Source: Hyphomicrobium sp. NDB2Meth4
Lineage (GTDB): Bacteria > Pseudomonadota > Alphaproteobacteria > Rhizobiales > Hyphomicrobiaceae
Length of the DNA stretch: 64,000 nt
Assembly (NCBI RefSeq): GCF_900117445.1
Contig: NZ_FPEJ01000009.1
Coordinates: 124,001-188,000, forward strand
Direction: 5' to 3'
A model generated the notes under the pieces. That model searched no databases. It had not been told where the DNA came from and was given only the letters and a program-made list of their open reading frames with translations. Positions within the stretch are counted from its first letter, which is position 1. Every line of letters begins with the position of its first letter. Positions 1 through 64,000 of the stretch are shown here, piece after piece. The position numbers and the translations under genes were made by a program.

Positions 1-73
1 TCTCGCTCCCCAGGAGCTTAACGAGGGACCAAAAACAGGGCGACTGCCTCACGGTCGCAGTAGATTTACGGCT

Positions 74-1486
74 CTAGCCAAGAAATTCGGCCGAATAGAG
101 TTCGGCGGACCCCCGCCACAGGGCCTTTGCTTCGGGTAGCTCAGCGAACAAGGGCACACACATGAGCTCTGTCCCGCGCCAGAAGGCGGGCAGCGTTGCC
201 GCGGCACTGGCAGGCAACTGGACCGTCTTTTCATTAAGCTTACGCCGCAGCTTGGCATAAGCCTCGCCGCCGAGCGCCCGGACTGAAACCGGCTCGGCGC
301 CCTCGCGGGCGATGGCGACGCGGAACCGGCGGTCCCAGATTGCCACCATTCCCGGGCCAAGTTGCATTGTAGGCAGTGGTGAGCGACCGGCTTCGCGTTG
401 CACATGAATCTGGTGGCGGCGGTTTGCAATTGCGGCGCCTGCAAGGGTCGCACCTTCGAAGTCCGGCTCGGACATGCGCGCGAGCAACTGCTCGAGCTGG
501 GACATGCGCAGCGGCTGTTCCTGCCCACCGAAAGCGCGGAGCAAGCGCGCCAGAAGGCGGAGCTTCAATTCATCGGGCGCGGCGTGCCAGGGGGCTGCCG
601 CGAAACTGGCGAACGCGCCTTTGTGCAGATCGAGATGCGCATCGCGCTGGAGAGCGTCGACGCCTGCCTCCAAGGCTTCCTTGGCGCGCGCCAGCCGCCG
701 TGCGCTGAGCGCCATCTTTGCATTGGAGAGGCCGAGCGCTGCGAGGGTCTGCCGCGCCTTGCGGATGCGCACGCGCTCGAAGCGCTCTGCGTCATTGCTC
801 GGGTCTTCGAGCCAGGGGCGGCCGGCTGCACGCAAGGTTGCCCGCAACCGCGCCCCGGGAATGGCCAGCAGCGGTCGCGCCAGAACCACCTCGACCGGGC
901 CGTCGTCGAGGGTTCGCAGCGGCGCCATGGCCGAAAGACCATCCAGGCCGCTGCCGCGGGACAGGCGCATCAGCAGCGTTTCGGCCTGATCGTCCTCGGT
1001 GTGTGCGGTGACGATGGCGATGGGGCCTTTGCCAGCCGCGCTGGCGAACTCGGTCAGCAGACGATAGCGGGCGTCGCGGGCCGCATCCTGAATGCCGGTC
1101 GTCGGCTTTTCTCCCGACCAGGTCAGCAGCGCGGGGTCGAAACCGAGGGCTGTCGCTTCGGTTGCGACCCGTTCCGCTTCGGCGCGCGCCTGGGCGCGCA
1201 GTCCGTGATCGACGGTTGCGACGATGGTCTCGGGCGCATCGGACCTGGCGGCGAGCCAACGGTGAGCGAGCAGCATCAGCGCCATGCTGTCGGCGCCGCC
1301 GGATACTGCGAGGATCAAGACTTTGAAGTGGGCGAGCGGCGCAAAGAGCGCATCAAGCTCGCGATCCGAAACCGGCTGATCGCCCGTTCCCGATCCGATG
1401 CTGCGCGAGGCAGCGGCGTTCTCGTCAGCTGCAGCCAATGCGCTGGCGCTCTGACTTGGCGCGCATTTTGACGTTCTCCGGCGCAT
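74..1486 (-). CDS. tilS: tRNA(Ile)-lysidine synthase
   Basis: TilS uses ATP to join lysine to C34 of the CAU-anticodon tRNA-Ile, so that it reads AUA codons. The N-type ATP-pyrophosphatase loop SGGADS is at about residues 62-67 from the chosen start, and the distinctive HTEDDQAETLLMRLSRGSG segment follows it. The length (about 450-470 aa) is normal for the family. The start is uncertain. The ATG at 1486 makes the gene overlap the end of cpoB by 62 nt; an in-frame TTG at 1438 would leave a 14-nt overlap; neither has a clear ribosome binding site. It is last in the Tol-Pal run. In relatives ftsH follows tilS, and that gene would start just beyond the left edge; bases 1-73 look like plain intergenic sequence. 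Confidence 0.95.
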   Translation of the reverse strand: MRRRTSKCAPSQSASALAAADENAAASRSIGSGTGDQPVSDRELDALFAPLAHFKVLILAVSGGADSMALMLLAHRWLAARSDAPETIVATVDHGLRAQARAEAERVATEATALGFDPALLTWSGEKPTTGIQDAARDARYRLLTEFASAAGKGPIAIVTAHTEDDQAETLLMRLSRGSGLDGLSAMAPLRTLDDGPVEVVLARPLLAIPGARLRATLRAAGRPWLEDPSNDAERFERVRIRKARQTLAALGLSNAKMALSARRLARAKEALEAGVDALQRDAHLDLHKGAFASFAAAPWHAAPDELKLRLLARLLRAFGGQEQPLRMSQLEQLLARMSEPDFEGATLAGAAIANRRHQIHVQREAGRSPLPTMQLGPGMVAIWDRRFRVAIAREGAEPVSVRALGGEAYAKLRRKLNEKTVQLPASAAATLPAFWRGTELMCVPLFAELPEAKALWRGSAELYSAEFLG

Positions 1487-2531
1487 TGGGGAAACGCGTC
1501 GACAGCTCACCGAACGATGAGCAGGCGGCGTCCTTCTGGCCAAGACGATCGAGTGACATTGCCAGCTTCAAGAGGCTGTCGGCAGCACGCGGGTTGCCGG
1601 CGTAATTCTGATAGCCCTTGAGGAACGAACTGGCGGCGGCCTTGAACTCGCCGCGCACGAAGTGGGCTTCGCCGAGCCAATACTGCGCGTTGCCCGCGAG
1701 GGAATCCTGCGGGTAGCGATTGAGAAAGTCTTCGAAGGCGCCCTGGGCGGCAGAATAATCGCGCTGCATGAGATAGCCGTAGGCGGTCTCGTAGAGCTGC
1801 TTGGCGCCGCCGGGGTTGTTGTCGGCACCGGGCGCCGTTGCCGCGCCGAATGCCGGCGGGAGCGCTGCCATCTCGGGTGCCGGGCTCGCCGCGGCGCCGC
1901 CGGGCGTTGCAGGGGCTGCGGGCGCTGTCGGGACGGCAGCTGTCGCGGCTGCGTCGTTCTCGATCAGGCCGCCGATGGTGTCGCCGGTTGCGGCGGTCAC
2001 CGTCGTCGAACCGAAGCGAAGATCGTCGGCTGCAGGGGCTGACGAAGCAAATCCGCTGGGCGGGGTTTGGCTGGGCGGTGTCTGGCCGGGCGCGGCGTCC
2101 GGCATCGGCGCAGCATCGGACCGACGCGGCTGCCCGCCGAGGGCGCGCATCTGGTCGGTCAGCTGCTGGACCTGGGCAGCCAGCGCGCGAAGCTGTGTTT
2201 CGAGGCCATCAATGCGGACGCTATCGGCGCCGCCGCCGCCACTGAAGCTGCCGCCGTCGGCGGCCGGTGCCGCGCCACCACCACCGCGAGCGAGCGATTC
2301 GAGTGTGCCGATAACGACCTGCATATCCACCAGCTGGGCTTCGAGCTGGTCGATGCGCTGGCGCAGCGCCGAATCGTCGGCGCCAGCCTGGGGCGCTGCC
2401 GCAGCCGCAGCCTTTGCCTTGGCGGGCGGCGTGGCCTGGGCGAGGCGCAGCGGCTCGGCCGCCGCGGCGCCGAAGGCAACCGCAGCGATCGCCGCGCTGG
2501 CTAAGATTATGGAGGCGAAGGGGCGAAGCAT
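1425..2531 (-). CDS. cpoB: Tol-Pal system protein CpoB (YbgF)
   Basis: Periplasmic CpoB links outer-membrane constriction by Tol-Pal to peptidoglycan synthesis. The protein has a cleavable signal peptide (about residues 1-25, ending in an AAA-rich site). A short coiled coil containing LRQRIDQLEAQLVDMQVVIG comes next, as in the trimerisation helix of the family, followed by a long Ala/Pro-rich linker (about 100-240). The C-terminus is a TPR domain (about 245-368) with the YLMQRDYSAAQGAFEDFL and YWLGEAHFVRGEFKAAASSF repeats. At 368 residues it is longer than the E. coli protein (about 260), mainly because of the linker. It overlaps tilS and lies downstream of the OmpA-domain gene. Confidence 0.93.
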   Translation of the reverse strand: MLRPFASIILASAAIAAVAFGAAAAEPLRLAQATPPAKAKAAAAAAPQAGADDSALRQRIDQLEAQLVDMQVVIGTLESLARGGGGAAPAADGGSFSGGGGADSVRIDGLETQLRALAAQVQQLTDQMRALGGQPRRSDAAPMPDAAPGQTPPSQTPPSGFASSAPAADDLRFGSTTVTAATGDTIGGLIENDAAATAAVPTAPAAPATPGGAAASPAPEMAALPPAFGAATAPGADNNPGGAKQLYETAYGYLMQRDYSAAQGAFEDFLNRYPQDSLAGNAQYWLGEAHFVRGEFKAAASSFLKGYQNYAGNPRAADSLLKLAMSLDRLGQKDAACSSFGELSTRFPNAPENVKMRAKSERQRIGCS

Positions 2532-2696
2532 AGGTACTGACTATCCCGGCTATCGAAGAGATCGCCTTGCGGGCGATCGGGCCAGCGCGGCGCCAGGGGG
2601 AGCGACCGATGCTGGGTTGATCAGGCAAGGTGCTGACATCGCTAGACGCTGCACCGGCAAAATTCCTCTCCTAGGCATCACTTGGCACCAGGGTTG

Positions 2697-3623
2697 TCAA
2701 CGCGTCATGCCTGCCGTCTGAGTGGCGGTTAGGGCGGCCGCCTCGGCTGCTGTCGGGGTGGGCACGGGCGCTCCGGACAGGGCCGTGGCCATTGGAACGG
2801 TGTTGAGCAGGCCGAGCCGCTCGCGGGTGCCCGTGGCGAACACGAGGGTTACGGCGCGGCGGTTCTGGGCGCGGCAGTCGGTGTCGGCGCAGGTGGCGAT
2901 GCGGACGGAGCGGCCCAGCGGGACGATGGCGATGCGGCTCGGCTCGACGCCTTCCTCGATCAGGCGCTGGCGAACGGCCTCGGCGCGACGCTGAGACAGA
3001 GCGACGTTGTCCTGCTCGCTGCCCGGCTCGTCGGCGTGGCCTTCGATAGCCGCTTCGAACTCGTGCCAGCGCATGAGCCAGTGCGCCTGTGCGTCGAGCG
3101 CTGAGCGCGCCCGCGATCCGAGTTCGGCGCTGCCCGGCGAAAAGAAGACGCGGTCGCCCGCCTCAATGCGCAGTTTCGACTGGATCGATGCGTTGCGGCG
3201 GAGCTCGCGATCCCATGCGGGTGCGCGCTGCTCGCCAGCCGCGGGCATGTCAGCCAGCGCCGGTAGCGAACCCGTCACGGTAATGGCGTCGAACGAATCG
3301 GTGTTGCGCGCCTCGACTGGCTCGCGCGCGTCGAGGTCGCCGAGCTGCTGGCGCGCGTTATCGGCTGCTTCGGTTCCCGGGAAGCGGGCGACGACCGATT
3401 CGAACGTTTGCCGCGCGTAATCGGGATGGCCACCAGCGAGCTTTTCGACACCATCGAGATAGAGTTCGGCGGCGCGCTGCTCGGCGTCGTAACCGGAGGT
3501 GGTGCGCCAGGAGAACGGATCGGCACGCAATGGTACGGACGAGGTGCCAGCGGCGATCATGAGAGCCATCACGAACACACAGCGTCCGGCTACGCTACAT
3601 TGTGCACGCATGGGCCACCGCAT
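2697..3623 (-). CDS. periplasmic TPR-like/OmpA-domain protein (second Pal-like protein)
   Basis: This 308-residue protein has a signal peptide (about 1-34, ending PLRA) and no lipobox Cys. A TPR-like stretch follows (about 40-100: AELYLDGVEKLAGGHPDYARQ), then an OmpA/Pal peptidoglycan-binding domain (about 155-270). The domain carries IEGHADEPGSEQDN and LSQRRAEAVRQRLIEEGV, the family signature for gripping diaminopimelate in peptidoglycan. The start at 3623 has a GAGGGG ribosome site. It sits between pal and cpoB, where the standard cluster has no gene. It resembles a CpoB-like repeat joined to a soluble Pal domain. It is separated from pal by a terminator, so it probably has its own promoter. 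Role inferred: a periplasmic peptidoglycan tether connected to Tol-Pal. Confidence 0.82.
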   Translation of the reverse strand: MRWPMRAQCSVAGRCVFVMALMIAAGTSSVPLRADPFSWRTTSGYDAEQRAAELYLDGVEKLAGGHPDYARQTFESVVARFPGTEAADNARQQLGDLDAREPVEARNTDSFDAITVTGSLPALADMPAAGEQRAPAWDRELRRNASIQSKLRIEAGDRVFFSPGSAELGSRARSALDAQAHWLMRWHEFEAAIEGHADEPGSEQDNVALSQRRAEAVRQRLIEEGVEPSRIAIVPLGRSVRIATCADTDCRAQNRRAVTLVFATGTRERLGLLNTVPMATALSGAPVPTPTAAEAAALTATQTAGMTR

Positions 3624-3770
3624 TGCATTCCCCTCGCCGCCAAATCTCTGAAATCGCGGCAATCATTGCTCAGGATTTGCGGCGATTCTTTGCTGTGTTG
3701 CGCGGTGGTGCGCAGAGCTGTGGAAGTGGGGCAGGACAGCCACAGCGTTCAATCCGGCGGCGCGGCACAA

Positions 3771-3801
3771 ACGAAAATCCCGCGGACGAAAGCCGCGGGA
3801 T
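3771..3801 (-). terminator. Rho-independent terminator of pal
   Basis: A perfect 9-bp stem (atcccgcgg / ccgcgggat, 3777-3785 and 3793-3801) has a 7-nt loop. Read on the minus strand it is followed by a T-rich tail (TTTTCGTTT). It lies 28 nt after the pal stop codon. Confidence 0.8.
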
Positions 3802-3828
3802 CAAACCGTCGAAGACTTTGATCGGAAA

Positions 3829-4338
3829 TCAGTTTCCGGCGGTGCGCGAGTTGAGCACCGTTTGTGCGCGGCGATTCTGCGACCAGCACGAGATGTCGTT
3901 ACACACCGCCACCGGGCGCTCCTTGCCGTAGGAGATGGTGCGCAGTCGGGCGCCATTGATGCCGTTCTGGGCGAGGAAGTTGCGCACTGTGGTAGCTCGG
4001 CGGGCGCCGAGAGCGATGTTGTATTCGCGCGTGCCGCGCTCGTCGGCGTGGCCCTCGATGGTGATCGTGTACTGCGGATACTGCTGTAGCCACTGCGCCT
4101 GCTTCTGCAGCGTCGCGGTGGCTTCCGGCGTCAGATCCGAGCTGTCGGTGGTGAAGTAGACGATGTCGCCGACGTTGACTGCGAAGTCGCGATGCGTGCC
4201 CGGCGTCACCGAGCCGTCGCGGCCCGTGAGCGACGAGTTTGGCTGGTTCTCGTTATTGGCGCAAGCGGCGACCAGACCACCCACAAGCAAGACCGCAAGT
4301 AGGCGCGCTGCGCGGGTGAACCAGGATGTCGTGGCCAT
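3829..4338 (-). CDS. pal: peptidoglycan-associated lipoprotein Pal
   Basis: Pal is the outer-membrane lipoprotein of the Tol-Pal complex. It binds peptidoglycan and, when released by TolB, concentrates at the division site. The protein has 169 residues, with a hydrophobic signal ending in lipobox LVAAC (acylated Cys about residue 26). Its OmpA domain contains ITIEGHADERGTREYN and LGARRATTVRNFL; the paired Cys in VCNDISCWSQNRRA are common in alphaproteobacterial Pal. The start at 4338 was chosen over the upstream ATG at 4398 because of the AAAGGGAT ribosome site and because it gives a normal signal peptide. It ends at a strong terminator. Confidence 0.95.
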   Translation of the reverse strand: MATTSWFTRAARLLAVLLVGGLVAACANNENQPNSSLTGRDGSVTPGTHRDFAVNVGDIVYFTTDSSDLTPEATATLQKQAQWLQQYPQYTITIEGHADERGTREYNIALGARRATTVRNFLAQNGINGARLRTISYGKERPVAVCNDISCWSQNRRAQTVLNSRTAGN

Positions 4339-4812
4339 GCAAATCCCTTTCGTCGCCCACTGATCAACGTAACGTCTGAAGCGCGGCGACTGTTTCATCT
4401 CGATGAGGAGTTAGCGTGCCGCTCGTACGAAAATGTGGCCGCTTATCCGCTTCATCAGGACCTTTGTGCGATTCGTCGCCCGGAAGGACCTGAATGCAAT
4501 CATTATCCGGTGCAAAGAAACCGCGCGCAGCGACCAAAGGACCCGGTGTGGCGCTGCTGCACCGCAGCTATGCCACACGTGCAAGCCTCGCTTGCAGAGC
4601 AGACGCCGGCACGTCCTGTGGTGTCGTCGGGGATCGCGTCGAGCAACGCTCGATGGGCGGCGAATCAATCGCACCTGCCCGGCTGAAATCCGAGATGCGC
4701 TCGGCTGCCCTATCGAGGCGCCCGGTGCGCCGAGCGTGCCGGCGGCCTGATTAGCGAATCAATCGGCGGCGTGATGGGTGGAGACGAAGCAAAACGATAC
4801 GCCAGAAACGAT
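4339..4812. other. pal upstream region, no convincing gene
   Basis: About 470 bases lie between the pal start and the terminator of the lipoprotein cluster. Overlapping open frames (for example 4433-4750 on the plus strand) have arginine-rich, low-complexity products typical of GC-rich noncoding DNA, and no ribosome site. The stretch must hold the pal promoter, but I cannot point to a clear -35/-10 pair. Confidence 0.4.
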
Positions 4813-4853
4813 CAGGGCCGAGACCGACACACGAAGTGTCGATCTCGGCCCTG
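4813..4853 (-). terminator. hairpin terminator after the small-lipoprotein cluster
   Basis: A long inverted repeat has an 11-bp outer stem (cagggccgaga / tctcggccctg) and a 5-bp inner stem (gacac / gtgtc) closed on the minus strand by a TTCG-type loop. It lies 43 nt beyond the stop of the last small lipoprotein gene. The tail is only moderately T-rich (ATCGTTTCTG), so it may act as a terminator or as a 3' stabiliser. Confidence 0.6.
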
Positions 4854-4895
4854 TAGATCGGTCTTCCCAGCGAGACGTGCCAGGAAGCTAGCTGT

Positions 4896-5021
4896 TTAGC
4901 GCACCGACTGCGTCGAAGCCGGAACGTCGGCGCCGAGCTTCAGCGGAGCGGGCTCCTCGCGGCGGCAAGCGCCGAGAGCAACAGCAGCGGCAACGGCCGC
5001 GATCAGGATGGCCCCCTTCAT
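4896..5021 (-). CDS. small lipoprotein, tandem copy 1 (41 aa)
   Basis: A 41-residue open frame with an AGGAG ribosome site correctly spaced before its ATG. A hydrophobic Ala/Val-rich signal (MKGAILIAAVAAAVA) ends at lipobox LGAC. The mature part would be a 23-residue lipopeptide starting CRREEPAPLKLGADVPAS. The core LGACRREEPAPLKLGAD is identical in the next two genes, which is strong evidence that all three are translated. I do not recognise the family. The position between tolB and pal suggests a link to the envelope or Tol-Pal, but that is inference. Confidence 0.8.
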   Translation of the reverse strand: MKGAILIAAVAAAVALGACRREEPAPLKLGADVPASTQSVR

Positions 5022-5067
5022 CGTCGTATCTCCTAAAAAGTTTGTCCCCCTCGACTAAGCGTGATGC

Positions 5068-5187
5068 TTAGCGAGCAACTTCCGTGGTCATGTCAGCGCC
5101 GAGCTTCAGCGGAGCAGGCTCTTCACGACGGCAAGCGCCCAGAGCAACAGCAGCGACGACGACGGCGAGCACGATTGCACTCTTCAT
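5068..5187 (-). CDS. small lipoprotein, tandem copy 2 (39 aa)
   Basis: A 39-residue product with signal MKSAIVLAVVVAAVA, lipobox LGAC and the invariant core RREEPAPLKLGAD. It ends in a short divergent tail, MTTEVAR. It has its own AGAAAATG-type leader containing AGGAG. Gaps to its neighbours are 46 and 41 nt, so the three genes probably form one transcript. The mature peptide is about 21 residues with an acylated N-terminal Cys followed by two Arg. Arg at +2 would fit sorting to the outer membrane if the Lol rule known from enterics (Asp at +2 keeps a lipoprotein inside) holds here. Confidence 0.8.
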   Translation of the reverse strand: MKSAIVLAVVVAAVALGACRREEPAPLKLGADMTTEVAR

Positions 5188-5228
5188 AGCATTTTCTCCT
5201 AATGTTGTCCTGGCCTTGCCGCCTGCTC

Positions 5229-5363
5229 TTAGCGAGCGGGCTGCGTAGCGGCAGGCAGATCAGCGCCCAGTTTCAGCGGCGCGGGCTCTTCACGACGGCA
5301 CGCGCCCAGAGCAACGGCCGCAACCACTGCTGACAAAACGATCAGCCCCTTAAAACCCTGCAT
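5229..5363 (-). CDS. small lipoprotein, tandem copy 3 (44 aa)
   Basis: A 44-residue product, first in the transcript, with an AGGAG ribosome site before the ATG at 5363. The signal is slightly longer (MQGFKGLIVLSAVVAAVA), followed by lipobox LGAC and the same RREEPAPLKLGAD core; the tail is LPAATQPAR. Copies 1 and 3 share more of the tail (xPAxTQ) than copy 2. Synonymous codons differ between the copies while the core amino acids stay the same, which points to selection on the peptide rather than a very recent DNA duplication. Confidence 0.8.
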   Translation of the reverse strand: MQGFKGLIVLSAVVAAVALGACRREEPAPLKLGADLPAATQPAR

Positions 5364-5636
5364 GGTCTCATCTCCTGATGCTTTATCGGCACTAGCCATA
5401 TACTGGGGTACTTGCGCGGCTCGACTTGATCAAGAACAGAGGCGTTTAGCCCTCAGTTTTCCAAGTCGGCAGATGCGAAAATGCAACTGCGTTCCGCGGG
5501 GTTCTCAGCGTCTGACTGGGTCCGATGGTCCTCACCGAAAAAGCCCGAATTTACGCGGTAAACTCGCCCCTTCGGTGCCGAGGCGTCTGGGCATCATTGA
5601 TGCTCGGGGTTAGTTAATTTCAGGTTAAACGGTGTT
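5364..5636. other. upstream region of the small-lipoprotein cluster
   Basis: 273 bases between the tolB stop and the first small-lipoprotein gene. They must carry that cluster's promoter unless it is read through from tolB. I see no clear consensus promoter and no strong terminator after tolB. Confidence 0.35.
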
Positions 5637-7121
5637 TCAATTCAGGAGCGGCGACCATGCGGGATCGGACGCGAAGGCCGGCGTCTTGATCACGCGCTCG
5701 TTGTAGCCGGTCAAATCGATGGAATAGATTCGCGGACCGCCCGTCGGGCCCTGCGATTCGCGGAAGAACATCAACACGCGGCCGTTGGGTGCCCAGGTGG
5801 GGCCCTCGTTGTGGTAGCCCTCGGTGAGGATGCGCTCGCCGGAGCCGTCAGGGCGCATTACGCCGATGAGGAATCGGCCACCGAGCTGCTTGGTGAAGGC
5901 GATGTAGTCGCCGCGCGGGGACCAGACGGGCGTCGAATAGGAGCCCTGTCCCTGGCTGATGCGGTGGGCGGCGGACCCGTCCGAATTCATCACATAGATC
6001 TGCTGTGAGCGGTCGCGGTCGGATTCGAACACGACCTGACGTCCATCGGGCGAATAGCTCGGGCTGGTATCGATGGCGAGGCCCTGGGTGAGCTGGCGCC
6101 GCTGGCGCGTTCTCAGGTCCATCTCATAGATGGCCGAGTTGCCGCCCTCCTGCAGACTGAGAATCACGCGCTGGCCATCGGGCGAGAAGCGCGGCGCGAA
6201 GGTCATGCCGGGGAAATCGCCGACCGTTTCGCGCTGGCCGGTCTCAAGATTCATAAGGAAGACGCGCGGCGAGCCGCCGCCGTACGACATGAAGGTGATT
6301 TCCTGGTTGGTCGGCGAGAAGCGTGGCGTGAGCACGAGCTCCTGGCCCTTGCTCAACAGGCGGACGTTGAAGCCGTCCTGGTCCATGATGGCGAGGCGCT
6401 TGATGCGGCGCTCTTTCGGACCGGTCTCATCGATGAATACGACGCGAGTATCGAAATAGCCCGACTCGCCGGTGAGTTGCTTATAGACCTGATCTGCGAT
6501 GATGTGGCCGACGCGCCGCCAGTTCTGCGAGTTGGTGGCGAATCGCTGGCCGGCGAGCTGGCGTCCGGTCGCTACGTCCCAGAGGCGGAACTGAGCGACG
6601 ATGCGGCCGTCGGCGCTGCGCCCGACGTCGCCCACCACGAGTGCATCGGCCCTGATGGCGCGCCAGTCGGGGAAGCGAGGGGCGGCGTTTACGTCGCGCA
6701 CCTGTTCGAGAAAGGAGCCGCGGTCGAGCGGCTCAAACAGACCCGAGTTGCCGAGGTCCGCGGTGACGACCTCGGCGATATCGGCGGCGAGCTTCTGGTC
6801 GGGGCCAAGGAAATAGGGAATCGCAATCGGAATCGGCGCGATGGTGCCCTGCGTCTGGCGACCCTGCAGACCACCGGCGCCGCTGCCACCGGAAAGACCG
6901 CCGCCGCCCGGAGGGGCGGAGGAACCGCCCTGGAACTCGCGCAACTGAGCGTCGAGTCCGCCGCCATCAGAGGGGCCTTTATAGCTGTCGTCGGGACGTT
7001 GCGCGGAGGCCGGCGTCAGAGAAGCACTGGCGAGGAGTGCGGCGAGCACACCGAACAGCATCGTCCGCCAAGACCTGGCTTTGCGCGCATCCGCTACCAT
7101 TCGTCCGTTCCCATCGTGCAT
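5637..7121 (-). CDS. tolB: Tol-Pal system beta-propeller protein TolB
   Basis: Periplasmic TolB binds Pal and TolA and controls Pal mobility. The protein has a signal peptide (hydrophobic [15 protein letters not shown], cleavage near ASA-Q) and an unusually Gly-rich linker (about 45-90). The TolB N-terminal domain (about 95-220) is followed by PD40/WD40-like propeller repeats (about 230-490) such as [23 protein letters not shown] and [11 protein letters not shown]. The start could be the ATG at 7121 (GAGGAT upstream), at 7100, or at 7061; the last would still give a signal peptide. It follows tolA by about 60 nt in the tolQRAB run. Confidence 0.95.
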
Positions 7122-7183
7122 GTGGCTCTGATCCTCTGCCCTTTCCGGGGCTCCTTAGCACCGAATTGCGCCCGTGCGCATAC

Positions 7184-8248
7184 CTAGCGCTGTACCAATC
7201 CTAAGATGACGGGCCAATCAAACGCCCAAGTGACCGTGCTCCAGGCTCCATACATGTCGGGCGGAAGCTGGAACGGGGCACATTGCTTGATCGCACGGAC
7301 CGAAGCGTCGGCGGCGATAAGAAACAGCGGCGTGTTCTGGCGATTGATTACGACGGGCTCGCCGTTGAGCGAACCATCCTGATTGAGCTGAAAGCGCACG
7401 TTGACGACCGGCGTGTCGGGGCCGCCGCCGCCGCCGGGAAGGCGCGCGCATGGCTCCAGCTGCCGGTTGATCATGGACAGGAGAAGATCCTGCTGGCGCG
7501 CGGACAAGACCGTGTCGTGTCCCTGCCGCTCGCCTGCCGTCGGCCCCTCGTAATCGGTGGGCTTGGTGGGCGGCGTCGACGACTTGGGAGCGCCGCGCTT
7601 GTCGGGCGTCTTGTCGAGCAGAGCGGCGATCTTGTCGGCGTCGAACTTGCTCTTCTCGCGCTGCTTGCGCTTCTCCTCGGCAAGCTTGCGCTTCTTCTCC
7701 TCGGCCTTCTTCTTGGCCTCGAGCTTCTTTTTCTCCTCGGCCTTTTTCTTCGCCTCTTCCTTCTTCTTTTCCTCGGCCTTCTTCTTTTCCTCTTCGGCCT
7801 TGCGCTCCTGCTCGAGCTTCTCCTCGAGCTTCTTCTTCTCGTCGAGCGTCGGGCCAGGCTCCGGCGTCGGCTCGGGCGGAGCGGCCGCTAGCTTTTCGGC
7901 GATCGGGTCTTTCTTCGGCTCGGGCGGCGGCTCGGCCTTTTTCGGCTCGCTCTTTTCAGGCTCGGGCGGCGGCGGTTCGGCAGCCGGGGGCGGCGCGACG
8001 ACCGGATTGGGCTTGTCGGCTTCCTTCTTGGAAGTCTCCTCGGGCGGAGGCTCCTCCTTGGCTTTGGCTTCAAGCTGCTTGGCGTTCGGATCGCCCTGCT
8101 TCAGGCGCGTCAGCTCGGACGGCGTGACGATGGTCGCCTCGATGGGGATCACGGTCGGCAAGTCCAGCGGCTGCTCGTGGAAGGAGAGCAGCGCGTAGGC
8201 CAACAGCAGTGCGTGACCGATAAATGAGGTGATGAACCCGCGGTACAC
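7184..8248 (-). CDS. tolA: cell envelope protein TolA
   Basis: TolA is the inner-membrane stalk that carries energy from TolQR to TolB/Pal. It has an N-terminal membrane helix (about 8-24). A Pro/Glu/Lys-rich region follows (about 60-125), then a long Lys/Glu/Ala helical rod (about 135-215) and a C-terminal domain (about 255-354) with VVNVRFQLNQDGSLNGEPVV, the TonB-like fold of TolA III. The start is GTG at 8248. The length (354 aa) is normal. A 180-base gap separates it from tolR. Confidence 0.95.
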   Translation of the reverse strand: MYRGFITSFIGHALLLAYALLSFHEQPLDLPTVIPIEATIVTPSELTRLKQGDPNAKQLEAKAKEEPPPEETSKKEADKPNPVVAPPPAAEPPPPEPEKSEPKKAEPPPEPKKDPIAEKLAAAPPEPTPEPGPTLDEKKKLEEKLEQERKAEEEKKKAEEKKKEEAKKKAEEKKKLEAKKKAEEKKRKLAEEKRKQREKSKFDADKIAALLDKTPDKRGAPKSSTPPTKPTDYEGPTAGERQGHDTVLSARQQDLLLSMINRQLEPCARLPGGGGGPDTPVVNVRFQLNQDGSLNGEPVVINRQNTPLFLIAADASVRAIKQCAPFQLPPDMYGAWSTVTWAFDWPVILGLVQR

Positions 8249-8428
8249 GCCTAGTGTCCTGACGCAGAGTTTCGCCAGAGTTCGCTAGTGGCACCACGAG
8301 CGAACATCGGCACCATGAAGGGCGGCTTCACGACCGGCACTGGGCGCATGGATTGGCTCGTGCGGCGCAGATTCAGAAATTCGCTCGATACGTGACCGAA
8401 AATGATGGCGAATTTCGCTATCACCCCA

Positions 8429-8878
8429 CTAGCCTCCATCCTCCACTTCCGTGACAAGCGACACTTTACGGAAGCCGCCGGCGCTGATGCGCCCCATGAC
8501 CCGCATGACCGTGCCGTAGGCGACGCCCTTGTCGCCGCGCACGAAGATCTGCTCGTCGTAGCCGTTCTTGGCGATCGCCTTGAGCTTGGGGGCGATCTCG
8601 TCGAGCGGGACCGCGGTCTCGCCGATGAAGACGTTGCCGTCTGACTTCACGGAGATGACGAGCGGCTCCTTGTTGGCTTCGAGCTGCTTGCCCTTGGCCT
8701 GCGGAAGCTCGATCGGCACGCCGACCTGGAGCAGCGGTGCGGCGACCATGAAGATGATCAGCAGCACGAGCATCACGTCGACCATCGGCGTGACGTTGAT
8801 CTCGCTCATCGGCGCATTGCGCGCGCGACGGCGACGCTTGCCGCCGCCTCCGGTGTTCGCCTTGATGCTCGCGCCCAT
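8429..8878 (-). CDS. tolR: ExbD/TolR family protein TolR
   Basis: TolR is the proton-channel partner of TolQ. A short basic N-terminus (KRRRRAR) precedes MSEINVTPMVDVMLVLLIIF, which contains the conserved membrane Asp of the ExbD/TolR family (in TPMVDVMLVLL). A periplasmic domain carries VFIGETAVPLDE and a GRISAGGFRKVSLVTE C-terminus. At 149 residues it is typical. It lies 35 nt after tolQ in the same operon. Confidence 0.96.
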   Translation of the reverse strand: MGASIKANTGGGGKRRRRARNAPMSEINVTPMVDVMLVLLIIFMVAAPLLQVGVPIELPQAKGKQLEANKEPLVISVKSDGNVFIGETAVPLDEIAPKLKAIAKNGYDEQIFVRGDKGVAYGTVMRVMGRISAGGFRKVSLVTEVEDGG

Positions 8879-8913
8879 ACCTGCTTAAGCCTTCCTAGTT
8901 GCTGCGCGGAATG

Positions 8914-9633
8914 TCAGCTTCTCACGTCGATCTGGCGCGAAACGATGGCGGCGAACTCGTCCGCGAACGCTTCAAGCCGATGACTGATGGCAGCGCTGTC
9001 AGCGGAGAATTTGTTGTAGAAGATAACCGCGGGAATGGCGGCCACGAGGCCGAGCGCCGTCGCAAACAAGGCCTCGGCGATGCCGGGCGCGACGACCGCA
9101 AGGTTGGTGTTCTTGGAAACGGCGATAGCCTGGAAGCTGGTCATGATGCCCCAGACGGTGCCGAAGAGACCGACGAACGGCGCGGTCGAGCCGACCGTCG
9201 CGAGAAACAGAAGCCGGCGGTCGAGGCGCTCCATCTCGCGGCTGATGGTGACGTCCATGACCTTCTCGACGCGGAGCTGAATGCCGCCGAGGGCGCGGAT
9301 GTTGCCTTCGACCGATCGCTTCCACTCGCGCATGGCGGCGACGAACAGGGCGGCCATGGTGATGGGCTTGGTGCGCGAGAGGGCGGTGTAAAGCTCGTCC
9401 AGCGACTGTCCCGACCAGAACATGTGCTCGAAGCGGTCGGACTCGATGCGCGCACGGCGGAAGGCGAAGAACTTCTCGACGACGATGGCCCACGACCAGA
9501 TGGAGGCGATGAGCAGTCCGGCCATGACAAGCTGCACGACGATGTGCGCCTGCATGAACAGCTCAAGGAACGAGAAACCGTGCGCTGCCGCCGGCGGAGC
9601 GATAGCTTCCTGCGCGAGATCGGTAGGATTCAT
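8914..9633 (-). CDS. tolQ: MotA/TolQ/ExbB proton channel protein TolQ
   Basis: TolQ forms the proton channel with TolR. The 239-residue form starts at ATG 9633 (MNPTDLAQE); the longer frame to 9753 adds a non-conserved Arg-rich leader and is not supported. Three membrane helices lie at about 29-53, 140-163 and 180-207. The conserved GLFGTVWGIM and GIAEALFATALGLVAAIPAV segments line the channel in this family. The usual upstream partner ybgC is here 4 kb away. Confidence 0.95.
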   Translation of the reverse strand: MNPTDLAQEAIAPPAAAHGFSFLELFMQAHIVVQLVMAGLLIASIWSWAIVVEKFFAFRRARIESDRFEHMFWSGQSLDELYTALSRTKPITMAALFVAAMREWKRSVEGNIRALGGIQLRVEKVMDVTISREMERLDRRLLFLATVGSTAPFVGLFGTVWGIMTSFQAIAVSKNTNLAVVAPGIAEALFATALGLVAAIPAVIFYNKFSADSAAISHRLEAFADEFAAIVSRQIDVRS

Positions 9634-9897
9634 TTGGTGGTTATCCAGTGACGGAGGAAGAGCCCGGAATGCGAGCGCCCGCAACAGCGGCGCAAGCGGC
9701 CGGTGCAGCCGGCCATGCGCAACCGAAGCTTGAGTTTGTCTTGCTTCGCCCACATCCCCAAGAGGGCATGTTGCCTCGCAATATGACCAAACGGCGGCGG
9801 GCGATGCGACTCGACTTGCTGGGCCATACTAGACCATGCGGCAAGCGTCCGGCTGCACGGGAAGGCCGGCAAGCGGCGTCTTTCCCCTACCTCAGTT

Positions 9898-10548
9898 TCA
9901 ATCCAGGAGGCCGCGCCAGCCGCCGGTCTGCGGATCGTAGGTGGTGAGCTCGCCCGTGAACATGTCGTAGAGCCAGCCGTGGATGTTGAGGCGGCTGGCG
10001 GCGATGCCGTCTCGCACGATGGGGTAGGTCATCAGGTTGTCGAGCTGAAACTGGACGTGAGCCTTCACGGTCTCCGTCAGCCGTTCCTCGTCGGGAACGC
10101 GTGCAGCAGCAATGAGTTGATGGGCGGGCCGGGTGAACTCCATCCAGCGGCCCAGCGGGGCGGCGCGGTCGAGCGCCATTGGTTCGAGCAGGGCAGCGAT
10201 GCCGCCGCAGCCCGTGTGGCCGCAGACGACGATATCGTCGATGCCGAGGTGGCCGACGCCATACTCTATGGCGGCTCCGACCGTATCGTCGGCAGCGTCG
10301 GCCGGCGGCACGACATTGGCGATGTTGCGGACCTCGAACAGCTCGCCAGGGTCGGCATTGGTGATGGTTGCCGGCACCACACGACTGTCGGCGCAGCCGA
10401 TCCACAGGAGGCGCGGCTTCTGCTTCTTGGTTGCCAGGGCACGATAAAAGGCGCGGTCGCGCTCGAATTGCTGGCGGAAGCGCTCGTGGCCCTCCATCGC
10501 ATCCTTGATGTCGAGGTCTATGCCTTCGGCATCTTTTTCCTGCGTCAT
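9898..10548 (-). CDS. beta-class carbonic anhydrase
   Basis: Interconverts CO2 and bicarbonate in the cytoplasm. The beta-class zinc signatures are present: C52-A-D-S-R and H111-T-G-C114-G-G. Asp54 and Arg56 form the usual catalytic dyad. Start 10548 is supported by a GGGAGGGACGGGG ribosome site; the 31 extra upstream residues of the longer frame have no signal. 216 residues is normal. It is inserted between ybgC and tolQ compared with the standard order and is transcribed in the same direction. Confidence 0.94.
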   Translation of the reverse strand: MTQEKDAEGIDLDIKDAMEGHERFRQQFERDRAFYRALATKKQKPRLLWIGCADSRVVPATITNADPGELFEVRNIANVVPPADAADDTVGAAIEYGVGHLGIDDIVVCGHTGCGGIAALLEPMALDRAAPLGRWMEFTRPAHQLIAAARVPDEERLTETVKAHVQFQLDNLMTYPIVRDGIAASRLNIHGWLYDMFTGELTTYDPQTGGWRGLLD

Positions 10549-10786
10549 CCCCGTCCCTCCCGACAACCGACCCCGAATTCCCGCATCATGGTTAGCTGCG
10601 CGGCGGTTGTCGATGCCACGAGTAAATCCTGGGCTAACCAAGCGGCTACACTTTGTTCGGATGCGCCAGGGTAAGGTTATATCGAGGCCGACAGGGGCGA
10701 TCGGGTTGCAGCGTCCTAATTCGGGCTAATTCAGCCACTTAATTCCCCGCTACCAAGGGTGCCGGGGGGCCGTGCAAGCCTGGTCA

Positions 10787-11488
10787 ATGGTCATGTTGCG
10801 TATTCACGCGTTACTCGCCACCGCCCTTTTGGGCTTTGCTGCCGCTGCCATCAGCGATGCAAGGGCCGAGGAAGAGTTTGTCGGACGCAGCGTCACCCTT
10901 GCAGGCCGCAAGGTGTCATGCGGGAAAGCCGACATCATGATCGACCGGAGTCTGCCCAGCGAGGGCGGTGCCGGCGATACGATCCTCATTCTCAATCCTA
11001 CGATGCTGAACCAGCAACCGCCGACGGTGCGGCTGTTCGTGTTCAACCACGAATGCGGCCATCTCACCGTGGGCGATAGCGAGCTCGCTGCCGACTGTCA
11101 TGCCGTGCACCGCGGCGTCGCCGAGGGCTGGCTGGACCGCAAGGGATTGAAGCAGGTGTGCGACAGCTTCGAGGGGGCCCCGGAAACGGATACGCATCCT
11201 TCGGCCAAGCGCCGGTGCGCTTACCTCGACAAATGCTATGCCAAAGCGCTGGCGGAACAGACGCCGATAGCGCCGAAGCCGATACCGGTGCAGGCGCCAA
11301 GCAAGGTTCCCGCGACGATTACAGCGTCGGCGCCCGAGCTTCCCGTCGCCAAGAAGGCCGCTCTCGGGCAGCCGAAGGTCATCTCGGCTTGGCGCTGCAC
11401 CGATCCGCTGGATGTGACCGGCAGCAATCCCGACCCGATCGGGCACGCCATCAACAAAGACGCAGAGCGCGCGGAGCGCTGCCGCTAG
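10787..11488 (+). CDS. secreted protein with HExxH metalloprotease-like motif
   Basis: About 233 residues with a signal peptide (MLRIHALLATALLGFAAAAI, cleavage near ARA-E). A compact domain has FVFNHECGHLTVGDSELAADC. HECGH (about 88-92) matches the HExxH zinc motif, and the E-x3-D of SELAAD (about 99-103) is placed like the third zinc ligand region (ExxxD) of gluzincins. Many Cys are present (at least seven), suggesting disulfides in the periplasm. A Pro/Ala linker with a short Cys-containing C-terminus follows. Inferred to be a small periplasmic zinc peptidase; no named family recognised. The start could also be the ATG at 10793 or the GTG at 10772. Confidence 0.72.
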   Translation: MVMLRIHALLATALLGFAAAAISDARAEEEFVGRSVTLAGRKVSCGKADIMIDRSLPSEGGAGDTILILNPTMLNQQPPTVRLFVFNHECGHLTVGDSELAADCHAVHRGVAEGWLDRKGLKQVCDSFEGAPETDTHPSAKRRCAYLDKCYAKALAEQTPIAPKPIPVQAPSKVPATITASAPELPVAKKAALGQPKVISAWRCTDPLDVTGSNPDPIGHAINKDAERAERCR

Positions 11489-12060
11489 AGCCGGCGCGCA
11501 CCGGGAAGACCGAGCACCGCGCGCGGGCCAGCCGTGGCGTCTTGCGCCCGCCGGCGTGTCTTCATGAGCATGTGCGGAGCATGACCGGCCGAGGAGAGCC
11601 GCGCTCTGGTAGATGGAAAGCTGCTTTCCTCGCATCGCCCCCGGCGGCGCCAATGCGCCGGGCAAAAGTTCCTCGCTCGATTTCCAATCGGACTCGAATT
11701 GCGTAGGCAATTATTTTTTTGCATTTACTCGAAACGGCCAATTGCGACTCTAATCGTTTCGGCAATCAAACATCGGTTTATTAGCTTTTGAACCGAAATG
11801 AACGGTTGCACGGTCACCTCGCTGCTTAACTTACAAAAATATAGTTACCTCCTGTATTTCTGGTCGTTTTGACACGCAAAAAGCAGCAATCGATGCCGTT
11901 CATTAACCATAAGCAGCGATGCATTCGTTTTGTTTTTCCGGCTAACCGATTTTTACGTGGCCCGCTGTTATCCATTTTCACGTGCCGTTCGGCGTAACCC
12001 GGCAAATTGCCGAAATGTCGAACATTGAAAAATCTACGTGGGTGAATTTGGGAGTTTCGA
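11489..12060. other. AT-rich intergenic region
   Basis: 572 bases, clearly more AT-rich than the neighbourhood from about 11,695 on, with runs such as attatttttttgc and small inverted repeats (ggcaaattgcc near 12,001). A 113-codon minus-strand frame (11826-12167) overlaps the next gene and looks non-coding. The region probably holds the promoter of the Cys-rich protein at 12061; otherwise I see nothing in it. Confidence 0.4.
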
Positions 12061-12426
12061 ATGCGTGGGCTTCTTGGAGTTCTGGTTGCCGCTGGCGTAA
12101 TGGCCGGCACGAGCGTGGCGATGACGTCGTCCGCTGAAGCAGGTTTGTTCCATCGTGACTGCTGCACTGTCGCGAAGAAGGTCTATTATCGCGAGCCGAC
12201 CACGAAGCTGGTTCCGCGCGTGACCTATGAGCGCGTGCGCAGCTATCGCACTGTCTGGGTGAAGAAGGCCTATTCCGACCGTTGCGGCTGCCGCAAGTTC
12301 TATCGTCGCGTCGCCGTTCAGCAGCCGACCGTGTCGGTTGTGAAGAAGGTCGTTTATGAGCGCGTGCGCGCTTATCGCACCGTCGCTGCCGTGAAGTACT
12401 TCCGCAAGCGCTGCTGCTGCCACTAA
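12061..12426 (+). CDS. small secreted basic Cys-rich repeat protein
   Basis: 121 residues with a signal peptide (about 1-27, ending SSAEA). The mature part is built from two related units, VPRVTYERVRSYRTVWVKK and VKKVVYERVRAYRTVAAVK. They are spaced by Cys clusters: DCC near the start, CGC in the middle and a terminal CCCH (seven Cys in all). It is strongly basic and Tyr-rich. The GGGAG ribosome site fits ATG 12061. It stands alone between an AT-rich leader and two consecutive terminators, the look of a highly expressed single gene. Function unknown; the motifs suggest surface or metal/disulfide roles but prove neither. Confidence 0.8.
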   Translation: MRGLLGVLVAAGVMAGTSVAMTSSAEAGLFHRDCCTVAKKVYYREPTTKLVPRVTYERVRSYRTVWVKKAYSDRCGCRKFYRRVAVQQPTVSVVKKVVYERVRAYRTVAAVKYFRKRCCCH

Positions 12427-12448
12427 GCGGACCGCAGTTTCTGCTGCC

Positions 12449-12490
12449 AAGGGAGGATGCGGCCGCTGCCGCATCCTCCCTTGCTTTTTC
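12449..12490 (+). terminator. Rho-independent terminator
   Basis: A 15-bp perfect stem (aagggaggatgcggc / gccgcatcctccctt) with a 4-nt loop is followed by TTGCTTTTT. It lies 23 nt after the stop of the Cys-rich protein gene. Confidence 0.92.
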
Positions 12491-12548
12491 CGGTCTTACA
12501 TCGTTCGGGCGAAATCGTCTCATTCGGAAATCGCCAGCCGAAACGGCC

Positions 12549-12572
12549 AGCCGCCTTGGGCGGCTTTTTTTA
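12549..12572 (+). terminator. second Rho-independent terminator
   Basis: A 7-bp stem (agccgcc / ggcggct) with loop TTG is followed by a run of seven or more T. It is a classic terminator placed about 60 nt after the first one, giving tandem termination before the oppositely oriented gene at 12628. Confidence 0.88.
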
Positions 12573-12627
12573 TTGCCGAATTGATCGGCGCAGGAGCGAT
12601 TGCGAATTCGCCCCTGTGAGGTGCGCG

Positions 12628-12912
12628 CTATTTCCCGCGCTCGTGATCGCGCTGCCAATAGACGAACAGCACCGTCACCAATGCGGTCAGCACCATGGTG
12701 GCGAGAATGTCGCTGCGATTGATGAAGCTGACCCAGACGTCCCAACCCTGAGACAGGCGTCCGCGCGGCACCAAAAGTCCGCTGCCGATGAGAATCGCGA
12801 GGGCGACGCCCGATGTGATCGCGACAGCGGCAAGAATCTGCAGGCCGCGTTTCAAGAGGCGCGGCACCGTCAACTTCTTGCCGGGTACGACAAGGATAGT
12901 TTTCTCGGACAT
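12628..12912 (-). CDS. small two-helix membrane protein
   Basis: 94 residues with two predicted membrane helices: about 24-48 (LQILAAVAITSGVALAILIG) and about 68-88 (SDILATMVLTALVTVLFVYW). The N-terminus is basic and cytoplasmic. A strong GGGAGGTGAC ribosome site precedes ATG 12912, which makes translation very likely. It lies downstream of HU on the same strand but beyond the HU terminator. Function unknown; no family recognised. Confidence 0.75.
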   Translation of the reverse strand: MSEKTILVVPGKKLTVPRLLKRGLQILAAVAITSGVALAILIGSGLLVPRGRLSQGWDVWVSFINRSDILATMVLTALVTVLFVYWQRDHERGK

Positions 12913-13012
12913 GTCACCTCCCTCAATTTCTGCCGGCGCAAAGGTAGCCGATTCGCATTCTATGGCCGGCAGGTGGCAAGACTTTGGTTCGATGCGCGTT
13001 CAGGCCAGCGCG

Positions 13013-13052
13013 TGACCAAAAAGAAACGCGCCAGTGCGTGAGCACCGGCGCG
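13013..13052 (-). terminator. Rho-independent terminator of the HU gene
   Basis: An 11-bp stem (cgcgccagtgc / gcaccggcgcg, with one G-U pair) has a 4-nt loop. On the minus strand it is followed by TTTCTTTTT. It lies 36 nt after the HU stop. Confidence 0.88.
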
Positions 13053-13087
13053 ATCATCGTGCGTACAAAGAAACCGCGAGCTTTGGC

Positions 13088-13390
13088 TCAGATGGATTCC
13101 TTGAGCTCCTTGGCGGCGCGGAAAGCGACCTTCTTCGACGCCTTGATCTTGATGGTCTCGCCAGTCGCAGGATTGCGGCCCATGCGCGCCGGGCGCTTGC
13201 GAACCTGCAGCACGCCGATGCCGTTGATGCGAATCTTGTCGCCCTTCTTCAGGTGCTTGGTGACCATGATCACCAGATCCTCAAGTATAGCGGCCGTCGT
13301 TTTCTTGGGGAGATCATGCGCTTCCGAGAGTGCAGCACCGATCTGGCGGAGCGTGATCGTGTTTTGCTTCGGAGCGGGTTTTTCAGCCAT
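13088..13390 (-). CDS. HU/IHF family DNA-binding protein
   Basis: A 100-residue histone-like protein that bends and compacts DNA. The conserved HU body runs from LRQIGAALSEAHDLPKKTTA to the end. The beta-arm region GIGVLQVRKRPARMGRNPAT carries the R-x-G-R-N-P signature, in which the Pro intercalates into DNA. Start 13390 has an AAGGAA ribosome site. It carries a short Lys/Pro-rich N-terminal addition (MAEKPAPKQN) compared with classic 90-residue HU. It stands alone with its own terminator, close to ybgC but in a separate unit. Confidence 0.94.
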   Translation of the reverse strand: MAEKPAPKQNTITLRQIGAALSEAHDLPKKTTAAILEDLVIMVTKHLKKGDKIRINGIGVLQVRKRPARMGRNPATGETIKIKASKKVAFRAAKELKESI

Positions 13391-13556
13391 CGGTTGGTTC
13401 CTTGAGAGAATCGTTCTGCCGGAGGATACTACGCGAATTGCACGCACAATGTGCCGTCGGCCGAGCGCGAATATGCGGGATAAAGCCCAAAATCAAGCGC
13501 TTTTTGCACATCTGCGCACACAAGTGCTGCTCGCAGACCCCAAATAATGCCCTTGT

Positions 13557-14039
13557 TTAGGGGCTTTCGAAGGATTGGCGCAGCGCGCCGGAGATGCGCA
13601 GCGGCTTGCCGGAGACCGAAATCAGCACGACCGTGACCTCTGCTTCTACGAGAGTCGTGGCCCCACGTCTTACGCGCTGAAGAAGCGTCAAACTGGCCGC
13701 GCCCACGGCCTTCACGCGCGTTTCGACCTCGAGCAATTCGTCGATGCGGGCGGGCTTCAAGAAGTCGAACGTCATGCGGCGCACGACGAACGCTGCGGGC
13801 TCCCCGCCGTCAGAGCCGTCGATCAAGCGTCGATGATCGCCGCCGAGCAGGCGCAGGAAGTCGGAGCGTCCGCGCTCGCACCAGCGCACGTAGCTCGCGT
13901 GATAGACGAGGCCGGAGAAGTCGGTGTCCTCGAAGTAGACGCGGATGGGCAGGACGTGCCCGCGGGTGCCGTCGATGTCGACGAGGCGGCCGGCAAGGTC
14001 GGGCCACTTGGGATCGGTGTTGCTCGGTGTATCGCTCAT
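13557..14039 (-). CDS. ybgC: Tol-Pal associated acyl-CoA thioesterase YbgC
   Basis: A hot-dog-fold thioesterase that normally heads the tol-pal operon. The family signature VYFEDTDFSGLVYHASYVR contains the catalytic Asp of the 4-hydroxybenzoyl-CoA thioesterase group. A second conserved block is RMTFDFLKPARIDELLEVET. 160 residues is typical. Here it is separated from tolQ by HU, a membrane protein and carbonic anhydrase, plus two plus-strand genes, so it cannot be co-transcribed with tolQ in the usual way. Confidence 0.93.
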   Translation of the reverse strand: MSDTPSNTDPKWPDLAGRLVDIDGTRGHVLPIRVYFEDTDFSGLVYHASYVRWCERGRSDFLRLLGGDHRRLIDGSDGGEPAAFVVRRMTFDFLKPARIDELLEVETRVKAVGAASLTLLQRVRRGATTLVEAEVTVVLISVSGKPLRISGALRQSFESP

Positions 14040-14105
14040 GGCAGGTAGAAAGCCGATCGCACCGGGCTTGTCACGTGCGCTTTCGTCACGCGCGCTCGCC
14101 TCGGA

Positions 14106-15002
14106 TCAGGCGCTGAGCGCGATCTCCACGATCTCGGGCGGAGAGCCGAGGCGCACGGGCAATCCGCTGCAGCCGAGCCCGCCGGAGACGATCAGGTTGC
14201 GCCCATCCTCGACGACGTGACCATAGACGTAGCGGGCGCCGAACTTCGAGGGCACGACCGGCGCATAACCAAACAGGCGCACCTGCCCGCCATGCGTATG
14301 GCCCGCGACAGTCAGGGCGACGCGCTCAGGCACTTTGGGGAAGATGTCGGGCTCATGCACCATCAACAGCAGCGGCGCGTCGTCGGTCACCTGTGCGAGC
14401 GTGCCGGGAAGATCGTCGATGCCATCGTAGCCGCGGCTGTTCTTGCGCCAGAAGGCCCACTGATCGCCGAGACCGGCGAGCCAGAACGGCTGGCCATTCT
14501 TTGCAAGACGCACGCAGGTATTCTCGTGCAGGGTGATGCCGGCGTTCTGGATCGCAATGCCAGCGGGTGTATGGCCTCCGCGGTGTTCCTGAACCTGGGC
14601 GTCTTCCCACCAATCGTGATTGCCGAGGACGGCGTGCACGCCGAGCGGCGCTTTGAGGGCGCCCAGCGCGCCGGCCCATTCGCGGTGCGGCACGGGCGCC
14701 CCGTAGCGCGAGAGACGATGGCCGGCGACGAAGTCGCCAAGAAGCAGCACGCAGTCGGGCTTCATGGCGTTGACTTGCGCGACGATGCCCTCGATGCGCT
14801 CAACGTCCATCCACGGGCGGCACGCGTGCAGGTCGGTGAGCACGACGAGCTTGAGCGCCAGGCCGGTGGGCCAGCCGGGCGGGCTCAGACGATAGCGGGT
14901 GACGGTGGTCGAGAACGACTCGGCCAGCGCATAGCTGCCGAAGCCGACGCTGCCGATGGCCGCCGCACCAGCGGTTTTGATGAGTTGTCTGCGGGTGATC
15001 AA
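14106..15002 (-). CDS. Tat-exported calcineurin-like metallophosphoesterase
   Basis: 298 residues. The N-terminus MITRRQLIKTAGAAAIG is a twin-arginine signal, so it is probably folded in the cytoplasm and exported. The metallophosphoesterase motifs follow in order: DLHACR (D-x-H), GDFVAG (GD), GNHDWW (GNHD) and VAGHTHGGQV (GHxH). These place two metal ions. The start codon appears to be TTG at 15002; no upstream in-frame start gives a signal. It resembles the YaeI/YkuE group. Substrate unknown. It lies between ruvB and ybgC on the conserved strand. Confidence 0.9.
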   Translation of the reverse strand: MITRRQLIKTAGAAAIGSVGFGSYALAESFSTTVTRYRLSPPGWPTGLALKLVVLTDLHACRPWMDVERIEGIVAQVNAMKPDCVLLLGDFVAGHRLSRYGAPVPHREWAGALGALKAPLGVHAVLGNHDWWEDAQVQEHRGGHTPAGIAIQNAGITLHENTCVRLAKNGQPFWLAGLGDQWAFWRKNSRGYDGIDDLPGTLAQVTDDAPLLLMVHEPDIFPKVPERVALTVAGHTHGGQVRLFGYAPVVPSKFGARYVYGHVVEDGRNLIVSGGLGCSGLPVRLGSPPEIVEIALSA

Positions 15003-15106
15003 GACGTTTGCCGGTGCTGCCTGTCGATGGGGTTGCGCGCGTTGTGGCGCAAAAGATGTGCCAAAAATTGGCCCCCATGCGGCAGGCTTGCGACCCCTAC
15101 GCTTCG

Positions 15107-16186
15107 TCAGGCTGTCCCTGTCTGGTCCTCGGGATCGTCAGATGTGTCCTCTTCCGGGACATCGAACAGGGTGCTTTGCGGGCTGGAGGAACGCTGGGGA
15201 CCCGACATCCCGAGATGCTTGTAGGCCTTGAGTGTGGTGATGCGCCCGCGCGGCGTGCGGCTGATGAAGCCCTGCTGCAGCAGGTATGGCTCGACGATCT
15301 CCTCGAGCGCGTCACGCGGCTCTGACAGCGCTGCGGCGATCGTCTCGATGCCAACGGGACCACCGTCGTGCGCCTTGGCGATGCAGGCGAGGTAGCGGCG
15401 GTCGAGCGCGTCGAGGCCTTCACTGTCGACCTCGAGTGCATTGAGCGCCTTGTCGGCGAGCGTTGCATCGATGATGGGGGCATTGGCGACGGCTGCGAAG
15501 TCGCGCACGCGTCGCAGCAGACGCCCGGCGATGCGCGGCGTCCCGCGGGCGCGGCGGGCGATTTCATGCGCGCCGTCAGGCCCGATCGCAGCGTTGAGCA
15601 CGCGGGCACCGCGGGCGACGACGCGTTCCAGTTCAGCGACGGTGTAGAAGTTGAGGCGCACAGGGATGCCGAAGCGATCGCGCAGCGGCGTCGTCAGCAG
15701 GCCGAGACGCGTGGTGGCGCCGACGAGCGTGAACTTGGCGAGGTCGATGCGCACCGAGCGCGCGGCGGGGCCTTCGCCGATGATCAGGTCGAGCTGGAAG
15801 TCTTCGAGCGCGGGATAGAGGATTTCCTCGACCGCGGGGCTCAGGCGATGGATCTCGTCGATGAAGAGAACGTCGCGATCCTCGAGGTTGGTGAGGAGCG
15901 CAGCAAGGTCGCCGGCCTTGGCGATGACGGGCCCGGACGTGGCGCGGAAGCCGACGCCAAGCTCCTTGGCCATGATCTGCGCCAGCGTCGTCTTGCCGAG
16001 GCCGGGGGGGCCCGCGAACAGGACATGGTCGAGCGCTTCGCCGCGGTCGCGCGCAGCCTGAATGAACACGGTGAGGTTAGCGCGCGCCTGCTCCTGGCCG
16101 ATGAATTCGGCGAGCGATTGTGGGCGCAGCGATGCTTCGGTGGCATCGCTATCGCGCCTTGAGCCGGTGACAAGCCGATCGGTCAT
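15107..16186 (-). CDS. ruvB: Holliday junction helicase RuvB
   Basis: RuvB is the hexameric AAA+ motor that drives branch migration with RuvA. The Walker A box is [11 protein letters not shown], the Walker B is FIDEIHRL, the arginine finger region is [18 protein letters not shown], and a winged-helix C-terminus with [10 protein letters not shown] follows. 359 residues is slightly longer than E. coli (336) because of an acidic tail after about 335. Its ATG overlaps the TGA of the upstream channel gene (ATGA), so the two are translationally coupled. ruvA and ruvC lie about 3.5 kb upstream. Confidence 0.97.
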
Positions 16187-16848
16187 GATTTGTTCCTGAC
16201 GTGGTTCGCGATGCGCGTCAAGGCGGCGAAAACATCACGCGCGGGAGAGACGGTCACCGATAGGACCGGCGAGAGCGGCGACCAGCCAGCTCCACTGCGC
16301 GGGCGTGGCTCCATAGCCATAGGCGATGGGATCGAAGCGGCAAAGACGGTGGCGACGAGCAGCGGGGAGATCACACCGATGCGGCGCAACTGGCGGGAAA
16401 CGTCGGACCGCACGAGCCCGGTGCGGGCGCAGGCATACCCCCAGATGGCTGCCAGCAGCAGGCAGCTCACCATCAGCACGAGCGCATAGAGGACCGTGGG
16501 CAACGGCCCATCGAAGTCGCTGAGGATGCTGGTAACGAATGGGATCAGCACCACCGACATCAGAAAGAACAGGTTCAGCCAGACGACGACGGCATCGACG
16601 CGCCGGATGTTTGCAAACTGGGCGTGGTGCGCCATCCACAGGACGCCGATGACAATGAAGCTCAGCACGTAGCACCAGAATGGGTGGGCGAGTGCCGCAA
16701 GGCCAGCGTACAGGCTGGCCGGAGATGAGCCCTCGGGGAGCTTAAGCGCCAGTACCAGCACGGTTATCGCGACAGCCATCACGCCATCGGAGAAGAACGT
16801 CAGGCGATCCGCCGGATAGGAGCGATCGAATGGGCTCTCAGTGCTCAT
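16183..16848 (-). CDS. TMEM175/DUF1211-type potassium channel-like membrane protein
   Basis: 221 residues from ATG 16848, with about six membrane helices. The signature [20 protein letters not shown] at the first helix is the FSD motif of TMEM175 proteins, which in characterised bacterial members lines a K+-selective pore. A second conserved part, [19 protein letters not shown], follows. It overlaps ruvB by 4 nt, placing an ion channel and a recombination helicase in one transcript. Channel activity is inferred from the family. Confidence 0.85.
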
Positions 16849-17022
16849 AACGGTGGGGTGGGCTGCTTTGCGATGAGCGTCAAGCACTCGTTGTCACGCG
16901 ATGTTGCAGAGCAGAAACGATTTCGATCAAAACCTCGCCACTTCACAGGCTTATAAGAAGGGTCTAGCCTGCGTTGCGTGGGGGTCGGTCGTTCCGTTGC
17001 TCGGCGATCGGAAGGAACCAGT

Positions 17023-17418
17023 ATGATGCGTTTGCTCGTTCTCGTTGCGGCCGTAGGTGCCGCGGTTGCGGTTTCTGCAAAAGCCGGTGAACTGTGCGTC
17101 GCCTGCGACGAGCCGTCGGCGACCTATCGGTGTTCGATCGAGCAGCCCTCGGAGAAATATCAGCTCAAGGGTGGGCTCGCCGGCGAAGTCTGCAGCAAGG
17201 TGCTGGCGAAAAAGGGCGCGCACCAAAAGTGCCATATCGCGGAGGTGCCGGAGGGCGCCGCTTGCGAGGGCGCGGAGCGTGTTGTCACCATTACCGATTA
17301 CCAGCGCGCGGTAAGCGACAGCGGCGAATCCACCTACGAGGTGGGCGCATTGGAAATCGCGCGGCGTAACGTGCACGATACGTGGCTGTGCGTGACGTCG
17401 ATTTTCAAAGATTGCTGA
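17023..17418 (+). CDS. secreted protein with eight cysteines, function unknown
   Basis: 131 residues from ATG 17023 (AAGGAACC upstream). A signal peptide (about 1-21, ending VSAKA) leads to a mature domain with eight Cys, including CVAC near the start and a C-terminal pair (WLCVTSIFKDC). The even number suggests four disulfides in the periplasm. Nothing in it matches a family I know. It is divergently placed from the TMEM175/ruvB unit and followed by the S41 protease on the same strand. Confidence 0.75.
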   Translation: MMRLLVLVAAVGAAVAVSAKAGELCVACDEPSATYRCSIEQPSEKYQLKGGLAGEVCSKVLAKKGAHQKCHIAEVPEGAACEGAERVVTITDYQRAVSDSGESTYEVGALEIARRNVHDTWLCVTSIFKDC

Positions 17419-17533
17419 TTTGTAAGGCGCCGCGGCCGATTCGGCGGCGCTATCCTCCTCGCATCGCAGACTTCTGCCCCTACATTGCAGGTGTCGCTGC
17501 GGGCGCGATTGCGCCCGTGTGAGGAAGCCTCGA

Positions 17534-18799
17534 ATGAGGAAGATAGACATGCGAGCACTCGTGCGCTCTGGAGCTTTGGCCGTTGCCGTTGCTGGTGCGC
17601 AGGCGTTTCCCTCTCTGATATCGGAGGCGCGCGCATACGAGCCCAAGCGCGAAGACGAGACCGCCGTCTACGAGGAAGTGTGGCGCCTGGTGCGCGAGCG
17701 GTTTTATGACCCGAAACTGAAAGGGCTCGACTGGCAGGCGATGGGCGATAAGCACCGCGCCGCCTATGCCGCGGCCAAAACGGATAGCCAGCGTTCGACT
17801 GCGATCAACGCGCTGCTCGGCGAACTCGATGCCTCGCACACGCATCACTACACGAAAGACGAGACGGCCTATTACGAGCTGGTCGATATCTTCGCTTATC
17901 CGCTGCGGCGGCAGATCCCGAAGCACTTCTCGGGCGGCAAGGTGCGCTACGCCGGCGTTGGCATGTTCACCCGCGATATCAATGGCAAGACATTCGTGAC
18001 GGCAGTGTTTCCGAACGGTCCTGCCGAGAAGGCAGGGCTTCTCGCCGGGGACGAGATCGTTGCAGCGGACGGCAAGCCGTTCCAGCAGGTCGGCTCGTTT
18101 CGCGGCAAGGCGGGCGAGAAGGTTGCGCTGGCCGTGCGGCGCGCGGCTGGAGAGGCCACGATCGACATCGTTGTTGCTCCGAAGTGGATCGATCCGGGCG
18201 AGATATTCGAGGCCGCCGTGCGCGACAGCGCGCGCATCATCGAGGCGAACGGCAAGCGCATCGGCTACGTTCGCATCTATTCCTATGCCGGAAGCGAATA
18301 CCAGCGCCAGCTCGAGGACGTGCTGAGCGATGGCAAGCTGAAAGACGCCGATGCCCTGGTGTGGGATCTGCGCGATGGCTGGGGCGGTGCGCATCCAAGC
18401 TATCTCAGCATCTTCAACACCTATGGCCCGACGCTGGCGCTCACGGGGCGCAACGGGGCGACGCATCTCGTCGGCTATCGCTGGGGCAAGCCGGTGGCGA
18501 TGCTGGTCAATGACGGCACACGATCGGGCAAGGAAGTGCTGGCGTACGGTTTCAAGAAGAACGGCTTCGGGCAGGTCGTCGGCGAGCGAACGGCCGGCGC
18601 GCTGCTGGCCGGTACGGCATTCCTGTTGTCGGACGGCAGTCTGCTGATCCTTGCCGTCGAGGACGCTGCGGTCGATGGCGAGCGGCTCGAAGGCAAAGGC
18701 GTAGCGCCGACAATCGAGGTGCCGTTCGACGTGCGCTATGCGGCGGGCAAGGATCCGCAGCTCGACCGCGCCATCGCCGTGCTGGCGGACGGCGCGTAA
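17534..18799 (+). CDS. S41 family C-terminal-processing-type peptidase
   Basis: 421 residues from ATG 17534 (GAGGAAG upstream). A signal peptide leads into an N-terminal helical cap (about 40-125). A PDZ domain follows (about 130-215: TAVFPNGPAEKAGLLAGDEI), then a TSPc/S41 protease domain (about 220-410). The likely nucleophile Ser is in VNDGTRSGKEVLAYGFKK and the general-base Lys is a few residues on, followed by GQVVGERTAGALL. It is expected to trim periplasmic protein C-termini. The serine segment (TRSGKE) differs from the common S-A-S-E form, so specificity is unclear. Confidence 0.85.
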   Translation: MRKIDMRALVRSGALAVAVAGAQAFPSLISEARAYEPKREDETAVYEEVWRLVRERFYDPKLKGLDWQAMGDKHRAAYAAAKTDSQRSTAINALLGELDASHTHHYTKDETAYYELVDIFAYPLRRQIPKHFSGGKVRYAGVGMFTRDINGKTFVTAVFPNGPAEKAGLLAGDEIVAADGKPFQQVGSFRGKAGEKVALAVRRAAGEATIDIVVAPKWIDPGEIFEAAVRDSARIIEANGKRIGYVRIYSYAGSEYQRQLEDVLSDGKLKDADALVWDLRDGWGGAHPSYLSIFNTYGPTLALTGRNGATHLVGYRWGKPVAMLVNDGTRSGKEVLAYGFKKNGFGQVVGERTAGALLAGTAFLLSDGSLLILAVEDAAVDGERLEGKGVAPTIEVPFDVRYAAGKDPQLDRAIAVLADGA

Positions 18800-18802
18800 A
18801 GA

Positions 18803-19276
18803 TCAGCCCGGCGTCGACTTTATGCGCAGCTCAACGACGGTGACGCTGGGCTCGACGTTTTCCTTGTGCGCTTCGTCCACGATCGGCTGCAGGCTATAGG
18901 CGTCATCGCGCTCACCAACGAGCAGCTTGGCGGTTTCAGACTCGCTCGCGCCTGCGACCCTGCCGATATAGGTCTGCTGAAGGATGGCCGGCGTCAGCTT
19001 GCGATCGGACGGACCCAGCACGGACCAGATCAGAACGCGCTTGCCGGTAAGCGCCGTCTGACTGCCGACGCGCTTCACCTCGCCAATGTAGACCTCGCCC
19101 GGGCCGTTGCCTGCCGGCTTGAAGGCGCAGTGCATCAACTTGGTCTGGCTGTCGGGAGCGGTGTCTTTCTCAGCGTGCTCGGCGAGTGTGCAGGTCAAAA
19201 TGCCGACGTCGGTCTGCATTGCGGCTGTGGCAGACACAGCGCCAGCGAGTTGAGCGGCAAGGATGATTGGCAGCAT
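18803..19276 (-). CDS. DUF992 domain secreted protein
   Basis: 157 residues with a signal peptide (about 1-19) and the DUF992 pattern: DVGILTCTLAE, MHCAFKP, YIGEVKRVG, LIWSVLGPS, YIGRVAGAS, AKLLVGERDDAYSLQP. DUF992 proteins are periplasmic, almost confined to Hyphomicrobiales, and of unknown function. A GGAGGA ribosome site precedes ATG 19276. Its stop faces the stop of the S41 protease gene 3 nt away. Confidence 0.87.
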   Translation of the reverse strand: MLPIILAAQLAGAVSATAAMQTDVGILTCTLAEHAEKDTAPDSQTKLMHCAFKPAGNGPGEVYIGEVKRVGSQTALTGKRVLIWSVLGPSDRKLTPAILQQTYIGRVAGASESETAKLLVGERDDAYSLQPIVDEAHKENVEPSVTVVELRIKSTPG

Positions 19277-19336
19277 GGGAAATCCTCCATCGTCGGGGAG
19301 GAAACGCCCAGAGCGCCGATCCGTTGCGCCGTTATG

Positions 19337-19750
19337 TCAGTCAGGAACAATATCGGCCTGAATCAGCACCTGACGCACGACGATGGACACGACGCCGGCG
19401 AGGAAGGCCAGATAAGGGCGAGCGTCGTGCAACTCGAGCGGCAGCAGCAGGGCAGCCCCAGCAAAGGCGATGATCGCGACGGCGGCGGCCGCCATCCACG
19501 ACAATGCGCCGGTGCGCCACACAACGGCGGCGAGAATGATGCCAGTGAGGACCGAGGGCACAGCCGACCAGACAAATGTGGCGAGCGCTGCCTCGCCAAG
19601 CCCGCCGACGTTATCGGGGACGAAGCTGTTCAGTCCGGTTGCGCGCGCCAAGGCAACGAAAATGACGACACCCAATCCGGCGAAGAAAGGCGCGGCCAGT
19701 GCATAGAGCAGAAACGTCCAGAGTGCGCGTTGACCGTTAGATACCATCAT
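19337..19750 (-). CDS. four-helix membrane protein downstream of ruvA
   Basis: 137 residues with about four membrane helices (about 10-34, 56-76, 82-104 and 112-130) and few charged residues. It starts 10 nt after the ruvA stop and is almost certainly in the ruvCA transcript. The start may be the first or the second ATG (19750 or 19747). No family recognised. It occupies the position where ruvB is normally found. Confidence 0.78.
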   Translation of the reverse strand: MMVSNGQRALWTFLLYALAAPFFAGLGVVIFVALARATGLNSFVPDNVGGLGEAALATFVWSAVPSVLTGIILAAVVWRTGALSWMAAAAVAIIAFAGAALLLPLELHDARPYLAFLAGVVSIVVRQVLIQADIVPD

Positions 19751-19760
19751 TACTCAGGCG

Positions 19761-20375
19761 TCAGCGCGCCAGCTCCTTAAGTCCACGGCGGATGAGCTTG
19801 GCGGTGTCCGCGCCTTCGCCCAGCTCCTTCATGGCCACCGCTACGGCGGCCGAGGCTTGAGCTGGTTGATAGCCCAGATTTGACAATGCCGACATGGCTT
19901 CGGCCGCGGCATTGTTCTCCGGCGGCGCCCCGGCCCCATGGCCGGCGGCCGGGATCGTGAGGCCGGCTGCGGTCAGGCCAGGCGCCTTGTCCTTCAGCTC
20001 GGCGACGATACGCATCGCCAGCTTCTTGCCTATGCCCGGCGCCTGCTCGACGCTGGCCCAGTCTCCCAACGCTATGGCGTTGGCCAGCTCCTGCGGCGAG
20101 AGCGTGCCGAGGAGGCCGAGCGCCACCTTCGAGCCCACGCCTTGCACGTTCTGCAACGTGCGGAACCAGGACCGCTCGACTTCGCTGGCGAAGCCAAACA
20201 GGCGGATCGAATCCTCGCGCACATGGGTGTCGATGGTGAGCGAGACCTCGTCGCCGATTTTAAGGTTGCGCAGCGTACGCGAGGAGGCCTGGACCTCGTA
20301 GCCGACGCCGCCCACGTCGACGATGAGGAAGCCCTCGCCAATGGCGTCTACCTTGCCTCGCAGCTTGCCGATCAT
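19761..20375 (-). CDS. ruvA: Holliday junction branch migration protein RuvA
   Basis: RuvA grips the four-way junction and loads RuvB. The OB-fold N-terminus is [15 protein letters not shown]; helix-hairpin-helix motifs include [16 protein letters not shown] and [19 protein letters not shown]. The C-terminal domain III (about 155-204) that contacts RuvB contains [14 protein letters not shown]. 204 residues is normal. A GGGGGAGAA ribosome site is present. It lies 41 nt downstream of ruvC. Confidence 0.97.
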
Positions 20376-20416
20376 TGATGGTTCTCCCCCGGCCGGCGGA
20401 TCTCGCGCGGCAGCAT

Positions 20417-20932
20417 CTATCGCCGGGCGGCGACGGCCAGGCGCACCCGCGCCTGACGATGGTTGGCATGACAGATGGCGATTGCAAGCGCATCTGCCTC
20501 GTCCGCGCTTTCCACTTTCGCCTTCGGTAGCAGGAAACCGATCATGGCCTCGATCTGGCGTTTTTCGGCGTGCCCGGCGCCGGTCACCGACTTCTTGACG
20601 AGGTTGGGCGGATATTCGGCCACGACCAGACCGCCCATGGCCGGGGCCAGCAGCGCCATGCCGCGCGCCTGCCCGAGCTTCAAGGTGGAGCGGGCGTTGT
20701 CGTTGACGAAGGTTTCTTCCACCGCTGCCTCGTGCGGCTTGAAGGCGGCGATGACGCTGGCAATGCCCTCAAATAATTCGCGCAACCGGTAGGCGAGGTC
20801 GAGGTCGGTGGGCGCGGTGATGAGACCGCTGGCGACGTAGCTGAGGCGGACGCCGTCGCTGTCGACGACGCCCCAGCCAGTGCGGCGCAATCCAGGGTCG
20901 ATACCGATGATGCGTGTGAAGGTTGTGCCCAT
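20417..20932 (-). CDS. ruvC: crossover junction endodeoxyribonuclease RuvC
   Basis: RuvC resolves Holliday junctions by paired nicks. RNase H-fold catalytic acids are visible: Asp in [15 protein letters not shown], Glu in AAVEETFVN, and the late acidic pair in [15 protein letters not shown]. Start 20932 gives [14 protein letters not shown], the usual length (171 aa); the frame extends to 20950. It heads the ruvCA unit. Confidence 0.97.
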
Positions 20933-21285
20933 GATCGCGACGCATAGCACGAAGCCGATTCGCCGCAGTGCCTATGGTGCATCGCGGCCGGAAATTCCGG
21001 CGAGACAAATAGTTGGCGGGCGCGGCCGGTGCATGGGCTGTGGCCCCTCCCCGCTAAATCTGGGGGGATGCGGCAGGCTGGCCGTTGCTGGGCATTTTGG
21101 AGCGGCGTAATTTCACGGCGTATTTATCGTTTCAAATTATTTATCGCTTTTCGCGGTTGCTCGGGCTCGCCGACAAGGTTTCCGGATCATTGAGCCTCGC
21201 GCCGCTTTGAACTTGTGCAGTGACACTGGACTTTCGGGAGAGACGCATCTTGGCGCTGCGTTGTCCGCGACCTCGAGCCGTCGCC

Positions 21286-22176
21286 ATGCTCGACGGACTA
21301 CCGCCGGCCCTCGCCGGCGATATGGCTTTCCGCATTTTCTGTACGCCCGAGCTTTCGCAGCATCGGAGCGCCAATCACGACATCCTGACGGCGCGGGCGC
21401 GGTTTCACTTGCGCAATGCGCGCTGGCAAGTGGTGCCAACGCCGGTTGGCGAGGTGCAGGCCTACGTCTACGAGCCCGACGGCCAGCCGCGCGGAACCGT
21501 GATGCTGGTGCACGGCTGGACCAGCGAAGCGGCGTTCATGACAGCCTTTACCGAGCCGCTACGCCGTTCAGGAATGCGCGTTGTCGCGTTCGATTTTCCG
21601 GCGCATGGCCTCAGCCCGGGGCGGCGCACGAACCTTGCCGATTGCGCGCGGGCGATGCTCGCCGTGTGCGATTACTTCGGGCCGATCGACGGCGTCGTGG
21701 CGCACTCGTTCGGCGGCTTCGTTGCGTTGCTGGTGGCGGAGGGCGGACCGCCACTCGATCACGCACACCGGATCGGGCATTTCGTGCTGATCTCGTGTCC
21801 GAACCGGTTGTCAGAGGTCACGCGCGACTTCGGTAAGACGCTGAACCTCTGCCCCGCAGCGCAGCGTGCCTATGAGCGGCATCTCGAGCGGGTCGGACAC
21901 AGGCCGGTGTCGACGTTCTCGGCCGCGGCGCTGCTGCGCGAGGTCGAGGCCCCGGTGCTGATCGTGCATGGGCGGGAGGACGAAGAAGTTGCGTTCCAGA
22001 ACGCCGAGGACATCGTCGCGGCGCACCCCGGTGCGCGGCTCATGGCGTTCGAGGGGCTTGGCCATCGCAACGTGCTGTTCGCGCCGCCCGTATTCCGCGC
22101 GGTGATGAATGAGCTGGCGCCGCGGGATGCGGCTCCGGCACGGCGCGTCGATCGGGATATCAAAGCTTCGGCGTAG
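21286..22176 (+). CDS. alpha/beta hydrolase
   Basis: About 296 residues from ATG 21286; a GTG at 21220 would add 22. Alpha/beta-hydrolase landmarks: the oxyanion strand VMLVHGWTSEAAFM, the nucleophile elbow VVAHSFGGFVALL (G-H-S-F-G-like, Ser), the acid segment VLIVHGREDEEV (Asp) and the catalytic His in EGLGHRNVLF. No signal peptide is visible, so it is probably cytoplasmic. Substrate unknown. It is divergent from ruvC and followed by the 2OG oxygenase gene. Confidence 0.88.
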   Translation: MLDGLPPALAGDMAFRIFCTPELSQHRSANHDILTARARFHLRNARWQVVPTPVGEVQAYVYEPDGQPRGTVMLVHGWTSEAAFMTAFTEPLRRSGMRVVAFDFPAHGLSPGRRTNLADCARAMLAVCDYFGPIDGVVAHSFGGFVALLVAEGGPPLDHAHRIGHFVLISCPNRLSEVTRDFGKTLNLCPAAQRAYERHLERVGHRPVSTFSAAALLREVEAPVLIVHGREDEEVAFQNAEDIVAAHPGARLMAFEGLGHRNVLFAPPVFRAVMNELAPRDAAPARRVDRDIKASA

Positions 22177-22294
22177 TCCGGCCGCACTCCGCAACGAGTG
22201 AACAGTGGACAGCGATCGCTGTTTGACCTTGCTCAAGTTTGGTCGACCTCAGCATCCCTAGCGTTTCACCGATCAACGAAGATCGGGGGATCAT

Positions 22295-22942
22295 ATGCTT
22301 ACGCTTGCGGAGAAGACTGCTGCGGACACATTCCTCGGATGCCTGGAGCGCTCGTTGCACGTTGAGCAACCGTTCGATTATTGGTTGCTCGATGGTGCGT
22401 TGCCTGAAGGCGATATTGACGCCGTAATAGACCTTCCATTCGCGCCGCCCGGCGCCGACGGTTTCAACGGCCGCCGCGAGACCAACAATTCGGCGCGCAC
22501 ATTCTTCAATGCCGAGAACCAGAAGCGCTTTCCGGTGATCCTGCGGATCGTCGAGGCGTTCAAGGATAGACGCGTCATCGAGGCGATCGAGCGCACGACG
22601 GGCGCAAACCTCGATGATACGAGGTTGCGCATCGAATACTGCCAGGATGCGCCGGGCTTCTGGCTCGAGCCGCATACCGACATTGCCGTCAAGAAGTTCA
22701 CGATGCTCGTCTACCTATCGAGCGCGCCGGCATTGCGTATGTGCGGCACCGACATTCATGAAGGTCCGCCAGACTATAAGTACGTGGCGACCGCTCCGTA
22801 CGGGCGCAACCTCGGTGTGATCTTCATTCCGGCGCACAACACTTGGCACGGCGTGGGGCAACACCCGCTGACAGGTTTGCGCCGCTCGATCATCATCAAC
22901 TACGTGACGGCCGATTGGCGCGATACGTACGAGCTTGCCTGA
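22295..22942 (+). CDS. 2OG-Fe(II) oxygenase family protein
   Basis: 215 residues. The double-stranded beta-helix iron triad is visible: His127 and Asp129 in EPHTDIAVKKFTMLVYLS, and the distal His185 in NTWHGVGQHPLTGLRRS. Arg196-197 are positioned to bind the 2-oxoglutarate carboxylate. An N-terminal region names the family only loosely (YWLLDGALPEGDIDAVIDL). Substrates of close relatives include protein side chains and sugars; none can be assigned here. It lies between the hydrolase and a minus-strand secreted gene. Confidence 0.85.
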   Translation: MLTLAEKTAADTFLGCLERSLHVEQPFDYWLLDGALPEGDIDAVIDLPFAPPGADGFNGRRETNNSARTFFNAENQKRFPVILRIVEAFKDRRVIEAIERTTGANLDDTRLRIEYCQDAPGFWLEPHTDIAVKKFTMLVYLSSAPALRMCGTDIHEGPPDYKYVATAPYGRNLGVIFIPAHNTWHGVGQHPLTGLRRSIIINYVTADWRDTYELA

Positions 22943-22960
22943 CGCGCGAGGGCGGGTCGC

Positions 22961-23401
22961 TCAACCGGCTTCGCCCTGCTCACAGCGGATCTTGCCGGTG
23001 AGGACCTCGCCCATCTGTGCGTATCGGTAAGTTCCCGTGCAGGCCTTTGCCCGGCACGTCGTATCGATCAGCAACTGCACCGGCTCGGGCTCACCGCCGT
23101 TGTAGCGCGACAGCGATATGCGGAAGACGTCGTCGCCCACCCAGAACTGCTCGATGTCGTCCGACGCAAAGTAGATGGGGTTTACTTTTCGCCCATCTTT
23201 GCCCGCGCGACGCGCGGCTGCATCGATCTGGCCGACGGCGATCCTGCCGGCCGTGCCTTGGTTGAAGGTCAGCAGCACGTTAAGGTCGATCGACGCGTCG
23301 ACTGCCTTGCAAGTGTAGTCCCAGTTCGCCGTGGCCCAGGCCGGTCCGCTGCCCGCGCCAAGCACAGCCACGAACATCGCGCCGACCGCCGCTATACGCA
23401 T
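22961..23401 (-). CDS. secreted protein of unknown function
   Basis: 146 residues with a clear signal peptide (about 1-23, ending AWA-T). The mature part has four Cys (YTCKAVD, TTCRAKACTG, KIRCEQ) and alternating hydrophobic strands, suggesting a small beta-rich periplasmic domain. A GGGAG ribosome site supports the start at 23401. It lies 10 nt downstream of yebC on the same strand and may be co-transcribed. No family recognised. Confidence 0.77.
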   Translation of the reverse strand: MRIAAVGAMFVAVLGAGSGPAWATANWDYTCKAVDASIDLNVLLTFNQGTAGRIAVGQIDAAARRAGKDGRKVNPIYFASDDIEQFWVGDDVFRISLSRYNGGEPEPVQLLIDTTCRAKACTGTYRYAQMGEVLTGKIRCEQGEAG

Positions 23402-23411
23402 TGGGCACTCC

Positions 23412-24161
23412 CTACGCGGCAGTGAGCTTCTTCAGGACTTCGTCGGAGATCTCGAAGTTGGCGTAGACGTTCTGCACGTCGTCGTCGTCTTCGAGCGCTG
23501 CGATCATCTTCATGATGCTCTGCGCGCGCTCTTCATCGACCTGGGTGGTGAGGTTCGGCTTCCACACGGCTTTGACGCCGGAGGGCGGACCCAGCTTCTC
23601 TTCGAGCGCGGCGGCCACGGTGCCGAGGCTTTCGAACTCGGTGGCGATGACGTGGCCGTCCTCGTCGGAGACGACATCATCGGCACCGGCCTCGATGGCG
23701 GCTTCGATCACTGCGTCGGCAGAGCCGACCTTCGCTGGATAGGTGATCTCACCGACGTGGTTGAACATGTGCGAAACCGAACCGGTGGCGCCGAGGTTGC
23801 CGCCGTACTTGGTGAACACGGCACGCACCGCACCGCCGGTGCGGTTGCGGTTGTCGGTCAGCGCTTCGGCGATCACGGCGATGCCGCCGGGACCATAGCC
23901 CTCGTAGCGGATCGCCTCGTAGTTTTCGGCGTCGCCGCCGGCCGCCTTCTTGATGGCGCGCTCGATGTTGTCCTTGGGCATGTTCTCGGCGCGTGCGGCC
24001 TGAATGGCGAGGCGCAGGCGCGGGTTCATGCCGGGATCGGGCGAGCCCATCTTGGCCGCCACGGTGATTTCACGACCGAGCTTGGAGAACATTTTGGCGC
24101 GGGCCGCGTCGGCACGGCCCTTCTTGTGCATGATGTTCTTAAATGCTGAATGGCCAGCCAT
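23412..24161 (-). CDS. yebC: YebC/PmpR family transcriptional regulator or translation factor
   Basis: 249 residues starting [19 protein letters not shown], the invariant YebC N-terminus. It continues through [42 protein letters not shown] and EYVP-type C-terminal parts. Family members have been described as DNA-binding regulators and, more recently, as factors that help ribosomes on difficult peptide motifs. The gene neighbours ruvC in many bacteria, as it does here in the ancestral order. Confidence 0.96.
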
Positions 24162-24242
24162 GGGAGCTCTTCTCGGATCGGGCTATCTGGATTTGCGGGA
24201 TTTATTGCGCGAGAGGGGGGGCCCCGGTCAAGCCCATCCCCG

Positions 24243-24390
24243 TTCTGTCATCCCGGAAGCGGCGAACGACGTTAGCCGTTATCGGGAGCCAGCAAGAAAA
24301 TCCATCGAAGATGCCCGTGGAGCCTGCGGCGCTTATCGTCTGGGTCCCGGGTCTCGCTCGCGATCGCTCGCTTCGCCCGGGATGACAGAA
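24243..24390. repeat. 148-bp intergenic element with 14-bp inverted ends
   Basis: The ends are perfect inverted repeats (ttctgtcatcccgg at 24243-24256, ccgggatgacagaa at 24377-24390). The right half holds a smaller fold, cccggg ... cccggg, around gcgatcgctcg. It fills nearly the whole gap between the yebC start and the next gene's stop. The pattern is that of a dispersed palindromic intergenic repeat, but no second copy is in this window. Confidence 0.65.
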
Positions 24391-24395
24391 AAACG

Positions 24396-25220
24396 CTAGG
24401 TCGCCCAGAAGGCCGGGGCGGCGGGCTCCAGGTGCGGGCCGATACGCAGCGCCCCGCAGGCGGTCGCCAGCCCTGTTTTATCGTCGATCTCGACGGCGAG
24501 GCCGGAGATGGTTGCCGGGCCGTTGGCCGGCTCGAAGCGCTGGCGCGGGATCTTGGTAATGAAGCGGTTGATCGGCTCTTCGATGTCCATGCCGAGGACC
24601 GAGTTGTAGTCCCCGCACATGCCGGCGTCAGAAATGTAGGCGGTGCCGTTGGGCAAGACGCGGTCGTCGGCCGTGGGCACGTGCGTGTGCGTGCCGACGA
24701 CGACGCTGGCGCGGCCATCGACGAAATAGCCCAGCGCCTGCTTCTCGCTGGTCGCTTCGGCGTGCATATCGATGAGGATTGCGTCGGCGCCCTGCTTGAG
24801 GCGGCAAGCCGTCAGCTCGGCATCGATGGCCCGGAAAGGATCATCCAGCTCGGGCATGAAGATGCGGCCCATGACGTTGATCACGAGCACGTCGGCGCCG
24901 CCCGCAGTCCTGATCAGCGAGGCGCCGCGGCCCGGCGTGCCCTTGGGGTAATTGACCGGGCGGATAAGCTGCGGATAGCGCTCAATGAAAACGAGCGCGT
25001 CCTTCTGATCGAAGGCGTGGTTGCCGAGCGTGACGGCGTCGGCGCCGGCTTCGATCAGCTCCTCCAAAATCGACTGGGTGATCCCGAAGCCGCCGGCGGA
25101 GTTCTCGGCATTGATGACGACGCAGTCGAGCGCGTAGCGGCGGCGCAGGCCCGGCAAGGCATCGACCACGGCTTTGCGACCGGAGCGGCCGACGATATCG
25201 CCAAGAAAGAGAAGTCGCAT
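24396..25220 (-). CDS. YmdB/TIGR00282-type metallophosphoesterase
   Basis: 274 residues with the complete signature of the TIGR00282 family: FLGDIVGRSGRKAV, INAENSAGGFGI, LGNHAFDQKD, IDMHAEATSEKQALGYF and VVGTHTHVPTADDRVLP. The Bacillus member YmdB is a di-iron phosphodiesterase acting on cyclic 2',3'-nucleotides. The ATG at 25220 directly follows the stop of the formyl-THF cyclo-ligase gene, so the two are co-transcribed. Its stop lies next to the 148-bp inverted-repeat element. Confidence 0.92.
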   Translation of the reverse strand: MRLLFLGDIVGRSGRKAVVDALPGLRRRYALDCVVINAENSAGGFGITQSILEELIEAGADAVTLGNHAFDQKDALVFIERYPQLIRPVNYPKGTPGRGASLIRTAGGADVLVINVMGRIFMPELDDPFRAIDAELTACRLKQGADAILIDMHAEATSEKQALGYFVDGRASVVVGTHTHVPTADDRVLPNGTAYISDAGMCGDYNSVLGMDIEEPINRFITKIPRQRFEPANGPATISGLAVEIDDKTGLATACGALRIGPHLEPAAPAFWAT

Positions 25221-25802
25221 TCAGGGTTCCAGGCAGCGCAGCGGTCCTGACGGCGTCAGGACCCAATCAAGCCGCTCGTCATAGCTCTGATGCGGAACGG
25301 CGTCGACCTTCAGCTCGTCGTAGGCGATGCCGACGGCGATGACAGGCTTAATGGCGCGCAACCTGTCGAGCGTGCGATCGTAAAAGCCTCCGCCGTAGCC
25401 GAGGCGGTAGCCGGCGGAATCGAAGGCGAGAAGCGGCACGAGCACTACGTCGGGCTCGAGCACCGGCTTATCGGGTAGCGGTTCGGCGATGCCCCACTGA
25501 ACCTTGCCCATCTCGTCGCCCGGCGCCCAGGCGCGGAAAACGAGCGGCTTGCCCTTGCCCTCCATTACCGGGAGGCAGAGGTGGTGGCCCTGGCCGTGCA
25601 GGTGGTGCAGGAGCTGGCCGGGGTCGATCTCGTCCCGGATCGCCGAAAAGCCGGAAATGGTGCTTCCTCGAGCGAGGTGAAGGAAAGAAAGACCGTGCGC
25701 AGCAAGCCGCGCCCCAGCGGCACTTCCGTGCGCCGCGAAGGCCGCGGCACGACGGGCGAGTGCCCGGGCTCTCTCTTCCCGTTTCTCCTCGCCAGTCTGC
25801 AT
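25221..25802 (-). CDS. ygfA: 5-formyltetrahydrofolate cyclo-ligase
   Basis: Converts 5-formyl-THF to 5,10-methenyl-THF with ATP. 193 residues from ATG 25802 (an upstream TTG at 25811 is less likely). Conserved parts are LCLPVMEGKGKPLVFRAW, DVVLVPLLAFDSAGYRLGYG with GGGFYDRTL (nucleotide/folate site), and the C-terminal DERLDWVLTP. It follows the 6S RNA locus, the ssrS-ygfA pairing known from enterics and alphaproteobacteria. Confidence 0.93.
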   Translation of the reverse strand: MQTGEEKREERARALARRAAAFAAHGSAAGARLAAHGLSFLHLARGSTISGFSAIRDEIDPGQLLHHLHGQGHHLCLPVMEGKGKPLVFRAWAPGDEMGKVQWGIAEPLPDKPVLEPDVVLVPLLAFDSAGYRLGYGGGFYDRTLDRLRAIKPVIAVGIAYDELKVDAVPHQSYDERLDWVLTPSGPLRCLEP

Positions 25803-25814
25803 CGAATTCAAATG

Positions 25815-25975
25815 CCGCGGTGGCCGTCGAAGCGGATGATCCCGCGCTGGTCCCTACGAGAGTAGGTGGGCGCCGTGTGTCCGAGACCACGGTCTCGGCC
25901 AGGGACAGCTCCCGTGCGGATCTTATAGGCCCCGGGGAACATATATGCTTCTAACGCACCCCGCAGCGGGGTGAA
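25815..25975 (-). ncRNA. ssrS: 6S RNA (SsrS), boundaries approximate
   Basis: 6S RNA mimics an open promoter and binds RNA polymerase holoenzyme. The 238-base gap between zapA and the cyclo-ligase gene is its expected location. Nested pairings make one long rod: 25829-25833 with 25947-25951, 25838-25845 with 25916-25922, and 25846-25855 with 25901-25909 (one bulge). These enclose an asymmetric bubble that holds a hairpin at 25881-25898 (ccgagacc / ggtctcgg). A rod with a central bubble is the 6S shape. The ends and the promoter are not resolved. Confidence 0.62.
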
Positions 25976-26040
25976 TGTAGACGATGGGCGATGAATTTTC
26001 CAGCTACAGCCAAGCGTTATCTGTGCAGCGCTGGCGGGCT

Positions 26041-26280
26041 TTAAGCCGCATCCGTCTTGGCGGGCTGGCAATCGGCGGCCGTGGCGTCCCAGAGGTCGTC
26101 GGCGATCATGAGCGCGGTCATCAGCAGCAGGCGCTCCTCGCCGACGTTGCCGTGCTCTTTCTTGAGGCCGTCCATGCGGCTGGTGACGTAGGCGGCCAAT
26201 TCCTTGAGGCGCGCCTCCTCGCCGGCTTCGCAGGCGAAGCGGTAGCACCGTCCGTTGACAGTGATCGCGACCTCGCTCAT
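26041..26280 (-). CDS. zapA: cell division protein ZapA
   Basis: ZapA bundles FtsZ filaments at the Z-ring. 79 residues from ATG 26280 (GGTGGAGG upstream). Family features: an N-terminal strand VAITVNGRCYRFAC, then AGEEARLKELAAYVTSRMD, and a C-terminal helix with LLLMTALMIADDL. It is shorter than E. coli ZapA (109), as in many alphaproteobacteria. It is co-directional with the DUF4164 gene 38 nt upstream and with the 6S RNA. Confidence 0.9.
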   Translation of the reverse strand: MSEVAITVNGRCYRFACEAGEEARLKELAAYVTSRMDGLKKEHGNVGEERLLLMTALMIADDLWDATAADCQPAKTDAA

Positions 26281-26318
26281 CGCCTCCACCGTTGGCTGCC
26301 GGCACCCTTACGAGTTGC

Positions 26319-26576
26319 TCAGGCGCTGTTTTCCAGCAAGTTATGCAGCGAGTCCAACGCCCAATCAATGCGGTTGACCGCGTCGTCGCGCGCCTGTTCC
26401 AGCTTGGTCAACTGCGCCTGGGCTGCGGCAAGCTGTTCCTTTAGCAGGTCTCGCTCGCGCTCCAGCGCCTCGACTTTTGAAACAGTCGTCCGCTTCGCAC
26501 GCACGGGCGCCGTACGCGCGGTGCGACGCGCCGATGCTGCCGGTTGCTTGCGCTTCTGACTTACCCGCTCAGCCAT
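26319..26576 (-). CDS. DUF4164 coiled-coil protein
   Basis: 85 residues. A basic, low-complexity N-terminus (about 1-33) leads to a single long coiled coil (about 34-78: KVEALERERDLLKEQLAAAQ). DUF4164 genes stand directly upstream of zapA in Hyphomicrobiales, as here, which suggests a role near cell division or the nucleoid. That role is inferred from position. A GGAGGG ribosome site is present. Confidence 0.82.
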   Translation of the reverse strand: MAERVSQKRKQPAASARRTARTAPVRAKRTTVSKVEALERERDLLKEQLAAAQAQLTKLEQARDDAVNRIDWALDSLHNLLENSA

Positions 26577-26885
26577 CTCGCCCTCCGAGAAGATGCCCCC
26601 TCAAGTTCCATGGCGATTCCCATGGCAATGCACGGCTATCGTCCCGTGTCATGACCTTAAGTATCGCTCTTCGAAGCCGTCAATAAGCGATGCCGGGAAG
26701 CAGCGAATACCCAACAGAAATTTGCTGTCATACTTTTTTGCAGGGCGCATGAAGGCCTCGCTTTCAGTACTCCTGGGTATGCCGCATTGACACCGATGGC
26801 CCTCGTCCAGTTAATTGCCGCGCCTTTGGGCATGCGCCATCTGCATGGACCGGAAGAAGAAACACGCCAAGGAGGCGAACGCGCG
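26577..26885. promoter_or_regulatory. divergent promoter region for zapA and gap
   Basis: 309 bases separate the divergent DUF4164/zapA and gap units. The middle (about 26,715-26,760) is relatively AT-rich (tgctgtcatacttttttgc) and is the likeliest promoter area. I cannot assign -35/-10 boxes with confidence. A long upstream extension of the gap frame runs through it but is unsupported. Confidence 0.4.
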
Positions 26886-27896
<1,011 letters not shown>

Positions 27897-27898
27897 GA

Positions 27899-27968
27899 GG
27901 CAATGGGCAATAGGCACTCGGCAAAAAGGGCGTCTCCAATGCCCATTACCGATTGCCTAGTGCCCGAA
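27899..27968. repeat. imperfect inverted repeat between gap and sirtuin genes
   Basis: The left arm (ggcaatgggcaataggcact) is mirrored by the right arm (atgcccattaccgattgcct, then agtgccc) around a short spacer. It follows the gap stop immediately. It could be a weak terminator for gap (no T tract) or a copy of a dispersed intergenic repeat. Confidence 0.5.
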
Positions 27969-27973
27969 CTTTG

Positions 27974-28684
27974 ATGAAGCGTTTCGACAGCATCGTCATT
28001 CTCACAGGGGCCGGGCTCTCCGCGGAGTCCGGCCTTTCTACGTTTCGCGACAAGGACGGCATCTGGGCGAAGTACGACTATCGCGAGGTGGCAACGCCCG
28101 AAGGCTTCCGCGCCAATCCAGTGCTCGTGCACGACTTTTACAATCAGCGGCGTCGTGCGCTCGCCGATGTGCAGCCGAACGCGGCGCATTTGGCGCTGGC
28201 GCGACTCGAACGTGAGCACGCGGGTGGCGTCACGATCGTGACGCAGAACATCGATGCCCTGCACGAAGCGGCGGGCTCGCAGCATCTCATTCACATGCAC
28301 GGCGAGCTGATGAAGGCGTTGTGCGCGCACTGCGGGGAGCGGCATGCCTGGGGCGGCGATCTAGGCCTCGACACGGCGTGTCCAACGTGCGGCCGCGTCG
28401 GCGGCATGCGCCCGGATGTCGTCTGGTTCGGCGAGATGCCGTATCAGATGGAGCGCATCTACAGGGCGCTCACGGCTGCCGACCTGTTCATCTCGATTGG
28501 AACGAGCGGCAACGTCTATCCGGCTGCGGGCTTCGTGGCGGAGGCGCGGTCTGCGGGGGCGCATACGGTGGAGCTGAACCTCGAGCCATCCGAAGGCGCG
28601 AGCGTGTTTGCCGAAGCGCATTACGGTCCGGCGACGCGGATCGTACCGGCGTTCGTCGATACGCTGCTCGGGGCGAAACGCTGA
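27974..28684 (+). CDS. cobB: NAD-dependent protein deacylase, CobB-type sirtuin
   Basis: Removes acyl groups from lysines using NAD+. 236 residues. Motifs: GAGLSAESGLSTFR (NAD site), TQNIDALHEAAG and IHMHGEL (catalytic His). A zinc ribbon has CAHC ... CPTC; the late motifs are GTSGNVYPAAGF and ELNLEPSEG. The segment FYNQRRRAL holds a Tyr-x-x-Arg pair equivalent to the acid-binding pair of CobB/SIRT5, predicting desuccinylase as well as deacetylase activity. Start ATG 27974. Confidence 0.94.
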   Translation: MKRFDSIVILTGAGLSAESGLSTFRDKDGIWAKYDYREVATPEGFRANPVLVHDFYNQRRRALADVQPNAAHLALARLEREHAGGVTIVTQNIDALHEAAGSQHLIHMHGELMKALCAHCGERHAWGGDLGLDTACPTCGRVGGMRPDVVWFGEMPYQMERIYRALTAADLFISIGTSGNVYPAAGFVAEARSAGAHTVELNLEPSEGASVFAEAHYGPATRIVPAFVDTLLGAKR

Positions 28685-28692
28685 GCATCGCG

Positions 28693-29928
28693 TTAGCGGC
28701 GGAAGATGGCTACGGCTTCGATGTGCGGCGAATAAAGGAACTGGTCGATCGGCGTTACCCGCTCGAGCGCGAACCCTGCGTCGATGAGGATGCGCGCATC
28801 GCGTGCCAGCGTCGCTGGATTGCAGGACACGGCCGCAATCGTATTGACGGGAGAGCCCGCGAGGGCCGCCGCCTGTGTCGCCGCGCCCGCGCGCGGGGGA
28901 TCGAAGACCGCGGCATCGAAGCCCGCCAGCTCGCGCGCAGAAAGTGGCTCGCGGAAAAGATCGCGCACCTTGGTATCAATCGGCTTGAGGCCGGGCGTGC
29001 GCTTGACGGCGTTCTGCAGCGCAGTCACCGCCTGCTTGTCGCCATCGACGGCCAGCACGGGCGCGCGCTGCGCCAGCGGGAACGTGAACGTCCCCATGCC
29101 GCAGAACAGATCGACAATCTTCTTGGCACCGGCGAGCGCGCTCGAAACGATGCGCACCATCTCTGCTTCGGCAACAGGTGCAGCCTGGAGGAACGAGCGT
29201 GCCGGGAGCACAACATTGGCCGTGCCGAAGCGCACGGCTGGCACCGTCGCCTGATACAGCGTGTCGCCGGCGAGCGTGAGGCGCGCAAGCTTCAGTGCCG
29301 TCGCTTCGCGGGCGAGAAACTCGCGCACTTCGAGCGATGGATCGGCGGGCACGTCCTCGATGGCGACGTCTAGGCCGTTGGCGGCCATGGTGACGACGAC
29401 GCGGCCGGGTGCGCGGCGCGACATCAGCGGCTCGACGAGGCGACGCAATCCAGGGAGCGCGCGTACGATGGCCGACGCCGTCACGGGGCATTCCTGCAGG
29501 TCGACGATGTCGATGCCTTTGGCCTCGTGAAAGCCGAGCACGACGCCGCGGCCGGTGCGCCGCGCGGAAAAGGCTACGCGCCGACGCGCGCCAAGCCCCA
29601 CGCTGACGACATTGCCAACCGGAGCATCGATGCCGCGGGCCGCGAACGCGCTCGCTACCATGTCGCGCTTCCAGGCGAGGTAGGCGGGCATGCGAAGATG
29701 CTGCACAGCGCAGCCACCGCAATGGGTGAAGTGCCGGCAGACTGGCGCGATGCGATCGGGGCTCGGTGTCGTCACGGCGATGAGGCGAGCGCGCTCACCG
29801 CGCACATCGGCCTGCACGCGCTCGGCCGGTAGCGCGTAGGGCACGAAAACGGCCCCCGATGCAGTATCGGCTATACCGTCGCCCTGCGCTCCGAGGCGGG
29901 CGATATCGAGCGACTGGGTGTCACCCAT
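28693..29928 (-). CDS. class I SAM-dependent RNA (uracil-5) methyltransferase, RlmD/RumA family
   Basis: 411 residues from ATG 29928, which lies inside the last codons of tlyA (8-nt overlap). A TRAM-like beta-barrel N-terminus is followed by a Cys cluster VCRHFTHCGGCAVQHL that fits an Fe-S site. The SAM motif is IVDLFCGMGTFTFPLAQ, an FDPPRAGA motif follows, and the catalytic Cys is in AAVSCNPATLARD. Family members methylate uridine-5 in 23S rRNA. The exact target here is not set by sequence. The pairing with tlyA suggests a ribosome modification operon. Confidence 0.9.
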   Translation of the reverse strand: MGDTQSLDIARLGAQGDGIADTASGAVFVPYALPAERVQADVRGERARLIAVTTPSPDRIAPVCRHFTHCGGCAVQHLRMPAYLAWKRDMVASAFAARGIDAPVGNVVSVGLGARRRVAFSARRTGRGVVLGFHEAKGIDIVDLQECPVTASAIVRALPGLRRLVEPLMSRRAPGRVVVTMAANGLDVAIEDVPADPSLEVREFLAREATALKLARLTLAGDTLYQATVPAVRFGTANVVLPARSFLQAAPVAEAEMVRIVSSALAGAKKIVDLFCGMGTFTFPLAQRAPVLAVDGDKQAVTALQNAVKRTPGLKPIDTKVRDLFREPLSARELAGFDAAVFDPPRAGAATQAAALAGSPVNTIAAVSCNPATLARDARILIDAGFALERVTPIDQFLYSPHIEAVAIFRR

Positions 29929-30661
29929 CGTAGCGTGCGCCAAGGAGAAACTCCTCGTTCCCCGATCCACCTTTGATCGGCGATGGAATGGTGCCGGCAA
30001 CGCGCCAGCCAGGCTGAGCGGCGATCCAGGCGGTGACGGAATGCAATGCGTCGTCGCGAGCCGTCGCATCACGCACGATGCCGCCCTTGCCGATGCGATC
30101 GGGGCCGACCTCGAATTGCGGTTTGACAAGCGCGACCAGGAAGGCACCGGGCGCGGCGAGCCCGAGTGCGGGGCCGAGCGCCTTGATAAGTGAAATGAAA
30201 CTGACGTCGGCGGTGATGATCCCGACGGGATCGGGGACGATTTCGCGGCTCAGGTGACGCGCGTCCAGCCCTTCCAGCGATATCACGCGCGGATCGGATT
30301 TCAGGCTCGGGTGCAACTGATCATGGCCGACATCGGCGGCGTAGACCTTCCGCGCGCCCCGCTCGAGCAAAACCTGGGTGAAGCCGCCTGTGGAGGCCCC
30401 AACGTCGAGGGCGATACGCCCCGCGGGATCGAACGCGAAGGCGCCCAATCCGGCGGTGAGCTTTTGGGTGCCGCGCGAAACCGCCCGCGCCGCTTCGGCA
30501 TCGGCGAGTGTTACGGGCACGTTCTCGGCGATCTCGGCGCCGGCCTTGGTGCAGACCTCGTCGCCGACACGTACGAGGCCGGAACGGATCAGATCGCGGG
30601 CGCGCGAACGGGTCGGCACAAGGCCGCGCTCGACGAGGGCTAGGTCCAGACGCATTCGCAT
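29921..30661 (-). CDS. tlyA: TlyA family rRNA 2'-O-methyltransferase
   Basis: 246 residues. An N-terminal S4 RNA-binding domain (about 1-60: RLDLALVERGLVPTRSRARD) is joined to an FtsJ-like methyltransferase (about 70-246) with DVGASTGGFTQVLLERGA as SAM motif, and ADVSFISL and VKPQFEVG (catalytic Lys). In mycobacteria TlyA methylates 16S and 23S rRNA and sets capreomycin sensitivity. Start ATG 30661 or 30655. The gene is downstream of dxs in the ancestral order, now split by the DUF4399 gene. Confidence 0.93.
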   Translation of the reverse strand: MRMRLDLALVERGLVPTRSRARDLIRSGLVRVGDEVCTKAGAEIAENVPVTLADAEAARAVSRGTQKLTAGLGAFAFDPAGRIALDVGASTGGFTQVLLERGARKVYAADVGHDQLHPSLKSDPRVISLEGLDARHLSREIVPDPVGIITADVSFISLIKALGPALGLAAPGAFLVALVKPQFEVGPDRIGKGGIVRDATARDDALHSVTAWIAAQPGWRVAGTIPSPIKGGSGNEEFLLGARYDG

Positions 30662-30732
30662 ATCGGGAGATTTACTATATGTTCGCCGCGATCGCGCACA
30701 CCCCATTTGAACAGCTTCACGGAGTAAAAACG

Positions 30733-31206
30733 ATGCGCCTTGCGTTCGCCGCCAGTCTCATAGCCCTGTCATTAGCCGCATGCGGGGACAACAGCACCCC
30801 TTCGCATGAAGAAGCCCACAAGGATGCTGCACCCACAGCGGAGGCGGTCACGCGCACGCCGTCGCCGGCTGGTGCCAAAGTGTGGCTGATCGAGCCGACG
30901 GAAGGTGCGGTCCTCAAGAGCCCGATCACCATCAAGTTCGGTGTCGAAGGCATGAAGCTGGCCCCGGCCGGAAGCGATGAGCCCGAGAGCGGGCATCACC
31001 ACCTGCTGATCGACACCAAGCTCGAAGACTACAACGCGCCCATCCCGGCCGACGACAAGCACAAGCACTACGGCAAGGCGCAAACGGAAGCGACGATCGA
31101 GCTGGCGCCCGGCAAGCATACGCTGCAGGACGTGCTCGGCGACAAGAACCACATTCCGTTCGAGCCGTCGGTGGAATCGCCGGTGGTCAACATCACGGTT
31201 GAGTAA
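30733..31206 (+). CDS. DUF4399 lipoprotein
   Basis: 157 residues. The short lipoprotein signal MRLAFAASLIALSLAAC gives an acylated Cys at 17. A linker (about 18-45) precedes the DUF4399 domain (about 48-157: VWLIEPTEGAVLKSPITIKF, SGHHHLLIDTKL, HYGKAQTEATIELAPGKHTL). The HHH cluster suggests a metal or heme ligand, but DUF4399 has no settled function. It reads opposite to its neighbours tlyA and dxs and has its own terminator, so it is a single-gene insertion in the dxs-tlyA order. Confidence 0.88.
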   Translation: MRLAFAASLIALSLAACGDNSTPSHEEAHKDAAPTAEAVTRTPSPAGAKVWLIEPTEGAVLKSPITIKFGVEGMKLAPAGSDEPESGHHHLLIDTKLEDYNAPIPADDKHKHYGKAQTEATIELAPGKHTLQDVLGDKNHIPFEPSVESPVVNITVE

Positions 31207-31217
31207 TTGCGCACTAG

Positions 31218-31248
31218 AGCACGCCAGCCACTGGTCTGGCGTGCTTTT
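31218..31248 (+). terminator. Rho-independent terminator of the DUF4399 gene
   Basis: A 10-bp perfect stem (agcacgccag / ctggcgtgct) with an 8-nt loop is followed by TTTTAG. It begins 12 nt after the stop codon. Confidence 0.85.
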
Positions 31249-31298
31249 AGCCGCGAGCCTGCTGCCAGAGAACCGAACGCAGCGAACTGAGAATGCCG

Positions 31299-33221
31299 CT
31301 AAGCGCGGCTGGCGGCGTCCGAAAGCGTCTCACGGCCGAGCGCGCCCAGCACCGATGTGACGATGCCGGTGGCGTTGATGCCGGCCTCCTCGTACATCTG
31401 ATCGGGCTTGCCGTGCTCGATGAAGGTGTCGGGCAGAACGAGGCTACGCACCTTCAGGCCACGATCAAGCAGGCCGCTTTCAGCGAGGAACTGCAGCACG
31501 TGGCTGCCGAAGCCGCCGACACTGCCTTCCTCCACCGTAACAAGTACCTCGTGGTTCTGCGCGAGGCGGCGGATCAGATCTTCGTCGAGCGGCTTGACGA
31601 AGCGCGCGTCGGCAACCGTCGCCGACAGGCCGAATGTTGCGAGCTGATCGGCAGCCTTGAGGCATTCGTAAAGGCGCGGGCCCAAAGCAAGTAGCGCAAC
31701 GGCCGATCCCTCACGCACAACGCGGCCCTTGCCGATTTCGAGCGGGATGCCCTCGGCGGGGAGAGGCACGCCGACGCCTTCGCCGCGCGGGTAGCGGAAC
31801 GCGGACGGGCGATCATCGATGGCAGCAGCGGTGGCAACCATGTGCACAAGCTCGGCCTCGTCGGACGGGGCCATCAGCACCATTCCAGGCAGGCAGCCGA
31901 GATAGGCGAGGTCGAACGAGCCGGCGTGCGTCGGGCCATCGGCGCCGACAAGGCCGGCGCGGTCGATCGCGAAGCGCACGGGCAACCTCTGGATCGCGAC
32001 GTCGTGCACGACCTGGTCATAGCCGCGCTGCAGGAACGTCGAATAGATGGCGGCGAACGGCTTCAGGCCCTCGGCTGCGAGACCAGCGGCGAAAGTCACC
32101 GCGTGCTGCTCGGCGATGCCGACGTCGAAGGTGCGCTCCGGGAACGCCTTGCCGAACACGTCAAGGCCGGTGCCATCGGGCATCGCCGCGGTGATGGCGA
32201 CGATCTTTTCGTCCTTCTTGGCTTCGGCGACGAGGCTGTCGGCAAAGACGCGCGTATACGTCGGCGCCTTGGGCTTGGCGACGACCTGGGCACCCGTGAC
32301 GACGTTGAAGCGCGACACGCCGTGATACTTGTCGTCGGACGCCTCGGCGGGCGGATACCCTTTGCCCTTCTTGGTGACGACGTGAACCAGGATCGGCCCT
32401 TGCCGCGCATCGCGCACGTTTTTCAGGACGGGCAGCAGCTGGTTGAGATCGTGGCCGTCGATGGGGCCGACATAGTAGAAGCCGAGTTCCTCGAACCAGG
32501 CGCCGCCTTGCCACAGATGACGGGTGTATTCCTCGACACGCGCAGCGCGGCGCTCCCAGCTTTTCGGGAGCTGCTTGGCAAGCTGCTTGGCGATGTCGCG
32601 CAGGTAAAGGTAGGTGCCGCTCGAAGTGATGCGCGCGAGGTAGGCGCTGAGCGCGCCTGTCGGCGGTGCAATCGACATGTCGTTGTCGTTGAGCACGACG
32701 ATGAGGCGTTCATCGCGCGCGCCAGCGTTGTTCAGCGCCTCGTACGCCATGCCGGCACTCATGGCGCCATCGCCGATGACGCAGATGACGTTGTTGTCGC
32801 GCTTTTCCAGATCGCGCGCGACGGCCATGCCGAGCCCAGCGGAGATGGACGTTGAGGAATGCGCGGCGCCGAACGCGTCGTACTCACTCTCGGCGCGACG
32901 CGTGAACCCGGACAGGCCGCCCGGACTACGCAAGGTGCGAATGCGATCACGGCGGCCGGTGAGAATCTTGTGCGGATAGGTCTGGTGGCCGACGTCCCAG
33001 ATGAGGCGGTCGCGCGGGGTATCGAACACCCAGTGCAACGCAACCGTCAGCTCGACGACGCCCAGCCCGGCACCGAGATGGCCGCCAGTGACGGAGACAG
33101 CACTGATCGTTTCCTGGCGGAGCTCGTCCGCAAGGCTGCGAAGTTCGGATTCATCGAGGCGGCGCAGATCCTCGGGCGTCTTTACGCGATCGAGGAGGGG
33201 CGTCTTGGGAGCACTTTCCAC
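31299..33221 (-). CDS. dxs: 1-deoxy-D-xylulose-5-phosphate synthase
   Basis: First enzyme of the MEP isoprenoid pathway; it joins pyruvate and glyceraldehyde-3-phosphate with thiamine diphosphate. The chosen GTG start at 33221 (AGGGAT upstream) gives 640 residues, the normal length; the longer frame to 33524 is spurious. Visible motifs: [18 protein letters not shown], the thiamine site [20 protein letters not shown], and [13 protein letters not shown] in the transketolase central domain. The HDAC/xseB/dxs/tlyA order matches relatives. Confidence 0.96.
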
Positions 33222-33305
33222 CGAGCCATCCCTGCTTTTGTAATGCCTTGTTATGTCACACTGTCGCGGCCCCGCAAGGGTGCAATCGCCGCGGCCTTGG
33301 CATTC

Positions 33306-33340
33306 CAAATAAAAAGCGCGGCTCCGGGGGGAGCCGCGCT
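33306..33340 (-). terminator. Rho-independent terminator of the His-rich peptide gene
   Basis: An 11-bp perfect stem (agcgcggctcc / ggagccgcgct) has a 4-nt loop. On the minus strand it is followed by TTTTTATTTGG. It lies 27 nt after the stop. Confidence 0.92.
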
Positions 33341-33366
33341 CATCAGCCGGTAAGCTGACTACAAGA

Positions 33367-33549
33367 TTAGCGGTGGCACTTGCGGTGCTTCTTGCAGTGC
33401 CAGTGGCCGTGCTTCTTGCACTTAGCGTGCTTGAAGTGCTTGTGGTGATGATGGCACTTCTTGAAGTGGGCCTCGGCCGGCGAGGTCGTGGCGACGCTAA
33501 CCACAGCAAGGCTGCTGAGAGCAACGGCCAGGGCCATAAGAGTCTTCAT
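33367..33549 (-). CDS. tiny secreted His/Lys/Cys-rich peptide
   Basis: 60 residues from ATG 33549 (GGGGAGAAG upstream). A typical signal peptide (about 1-27, [20 protein letters not shown] then TSPAEA) leads to a mature peptide of about 33 residues. These include 12 His, 10 Lys, 2 Arg and 4 Cys, in blocks such as [20 protein letters not shown]. No acidic residue is present. Such a composition strongly suggests binding of Ni, Zn or Cu in the periplasm, or a cationic role. Family not recognised. A strong terminator follows, so it is a stand-alone unit between xseB and dxs. Confidence 0.8.
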
Positions 33550-33861
33550 TTGGTCTTCTCCCCAATTATAAACACACGGCCCAAAGTGACGGATCAAAAG
33601 CACTAAATGCCGCCTCCCGGTCTTCGAGCCGGGCGCACCCTAACGGTGTTAACCCCAATCCGCTAGAGGGCCACATTGCCACTGTGAAACGGGCCCCTGG
33701 GGTGGTTAATCCGCCCACAGCTTAACTCACGCCCGGCCAAGGCAATTTTCAGCCCGGCGAATGCTGAGCCGGGCAACTGGGCGACAAAAATCAGTGCCTA
33801 TGTGGCTTCTACGGCACCCGGAGGCGATTGACGCGCCCTTGATGGTGCGTAGCGTGACGCG

Positions 33862-34377
33862 ATGGGCAGCAAATGGGTGACCGTCAACGATCGGATGCAG
33901 AAGGGTTATCGCTACCAGCGTGTGGCGCGGCCCGGCCGTGACTTCGACGCGGAGTTCCGCCCCGACCTGACGCCGGCGGAGATGCTGAGCCTCGGCGTGT
34001 TCTGCGGACGCTACATGACCGACTGCAGGGAAGAATTCCCCGACAGCTGGTTTGCGCACGCCAAGCTGGCCGAGGGGGCGCGCGGGCGCGATTGCGCTCT
34101 CAACTTCTTCGGCGTCGATGCGAGCCAGCCTTTATCGGAATGGAAGCGCAAGGGCTGGATCCATCCCGACGATCCGCGCGGATGGTTCCAATGGTACTGC
34201 CGCTACTACATGGGCCGGCGCATGCCGGAGGAAGATGCGCGGCAGATCAAGCGATGGAAAGCGATCAAGCGTCACGTGCGGCAGGTGGAGAAGAACTGCG
34301 AGAAGGGCGATCTTTTGTGTCGGCGGCGGCAGCGTCAGGCGCTGCTGCATTGGGCCTATGACAGCCGGAAGATCTAA
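33862..34377 (+). CDS. conserved hypothetical protein, cytoplasmic
   Basis: 171 residues, no signal peptide or membrane segment, very rich in Arg, Trp and Tyr. Recognisable blocks: KWVTVNDRMQKGYRYQRV, FRPDLTPAEMLSLGVFCG, YMTDCREEFPDSWF, and GWIHPDDPRGWFQWYCRYYM. These have the look of a strongly conserved domain, and I have an impression of similar proteins across bacteria, but no function can be assigned. It ends 12 nt from the converging xseB stop. Confidence 0.8.
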   Translation: MGSKWVTVNDRMQKGYRYQRVARPGRDFDAEFRPDLTPAEMLSLGVFCGRYMTDCREEFPDSWFAHAKLAEGARGRDCALNFFGVDASQPLSEWKRKGWIHPDDPRGWFQWYCRYYMGRRMPEEDARQIKRWKAIKRHVRQVEKNCEKGDLLCRRRQRQALLHWAYDSRKI

Positions 34378-34389
34378 CGCCTGTGCGAA

Positions 34390-34653
34390 TTATGGATCGA
34401 GCGGCTCAGAGCCCTTGGGTGAGCCATCGGCGGAAAAAGTCAGCTTCTCGACCTTCGCCTCGGCCTGACGCAACAGCCGATCGCAGTGCTCCTTCAGGAC
34501 TTCACCGCGCTCGTAGATCGCGATCGATTCCTCGAGCTCGACGTCGCCGCGTTCCAGCCGCGTGACGATCGTCTCAAGCTCTTTCAAGGCGCGCTCGAAG
34601 CTCATGTCCTTGACGTCGGCGAACTTGGGCGACTGGGCGCTGGCGGATTCCAT
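34390..34653 (-). CDS. xseB: exodeoxyribonuclease VII small subunit
   Basis: 87 residues. The XseB fold is a helical hairpin: [20 protein letters not shown], then [20 protein letters not shown] and a tail of about 20 residues. Several XseB subunits coat the XseA nuclease, which degrades single-stranded DNA. xseA is not in this window. It sits 28 nt after the HDAC-family gene, its usual partner in Hyphomicrobiales. Confidence 0.93.
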
Positions 34654-34681
34654 CCTGAGTTCCGATACCTTGCGTTCAAAC

Positions 34682-35626
34682 CTAGGTGCCAGCGTCCATC
34701 AGCGCCCGAACGTGTACGGCTACCGATCGCGCCAGCGAGGTGAGGTCGTAGCCTCCTTCGAGCATCGATACAATGCGGCCATTGCTGTGGCGCCTGGCAA
34801 GATCAGCCAACTTCTCGGTGGCCCAAAGATAATCGGCTTCTACGAGGCGGAGATTGGCCAGTGGATCATTCTCGTGGGCGTCGAAGCCGGCAGAGATAAT
34901 GACTATATCGGGGCCGAAGTTGTGTAGCCCAGGAAGGATGCGCGATTCGAACGCCTCGCGGAACCGCTCGCCGCCATCGCCGGCACGCAGCGGGGCGTTG
35001 GTGATATTGCCGACGCCGGTTTCGCGAGCGGCGCCGGTGCCGGGAAACAGCGGCATTTCGTGCGTCGAGCCGTAGAACAAGTCCCTATCGGACCAGAAGA
35101 TGTTCTGTGTGCCGTTGCCGTGATGAACATCGAAATCGACGACGGCGATGCGCTCGGCGCCGTGCTTCTTGCGTGCGTAGAGGCCGGCAATCGCGGCATT
35201 GGAAAAGAGGCAGAATCCCATGGCGCGATTTGCTTCGGCGTGATGGCCCGGCGGGCGCACCTCGCAGAAGGCGTTGGCCATACGGCCGGTCATGACGGCG
35301 TCGACGGCGGCAAGTCCGGCGCCGACCGATCGCAACGCTGCTTCCCAGGTGCCGGCGGAGATGACCGTATCGCCGTCGATGTGTCGTGGGGTTTTCAGTG
35401 AGGCTTCGGCAAGGCCGCGCATGCCAGCCAGGTGCCCTTCGGGATGCGCGAGAAGAATCTGCTCCTCGACGTCATCGCGCAGCGGGGCTTCTTCGCGTAC
35501 CAAACTGTCGAAAAGCTCATGCGAGAGGACCTTGTCGATGGCGCGAATGCGATCTGGACGTTCGGGATGCCCTGGCCCGGTATCGTGGGCGAGAAATGAC
35601 GAGTGCGTGAGAAGAAGCGTGGACAT
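34682..35626 (-). CDS. histone deacetylase family protein
   Basis: 314 residues of the class II HDAC/acetylpolyamine amidohydrolase fold. Zinc and charge-relay motifs: [33 protein letters not shown] and [12 protein letters not shown], then the C-terminal [14 protein letters not shown]. It is expected to deacetylate small amines or protein lysines in the cytoplasm. Linked to xseB by short spacing. Confidence 0.92.
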
Positions 35627-35749
35627 CTATGCGCTTGCCGCGGTTCCGGGTGTTCGTGGGGGCTTTTGGCTCATGTTAGCCCGCCGCGGCCTCAAAGGGC
35701 CAGCGCAACATCGGCTAGGTCATTAAGAATGCCTGCTTTTTGCAGCGCA

Positions 35750-37291
35750 TCATCCGGTGCGCGGCTCAGCACGTACGAAGAGGCGGCGCAGCGCGCGAAC
35801 AAGCTGCGTAGCAAGATTCCAGAATTGCAGGATGCCCGAGGCGATGAACGCCGGCAGACCGACGATGGGAAGGAACAGCAATATGAAAGCGGCAAGTCGC
35901 ATAACCTGTGCGGCGCGATAGCCGAACGCGTTGCCATACTCGCTGCGCTGCTCCGGCGGCCAGATGCGCGCGAACCAGGCGCTGGCAACCGGCCAGCCGA
36001 GCACGCCGGCGCCAAGACACATGAGATAGAGGATCTGCATCCATGCCGGCACGCCGGGAACGATGCGCGTATCGAGTTCACGCTGCCGGTCCTCGTCGCG
36101 TGCGTGCACTTCGACGGCAGTCGTCACCACGTTGCCGGTGATGTTCGACATCGTGTTGGTCCACAAGTCGCCGACCATGCCGGTGATATTGCCGGACTGC
36201 GCGTTGAGCGGCACGGCTCGAATTGAAACGCGGCCCGAATCTTCGCGCCCGACAGAGACGCGGAACTCACCCTGCGCCTTGCCGAGCGCGTCGAGGAAGT
36301 CGCCTAATGTTGCGCGCTTCAAAGCATCGTCGAGACCGCCGACGGAAATGCGCTGCCAGAGCCAATTGCGGCCACCCGGCTGGCGCGGCGTTGCCGCGTG
36401 CAGGAGAACGAGATTGACGTCGTAGTCTGCCGCCGCGGTCATCAGATCGGAGAGCTTGATGCTCTGCTCTGCTCCGCTCGATGGATAGAAATAGAGCAAG
36501 TTGTTCTCGACGCGCCCGGTGACGAGCACGGTTTGTCCTTTGACGGATGAAAGCGCGACGGGCAGCGTCGCCGGATCGACACTGTCGACCAGCGCCACCC
36601 TGGTATCGGGATCGATGCGCGGATAGGAAGACAGCGTCGGCGCCCCGCCGGGCTCCAGCGCCAGCGTGCGGATGCTGGAGCGGCTGAGCGGGCGCTCGAG
36701 CTGAGACAAGGCTTCATCGAACAAGGCTCTATCGCGGAGTTCGACGAGCAGGTTCGGGCGCACAGCGGCATACATTGCCTCGCCGCCGCTCATGGTGCGG
36801 GTGATGAGCGGATAGCTCTCCTTACCGGCGACAACATACAGCGTGCCGGCGGATGGCAGGTCCTTCAGCAGCGCGCGGTCACCGAAGAGCGTATCTTCGG
36901 ACAGGTAGATGCCGAGCTTCGATCCGGGCGTCGTGTTGGGGAGCAGCGTCGGGATGGCGCGCTGCAGCTCCTCCGGCGTGCCGGCGGTGAAAACGTCGCC
37001 GTCGCGGTTGACGAACTTCCAATGGCCTTCGGGTGTTGCATGGGCCGCCAGCGCCGCGCCGCTGCCCGGAGGCAGCGACTTGATGTGCGCGGCGGCTCGC
37101 TCCAGCTCGACGATGCCGATGCGGCCGGCCTTGGGCGCGACTTCGCCAACCTCGGCGCCAATGCGCGAGATGCGCGAAAGCCAGTTGGCCTGGGCGGCAG
37201 GAACGGCGAAGGCGAGCAGCAGCGCTGCGCAGCCAATGCGCATCCATTGGTGACCGATCGTGAGGCTGCCCCGCATGCCTTGGCCGTCCAT
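35750..37291 (-). CDS. large periplasmic-membrane protein of unknown function
   Basis: 513 residues. A signal peptide or anchor (about 17-35, ending AQA-N) precedes a long exported region (about 36-415). That region holds short alternating blocks such as KLGIYLSEDTLFGDRALLKD, LYVVAGKESYPLI and GQTVLVTGRVENNLLYFYP. Two or three membrane helices lie near the C-terminus (about 425-500), before a basic tail. The exported part looks like repeated alpha/beta domains. No catalytic motif recognised. It reads as its own unit next to the HDAC gene. Confidence 0.8.
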   Translation of the reverse strand: MDGQGMRGSLTIGHQWMRIGCAALLLAFAVPAAQANWLSRISRIGAEVGEVAPKAGRIGIVELERAAAHIKSLPPGSGAALAAHATPEGHWKFVNRDGDVFTAGTPEELQRAIPTLLPNTTPGSKLGIYLSEDTLFGDRALLKDLPSAGTLYVVAGKESYPLITRTMSGGEAMYAAVRPNLLVELRDRALFDEALSQLERPLSRSSIRTLALEPGGAPTLSSYPRIDPDTRVALVDSVDPATLPVALSSVKGQTVLVTGRVENNLLYFYPSSGAEQSIKLSDLMTAAADYDVNLVLLHAATPRQPGGRNWLWQRISVGGLDDALKRATLGDFLDALGKAQGEFRVSVGREDSGRVSIRAVPLNAQSGNITGMVGDLWTNTMSNITGNVVTTAVEVHARDEDRQRELDTRIVPGVPAWMQILYLMCLGAGVLGWPVASAWFARIWPPEQRSEYGNAFGYRAAQVMRLAAFILLFLPIVGLPAFIASGILQFWNLATQLVRALRRLFVRAEPRTG

Positions 37292-37398
37292 CCTTATCCC
37301 GCTTCCGATGCGAAACCTTACACACCCTTTGGACAGAATTCAGGTGGTGTGGTTATGACAGGCGCCCCGAAAGGGGATGAACCGGGATTGGAAAGCCA

Positions 37399-38352
37399 AT
37401 GGGCGTCGAGAAGGCGGAAAAAGGAGCGATTGCCGCCGCGGCAGAGCATCTGCGCGCGGGCAGGCTGGTCGCCTTTCCCACCGAGACGGTCTACGGGCTC
37501 GGCGCGGACGCGACCCATTCGCGGGCGGTGGCGGAGATTTTCGCCGCCAAGGGACGGCCGACGTTCAATCCGCTGATCGTGCACGTTCTGGATGTGGCGG
37601 CGGCCGAGCGGCACGTCATCTTTACGCCGCTGGCGCGGCAGCTCGCGGGGGCGTTCTGGCCGGGACCGCTGACGCTGGTGCTGGACAAGCGCGAAGGCTC
37701 GCCGCTGTCCGATCTCGTTACGGGCGGGCTGTCGAGCGTTGCCGTGCGCTCACCCGACCATCCGGTCGCGCGGGCGCTGCTGGAGGCAACAGGCCGGCCG
37801 CTGGCGGCGCCATCGGCCAATCGATCCGGGCATGTCAGCCCGACCAAGGCGGAGCATGTGGCGGCCGATCTCGGTGACAAAGTCGCGATGGTGCTGGATG
37901 CCGGGGCGACGGCGCATGGGCTCGAATCGACGATTGTCGATGCGCGCGGCGACCATCCGGTGCTGTTGCGACCGGGCGCGGTGACGGTGGAGACGATCGA
38001 GGCGGTGATCGGTGGAAAAGTCGTGCGCGGCGATATCGATGCGGCACGACCGAGTGCGCCGGGACAACTGCTCAGCCACTATGCGCCGAGCGCGCGGGTG
38101 CGGCTTGAAGCGCGCGACGTGCTCGCGGGAGAAGCGCTATTGGCGTTTGGGCCCGATGTTCCGGCCACCGCGGGGGCCATGATCAATCTCAGTCCGGCGG
38201 GCGACCTTACCGAGGCGGCATCAAACCTTTTCGCGGCATTGCGTGCGCTGGATGCGAGCGGCGCTGAGGCCATCGCGGTGATGCCAATTCCGCAGTCGGG
38301 GCTGGGCGAGGCAATCAATGACCGCCTCCGGCGCGCGGCGGCACCGCGCTAG
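37399..38352 (+). CDS. sua5: L-threonylcarbamoyladenylate synthase (Sua5 type)
   Basis: Makes threonylcarbamoyl-AMP for the t6A37 modification of ANN-decoding tRNAs. The YrdC domain (about 10-200) has LVAFPTETVYGLGADAT, KGRPTFNPLIVH, FWPGPLTLVL and the S-N-R-S-type block APSANRSGHVSPT. A linker with SAPGQLLSHYAP then leads into the Sua5 C-terminal domain (about 230-317). The two-domain length (317) separates it from single-domain TsaC. Confidence 0.94.
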   Translation: MGVEKAEKGAIAAAAEHLRAGRLVAFPTETVYGLGADATHSRAVAEIFAAKGRPTFNPLIVHVLDVAAAERHVIFTPLARQLAGAFWPGPLTLVLDKREGSPLSDLVTGGLSSVAVRSPDHPVARALLEATGRPLAAPSANRSGHVSPTKAEHVAADLGDKVAMVLDAGATAHGLESTIVDARGDHPVLLRPGAVTVETIEAVIGGKVVRGDIDAARPSAPGQLLSHYAPSARVRLEARDVLAGEALLAFGPDVPATAGAMINLSPAGDLTEAASNLFAALRALDASGAEAIAVMPIPQSGLGEAINDRLRRAAAPR

Positions 38353-38485
38353 CCGATCAGGCAGCCAAATGGGTTGCATGAGCGCGGTTGGGCACAGCTA
38401 ACGGCAATCTGTGGCTGGGCGAGTTGCTGAAAGCCGTCTTTTCCGTCAACAGTTCCCCTCTCATAGCAGCAACGCGAGACGTCCC

Positions 38486-39946
38486 TTGGCCCGCAAGCGC
38501 GCAGACAGCAAGACAACCCGTGCGGCCGGTTCCGGATCGCGCGAGGATGCGCTCAGCCGAATGTCTGATGTCGTTGGCGCGGCGCATGCGCTGATCGATC
38601 CCGAGCAGCAGCTTCCCTATCTGCGCGAATGGCGTGGCCTCTATCAGGGGCGCGCGGCGCTGGTGTTGCGCCCGGAGAGCACCAGCCAGGTTTCCGAGAT
38701 CGTCGGCATCGCCAATGCGGCCGGCATCGGCATCGTGCCACAGGGCGGCAACACAGGGCTGGTCGGCGGGCAGATGCCGTCCAGTGACGGCACGGAAGTG
38801 GTGCTGTCGCTATCGCGGCTGAAGCAGGTGCGCAACGTCGATGCGGCGGGCGGCACGATGATCGTCGAAGCGGGCGTGACGCTGGCCGACGCGCAAAATG
38901 CGGCCGAGCGCGCGGGGCGGCTTTTTCCGCTCAGCCTCGCGTCGGAGGACAGCTGCGAGATCGGCGGCGTGCTGGCGACGAATGCTGGCGGCACCGGCGT
39001 GCTGGCTTATGGCAACGCTCGGGCGCTGACGCTGGGGGTTGAAGTGGTGCTCGCCAGCGGCGAAATCTGGGACGGCCTGCGCACGCTGAAGAAAGACAAC
39101 ACCGGATACGATCTGCGCGATCTGTTCGTCGGTTCGGAGGGGACGCTCGGCGTCATTACTGCGGCTGCGCTGAAGCTGTTTCCGCGGCCGGCAGAAACAG
39201 CCGTTGCCCTCGCCGCGCTGCCAACGCTGGAAGACGTGGCGACGCTGTTCCGTCTGTCGGAGGCACGCGGCGCGCACTCGCTGACGGCATTCGAATTCAT
39301 GAGCCGCTTCACGCTGGAGCTGGTGACGCGCCACGTTCCGGGCACGCGCCTGCCGGTGCGAGAAGAAGCGCCGTGGTACGTGCTGCTCGAACTATCGAGC
39401 GCGGTGGAAGGCGGGGCCGCGGAAACAGCGATGCAGCGGCTGCTGGAAGAGGCGAGCGAGAAGCACATCATTTCAGATGTGGTGATCGCCGGGTCGCTGG
39501 CGCAGGCGCAATCGCTGTGGAAGTTGCGCGAGAGCGCATCGGAAGCGCAGCGCGGCGAAGGCGGCAGCATCAAGCACGATGTGTCGGTGCCGGTAGCGCG
39601 CATCCCCGAGTTCATCACGGAAGCGGGCATGGAAGTGGAGCGTGTCTGCCATGGCGCGCGGCCCGTCGTGTTCGGCCATTTCGGCGACGGCAACGTGCAC
39701 TACAACGTCACGCAGCCTATCGGTATGGACAAGGCCGAGTACCTGGCGCTGTGGAACGAGATGGCCGGCGCGGTGCATGATGTGGTGGCGCGCTTTTCGG
39801 GGTCGATCTCAGCGGAGCACGGCATCGGACAGATGAAGCGTGCGGAGCTGATGCGCTTCAAGAGCCCGGTGGAGGTTGCGATGATGCGCAAGATCAAAGC
39901 GGCGCTCGATCCCAACGGCATCCTCAATCCGGGCAAGCTGCTCTAG
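38486..39946 (+). CDS. FAD-binding oxidoreductase, GlcD / D-2-hydroxyacid dehydrogenase group
   Basis: About 486 residues from TTG 38486. The next start, ATG 38561, would cut into the conserved SDVVGAAHAL region, and the GTG at 38411 has no ribosome site. PCMH-type FAD domain: PQGGNTGLVGGQMP, ATNAGGTGVLAYGNAR, GSEGTLGVITAA. The C-terminal FAD-oxidase domain has FGHFGDGNVHYNV (metal-binding His) and ISAEHGIGQMKRAEL. Such enzymes oxidise D-lactate, D-2-hydroxyglutarate or glycolate; the exact substrate is open. Confidence 0.88.
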   Translation: MARKRADSKTTRAAGSGSREDALSRMSDVVGAAHALIDPEQQLPYLREWRGLYQGRAALVLRPESTSQVSEIVGIANAAGIGIVPQGGNTGLVGGQMPSSDGTEVVLSLSRLKQVRNVDAAGGTMIVEAGVTLADAQNAAERAGRLFPLSLASEDSCEIGGVLATNAGGTGVLAYGNARALTLGVEVVLASGEIWDGLRTLKKDNTGYDLRDLFVGSEGTLGVITAAALKLFPRPAETAVALAALPTLEDVATLFRLSEARGAHSLTAFEFMSRFTLELVTRHVPGTRLPVREEAPWYVLLELSSAVEGGAAETAMQRLLEEASEKHIISDVVIAGSLAQAQSLWKLRESASEAQRGEGGSIKHDVSVPVARIPEFITEAGMEVERVCHGARPVVFGHFGDGNVHYNVTQPIGMDKAEYLALWNEMAGAVHDVVARFSGSISAEHGIGQMKRAELMRFKSPVEVAMMRKIKAALDPNGILNPGKLL

Positions 39947-39980
39947 CCTTGGGAATAGTTCTTCGAAGGAGCGCCTCGAC

Positions 39981-40283
39981 GTGCAGGAAACTTATCCCGA
40001 TTGCCGATATTTCGGCACCTATGCCGGCGTGAGCCTGCCGTTCAATCTCGTCAATGCGATCGAGCCCGAAGCGCTGTCGAACCGCAATACGTTCATCAAG
40101 GCGTACTACGACGACGCCGGAAAACTGATGGGCTTCGAGAAGCTGGTCTATGGCGAGGTGGAGCTGACCCACCGCTATCAGTATCACGGCAACGGCGCGC
40201 TGAAGCAGGCGGAGATCGTCATGCTGGATGAAGACCCCGTGACGGTGCTTTTCGACGAGGACGGCAAGCCGGTGAAGGGCTGA
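39981..40283 (+). CDS. small conserved protein, possibly DUF6156
   Basis: 100 residues from GTG 39981 (AAGGAG upstream). It is soluble, with alternating strands in YFGTYAGVSLPFNLVNAIEP, FIKAYYDDAGKLMGFEKLVY and GEVELTHRYQYHGNGALKQA. The pattern resembles what I recall as DUF6156; this naming is from memory and uncertain. It follows the FAD oxidase by 34 nt and may be in its operon. No function can be inferred. Confidence 0.78.
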   Translation: MQETYPDCRYFGTYAGVSLPFNLVNAIEPEALSNRNTFIKAYYDDAGKLMGFEKLVYGEVELTHRYQYHGNGALKQAEIVMLDEDPVTVLFDEDGKPVKG

Positions 40284-40304
40284 CGAGACGCCCATGCCGT
40301 CGCG

Positions 40305-41954
40305 CTATAGCGCCGAGCTGCGGCGTTTGAACGGCCAGAAGCCGCCTTTTGATGAATGCTGCGGCTTGGGCTCCGGAGGGGTTCTGCCGGCGCGTCTCCA
40401 GCTGGCACGGATCCAGTCCTCGGTGCCGTAGAGCCACTGCTTGAAGCTCGAGCGCGGCGGCGGCTGGCTGCGATCTTCGAGCACAAGCTGCGATAATGTC
40501 TCGACGTCGGCGCACAGCTTCTCCAGCGCGGAGAGGCGCTTGGCGCCGTCTTCGTGCACCGCGCCGATGCGCGCGTTGATGAGGTGGATCTCGCCAGAGT
40601 CGTTGTTGCGCCAGCTATCGAGCGCGCCGGCGAGCGTATGCTGATTTGCGCTGATTTTCATGAGCGCGTCGTGCACCTCGGAAAGCTCGCTGCTGTAGAC
40701 CGCGTGCGCTTCGGCGGTTTTCTGGTCGTAGGTGTCGAGCACTTTCTCGATTGTGGCGATGCGATCGCCGATGCTGGACGACAAGTCGATGCGGTTCTGA
40801 TCGGAGTTGTCGCCGAACTGCTGCAATTGCAGAACGACAGACTGCACTTCGGCTACGATCTTCTGCATCTCCTCGCCGAACTGTGCCTGCGCCTGCTCGC
40901 TCGCCTGGGCGGCAAGGCGCACGGCGCTGCGAACGGCGGAAATCTCATCTGAGAGCTGCGTGATGGCGCTGGCGCGTTCGGTGCGCTCGGTGCCCAGCGC
41001 GTGCTCAATGGCCCACAGCCGGTCGGTGATCGCGGGATCGATCGCAGCGACGCCGCCGCCAATAGGCTGGCTCTGCAGCGCGGCTTCGATGGCAACGAGG
41101 CGGTTGTCGAGCGGAGATATATCGATGGGCGCAACAGTCGGCTGACGCGAGAGCGCGGCCTCCAGCATGCCGAAGCGTTCGGCGAAGGATCGCTCTGCGT
41201 CAGACAGGCGCGTGGTGAATGCGTTCTCCACCTCGGACAGGCGATCGAACAGGCGCTGGATGAACGTTTGATCGATGGCGGGCGCGGGCGGGTGTGCTGC
41301 GGCGAGCGATTGCTTCTCGCCCTCGCCTGCGTCAGGAGCCGGGGCGGCGGGTCGCTGCAGGGTCCGATGCCCCGTGACCGCGCCCCAATATTCGCGCGAA
41401 TGGCGCGGCACGTGACGCGTGACGAGCTCGCCGCCGGGCAGGTCGCCACCGATTTCGGACAGCGCCTGGATGACATCATCGACGGTCGCCGGTTCACCGT
41501 GCGACGTCGCGCGAGAGGCCGCAACGCGCAAGACATCCTCGAGTTCGGGCGAGCGCCGCGGCGTCTCGCCCTCGGATGCGATGGAGGGAAGCTCGGCGGC
41601 GATGGAGACGGCGCAGTCGCGACGCAGGGCGGGGACGCGAACGCCATGCCGCTCCAGCGAGGCAGAAGCCGGCTCGATGCGTGTCATCGCCAGCAGGAGA
41701 TGTTCGAGGCGAACCTCGGCCGACCGGTACGCGAGGGCGATGTCGTAGGCCTGGTTGGCACAGGCGAGGACGGTCTCGTCGACCCAGATGGGGGCCGAGC
41801 GGGCGGGGAGCGCTGAGCGCGGCGCGGTTGCATGGGCGGGTGTTGCCTGGGCGGTGTGGGAGCCCGACGTCACTTCCCGCCAGCCGGATGGATCGGTCGA
41901 CGTGGCGCTCCAGCGCGACGTCCTGAGGTCAAGGTCGTGCCCCCGATAATCCAT
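40305..41954 (-). CDS. Clp N-domain protein with long coiled coil, no ATPase
   Basis: 549 residues. After a disordered N-terminus, a ClpA/ClpB-type N-terminal repeat domain (about 58-165) is visible: ACANQAYDIALAYRSAEVRL, EHLLLAMTR, SPELEDVLRVAASRATSHG. It is not followed by any AAA+ Walker motif. A long heptad-rich region (about 215-500) follows, then a basic C-terminus ending KGGFWPFKRRSSAL. No signal peptide is present. Clp N domains bind substrates or adaptors, so it could be a scaffold or adaptor; this is inference. Confidence 0.85.
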   Translation of the reverse strand: MDYRGHDLDLRTSRWSATSTDPSGWREVTSGSHTAQATPAHATAPRSALPARSAPIWVDETVLACANQAYDIALAYRSAEVRLEHLLLAMTRIEPASASLERHGVRVPALRRDCAVSIAAELPSIASEGETPRRSPELEDVLRVAASRATSHGEPATVDDVIQALSEIGGDLPGGELVTRHVPRHSREYWGAVTGHRTLQRPAAPAPDAGEGEKQSLAAAHPPAPAIDQTFIQRLFDRLSEVENAFTTRLSDAERSFAERFGMLEAALSRQPTVAPIDISPLDNRLVAIEAALQSQPIGGGVAAIDPAITDRLWAIEHALGTERTERASAITQLSDEISAVRSAVRLAAQASEQAQAQFGEEMQKIVAEVQSVVLQLQQFGDNSDQNRIDLSSSIGDRIATIEKVLDTYDQKTAEAHAVYSSELSEVHDALMKISANQHTLAGALDSWRNNDSGEIHLINARIGAVHEDGAKRLSALEKLCADVETLSQLVLEDRSQPPPRSSFKQWLYGTEDWIRASWRRAGRTPPEPKPQHSSKGGFWPFKRRSSAL

Positions 41955-42098
41955 ACGCGATGCTCCTCACCAGTCCCCGGCCGACCTTACCCCCGAACTG
42001 GCATTGCTGCGAGGGGGCCGCGAGAGGGCAGCGGCCCTCGCGACACGTATCGCCATAGGATCGTGACGTTTCCTTGCTGCTAGAGGGCGATGGTTAAA

Positions 42099-42785
42099 CT
42101 AGAGGAGCGACGCCGTGACCGGCACCGGCTCCTGCACCTCGGGGCCCTCGTTGGCCGGATTGTTGAGCTTGCGGCTCACTTCGACGATGTCGAGGAGATC
42201 GTCGGGGGCAGGCACGAGAAGGTCCGTAATGTGGGTTGCGGTGCCGGGGCGGCAATCGAGCCACACATCGAAATGTTCCGGCGGAATGATTACCGGCATG
42301 CGGTCGTGAAGGCGCGCCATCGGCCCGTTAGCGGCGGTGGTGAGGATCGCCATGGTCTCGATCTCGCTGCCGTCGGCGCCAAGCCAGTGCTCGTAGATGG
42401 CGGCAAGACCCATCGTACCGCCACCCCTAAGACGGGCTAGATGGGGCCGCTTGGCGCCAGCGGGGCCGGTCCATTCGTAGAAGCCGTCGGCGGGGACGAG
42501 GCAGCGCTTGTGGCGCAGGCCGGCGCGGAAGGACGGCTTGTCGGCGGCGCTCTCAGACCGGGCGTTGACCAGCATCTTGAAGGCGCGCGGGTCCTTCACC
42601 CATGATGGGATCAGCCCCCAGCGCACCAGTGCCAACTCGCGGCCGCCGTTATGCGTGTCGCGGACGATGGCGACAGGCTGGGACGGGGCGATATTGTAAC
42701 GGGGCGGAAATATCGCCTCGTTCAGATATCGGAAATAGGCGCGGACCGCTTCAGGCGGAGATGTCAAGGAATAGCGCGTACACAT
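42099..42785 (-). CDS. SOS response-associated peptidase (SRAP, YedK/HMCES family)
   Basis: Forms a covalent link with abasic sites in single-stranded DNA to protect the genome. Residue 2 is the catalytic Cys (MCTRYSLT). Other SRAP markers are YNIAPSQPVAIVR (Asn), NARSES, CLVPADGFYEW (Glu) and the late His in LHDRMPVIIPPE. 228 residues is normal. It is divergent from the nudix gene, with a 40-base gap. I saw no alphaproteobacterial LexA box (GTTC-N7-GTTC) in that gap. Confidence 0.94.
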   Translation of the reverse strand: MCTRYSLTSPPEAVRAYFRYLNEAIFPPRYNIAPSQPVAIVRDTHNGGRELALVRWGLIPSWVKDPRAFKMLVNARSESAADKPSFRAGLRHKRCLVPADGFYEWTGPAGAKRPHLARLRGGGTMGLAAIYEHWLGADGSEIETMAILTTAANGPMARLHDRMPVIIPPEHFDVWLDCRPGTATHITDLLVPAPDDLLDIVEVSRKLNNPANEGPEVQEPVPVTASLL

Positions 42786-42825
42786 GATGTGAAGGTAGTC
42801 GTTCGAGCCAAGCTGGAGAAGATGG

Positions 42826-43284
42826 ATGTCGGACCACGGCGGGACTGATCACGAAGCTGGCCCCTGGCCTAGAGCTGCCGCCAGTGCGGTGCTGTTCCGA
42901 GGGGAAGCGGTCCTGCTGGTGCTGCGCGACAAAGGGCACGCCGCAGGGATGTGGAGCCTGCCGGGGGGCGCCATTCACGCAGGTGAGACAGCCGAAGCGG
43001 CCGCCCGGCGCGAGGTGGAAGAGGAAACCGGCCTCATCGCCCACATCGAAGGGCTCGCCGGCGTCTACGACCTCATAGACCGGAACGAGGGTGGCGAGGT
43101 GGTGCTGGACTACGTCATCGCCACCTATTACGGCCGCGCGGACGATGGCGAGCCGCGGGCGAAAGACGACGTGCGGGATGCCCGCTTCTTCGCCCTCGAC
43201 GCCGCCAAGGATCTGGAGTTGACGGAGGGCACCTATTTCGTCATCGAGCAGGCTTGGCGACTTCTTGCCGCCAGCGTGGAATAG
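42826..43284 (+). CDS. NUDIX hydrolase
   Basis: 152 residues. The full catalytic Nudix box is present in GAIHAGETAEAAARREVEEE followed by TGL (the G-x5-E-x7-REUxEExGU pattern), so it should be active, unlike the nudix-like regulator at 51709. The N-terminal half is GPWPRAAASAVLFRGEAVLL. It likely cleaves a nucleotide diphosphate derivative; the substrate cannot be told. It is followed by the TIGR02301 gene, its constant neighbour in Hyphomicrobiales. Confidence 0.93.
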   Translation: MSDHGGTDHEAGPWPRAAASAVLFRGEAVLLVLRDKGHAAGMWSLPGGAIHAGETAEAAARREVEEETGLIAHIEGLAGVYDLIDRNEGGEVVLDYVIATYYGRADDGEPRAKDDVRDARFFALDAAKDLELTEGTYFVIEQAWRLLAASVE

Positions 43285-43324
43285 GTGCCTCTGGAACGTC
43301 CAGAATCGGTGATAGAGTGAACTT

Positions 43325-43732
43325 ATGAGGGGTTATCGACAGCACCGTCGGCCTGCGCGCCGCCGCCTTGCCGCGGTGTGTGCGATGCTTGCTGGCGTGT
43401 CGATGGCGCTTCCAGCAGCGGCCGCACCCGACAGCAAACCCTATGACGACCGCCTGTTCCGGCTTTCGGAGATCCTGGGCGCGGTGCACTACCTGCGCGA
43501 GCTGTGTGGCGCTGACGAAGGTCAATTGTGGCGCGAGCGGATGACCGACCTATTGCAGTCGGAAGGCACCTCGGCGCTGCGCAAAGCCAAGCTGACGCGC
43601 AGCTTCAATAAAGGTTATCAGAGCTACAGCCGCACCTATAACACCTGCAGTCCTTCGGCTCAGAACGTGATCAACCGCTTCGTCACCGAAGGCGCGGCGA
43701 TCGCGGACACTCTGGTGCGCTCGGTCCCATAG
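43325..43732 (+). CDS. TIGR02301 family secreted protein
   Basis: 135 residues. A basic N-terminus and signal peptide (about 1-34, ending AAAA-P) precede the TIGR02301 domain: RLFRLSEILGAVHYLRELCG, LWRERMTDLL, LTRSFNKGYQSYSRTYNTCS. Two Cys flank the domain (LCGAD, YNTCS) and may pair. Function unknown; periplasmic. It lies 40 nt downstream of the nudix gene. Confidence 0.9.
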   Translation: MRGYRQHRRPARRRLAAVCAMLAGVSMALPAAAAPDSKPYDDRLFRLSEILGAVHYLRELCGADEGQLWRERMTDLLQSEGTSALRKAKLTRSFNKGYQSYSRTYNTCSPSAQNVINRFVTEGAAIADTLVRSVP

Positions 43733-43906
43733 GGACTGCACCGCTTTTTTCTTGCAGAAGTTTACTCTGAACGAGGGCTGCGCTTTGCCCCCGAGACACG
43801 CGTGATATGCACGTTATGTCGACGTGCTGCGTGTGCGATGCGCGCAGCCATTCACAGCGAGCCGGGGCGGAGATCGGGGCGCCGTTGCTCGCAAGGGGGA
43901 AGACCG

Positions 43907-44155
43907 ATGCAACAGTTGCTCGAGGGACTAGACACGGACGATTCCACGTACCGTGCGCTATCGCTAATACTCGAAGCTTGGGACGAAGGTACCGAGAGCG
44001 GTGTGCCGAACGAGCAGATGGCTTATGCCGCCCTGTTCACGGCGCTGACCGATCTGGTTTCACAGTTCGGCGAGGAAGCCGTGGTGAAGCTGGCGGAGGG
44101 GCTCGAGAAGCGCATCCGCGTCGGCGAGTTCACGCTTCACCGGACGCGGCAGTAG
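43907..44155 (+). CDS. small acidic helical protein
   Basis: 82 residues from ATG 43907, preceded by AAGGGGGAA; the 35-residue upstream extension is not supported. The content is mostly helical and acidic: YRALSLILEAWDEGTESGVP, then MAYAALFTALTDLVSQFGEE and AVVKLAEGLEKRIRVGEF. No signal peptide or membrane helix. Family unknown. Its stop lies 13 nt from the converging LysE gene stop. Confidence 0.75.
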   Translation: MQQLLEGLDTDDSTYRALSLILEAWDEGTESGVPNEQMAYAALFTALTDLVSQFGEEAVVKLAEGLEKRIRVGEFTLHRTRQ

Positions 44156-44168
44156 ACCTCAGCTGGCT

Positions 44169-44834
44169 TCACAGCAGGCCGATGCGTTTGACGACGACCT
44201 CGCCGATGAGCAAGAGGCCGAAGCCGACGAGCAGCAGCCCTGCGACGTGATTGATGAGCAGCAGACGCTCGACCGAGAGCCTGTGGCGGAAGCGTGCGAT
44301 GAGGTGCGAGAGAGAAACCCACCAGGCCAGGCTGCCGCCCATGACGGCAGCGACGATGGTGAGCGCATCGATGTAGCTGTTCACCTCTACGAAGGTAGAG
44401 ACGCCTCCGAAGATGGCGAACAGCCCCAACACAGCCCCTGGATTGGTGATGGTGAGCAGGAACGTCTGGGGGATGTCCCAGACGAAGTCTCGCAGAGTTT
44501 CGGCATGCTCGCGGTTCGGCGTCACGGGCACGAACCGCGGCGAAGAAAAATAGAGCTTGGCGCCGAACGCCACCAGAACGAGCCCGCCGAGCATCTGAAT
44601 GGTCATGCGGTGAACCTGCACGGCGCCGGAAATGGCGCCGACGCCCAGGGCCGCGCATAACGCGATCAACCCGTCGCCCAGCATTGCGCCCAGCCCCGCC
44701 GCAATACCTCCCCAAAAGCCACGTTCGATTGCCCTCTGGATGCAGAGGACGTTGACGGGGCCGACCGGGGCGGCGACAAGGATTCCGATAATGATGCCTA
44801 CGGGTATGATGAGCGGATTAGGCAGAAAATCCAT
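44169..44834 (-). CDS. LysE/RhtB family amino-acid exporter
   Basis: 221 residues from ATG 44834 (GAAGGAAGG upstream), about six membrane helices. The family's first-helix motif is PVGIIIGILVAAPVGPVNVL, followed by IQRAIERGFWGGIAAGLGAM. The second half carries LLTITNPGAVLGLFAIFGGV, typical of LysE/RhtB. It exports amino acids or similar small metabolites; the substrate cannot be read from sequence. Confidence 0.9.
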   Translation of the reverse strand: MDFLPNPLIIPVGIIIGILVAAPVGPVNVLCIQRAIERGFWGGIAAGLGAMLGDGLIALCAALGVGAISGAVQVHRMTIQMLGGLVLVAFGAKLYFSSPRFVPVTPNREHAETLRDFVWDIPQTFLLTITNPGAVLGLFAIFGGVSTFVEVNSYIDALTIVAAVMGGSLAWWVSLSHLIARFRHRLSVERLLLINHVAGLLLVGFGLLLIGEVVVKRIGLL

Positions 44835-44903
44835 GCACCTTCCTTCGCCGGTCCGCCATGCGTGCCGTTTGTTCTCGTTCCCAGCGCTGTTGGGCACCGG
44901 AGC

Positions 44904-45530
44904 ATGAAGACGCTCCCGCTAAGTCGCGCAAGCCTTTGGACATTGGTACTGGCCGGGGTCGGGCTTGTCCATGCGGCCAACCTAGCGGCTGCGCCAAAGC
45001 CGGCGGCCGAGGAGAAGGTCACGGGCACTTCAACCACGGCGAAGAAGCAGCGCAAGTCGATCGACGACCCGGGAAAGTTGCCTCCCTCGGCAGAGGAGAT
45101 GCGACAGGCGCTGTTGTTTGCGACGCGGACGGGAAACATCGAGGATTTGCGCGAAGCGCTGGACTGGAACGAGATCAAGCCGGAGACGGCGGCGCCGGCC
45201 GGCGAGGATCCTATTGCCTTCTGGAAGCGCAGCTCGGGTGATGGTCATGGACGCGAGGTGCTTGCGGCCCTCGCCGAGGTCATGTCGCTGCATCCTGCGG
45301 AACTTCCGCTCGGGCGCGATCTGGAAAACAACATCGTCTACGTCTGGCCGTATCTCGCCGAGGCTGCGCTCGATCAGCTGACGCCGGCGCAAGAAGTTGA
45401 GCTGTTGCGGCTGGTCGGACCGGCCGAGGCCAAGCAGATGCGCGAGAAAAAGAAGTGGACGTGGTGGCGCCTCACCATCGGCGCCGATGGCGTCTGGCAT
45501 TCCTTCAAGAAGGGCGATAGCGGCCGCTGA
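44904..45530 (+). CDS. secreted protein of unknown function
   Basis: 208 residues from ATG 44904 (CCGGAGC upstream). A signal peptide (about 1-29, ending LAAA) and a Lys/Thr-rich linker (about 30-55) precede one domain with PPSAEEMRQALLFATRTGNI, EDLREALDWNEIKP, DLENNIVYVWPYLAEAALDQ and a strongly conserved-looking end, KKKWTWWRLTIGADGVWHSF. It looks like a periplasmic structural or binding protein. No family name can be given with confidence. Confidence 0.8.
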   Translation: MKTLPLSRASLWTLVLAGVGLVHAANLAAAPKPAAEEKVTGTSTTAKKQRKSIDDPGKLPPSAEEMRQALLFATRTGNIEDLREALDWNEIKPETAAPAGEDPIAFWKRSSGDGHGREVLAALAEVMSLHPAELPLGRDLENNIVYVWPYLAEAALDQLTPAQEVELLRLVGPAEAKQMREKKKWTWWRLTIGADGVWHSFKKGDSGR

Positions 45531-45707
45531 TGCGGGCATTTGTTCAAAGGTTCGTCTGACCGACAAGCTCGCCCGAAGCAACAACTTGTAGCCGTCCTCC
45601 TAACTTGCTAACCCATGCACCCCGGGGCGCGTCGCGCGTCTATCTTCGCCCATGAAGTGTCCTCGCGGACCGCCTGCGGCACCTCCAAATCCTCATAGGA
45701 AGCCATT

Positions 45708-46967
45708 GTGACACCTGCCTCCGGCGCGTGCGGCCTTGACTTCGGCACATCCAACAGCGCGATCGGCCACGCTGCGGAAGCTCATCCCTCTCTGATCCCC
45801 CTGCAGGAGGGCCGCGCTTCAATCCCCACCGCAGTATTCTTCAGCTTCGAGGACGCAAGTATCACCTTCGGCCGCGATGCCGTCTCCCGCTACTTGGAGC
45901 GCGAGGATGGGCGCCTGATGCGTTCGCTGAAATCGGTACTCGGATCATCGCTCATCCACGAGCAAACGCAGGTTGGAGCCAAGCGGCTCCGGTTCGATGA
46001 GATTATCTCGCTTTTCCTGAGCTACGTGCGCAAAGCTGCCGACGAGCCGTCGTCCGTCGTCATGGGCCGGCCTGTGTTTTTCGTGGACGAGAACCCGGAG
46101 GCCGACAGAAACGCAGAGGATCAACTCCGGCAGGCCGCGCAGCTCGCAGGCTTCAAGCACGTCGAATTCCAGTTCGAGCCCATCGCCGCTGCCCTCGACT
46201 ACGAACGCCAAGTGGGCGGCGAGGAGCTCGCATTGGTCGTCGACATCGGCGGCGGCACTTCGGACTTCTCCATCGTCCGCGTCTCTCCTCACCGGCGCGG
46301 CAAGCCGGACCGCAAGTCCGACATTCTCGCCTATTCGGGCGTGCACATCGGTGGCACCGATTTCGACCGTCGCCTTGAGCTCGATGCCGTGCTTCCCGAT
46401 CTTGGGCTTGGTGCCAAGCTTCGCCACAAGAACATGGAAACACCGTCGTGGTGGTACCAGGACCTTGCCACCTGGCAGCGCATCAACTTCCTCTATGATC
46501 CGAAGCTCTTCGCGGACATTCGCCAGGTGCGCCGCGATATGGTCGAGCCCGAAAAGCTCGACCGGCTACTCAAGGTTCTGGAGTACAGGAGGGGTCACGC
46601 GCTGTTGACCGCCGTCGAGGACGTCAAGATCCAGCTCTCCTCCGCAAACGTCGTGGCGATGGATTTGCAGAAGCTCGCTGGCATCGCGCCGCTCAACATC
46701 ACGAGGAAGCAGTTTGAGCGCGCTATTGCCGACCAGGTCGGCAAAATTCATAAGGCGATTAGAAGCACACTGAGTCAGAGCAACGTTACCGCCGATGCCA
46801 TCGGCTCAGTGTTTTTGACCGGCGGCTCGTCGCGAATACCTCTGCTGCTTGCGACGTTGCGCGGGGCATTCCCCAATGCCCGCATCGTCGAAGGCGATGC
46901 GTTCGGCTCCGTAGCCACCGGGCTCGCACTTGAAGCCCACAGCTGCTTTGGTGCGATGCGCGTTTGA
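45708..46967 (+). CDS. YegD-like Hsp70 family protein
   Basis: 419 residues, GTG start with AGGAAG upstream. The actin-like ATPase parts are all present: phosphate-1 CGLDFGTSNSAIG, phosphate-2 LALVVDIGGGTSDFSIV, adenosine VFLTGGSSRIPLL. The usual Hsp70 substrate-binding domain is missing; the protein ends right after the ATPase, as in E. coli YegD. It is therefore an Hsp70-like ATPase with unknown partners. No dnaJ or grpE nearby. Confidence 0.9.
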   Translation: MTPASGACGLDFGTSNSAIGHAAEAHPSLIPLQEGRASIPTAVFFSFEDASITFGRDAVSRYLEREDGRLMRSLKSVLGSSLIHEQTQVGAKRLRFDEIISLFLSYVRKAADEPSSVVMGRPVFFVDENPEADRNAEDQLRQAAQLAGFKHVEFQFEPIAAALDYERQVGGEELALVVDIGGGTSDFSIVRVSPHRRGKPDRKSDILAYSGVHIGGTDFDRRLELDAVLPDLGLGAKLRHKNMETPSWWYQDLATWQRINFLYDPKLFADIRQVRRDMVEPEKLDRLLKVLEYRRGHALLTAVEDVKIQLSSANVVAMDLQKLAGIAPLNITRKQFERAIADQVGKIHKAIRSTLSQSNVTADAIGSVFLTGGSSRIPLLLATLRGAFPNARIVEGDAFGSVATGLALEAHSCFGAMRV

Positions 46968-47161
46968 TGATGACATGTTGTTCGCGGCGTCCCTATCGCG
47001 TGGCTTCGGTAGACCGCTTCCGTGCACGGTCGTCGAGCCGCCTGCGAGGAAGCCGACAGGCGTCGCCATAGCGCGGCTCACAATCAATTTTACCTCCTAT
47101 CGCTTGTCATGCGCGGCGCTGCCCCCAGATGTAAGGGCGCAGCAACCGGAGGGATTTGCTT

Positions 47162-48046
47162 ATGATTTCGCGCGTCGCCCTCGCAGCCGCGGCGTTTATC
47201 GCCATCGGTGAGACAACGCCCGCGAGTGCCCAGTTGTATGGCCAGTGGGACAGTTACGGCCGCAGACCGTTCTGGGAGCAGCAACCGCGCAGTCGCCAGC
47301 AGTGGCGTAACGACAGCTATGACGATTGGGGTAACAGCGCGGAGCGGCGCTCACCCATCACGCGCAGCGGCGGTGCGCGCCCGGCAATAGCTCCAGCAGC
47401 GCCGCCGAAAGTGGCATTCAACAGCAGCTACCCTGTGGGCTCTATAGTCATCGATAGCGAGGGGCGCATGCTCTATTACGTGCTGTCGCCCACGCAGGCT
47501 TACCAATATCCGATCTCGGTGGGGCGTGAGGGATTCTCGTGGACTGGCACGGAGACGGTCAGCCGCAAACAGGCATGGCCCGACTGGCATCCGCCCAAGG
47601 AGATGATCGCGCGCGATCCGCGGCTCCCGAACAAGATGACGGGCGGGCTGAAAAATCCGCTCGGCGCAATGGCGCTCTATCTCGGCAATACGCTCTACCG
47701 GATTCACGGCACCAATGATCCGAAGAGCATCGGGCGAGCGGCGTCATCGGGCTGCTTCCGCATGATGAACGAGCATGTGCTGCATCTGGCCTCTCTCGCC
47801 GACGTCGGCACGCAAGTAACAGTGGTGAAGCATCTGCCGGCGCAGTCGGTGGCTTCGCGCCCGGCTCCGCAGCGTGCATCGGCCCAACCGGAGCCGGATG
47901 CTGATCCATATGCGGCGGAGGAACGCGACGAAGATCCGTACGCCGATCCAGGATACGAGCCGCGCTATGACCGCTATGGACGATACCGCGGCGGCTACAA
48001 TCCCTATGCACGCTACCGCTACAATCGCTGGGGCGATCCGCTGTAG
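47162..48046 (+). CDS. L,D-transpeptidase (YkuD) with Tyr/Arg/Asp-rich tail
   Basis: 294 residues from ATG 47162 (GGAGGG upstream; a TTG 6 nt earlier is less likely). A signal peptide, then a Trp/Arg/Tyr-rich linker (about 25-80), lead to the YkuD catalytic domain (about 93-235). The domain has IHGTNDPKSIGRAASSGCFR, holding the active-site His and Cys of the HxxN...SxGCxR motif. It makes 3-3 crosslinks in peptidoglycan or attaches lipoproteins to it. The last 45 residues are low-complexity Tyr/Arg/Asp/Pro (YDRYGRYRGGYNPYARYRYN), unusual for the family. Confidence 0.92.
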   Translation: MISRVALAAAAFIAIGETTPASAQLYGQWDSYGRRPFWEQQPRSRQQWRNDSYDDWGNSAERRSPITRSGGARPAIAPAAPPKVAFNSSYPVGSIVIDSEGRMLYYVLSPTQAYQYPISVGREGFSWTGTETVSRKQAWPDWHPPKEMIARDPRLPNKMTGGLKNPLGAMALYLGNTLYRIHGTNDPKSIGRAASSGCFRMMNEHVLHLASLADVGTQVTVVKHLPAQSVASRPAPQRASAQPEPDADPYAAEERDEDPYADPGYEPRYDRYGRYRGGYNPYARYRYNRWGDPL

Positions 48047-49375
48047 CTAGACGCCTTCGAGGAAGCCGACGGGAGCGCCGTGTGCGGGGCCGATGATCTC
48101 GCCATCCCACATGACGCGGCGGCCGCGCACGAATGTGCCGATGGGCCAGCCTTTGACGCGCTTGCCATGGTACGGCGTCCAACCGGCGCGGCTTGCGACT
48201 TGCTCATCGACGATGACTTCCTCGCGGTTGAGATCTACCACGGTGAGGTCGGCGTCATAGCCCACAGCGATGCGGCCCTTGCCGCGGATGCCGAACAGAC
48301 GCTGCGGGCCGTGACTCGTCAGGTCGACGAAGCGCTCTAGCGACAAGCGGCCAGCGTTGACGTGATCGAGCATGATGGGGACGAGCGTCTGCACGCCGGT
48401 CATGCCGGAGTGCGATGCGGGATAGGCATGGTCCTTTTCCTCGCGCGTGTGCGGGGCGTGATCGGAGCCGAGCACGTCGACGACGCCGGCGGCCAATCCT
48501 TCCCAGATCGCACGGCGGTGGTGCTCATCGCGCACGGGCGGGTTCATCTGCGCATAGGTGCCGAGCGTCTCGTAACATTCAGGGGCGACGAGCGTCAGGT
48601 GATGGGGCGTCACCTCGACGCTGGCCCAATCCTTGTGCTCGGCGAGGAAGGCCATCTCAGCAGCGGTCGAAACGTGCAGCACATGGACGCGGCGCTTATG
48701 CTTTTCTGCAAGGCGGACGAGGCGGCGCGTGGAGATGATAGCGGCTTCCTCGTCGCGCCATTCGGGATGCGAGGATGGATCGCCGGGCCGGCGCACGTCC
48801 ATGCGCGCAATGAGGCGCGCCTCGTCCTCGGAATGGAACGCGGCGCGGCGGCGAAGGGCGCCGATGATGCGGTCGAGCGAGGCTTCGTCATCGACCAGCA
48901 AGTCGCCGGTCGAGGAGCCCATGAACACTTTGATGCCGGCCGAGCCTTCCAGCCTTTCAAGCTGCGGAATCTGGTCGATGTTCTCGCGTGTGCCGCCGAC
49001 ATAGAAGGCGAAGTCGCAGAACATGCGATTGCGTGCGCGCGACACCTTGTCGGCAAGGCGTTCTGCCGTGGTCGTCAGCGGCTTGGTGTTGGGCATCTCG
49101 AACACGGCGGTGACGCCACCCAGGACGGCGCCGCGCGATCCGGTTGCGAGGTCTTCCTTGTGCTCCAGGCCCGGCTCGCGGAAATGCACCTGCGTATCGA
49201 TGACACCGGGCAGCACGTGGAGGCCTTTGGCGTCGATGATCTCACCGGCAAGGCTTTGATCAATCTCGCCGATTGCAGCAATGCGTCCGCCGCGAATGGC
49301 AACGTCCCGCACGCCGATGCCGTCATGATTGACGAGGGTCCCTCCCTTCAGCAGGAGGTCGAACGTCGATGCCAT
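48047..49375 (-). CDS. pyrC: dihydroorotase
   Basis: Third step of pyrimidine synthesis: carbamoyl-aspartate to dihydroorotate. 442 residues, class I amidohydrolase. Metal motif DTQVHFREPGLEHKED; the Lys expected to be carboxylated is in AGIKVFMGSSTGDL; later ligands are VHVLHVSTAAEMAF (His), VEVTPHHL and VVDVLGSDHAPHTREEKDHA (Asp). Allantoinase is a close relative, so the call rests on family resemblance. It converges tail to tail with the L,D-transpeptidase gene (adjacent stops). Confidence 0.88.
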   Translation of the reverse strand: MASTFDLLLKGGTLVNHDGIGVRDVAIRGGRIAAIGEIDQSLAGEIIDAKGLHVLPGVIDTQVHFREPGLEHKEDLATGSRGAVLGGVTAVFEMPNTKPLTTTAERLADKVSRARNRMFCDFAFYVGGTRENIDQIPQLERLEGSAGIKVFMGSSTGDLLVDDEASLDRIIGALRRRAAFHSEDEARLIARMDVRRPGDPSSHPEWRDEEAAIISTRRLVRLAEKHKRRVHVLHVSTAAEMAFLAEHKDWASVEVTPHHLTLVAPECYETLGTYAQMNPPVRDEHHRRAIWEGLAAGVVDVLGSDHAPHTREEKDHAYPASHSGMTGVQTLVPIMLDHVNAGRLSLERFVDLTSHGPQRLFGIRGKGRIAVGYDADLTVVDLNREEVIVDEQVASRAGWTPYHGKRVKGWPIGTFVRGRRVMWDGEIIGPAHGAPVGFLEGV

Positions 49376-49468
49376 TTTATCTCCTCGGCGTACACTATGG
49401 CGCCTTGCCTCTGGACTTAGCCCCGCATACGTAAATCAATCGCCGGACGCAACCGGAGCGGGGAAACT

Positions 49469-50368
49469 ATGGCCGATACGAAGATCGCTTTGCTGCCCGA
49501 CCGGGGCGCCGTCACCATTGCGGGCGAGGATGCCCGCACGTTTTTGCAGGGTCTCGTCACCAACGATATGGCGCTGATCGACAAGCAGCCGGCCCTCTAC
49601 GCCGGTCTGCTGACGCCACAAGGTAAGATTCTGTTCGACTTTTTTGTAGTCGCCACGCCCGAGGGCTTCTGCCTCGAGGTTGCGCGCAGCAAGGCGGGCG
49701 AACTCGTGGAGCGGCTTAAGATGTATAAGCTGCGTTCCAAGGTCGAAATCCTGGATGCTTCCGCCGACTATACGGTTGCGGCGATCTGGGGCGGCGAATA
49801 TGCGCCGCACGGCAACGGCAAGCCGCCGCTGCTGTTCGCCGACCCGCGCCTGCCCGGAATGGGCTATCGCGAGATGACGACGTTGCGTTCGGACTGGGCG
49901 CTCGGCGGGGAGACTTGTGACAGCGCCACGCAGGACGAATACCACGCGCACCGCATCGGGCTGGGCGTGCCGGAAGGCGGGCGTGACTATGCGTTCGGGG
50001 ATGCCTTCCCGCACGAGGCGCTGTTCGACCAGCTCCAAGGCGTATCGTTCAAAAAGGGCTGCTTTGTCGGCCAGGAAGTGGTCGCGCGGATGCAGCATCG
50101 CGGGCTGGCGCGACGCAGGGTGGTTCCGGTGGTGGCGGCGAGTGCGTTGCCCGATCCGGGGGTGCCGATCACTGCGGGTGGCGTCGAGATCGGCAAGCTC
50201 GGATCGACTGCCGGCAACCGCGGGCTTGCGGACATCCGTATCGACCGTGTTGCGGAATTTAAAGCGAAGGGCGAGAGCGTGCGCGCGGGCGATGTCGAGG
50301 TGAACGTCGAGCTCCCCGCGTGGGCGACCTTCTCGCTCGAAGCAAAGCCGGCGGGATCGCCCGCATGA
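49469..50368 (+). CDS. ygfZ: folate-binding protein YgfZ/GcvT-like
   Basis: 299 residues. The diagnostic YgfZ motif KGCFVGQEVVARMQHRG carries the conserved Cys needed for Fe-S cluster repair. The N-terminal half is GcvT-like: ALLPDRGAVTIAGEDARTFL, QGLVTNDMALID. It uses tetrahydrofolate in maintaining Fe-S enzymes such as MiaB. It is divergent from dihydroorotase and overlaps tag by 4 nt (ATGA), so it is translationally coupled to a DNA repair gene. Confidence 0.94.
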   Translation: MADTKIALLPDRGAVTIAGEDARTFLQGLVTNDMALIDKQPALYAGLLTPQGKILFDFFVVATPEGFCLEVARSKAGELVERLKMYKLRSKVEILDASADYTVAAIWGGEYAPHGNGKPPLLFADPRLPGMGYREMTTLRSDWALGGETCDSATQDEYHAHRIGLGVPEGGRDYAFGDAFPHEALFDQLQGVSFKKGCFVGQEVVARMQHRGLARRRVVPVVAASALPDPGVPITAGGVEIGKLGSTAGNRGLADIRIDRVAEFKAKGESVRAGDVEVNVELPAWATFSLEAKPAGSPA

Positions 50369-50967
50369 CAACGTCGCCGGGTGGTTCCGTGGTGCGGTGC
50401 CCGTGGACTGGCAACGACGCCGAGTATCAGCGGTATCACGACACCGAATGGGGCGTGCCGCTGAAGACCGATCGCGCGATATTTGAAAAGCTGGTGCTGG
50501 AAGGCTTCCAGGCCGGTCTTTCCTGGATCACCATCTTGCGCAAGCGTGAGAACTTCCGGCGCGCGTTCGACAAGTTCGATGCCGAGCGCATTGCACAATA
50601 CAATGCGAAGGACATCGCGCGGCTGATGGCGGACGAGGGCATCGTGCGTAACCGGGCGAAGATCGAGGCCACGATCGATAACGCGCGCGCCTACCTGAAA
50701 CTACGGGAGCGAACGACGCTGAAGAAGCTCTTGTGGGATCACCTCGGCGAGGGCGGGCCGCTGCAGCGCGGCGCCAAGACGATTACGGAGATCCCTGCAC
50801 AGGACGATGTGTCCAAACGCATTTCAAAGGCGCTGAAGGCGGAGGGCTTCCGCTTCGTCGGGCCGACAACGGTTTACGCCTTCATGCAGTCGGCCGGGAT
50901 GGTCAACGATCACCTCGTCGGCTGCTTCCGCTATGATGCGTGCTCGAAGCTACAGCACAAAGCCTGA
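50365..50967 (+). CDS. tag: DNA-3-methyladenine glycosylase I
   Basis: Tag removes 3-methyladenine from DNA. 200 residues from ATG 50365. Family markers: RCPWTGNDAEYQRYHDTEWG (with zinc ligands Cys and His), EGFQAGLSWITILRKRENFR, DEGIVRNRAKIEATIDNARA, and the late zinc pair in MVNDHLVGCFRY (His and Cys). Coupled to ygfZ by a 4-nt overlap. The HD gene follows 23 nt downstream. Confidence 0.95.
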   Translation: MTTSPGGSVVRCPWTGNDAEYQRYHDTEWGVPLKTDRAIFEKLVLEGFQAGLSWITILRKRENFRRAFDKFDAERIAQYNAKDIARLMADEGIVRNRAKIEATIDNARAYLKLRERTTLKKLLWDHLGEGGPLQRGAKTITEIPAQDDVSKRISKALKAEGFRFVGPTTVYAFMQSAGMVNDHLVGCFRYDACSKLQHKA

Positions 50968-50990
50968 TACCCGTGACCTCAGTGAACGAT

Positions 50991-51599
50991 ATGCAAAAGC
51001 CGAAGCGCGCGTGGCAGCGCATGCTGTCGGGGCGGCGCCTCGATCTGCTCAATCCTTCGCCGTCGGACGTCGAAGTCGAAGACATTGCGCACGGACTGGC
51101 ACGCGTCGCGCGCTGGAATGGGCAGACGATCGGCGCGCACGCGTTCTCTGTGGCGCAGCATTCCCTCGTCGTCGAAGAGATCGCGGCAGCACGCAATTTG
51201 GAGTGGGACAGGCGCTGGATGCTGGCGACGCTGCTGCACGATGCGCCGGAGTATGTCGTGGGCGACCTCATCAGTCCGTTCAAGACCGCCATCGGTCTCG
51301 ACTACAAAGCCTTCGAGCTGCGACTACTTGCAGCAATCCATGCGCGCTTCGGAATCCCTGAAGAGCTGCCGAGCGACGTTCAGTACGAGATCAAACTTTG
51401 TGACCGAGTTGCAGCATTTTTCGAGGCGACGCGGCTCGCCGGGTTCGAGGAAAACGAAGCGGTCATCTACTTCGGCGAACCAGGCGGGCTGCTGCCCGAT
51501 GCCACTGCAGTATCGCTATCGGCCCTTACTCCACTGCCCGCGAACGAGGCTCAAGAAAAATTTCTCGCTCGATTTAGAGTTTTGATTGAACCTTTCTGA
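50991..51599 (+). CDS. HD-domain hydrolase (YfbR-like)
   Basis: 202 residues from ATG 50991, chosen because MQKPKRAWQRMLSGRRLD is where the conserved block begins; GTG starts at 50973 and 50940 are possible. HD metal-ligand motifs: HAFSVAQHSLVVEEI (first His) and LHDAPEYVVGDLISPFK (His-Asp). The YfbR group dephosphorylates deoxynucleoside monophosphates; the role here is inferred. The tail ALTPLPANEAQEKFLARFRV fits family length. Confidence 0.88.
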   Translation: MQKPKRAWQRMLSGRRLDLLNPSPSDVEVEDIAHGLARVARWNGQTIGAHAFSVAQHSLVVEEIAAARNLEWDRRWMLATLLHDAPEYVVGDLISPFKTAIGLDYKAFELRLLAAIHARFGIPEELPSDVQYEIKLCDRVAAFFEATRLAGFEENEAVIYFGEPGGLLPDATAVSLSALTPLPANEAQEKFLARFRVLIEPF

Positions 51600-51708
51600 G
51601 TATTGCGCGTTGTCCCGGCGATTGCACGGCGGAGTGCGAAGACGTCGGAAAAGCGCCATGTTCCGCGTCAAGCCTCCGGCCGGGGGTCTCCACTCACTGG
51701 AGGAAGCC

Positions 51709-52743
51709 ATGGCCTACGGACAGCTCAGGGAATCAACAGCCCGAGTGAGCAGCGAACCAGAACCCAGTATCGAAGCGGGCACCGCGCCGGTCGAGATCGG
51801 CCTCAACGCGGCGATCGTTGCGGTGACCGGTAACGAGCCGGTGGTCTTAGTCATCCGGCATGAAGCCGATTCCGCGGGTGCCACGGACGGGCTTCCGTTC
51901 GGACCATTCTCCCCGTTGCAGCACAGGACACTGGAAAGTGGCCTGCGCGCTTGGGTACATCGGCAGGCCGGCTTGGAACTGGGATACGCCGAGCAGCTCT
52001 ACACATTCGGCGACCGCGGACGCCATGCGCAACCGGGCGATTTGAGCCCGCATGTCGTGTCAATCGGATACCTGGCGCTTACGCAGGTGAAGCCGTCGAT
52101 GGAGATGCAGCACGGCGTTTGGCGCAGCTGGTATCACTACTTCCCGTGGGAGGACTGGCGGCGCGGCCGACCGGAAATCCTCGAAGCGACGATGGAGCCG
52201 AGGCTGCGAGAGTGGGCCAGTGAGCGCACGAGCGTGCCGCAGCCCGTCAGCCGCCAGGAGCGTGTGCGCATCTGCTTCGGTCTCGATGGCGCGGCGTGGG
52301 ACGAGGAAAAAGTTCTCGAACGCTACGAGCTGCTCTACGAAGCCGGCCTCATCGAAGAGGCGGCGAGGGACGGACGCGATGCTGCACGTCAGTGGAGCCA
52401 GCGACCGCGGCTTGGCGTGCCGATGCAGTACGATCACCGCCGCATTCTCGCGACGGCGATCGGACGCGTGCGCGCAAAGATCAAATATCGCCCGGTGATC
52501 TTCGAGCTGATGCCGGACGACTTCACGCTGTTCGAGCTGCAGCGCACCGTCGAAGCCATTCTCGGCCCGCATCTGCACAAGCAGAACTTCCGCCGGCTGG
52601 TCGAAGGCGCGGGGCTGGTGGAGCCCACCGGCGATGTGAAGATGCGCACGGGCGGACGGCCCGCAAAGCTCTATCGTTTCCGCCGCGAAGTGTTGATGGA
52701 GCGTCCTGCTCCCGGCGTGCGCGTGAAACCGGGCAAGGTCTGA
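51709..52743 (+). CDS. nadQ: NadQ/NrtR-type nudix-like transcriptional repressor of NAD synthesis
   Basis: 344 residues from ATG 51709, where GGAGGAAGCC gives a strong ribosome site. An N-terminal nudix-like domain (about 25-175) is followed by a winged-helix DNA-binding domain (about 255-340: LFELQRTVEAILG and KQNFRRLVEGAGLV). The Nudix box is degenerate: in the stretch LRAWVHRQAGLE the catalytic Glu positions are Trp, Arg and Gln, so it should sense rather than cleave a ligand. It sits directly upstream of nadABC, whose promoter carries two matching palindromes. Naming rests on context and architecture. Confidence 0.85.
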   Translation: MAYGQLRESTARVSSEPEPSIEAGTAPVEIGLNAAIVAVTGNEPVVLVIRHEADSAGATDGLPFGPFSPLQHRTLESGLRAWVHRQAGLELGYAEQLYTFGDRGRHAQPGDLSPHVVSIGYLALTQVKPSMEMQHGVWRSWYHYFPWEDWRRGRPEILEATMEPRLREWASERTSVPQPVSRQERVRICFGLDGAAWDEEKVLERYELLYEAGLIEEAARDGRDAARQWSQRPRLGVPMQYDHRRILATAIGRVRAKIKYRPVIFELMPDDFTLFELQRTVEAILGPHLHKQNFRRLVEGAGLVEPTGDVKMRTGGRPAKLYRFRREVLMERPAPGVRVKPGKV

Positions 52744-52856
52744 GACGTTGCTCTAAAGGCCGTATGACGGTTGCGCGCGATGCGGAGCTGAAACGCGCGC
52801 AAGTCCTAACTCTTATGTGGTCACAGACGGCTTGATGAAGTAATCTTTCATCACCC

Positions 52857-52884
52857 TTGGAGTGCTCAAAAAGAGCATTATATG
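52857..52884 (+). promoter_or_regulatory. predicted nadABC promoter
   Basis: -35 TTGGAG (52857-52862) and -10 TATATG (52879-52884) are separated by 16 bases. Operator 1 fills that spacer, so a bound repressor would block RNA polymerase. The predicted start of transcription is near 52,891, giving a leader of about 85 nt. Confidence 0.55.
52862..52878 (+). promoter_or_regulatory. NadQ-type operator 1
   Basis: Imperfect palindrome gTGCTC-aaaaa-GAGCAt with a 5-base centre, the same half-site and spacing as operator 2. It lies between the -35 and -10 elements. Confidence 0.68.
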
Positions 52885-52930
52885 ACCTAACATCCGGCCA
52901 ATCCCGTGCCGGCTCTTTAGATGGCCCGTT

Positions 52931-52949
52931 TATGCTCAAAGTGAGCATA
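52931..52949 (+). promoter_or_regulatory. NadQ-type operator 2
   Basis: Perfect 7-bp palindrome TATGCTC-aaagt-GAGCATA, 27 nt upstream of the nadA ATG. Its centre is 70 bp from that of operator 1. Two sites could support looping or cooperative binding. Confidence 0.75.
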
Positions 52950-52975
52950 GCTGTCTTGGGGAGACTTGGGGAGAC

Positions 52976-54043
52976 ATGATGGATACGCTCGACGTCCGAC
53001 CTGCCGTTGCCCGCCGCCCGCGCCCTGCGCCGGCCCCCGAGGCACGGCCGCTGCCGGAGTTCACGCCGGAGCTCGCCGCCGAGATGGCGCCGCTCTACGC
53101 GCGCGTTCAGCACGTGATCACGCCGATGGAGTGGCCCGCCTACGCGCCGCTGATCAAGGCGATCAACGAGCTGAAGAAAGAGCGCAACGCCGTCATCCTG
53201 GCGCACAACTACATGACGCCGGAGATCTTCAACTGCGTTGGAGATTTCCGCGGCGATAGCTTGCAGCTCGCGCGTGAAGCAGCACGCACCGAGGCCGACG
53301 TCATCGTGCAGGCCGGCGTGCACTTCATGGCCGAGACCTCAAAGCTGCTGAGCCCGGACAAGAAGATTCTCATTCCGGACATGAAGGCCGGCTGCTCGCT
53401 TGCCGAGTCGATCACGGCCGAGGACGTGCGCATGCTGCGCGAGGCCTATCCGGGCGTGCCGATCGTCACCTACGTCAATACGTCGGCGGCGGTGAAGGCA
53501 GAGTGCGATATCACCTGCACCTCGTCGAACGCGGTGAAGGTTGTCGAGAGCCTCGGCGCACCGCGCGTGCTGCTGATCCCGGACGAATATCTCGCCCGCT
53601 ACGTGCAGACGAAGACGAAGGTCGAGATCATCGCCTGGAAGGGCCACTGCGAGGTGCACGAGCGCTTCACCGCCGAGGACATCGCGGCCATGCGCGCCGC
53701 CGATCCCGGCATGAAGGTTATCGCGCATCCGGAGTGCCCGCCGGACGTGATCGCTGCCTCCGACTTCACCGGCTCGACTGCCGCGATGATCAACTACGTC
53801 ACCAGCAACCGGCCGCGCAAAGTGGCGCTCATCACCGAATGCTCGATGGCGTCGAATGTTGCGGTCGAGGCTCCGGACGTAGAGTTCATCCGGCCGTGCA
53901 ATCTGTGCCCGCACATGAAGCGCATCAGCCTGCAGAACATCTACGAGGCCCTGCGCGACATGAAATACGAGGTCACGGTTGATCCAGCCGTCGCCGTCAA
54001 GGCGCGCCGCGCCGTAGAGCGCATGATCAACCTCACCAACTGA
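52976..54043 (+). CDS. nadA: quinolinate synthase A
   Basis: NadA condenses iminoaspartate with dihydroxyacetone phosphate to quinolinate using a 4Fe-4S cluster. 355 residues. The three cluster Cys are in [22 protein letters not shown] and [12 protein letters not shown]. Other motifs: [31 protein letters not shown]. Starts at 52976 or 52979. The leader holds a duplicated ggggaga ribosome-site block. First gene of nadABC. Confidence 0.97.
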
Positions 54044-54100
54044 GGCAATTGCCGGCGGCCCATGCCGCCGGCCCCCGCAACCCGCCTTGGACGATATCGA

Positions 54101-55774
54101 ATGCCTATTGCATCGAAATCCAGATTCGACGCGCGCGCGTTCCGCCCTGCCGGTGATGAGCCGCTGGGAGCGGCCGGCGATGTGATCATCGTCGGCGCGG
54201 GCCTTGCCGGGCTGTTCACGGCGCTGCAGCTGGCGCCGATGCCGGTGACTGTGGTCGCGGCGGCGCCGCTGGGCCAGGGCGCATCGACGGGCTGGGCGCA
54301 GGGAGGCGTCGCCGCTGCCGTCGGGCGCAATGACGCCGCCGAGCTGCATGCAGCCGATACGCTGGCCGCTGGCGCCGGTACGGTCGATCCGGATGTGGCG
54401 CGCTTCGTTGCCATTGAAGGTCCAGCGCGCATCGCCGATCTGGTGCGCTATGGCGTGCCATTCGATCGCGATGCCAACGGCGATTTTGCATTGAGCCAGG
54501 AGGCTGCGCACTCGCGGCGCCGGGTGGTGCACGCGTCAGGCGATCGCACGGGCGGCGAAATCCTCGATGCGCTGGTTGCCAAGGTGCGGGCAACGCCGTC
54601 GATCCGCGTTCTGGAAGGCTATGAGGCAGACGATCTCATCGTCGTCGATGGGCGCGTCGAGGGCGTGCGTCTCGTGCGCGTCGGCGAAGGCAACAAGGAA
54701 ATCTACGAGTACTTTCCCGCCAGCGCGGTGGTTCTCGCGACGGGCGGCATCGGCGCACTCTATGCGGTGACGACCAACCCGCCGTATGCGCGCGGTGAAT
54801 CCATCGCCATGGCAGCGCGCGCCGGCGCAGTCATTGCCGATCCGGAATTCGTGCAGTTTCATCCGACGGCTATCGACATCGGCATCGATCCGGCGCCGCT
54901 GGCTACCGAGGCTCTGCGCGGCGAAGGCGCAACGCTGGTGAATTCGGCTGGCGAGCGCTTCATGGCGGCGGTCGATCCGCGCGCCGAGCTTGCGCCGCGC
55001 GATGTGGTGGCGCGCTCGGTGTTCAGCGAGATCGCGGCCGGGCGCGGGGCATTTCTCGATTGCCGCGCGGCGATCGGCGAGAGCTTCGCTGCCCGCTTTC
55101 CAACCGTCTACGGCTTGTGCCAGGCGGCTGGCATCGATCCGGCAAAGCAGCTCATTCCAGTGGCACCTGCCGCGCACTACCACATGGGTGGCATCGCCAC
55201 CGACTCGCGCGGGCGCTCGAGCGTCGCGGGGCTTTGGGCCGTGGGTGAAGTTGCTTCGACGGGCCTGCATGGCGCGAACCGGCTGGCATCCAATTCGCTT
55301 CTGGAAGCCGTCGTGTTCGCCGACAGGGTCGCCGCCGACATCCGCCACATGGCAAGCAACGGCCGGCATATGACGCGGACAGCGCTCGAACGGGTCGGCA
55401 GCATCAGTGCCGATCATTCGGCAATGCGTGGGCCGCTCGTTGCGCGGTTGCGGCGCACGATGAGCGAGCATGTCGGCGTGGTGCGCGATGCGCGCGCTCT
55501 CAAGAAGGCAATCGCCGTGCTGCGGGATATCGAACGTCAGGCGGGCGGTGATCGTGTGCTCGCCAACATGGCGCTGGCCGCGCGCTTCGTGGCGACGGGC
55601 GCGCTATTGCGCGAGGAGAGCCGCGGTGCGCAGGCGCGCAGCGACTTCCCCGAGGTGAGCGATGCCTATGCGCAGCGCACATTCCTCACCCTCGACGACG
55701 TAGACGAGATCGGCGTGCGCCGCGATGCCGGACTGCCGAGTGCGTGGGAGTGGCAGGCGGGAGCGGCGCGATGA
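54101..55774 (+). CDS. nadB: L-aspartate oxidase
   Basis: NadB oxidises L-aspartate to iminoaspartate with FAD, feeding NadA. 557 residues from ATG 54101 (the frame extends to 54062). FAD motif VIIVGAGLAGLFTALQLA; substrate/flavin residues in STGWAQGGVAAAVG and ARRR-type HSRRRVVHASGDRTG; AAHYHMGGIATD and GANRLASNSLLEAVVF near the end. The 58-base gap after nadA and the 4-nt overlap with nadC make a three-gene operon. Confidence 0.96.
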   Translation: MPIASKSRFDARAFRPAGDEPLGAAGDVIIVGAGLAGLFTALQLAPMPVTVVAAAPLGQGASTGWAQGGVAAAVGRNDAAELHAADTLAAGAGTVDPDVARFVAIEGPARIADLVRYGVPFDRDANGDFALSQEAAHSRRRVVHASGDRTGGEILDALVAKVRATPSIRVLEGYEADDLIVVDGRVEGVRLVRVGEGNKEIYEYFPASAVVLATGGIGALYAVTTNPPYARGESIAMAARAGAVIADPEFVQFHPTAIDIGIDPAPLATEALRGEGATLVNSAGERFMAAVDPRAELAPRDVVARSVFSEIAAGRGAFLDCRAAIGESFAARFPTVYGLCQAAGIDPAKQLIPVAPAAHYHMGGIATDSRGRSSVAGLWAVGEVASTGLHGANRLASNSLLEAVVFADRVAADIRHMASNGRHMTRTALERVGSISADHSAMRGPLVARLRRTMSEHVGVVRDARALKKAIAVLRDIERQAGGDRVLANMALAARFVATGALLREESRGAQARSDFPEVSDAYAQRTFLTLDDVDEIGVRRDAGLPSAWEWQAGAAR

Positions 55775-56640
55775 GCGACGCGATGGCTGGCCTGCACCTG
55801 CCCTCCTCTGTCGTCGACAAGGCAGTGGCGGAGGCGCTGGCCGAGGACCTTGGCCTTGGCGGTGATGTCACCACGGTTTCGACGGTGCCGCACGGGACGC
55901 GCGCGTCGGGGGTCATCGCGGCACGCAAGGCGGGCGTGGTTTCAGGCGTGCAGCTCGCCGAAGCCGCTTTCAAGACGCTCGATCCCTTTACCGAGTTCGA
56001 AGTCGTGGTCGGTGATGGCGGCAAGGTGGAAGCCGGCGGCGTTATCGCTCGCGTCTCGGGCGATGCGCGCGTGCTGCTGACGGGCGAGCGCACGGCGCTG
56101 AACTTTCTCGGGCACATGAGCGGCATTGCCACGCTGACCGCGAAGTACGTTGCTGCGGTTGCCGGCACAAAGGCGCGCATCATCGATACGCGCAAGACGA
56201 CGCCGGGGCTGCGCGCCATTGAGAAGTTCGCGGTGCGTTGCGGCGGCGGCGTAAACCACCGCTTCGGGTTGTTCGACGCGGTGCTGATCAAGGACAATCA
56301 CATCATAGCCGCGGGCGGCATCGGGGCGGCGCTGGAGCGCGCGCGGTCGCATGCCGGTCACATGGTGAAGGTCGAGATCGAGGTGACAAACCTCGATGAG
56401 GTTGACGAGGCACTGAAGTATGCGCCCGACGCCCTGCTGCTCGACAACATGCCCCCTGCCCTGTTGAAAGCTGCAGTTGCAGAGGTCGCCGGACGCGTCA
56501 TCACAGAAGCTTCCGGCGGTGTGACACTCGAAACCGTGCGCGGGATTGCCGAAACCGGCGTCGATCTCATCTCGGTCGGAGCCCTCACCCACTCCGCTCC
56601 GGTGCTCGACATCGGCCTCGACTTTAACGCACAGTCGTAG
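55771..56640 (+). CDS. nadC: nicotinate-nucleotide pyrophosphorylase (carboxylating)
   Basis: NadC joins quinolinate with PRPP to make nicotinate mononucleotide. 289 residues from ATG 55771, which overlaps the nadB TGA. Motifs: ERTALNFLGHMSGIATL, IDTRKTTPGLRAIEKFAVRC, GGGVNHRFGLFDAVLIKDNH, and KVEIEVTNLDEVDEAL (substrate Arg/Lys/His and Asp residues). It completes the de novo pathway from aspartate. Confidence 0.97.
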   Translation: MSDAMAGLHLPSSVVDKAVAEALAEDLGLGGDVTTVSTVPHGTRASGVIAARKAGVVSGVQLAEAAFKTLDPFTEFEVVVGDGGKVEAGGVIARVSGDARVLLTGERTALNFLGHMSGIATLTAKYVAAVAGTKARIIDTRKTTPGLRAIEKFAVRCGGGVNHRFGLFDAVLIKDNHIIAAGGIGAALERARSHAGHMVKVEIEVTNLDEVDEALKYAPDALLLDNMPPALLKAAVAEVAGRVITEASGGVTLETVRGIAETGVDLISVGALTHSAPVLDIGLDFNAQS

Positions 56641-56723
56641 AAGGCTACTGCGGGCGCTTGATTTCGCCACAGTTGCTGCGCAAACACCCACATGGACGGC
56701 TTTTGTCCTCAAGGGAGGACCAC

Positions 56724-56945
56724 ATGGATTTTCTTCGCGGAATCGTCATTTGGGGCGGCATTGCGCTCGCCTCCGGCATAGCGGGCGGCTTGCTCGCAGG
56801 CGTGAAGAACCGCGACTATTCCGCGTGGATCGCGTGGTGCTTCATTCTCCCGCCGCTCGTGCTCGTGCTGCTGGTGGTGCCGAAGCATCAAGGTCCGCGC
56901 CCGCGTCAGCCGCGCCTCGACGCCGACGAGAACCACAGCTTCTAG
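56724..56945 (+). CDS. small membrane protein, two helices
   Basis: 73 residues from ATG 56724 with AAGGGAGG upstream. Two hydrophobic helices (about 6-25: IVIWGGIALASGIAGGLLAG; about 35-53: AWCFILPPLVLVLLVVPK) precede a Pro/Arg-rich tail ending DENHSF. It abuts the ppdK stop with no gap and may be the last gene of the nad transcript. Function unknown. Confidence 0.72.
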   Translation: MDFLRGIVIWGGIALASGIAGGLLAGVKNRDYSAWIAWCFILPPLVLVLLVVPKHQGPRPRQPRLDADENHSF

Positions 56946-59672
56946 TCAGCGCTGGTCAATTTCCGCTTTGCCGCCCGAGCGCGCGTTGATCGCTGCCTGC
57001 GCCGCAGCAAGGCGCGCGATGGGCACGCGATAGGGCGAGCAGGACACGTAATCGAGATCGATGCTGTTGAAGAACGCGACCGATTTGGGGTCGCCGCCGT
57101 GCTCGCCGCAGATGCCGATCTTCAAGCCGGGCTTGGCGGCGCGCCCGCGCTCGACGCCGATGCGGATCAACTCGCCGACGCCATCGATGTCGATCGAGAC
57201 GAACGGGTCGATGGCAAAGATCTTCTTTGCCGCGTAGTCCTCCAGGATCGAGCCGGAATCATCGCGGCTCAAACCTAGCGTCGTCTGCGTGAGATCGTTG
57301 GTGCCGAACGAGAAGAATGCAGCGCCAGCGTCACCTTCGGCCACGTCGGCCGCACGCAGAGCCGCGCGCGGCAGCTCAATCATGGTGCCAAGCAAATAGT
57401 CGATTTTGGTGCCGCAGTCCTTCTCGACTGCAGCGGCGGTGCGGGCGATGACGTCGCGCAGGATGTCGAACTCGCTGCGATAAGCGACGAGCGGCACCAT
57501 GATCTCGAGCTTCACGGGCGCGCCCGTGCGTTTCTGAACGGCGACCGCCGCCTCGAAAATTGCTCGCGACTGCATCTCGGGGATTTCGGGATAGACGATG
57601 GCGAGGCGGCAGCCGCGGAAGCCGAGCATGGGATTGAACTCGGACAGTTGCGAGACGCGCTGGCTCAGGCGCTCGGGTGCGACGCCGAGCTCGGCAGCGA
57701 TGTCGGGGATCTCGTCCGGGTTCGTGGGCAGGAACTCGTGCAGCGGCGGATCGAGCAGGCGCACAGTAACCGGCAACCCGGCCATGATCTCGAACATCTG
57801 CTCGAAGTCGCTGCGCTGCATGGGAAGGATTTTTGCCAATGCGGCGCGGCGCCCTGCGGTATCGTCCGCGAGGATCATCTGGCGCACGGCCAGGATGCGC
57901 TCTGCCTCGAAGAACATGTGCTCGGTGCGGCAAAGGCCGATGCCTTCGGCGCCGAACTCGCGCGCCTGGCGTGCATCGCGCGGGGTGTCGGCGTTGGCGC
58001 GCACGCCAAGCCGGCGCTCGGCATCCGCCCATTGCATCAACGTGGCGAAGGCGCCCGACAGCTTGGGCTCGCGCATCTTGGCTCGGCCGGCGAGCACCTG
58101 ACCGGTGCCGCCATCGATGGTGACGATGTCGCCCTTCTTGAGGACACGGGCACCGACCTTGAGCGTGCCGGCCTTGGCATCGATGCGCATCGCGCCGGCA
58201 CCCGAAACGCACGGGCGTCCCATGCCGCGAGCAACCACCGCGGCATGGCTGGTCATGCCACCGCGCGCAGTGAGAATGCCGACGGCGGCGTGCATGCCGT
58301 GAATGTCCTCGGGGCTCGTTTCCAGCCGCACAAGAATGACTTCATGGCCGTGGGCGCGCGCGGTCTCGGCGTCGTCGGCGGTGAAGACGATCTCGCCCGA
58401 GGCCGCGCCGGGAGATGCCGGCAAGCCGGTGGTGAGCACGTCACGCGCGGCATCGGGATCGAGCGTCGGGTGCAAGAGCTGATCGAGGGCGGGCGCGTTG
58501 ACGCGCATCACCGCCTCGGGCTTGGAGATGACGCCCTCTTCGGCGAGATCTACGGCGATGCGCAGCGACGCCTCGGCAGTGCGCTTGCCAGAGCGGGTCT
58601 GCAGGATCCAGAGCTTGCCGTTTTCGATGGTGAACTCGACGTCCTGCATGTCGCGATAGTGCTTTTCGAGGCGCGCGAACACCTCGACCAGGTGCGCGTA
58701 GAGGCCGGGCATCTGCTCTTCGAGCGAGGGGGTTTCCACGCGCGCTTCCTGGCGCGCCTTGGCACTCAGCGGCTGTGGCGTGCGGATGCCGGCGACCACA
58801 TCCTCGCCTTGCGCGTTTATGAGGAACTCGCCGTAGATTTCCTTGGCGCCTGTCGAAGGATTGCGCGTGAAGGCGACACCGGTGGCGCTGTTTTCACCGA
58901 GGTTGCCGAAGACCATGGCCTGCACGGTGACGGCTGTTCCCCAGCTGTCGGGGATGTCGTGCAGGCGGCGATAGGTATTGGCGCGCGCGTTCTGCCAGGA
59001 ACCAAACACCGCGGCGATGGCGCCGAAAAGCTGCTCGGAGATGTCTTGCGGAAACGGCCGGCCGAGGTTGTCGATAACGGCTTGCTTGTATTCCTCGATG
59101 ATCTGCGTCCAATCCTCGGCGGTGAGCTCTGTGTCGGAGCCGAGCGCGTTGAGGTTCTTGAAGTTTTCGAGAATGTCCTCGAAGACGCCGTGGTCGACGC
59201 CAAGTACCACGTCGGCGTACATCTGGATGAAGCGGCGATAGCTGTCGTATGCGAAACGGCGGTCGCCGGAGCGCTTGGCTAGTCCTTCGACAGTCTCATC
59301 ATTGAGGCCAAGATTGAGGATGGTGTCCATCATGCCAGGCATCGACGCGCGCGCACCGGAGCGTACGGACACGAGCAACGGACGGTCGACATCGCCGAAG
59401 GTGGCGCCGACGGCATCGCCCACGAGGCGGATAGCTTTTTCGATCTGCGGTTTCAGCGCCTCGGGAAGCTTGCGGCCGAGCGCATAGAACTCATCGCAGA
59501 CTTTGGTGGTGATGGTGAAGCCGGGAGGAACCGGCAAGCCGAGGCTCGCCATCTCGGCGAGGTTGGCTCCCTTGCCGCCGAGCAGCTCCGTCATGTTGGC
59601 GCGGCCGTCGACGTAGCCGGCCGCGAAGGCATAGACGAGCTTGGGCTCGGACTGCGAAGACCTGTCTGACAT
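56946..59672 (-). CDS. ppdK: pyruvate, phosphate dikinase
   Basis: Interconverts pyruvate, ATP and phosphate with phosphoenolpyruvate, AMP and diphosphate. 908 residues from ATG 59672 (GGGGAGCGGA upstream); the longer frame to 59777 is not supported. The ATP-grasp N-domain starts with LLGGKGANLAEMASLGLPVP. The swivelling domain holds the phosphorylated His in GGMTSHAAVVARGMGRP. The C-terminal PEP domain holds SFGTNDLTQTTLG and the catalytic Cys in GICGEHGGDP. It links C3 and C4 metabolism. Confidence 0.97.
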   Translation of the reverse strand: MSDRSSQSEPKLVYAFAAGYVDGRANMTELLGGKGANLAEMASLGLPVPPGFTITTKVCDEFYALGRKLPEALKPQIEKAIRLVGDAVGATFGDVDRPLLVSVRSGARASMPGMMDTILNLGLNDETVEGLAKRSGDRRFAYDSYRRFIQMYADVVLGVDHGVFEDILENFKNLNALGSDTELTAEDWTQIIEEYKQAVIDNLGRPFPQDISEQLFGAIAAVFGSWQNARANTYRRLHDIPDSWGTAVTVQAMVFGNLGENSATGVAFTRNPSTGAKEIYGEFLINAQGEDVVAGIRTPQPLSAKARQEARVETPSLEEQMPGLYAHLVEVFARLEKHYRDMQDVEFTIENGKLWILQTRSGKRTAEASLRIAVDLAEEGVISKPEAVMRVNAPALDQLLHPTLDPDAARDVLTTGLPASPGAASGEIVFTADDAETARAHGHEVILVRLETSPEDIHGMHAAVGILTARGGMTSHAAVVARGMGRPCVSGAGAMRIDAKAGTLKVGARVLKKGDIVTIDGGTGQVLAGRAKMREPKLSGAFATLMQWADAERRLGVRANADTPRDARQAREFGAEGIGLCRTEHMFFEAERILAVRQMILADDTAGRRAALAKILPMQRSDFEQMFEIMAGLPVTVRLLDPPLHEFLPTNPDEIPDIAAELGVAPERLSQRVSQLSEFNPMLGFRGCRLAIVYPEIPEMQSRAIFEAAVAVQKRTGAPVKLEIMVPLVAYRSEFDILRDVIARTAAAVEKDCGTKIDYLLGTMIELPRAALRAADVAEGDAGAAFFSFGTNDLTQTTLGLSRDDSGSILEDYAAKKIFAIDPFVSIDIDGVGELIRIGVERGRAAKPGLKIGICGEHGGDPKSVAFFNSIDLDYVSCSPYRVPIARLAAAQAAINARSGGKAEIDQR

Positions 59673-59876
59673 ATCGTCCGCTCCCCGCGACGGATTATCT
59701 CGCGCTACTGCGCATTGGCCGTCGTCGTGTGATGGCATATCAGCCTCTGGCCTTGCCTTAAAGGTGCGCTGCCGCAACGCAGGGAGAACCTACCGTCGCG
59801 GCCCGGCGTTCCAGCCGCCTTTGACGCAGCAGCTGAGCTGCTCCACTGTGGCGGCCGCCAACCGGGAGAAGAGCTT

Positions 59877-61286
59877 ATGAGCGAGCAGTTGAATCAAGTC
59901 CTGACGACGCTGGACGATACGAGCGATGCGGCGCTGGCAAGGCTGTTCGAACTGTTACGCATAGAAAGCATTTCGACGGACCCGACCTACAAGGGGAGCT
60001 GCCAGCAGGCGGCGGACTGGTGCGCAAACGAGCTGCGCGACCTTGGATTCGACGCTCGAGTGGTGCCTACCACCGGGCACCCCATGGTGCTGGCGCATGA
60101 CGCGGCCGAACGCGTGTCAGGCGTGCCGCACGTGCTTTTCTACGGTCATTACGACGTGCAGCCGGCCGATCCGATCAACCTTTGGGAATCCCCCCCTTTC
60201 GAGCCGATCGTGCGGGCGGACCACGCCAATGGGCAGGTGATCGTCGCGCGCGGGGCCGAGGACAATAAGGGGCAGCTCATGACCTTCCTCACCGCGGTGC
60301 GGGCGTGGAAGGCGGTCGCCGGCAAGCTGCCAGTTTCGGTTTCGGTGCTGCTGGAGGGCGAGGAGGAATGCGGGTCGGCCTCGCTGCCGGCTTTCCTTGC
60401 CGAATACGGCGATGAGCTAAAGGCCGATTGCGTGCTCGTGTGTGACACGGGTCAGTGGGACAAGGACACGCCGGCCATCACCACGATGCTGCGCGGCCTG
60501 GCGGCGATCGAGGTGACGCTGACGGGGCCGTCGCGCGATCTGCATTCGGGCATCTACGGCGGACCGGCGCTCAACCCGATCCGCACGCTGGCGCACATCG
60601 TTGCTGCAATGCACGACGACAACGGCCGCGTCATGATCCCGGGTTTCTACGATGGCGTGAGCGAACCGGCGGCAGCGCAAAAGGAACAGTGGGGCAAGCT
60701 CGGCTTCCGCGCTGAGGATTTTCTCGGGGCAGTCGGGCTGAAGCAGCCCGCCGGCGAAAGCGATCGCTCGGCGCTGGAGCAGCTGTGGTCGCGGCCGACG
60801 CTGGAATTCAACGGCATCGGCGGCGGCTATCAGGGCGTTGGCACCAAGACGGTCATTCCTTCCAAGGCTTCGGTGAAGATTACCTGCCGGCTGGTCGCCG
60901 GCCAGGATGCCGACAAGATCCTCACGGGAATCGAAAACTTTGTTCGGGAGCGCCTGCCGGCAGACTGCACGGCGGAGTTCTCACACAAGCAGACGGGGAC
61001 GGCGATTGCGTTCTCCACGGACACGCCAGTCATGCAGGCGGCGGCGAGCGCGCTCGCCGACGAGTGGGGCCAGCCGACGGTGCTGATGGGCTCGGGCGCC
61101 TCGATCCCGATCGTCACCTCATTCAAGGAGGTGCTGGGCTGTGACAGCCTGATGGTCGGCTTCGGCCTCGACGACGACCGCATCCACAGCCCGAACGAGA
61201 AGTACAATCTGTCGAGCTTCAAGAAGGGCGCGCGGAGCTGGGCGCGCATCCTCGAACGCCTTGCGAGCGCCGAAAATGCGGCGTAG
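59877..61286 (+). CDS. M20 family metallodipeptidase
   Basis: 469 residues, cytoplasmic. Two-zinc motifs: [27 protein letters not shown] and [16 protein letters not shown], then [16 protein letters not shown]. The central dimerisation lid (about 200-360) has [19 protein letters not shown]. It resembles the carnosinase/CNDP group that cleaves dipeptides; the substrate is not fixed. GGGAGAAG lies before ATG 59877. Confidence 0.93.
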
Positions 61287-61307
61287 TTGGGCGTTTGAGG
61301 TGATCCG

Positions 61308-62138
61308 ATGAGCGCACGCAACGTCTGGGCAATCATCATCGCGGGCCTAGCCTGCCTGGTGGCCGCGCACGCTTGCGCCCAGTCGCTGCGCGACGTCCCG
61401 TGGCCGAGCGAGGTGTTCAACCAGAAGCCGAGCCAGAACAACGTCGCGGGCAATTTCGATTACTACACGATGGTGATGTCGTGGAGCCCGACGCACTGCG
61501 TCACCGCCGAGGAAGGGCGAGATGACGAGCAGTGCGCGCGTCTCGACGGGCTGCGATACGGGTTCGTGCTGCACGGACTGTGGCCGCAGTACCAGAAGGG
61601 GTATCCGGAGGCGTGCCGCACCGGGCGCAAGCCGTTCGTTCCCAACGATGTCATCAACGGCATGCTCGACATCATGCCTTCGCGCGGCTTGGTCATTCAC
61701 GAGTACAAGCTGCATGGCACGTGCTCGGGTCTCGATCCGGCAAATTACTACAGTCTGTCGCGGCGGTTGTTTCGCAGCGTGCGGATTCCCGAGAAGTTCA
61801 AGAATCCATACGAGACGCAGTTCATGTCGCCGGGGGATGTCGAAGCGGCATTCCTGCGCGAGAATCGCTGGCTGCGGCCGGACATGATCGCGATCACGTG
61901 CGGAGGAGCGGGCAACCGGTTGCGCGATGTGCGCATCTGCATGACGCGTGACGGCAAGGGACGGGCGTGCGGTGAGAATGAAGATCAGCGCAAGTTGTGC
62001 CGCTCCAATCAACTGCACGTGCCGCCGGTGCGCTCCACGCGCTACGACGGCATCATGTCCGACAAGAAACCCATGCCGCCGCAGCGCGACCGCGGCTTGC
62101 CGCGTCCGCAAGTCATCGAATCACCGATGCGCCAATAG
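61308..62138 (+). CDS. secreted ribonuclease T2 family protein
   Basis: 276 residues with a signal peptide (about 1-24, ending ACA-Q). Both active-site blocks are present: GLRYGFVLHGLWPQYQKGYP (CAS I, His) and VIHEYKLHGTCSGLDP (CAS II, His with upstream Glu). RNase T2 degrades RNA outside the cytoplasm. Four or more Cys suggest disulfides. A Pro/Arg-rich tail follows (about 245-276). It lies 22 nt after the dipeptidase gene and may share its transcript. Confidence 0.92.
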   Translation: MSARNVWAIIIAGLACLVAAHACAQSLRDVPWPSEVFNQKPSQNNVAGNFDYYTMVMSWSPTHCVTAEEGRDDEQCARLDGLRYGFVLHGLWPQYQKGYPEACRTGRKPFVPNDVINGMLDIMPSRGLVIHEYKLHGTCSGLDPANYYSLSRRLFRSVRIPEKFKNPYETQFMSPGDVEAAFLRENRWLRPDMIAITCGGAGNRLRDVRICMTRDGKGRACGENEDQRKLCRSNQLHVPPVRSTRYDGIMSDKKPMPPQRDRGLPRPQVIESPMRQ

Positions 62139-62296
62139 GGTTCGGGCGGCGCAGAGATGCGTAGGCCGGTGACTGTGGAAATCGGCCCGAGCGCAACACC
62201 GTAATTGTGGCGCTCGTCTTGCCCCACCGGCGTCTCGTCCACAGACTTATCGCAATGATTCTTTCGATAGATTCTGGGCGATAGGTTCTGAACGAG

Positions 62297-62719
62297 ATGC
62301 GATCAGCGGCAACGAAGGCGGCGCAGGCCAAGGCACCGACGGGTGCTGGAGAGAGCGCAATTGCCGCGGCGGTCCGCCGTCCCGCACGGGGCGCTGCTTT
62401 ATGGGCTACGATCGGCTTCGTCAGCGGGGCCGTTTTCTGGCACGCGGTCGGCTTCTGGACGTTCATGTCGGAGCTGGTGCTCGACGGCAGAGAGGCTTCC
62501 GCGTCCGAGGAAATGATCGAAGTGGCGGCAGATATCGAAACCGGCAGCTTGCCGAGCGTATACCGCGTCGATCCGCGGAAGTGCACCAGCCTGGTCCTGA
62601 AGCGCGAGGCGAACTACACGGCGGCTCAGGCCTGTCCGCGCGAGGGGATTGCTCTCCGGCTCGACACCGAATCGACGCGCGAGGACATCGCCGTCATTGC
62701 CGACGCCGGCCCGCGCTAA
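62297..62719 (+). CDS. single-span membrane protein of unknown function
   Basis: 140 residues. A basic, disordered N-terminus (about 1-30) is followed by one membrane helix (about 34-56: ALWATIGFVSGAVFWHAVGF) and a C-terminal region with a pair of Cys (RKCTSLVL, QACPREG) that could be periplasmic. No family known to me. Its stop lies 24 nt from the converging stop of the next gene. Confidence 0.7.
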   Translation: MRSAATKAAQAKAPTGAGESAIAAAVRRPARGAALWATIGFVSGAVFWHAVGFWTFMSELVLDGREASASEEMIEVAADIETGSLPSVYRVDPRKCTSLVLKREANYTAAQACPREGIALRLDTESTREDIAVIADAGPR

Positions 62720-62742
62720 TCGAAGCTCCACATCGTGAGATT

Positions 62743-63495
62743 TCAGGCGGCCTTACGGGTGCGCTCGGTGCGCCAGCGGTAAGGGGCGGTTGCGATATAG
62801 CCCAATCCCGCCGGTGCGTGCGAGACGTGCAGCGTCGTGGGGTCGATGCTCCAGGAGTTCGCCAGCCGCAGAACGTGATCTTCGGTCGGGTGGAGGATGA
62901 TCTCCCCGCCAGCGTCGCCTTTGCGGCCACGCACGCCACGCAGTTCAAACAACTTGAGACCGAGCGAGCGCTCCTCGCGGCTGGGGCGGCCCTTGTTCCA
63001 GACGACGCCCTCGTCGCTGACGGCGAACGCGCGCACGAGGCGCCCATCCTTCACGCGCGCCCAGGCGTAGTAATCGATCGGCGGATAGCTGAAGAAATAC
63101 TGAGTCTCGGAGAAGCGGCTGCCGAGGTCGACGAGGAGCGGCGTGCACTTATCGGCGAAGCCGGTGCCGAGCGGATGTGGCAGCGACAGGCCGACGGCGA
63201 ACACCCAGCCCTCGACCGCTGGCGAAACGAAGACGCGCGTTGCGCCCAGCCAGTCATCGTAGACGGCGCCGATACCAGAATTCCAGTTGCATGCAGAAGC
63301 GTCTTCGAGTTGCAGCGCCTCGAGAACCTCGAGCGGGTCGTCGCTGCGCACGGCAAGCCACGCCATACTGCAGCCGAAGGCGCATGGCCCGTCCGGCGCC
63401 TGCGCGAAGTAGACGCGCTTCTCGCCGCCGGCGCGGGCGAGGAGAAAGGCTCCGGCGACGGTCAAAGCCGTCATGCAAAGGATGATGATGATCAC
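62743..63495 (-). CDS. hypothetical protein with N-terminal membrane anchor
   Basis: 250 residues from GTG 63495 (ATG 63474 is an alternative). One N-terminal hydrophobic segment (about 2-22) anchors or exports a folded domain with five Cys (PCAFGCSMAW near residue 38, ACNWNSG, KCTPL). Conserved-looking stretches include LGTGFADKCTPLLVDLGSRF and YYAWARVKDGRLVRAF. No catalytic signature recognised. Confidence 0.75.
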   Translation of the reverse strand: MIIIILCMTALTVAGAFLLARAGGEKRVYFAQAPDGPCAFGCSMAWLAVRSDDPLEVLEALQLEDASACNWNSGIGAVYDDWLGATRVFVSPAVEGWVFAVGLSLPHPLGTGFADKCTPLLVDLGSRFSETQYFFSYPPIDYYAWARVKDGRLVRAFAVSDEGVVWNKGRPSREERSLGLKLFELRGVRGRKGDAGGEIILHPTEDHVLRLANSWSIDPTTLHVSHAPAGLGYIATAPYRWRTERTRKAA

Positions 63496-63881
63496 GCTCG
63501 CCGGCCCTGGCGCTATCGTTATGACAGGGTTTTATGGTGCCGATCGGCGCTATCGCGCAAGCTGAGGAGACGGCCAGATTGGGGAAAAGCCCGGTGCGAC
63601 GGCCGATCTCGGGCTAAGGCGCGGGCGGAGTGAGGCCAGCTTGCGCCGCTAACCGGTAGCGGGTCTCCGGCGAACGCCGCAAAGCTGGCCCCTGGCCTCG
63701 CTGAGCACGCCGTTTGAGGGCTGTGGGCGTGCCCTGCGTCTTGGCTGCCGAGGCCACCGCTGGCAACCCAACGGAACGGCCGGCGGCCAAACTCGAAAAA
63801 GCACGCGTACGGATATAGGAGCCTTATGACAGGGCTGTGTCTATCGATTCGCTCCGTGAGCCGCTGCGCGAATAAAATGGA
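63496..63881. other. intergenic region, nothing recognised
   Basis: About 385 bases. A 152-codon frame on the minus strand (63519-63977) has the Arg/Ser/Pro-rich makeup of GC-skewed noncoding DNA and overlaps a terminator and the last gene, so I do not accept it. No promoter or RNA structure stood out. Confidence 0.4.
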
Positions 63882-63910
63882 AAAGGCGGCGCTGTCGATG
63901 CGCCGCCTTT
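63882..63910 (-). terminator. Rho-independent terminator
   Basis: An 11-bp perfect stem (aaaggcggcgc / gcgccgccttt) has a 7-nt loop. On the minus strand it is followed by TCCATTTTATT. It ends the gene cut by the right window edge, 27 nt after its stop. Confidence 0.85.
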
Positions 63911-63936
63911 GGATTTCAGTCGGGCCTTGCGGGCGA

Positions 63937-64000
63937 TCAGGGGATCGCCACCTTGGCAGAGAAGACGAAGCGGCCATCGCACAGCGTATCGACCGGGCAG
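63937..64000 (-). CDS. partial gene at window edge (C-terminus only)
   Basis: The minus-strand frame ends TGA at 63937-63939 and reads ...CPVDTLCDGRFVFSAKVAIP from the window edge. The terminator 27 nt beyond its stop supports a real gene end. Only 20 residues are visible, with two Cys; no identity can be given. Confidence 0.55.
   Translation of the reverse strand, partial: CPVDTLCDGRFVFSAKVAIP

Follow-up and report, generated by a model that had tools for sequence, protein, structure and literature searches.

A family of small lipoproteins with co-evolving tandem copies beside tolB in Hyphomicrobiaceae

Three very short genes in a row, each with the features of a lipoprotein gene, lie between tolB and pal in the 4.08-Mb genome of Hyphomicrobium sp. 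NDB2Meth4. Their presence raises the questions of whether these genes are conserved, why their predicted products share a single core sequence, and what that core might do. We addressed these questions in the window, by which we mean the whole 64,000-nucleotide stretch of DNA that was analysed, and in related genomes.

Three tandem genes and their predicted products

The open reading frames of the window bear out the original prediction of three tandem minus-strand genes of 41, 39 and 44 codons, each with an AGGAG at a proper distance, located between tolB and pal (Table 1). Here we take the upstream neighbour to be tolB and the downstream neighbour to be pal; both names are presumed. For the first copy our list of reading frames starts with a longer, 56-residue reading at position 5399, and the ATG that has a Shine-Dalgarno sequence gives the 44-residue product. 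The AGGAG lies 8 nt 5' of the ATG in all three copies, and the copies are spaced 41 and 46 nt apart.

Table 1. Features of the locus and neighbours of distant paralogues elsewhere
Feature	Position	Strand	Remarks
tolB, upstream neighbour (name presumed)	5637..7121	-	ORF; matches in 57/61 genomes of the order
Conserved boxes GTTGCATTTTCGCATC and TTGGAAAAC	5456..5487	-	box A and GGAAAA; counts in text
Promoter-like element CTTGAT-N17-GTACCC	5406..5434	-	conserved across upstream regions
First-copy lipoprotein gene	5229..5363	-	44-aa ORF from ATG; AGGAG at 5376-5372; predicted mature peptide CRREEPAPLKLGADLPAATQPAR
Second-copy lipoprotein gene	5068..5187	-	39-aa ORF; AGGAG at 5200-5196; predicted mature peptide CRREEPAPLKLGADMTTEVAR
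Third-copy lipoprotein gene	4896..5021	-	41-aa ORF; AGGAG at 5034-5030; predicted mature peptide CRREEPAPLKLGADVPASTQSVR
Terminator-like hairpin after last copy	4813..4853	-	18-pair stem, weak T tract
pal, downstream neighbour (name presumed)	3829..4398	-	PF00691 OmpA domain, 1.2e-22
TonB_C-type gene tail to tail with distant paralogue (CRRE..Y..PMKLG)	L137:6521-7591, L139:6186-7241, L140:6173-7147, L141:6468-7529	all -	
YkuD gene back to back with paralogue of form CRREVPEPNGLGAKD	L126:1810-2208, L128:5290-5766, L129:2070-2516	all -	

All three products have a basic start, a hydrophobic stretch and a lipobox L-[GS]-A-C, which together we judged by eye to be a lipoprotein signal, and the mature peptides would be 21-24 residues long. 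The common core that had been predicted is indeed identical in all three copies but is longer than first stated, forming a 21-residue block (AAVALGACRREEPAPLKLGAD) to either side of which the starts and tails differ. In an alignment of 27 members, a set of our own choosing that also served for family-profile searches, the residues A, C, R, E, P, K, L and G are invariant, as are the 'AC' of the lipobox and a C-terminal R; at loci outside these 27 the C-terminal residue is H, Q, K, E or N. Many relatives carry an MQGxKGLI-type signal on their first copies, and the second and third window copies also have relatives in genome searches. A structure model of the first copy contains a helix at residues 2-24 only, the remainder being unstructured and of low confidence (pLDDT by block: 72, 57, 51).

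The minus strand also encodes, at 2697-3662 between pal and the next gene, a protein of 321 residues whose OmpA domain spans residues 173-268 (PF00691, 5.9e-17) and whose N-terminal part appears repeat-like by eye. This is the second OmpA-domain protein of the cluster, and it is 39% identical to Pal over that domain.

Codon comparison between the copies agrees with the earlier statement that codon choice varies while the core protein stays constant. Selection on the peptides had also been proposed, and synonymous and nonsynonymous rates are unequal in the direction of purifying selection, with pairwise dN/dS between 0.20 and 0.50 across the segments: signals have 0.20 in first and 0.23 in last copies, cores 0.27 and 0.34, and tails 0.42 and 0.50. 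The signal peptide (5298-5363 in the window, and its relatives) is normally removed, yet by dN/dS it is more conserved than the mature tail.

Codon use gives a hint, in one genome, that the lipoprotein genes may be highly expressed. The reference comprised 23 genes of the ribosomal protein cluster; as background we took 226 genes that a codon score had called within 264 kb of this genome. By a ratio score of ribosomal to background codon use, the three genes taken together exceed all 226 background genes; individually, the third and second copies exceed every first-42-codon stretch of the 226 and the first copy all but 6%, while 19% of background segments matched to the first copy in length score higher than it does. 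The codon adaptation index is 0.558 (SD 0.080) in the background genes and 0.692 (SD 0.040) in the ribosomal ones; copies one, two and three score 0.489, 0.604 and 0.712. Draws of the same peptide from background codons reach the index of copy three in 2.6% of cases, of copy two in 37% and of copy one in 77%. Because this index is raised for only one copy of the three, we make no firm claim of high expression.

Spread, genomic place and transcription unit

With one copy as query and E up to 0.01, matches were found in 28 of 40 genomes, namely the genome itself, all 23 others of the same family and 4 of 16 from other families. A profile search matched 97 of 103 Hyphomicrobiaceae genomes (own included), 75 of the 76 family genomes at 90% completeness and at most 5% contamination, and 69 of 397 genomes of the order (own included); these counts are circular for some genomes, since the 23 rows of the profile come partly from genomes that were searched. 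Conservation in relatives on this scale (28/40; 97/103) excludes chance as the source of these reading frames. A class sample of 385 genomes, few of them members of the order, contained three short partial matches outside the order, which span 24-32 of 45 positions, lie within frames 76-197 residues long, and which we treated as chance matches to the signal and lipobox. Downstream of tolB in other families of the order we observed two diverged relatives with CRERHEPLK cores (L175 and L179), which suggest that the family is wider than the profile shows. A plasmid search yielded no DNA match.

To place the genes in their genomic context we used a peptide-pattern scan of named genomes, which found 82 loci, 80 of them kept; 59 of the 80 are labelled Hyphomicrobium, Filomicrobium or Hyphomicrobiaceae, and loci here, named or other, are places rather than genomes, some genomes contributing two. 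Homologues do occupy the same locus in relatives: 72 of the 80 adjoin tolB and/or pal, with 58 flanked by both, 11 by tolB only and 3 by pal only (often at contig ends), leaving 8 with neither. The 58 loci with both neighbours carry two copies in 49 cases, one in 5 and three in 4, and a single copy occurs at 14 of 55 other loci with both neighbours, a set that includes repeats of one place. Among the 30 tolB loci fetched from the order, being those with the best TolB scores of 57 matches, such a gene follows tolB in 14, and none was seen after tolB in 16. Where pal was seen, the tolB-pal gap measures 557-1242 bases in 10 loci with the gene versus 52-267 in 14 without, gap lengths that identify the lipoprotein genes as a unit added between tolB and pal.

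The location inside the tol-pal cluster thus stands as first described, but the genes look like a separate transcription unit. Between tolB and the first copy lies a conserved block comprising GTGGCATTTTCGCATC, GGAAAAC and a CTTGAT that precedes GGTACCC, or a similar sequence, by a fixed distance. Of 87 distinct upstream regions, 84 contain CTTGA[TA], 64 box A and 66 GGAAAA; the corresponding counts in shuffles are 9.9, 0.0 and 4.5. The patterns were composed after viewing the sequences, and the controls were mononucleotide shuffles. The spaced pattern of CTTGAN and G[GAT]TA is matched by 65 of the 87 regions and not by the other 22; in 64 of these 65 the two lie at a distance of 16. These elements are absent from 14 of 14 tolB-pal gaps lacking the genes, except for GGAAAA in two.

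We read CTTGAT-N17-GTACCC as a putative promoter, of which the window copy is the sole exact match in the genome; a sigma-70 scan found no promoter. Allowing two mismatches gives 127 places against 130 for the reversed pattern, so that there is no excess to indicate a regulon. The CenR box TGA-N8-TGA, as given in PMC9275681, was compared with the upstream block by eye and not retained. A stem-loop just 5' of the first Shine-Dalgarno sequence, once thought to covary, turned out to be mostly unvaried, and broken in some, across the 26 of 87 regions aligned.

A terminator-like hairpin follows the last copy (Table 1). It is one of four such sites in 3700-7200, where shuffles give 2.6, and the 111 nt around it fold with a z of -8.05. 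Of 87 loci, 79 have a region after the last copy that is more stably folded, by 2 SD, than its shuffles, and TTTT follows the hairpin in 66 of the 87. The window hairpin is unique in the genome and is therefore not a dispersed repeat. An Rfam search of 3500-7500 returned one sub-threshold match, which lies elsewhere (3770-3812) and was rejected. The conserved upstream block and the hairpin after the last copy together suggest that the lipoprotein genes form an operon of their own. According to PMC9275681, tolQRAB is transcribed separately from pal-cpoB in other alphaproteobacteria.

Cores of the tandem copies change in step within genomes

We compared first and last copies in 68 distinct loci with at least two copies, leaving the middle copy of three-copy loci out of the identity, tree, branch-change, same-codon and one-residue-pair analyses. 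Repeat loci were removed only where the ends of the first two copies were identical; close relatives thus remain in the set, and pair counts are not independent. Core identity between first and last copies is 0.95 within a genome versus 0.72 between genomes with other cores, and 2000 permutations reach a maximum of 0.79. Some loci do have unlike cores, such as CRREEHHAPMKL paired with CRKEVGHEPMKL. For the signals, identity between genomes is 0.67 (A-A) and 0.72 (B-B), while A-B identity is 0.62 within genomes and 0.56 across them; tail identity is 0.62 within a genome versus 0.56 between first copies of different genomes. Signals and core codons track orthology, and the mature core C-R-R-E-x(2,3)-P-[ML]-K-L tracks the genome.

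The changes themselves fall on the same branches. On a TolB tree of 65 loci (three of the 68 were dropped, their TolB piece being under 200 residues), Fitch parsimony counts 44 changes in the cores of first copies and 47 in those of last copies, of which 28 are common to branch and column in both and 25 are identical, compared with a mean of 6.4 and a maximum of 13 in 2000 null draws. Gain or loss of one core residue coincides in both copies four times. At core position 3 (R/K), the single change in first copies and the six in last copies never coincide. The three columns after the core (GAD) coincide 4 times versus 2.4 expected, and tail changes coincide 26 times versus 19.9 expected, with a null maximum of 33. 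For 213 pairs of loci whose first-copy cores differ by one residue, taken only where one member has like copies, the last copy has the same change in 167, no change in 1 and another change in 45. Copies within a genome thus tend to co-evolve at the amino-acid level.

Like cores could instead be the product of gene conversion or fresh tandem duplication, in which case their sameness would be uninformative on function. The tandem arrangement, with copies 41 and 46 nt apart, is compatible with such events, the tails are slightly more alike within genomes, and whole-gene conversion or duplication has taken place in L008/L063 at least, the two copies there being a single protein with an MKGAI signal. 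The codons of the cores point the other way. At loci whose two cores are the same peptide (eight core classes), the fraction of same codons is 0.81 for A-A and 0.78 for B-B, against 0.55 for A-B within a genome and 0.54 across genomes. Between the window locus (L001) and L070, both of one genus, an Ala/Val swap at mature position 7 affects all three copies, with codons GCG/GTG in the first copy, GCT/GTT in the second and GCT/GTT in the third. A further Ala/Val swap, between L063 and L064 (GCA/GTA and GCT/GTT), likewise kept the third base of each copy; here the shared signal type of both copies, and the single protein in L063, indicate that whole-gene conversion or duplication preceded the swap. 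Gene conversion could also explain L048/L045, where both copies end with the Val codon GTG, and L075/L076, with GTG in both copies. Signal peptides and core codons that keep orthology, together with a same-branch excess limited to the core, nonetheless weigh against this explanation, which we consider improbable. The codons argue against gene conversion as the sole cause of the alike cores, and rare, old conversion with synonymous traces later erased is possible.

Candidate functions and comparison with known lipoproteins

Copies that change in step suggest a shared binding partner. The reading that we prefer, at a probability of roughly 0.45, is that these are outer-membrane lipopeptides from an operon of their own whose copies dock on one common partner or on each other. 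The operon would yield one to three short lipoproteins, and signal peptidase II would cut each of them to a largely unfolded peptide of 21-24 residues, anchored through its acyl chains to the outer membrane on the periplasmic side. Sorting to the outer membrane would follow from the Arg after the Cys, by the E. coli rule. The segment C-R-R-E-x(2,3)-P-[ML]-K-L-G, right after the lipid, may then dock on a partner common to all copies, either an outer-membrane protein or the copies themselves, and when that interface changes every copy in the genome would tend to follow.

The partner might be sought in the neighbouring genes, since the lipoproteins had been proposed to titrate or tune Tol-Pal, an idea under which they could titrate TolB or Pal in the outer membrane. 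It is gene position that suggests this link: tolB and/or pal adjoin 72 of the 80 named loci, and a TonB_C-type gene adjoins four of the eight named loci elsewhere. In a comparison of 159 TolB and 56 Pal columns with the 22 co-change branches, a weak test of low power, no column was associated with the core changes once p-values were corrected, the best p being about 0.02. The genes also have their own upstream block and hairpin, and the 16 of 30 tolB loci with no such gene seen after tolB (from the best 30 of 57 TolB matches in the order) speak against this role as well; on balance we consider tuning of this system unlikely.

Distant paralogues at the loci elsewhere have envelope genes as neighbours, in small samples (Table 1). 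The TonB_C call is over Pfam's cut-off in two cases and just under it in a third, and the fourth gene is 80% identical to one of these; one of the four, L139, is the second-locus match in its genome (G016). The YkuD call comes from Pfam in two cases, the third gene being 77% identical. At the eighth locus, L111, neither a TonB_C-type nor a YkuD gene stands beside the lipoprotein gene.

The YkuD neighbours bear on a further proposal, that the peptides act as Lpp-like spacers which an L,D-transpeptidase would attach to peptidoglycan. Lpp, the Braun lipoprotein, is a small outer-membrane lipoprotein with a helical coiled-coil mature domain and a C-terminal Lys for peptidoglycan linkage. A distant paralogue lies back to back with a YkuD L,D-transpeptidase gene at three of the eight named loci elsewhere, but only one of those three paralogues has a C-terminal Lys. 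Unlike Lpp, the 27 aligned members end in Arg, none having a C-terminal Lys, the 21-24 residue mature part has no predicted helix or fold in the model of the first copy, and the Pfam LPP model matches none of them at E up to 1. We regard an Lpp-like role as very improbable.

A more specific form of our preferred reading can be offered tentatively, as a possibility that we consider somewhat unlikely. The lipopeptides may be a lineage-specific set that forms a mixed assembly, or coats one outer-membrane partner, through a code of about 12 residues after the cysteine. Parallel point substitutions would then have to alter this code in all paralogues at once, leaving each genome with one common version of it while the remainder of each peptide drifts. 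Hyphomicrobiaceae would thus have an outer-membrane building block of their own, within a class that is not expected to have Lpp. Were this true, nearly all Hyphomicrobiaceae examined (97/103) would carry an envelope component claimed by no Pfam or NCBIfam model. Changes made in parallel by the paralogues would amount to a natural genetic experiment in which positions 5, 6, 7 and 9 of the window's mature peptides likely contact the partner, and that partner could be found by pull-down or through genes changed on the same branches. Rhodobacter sphaeroides has no Lpp homologue, and in alphaproteobacteria peptidoglycan-bound beta-barrel proteins take the part of Lpp (both from PMC9275681); a new family of outer-membrane lipoproteins would for this reason bear on an open question.

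None of the three window copies scores above the cut-off of any Pfam or NCBIfam model, and PHROGs gave no match for them either. The best matches of the 27-member profile search, in which HMMER's filters drop most weak matches, were DUF4995 (E 0.001, 16 of 27 members) and the PG1828 family (NF050142; E 0.0017, 14 of 27), both of which lie over the signal and lipobox in the window copies, and TrbK (TIGR04359; E 0.023, 13 of 27). Two window copies score 18-19 bits against the cut-off of 50 for PG1828, and one scores 12.6 bits against 23 for TrbK. A PDB profile search gave two weak matches (E 0.039 and 0.44), both rejected. No paper on these lipoprotein genes was found in the open-licence literature searched.

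The entericidin A/B family (PF08085) is alike in architecture: a tiny lipoprotein with a signal, a lipobox and a short mature peptide. An alphaproteobacterial example, Atu8019 of Agrobacterium tumefaciens (53 residues, 32 of them mature), is a small lipoprotein found in outer-membrane vesicles, according to PMC7296081. In size and architecture the window's products would fit entericidin-like stress lipoproteins, as had been proposed, or vesicle lipoproteins of this kind, but PF08085 matches none of the 27 chosen members at E up to 1 and nothing at the locus, the conserved core is a different one, and the copies stand in tandem beside tolB. The best place for an entericidin in this genome, under the cut-off at E 0.027, is elsewhere (G000:C4:41638-41679, L199). 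We consider membership of this group quite improbable.

A closer parallel may be LptM (YifL; NF047847, PF13627), a small lipoprotein that docks on an outer-membrane machine, as described in PMC10567701. The likeness, which depends on the shared-partner reading being right, is that of a small docking lipoprotein; the differences are that only one of the 27 members matches NF047847 (E 0.23), that the core differs, and that the present genes come as several co-evolving copies. We conclude that these genes represent a new small-lipoprotein family whose tandem copies co-evolve. If the copies do share a partner, the products would resemble LptM most closely in their way of working, as small lipoproteins that dock, while not being members of that family.
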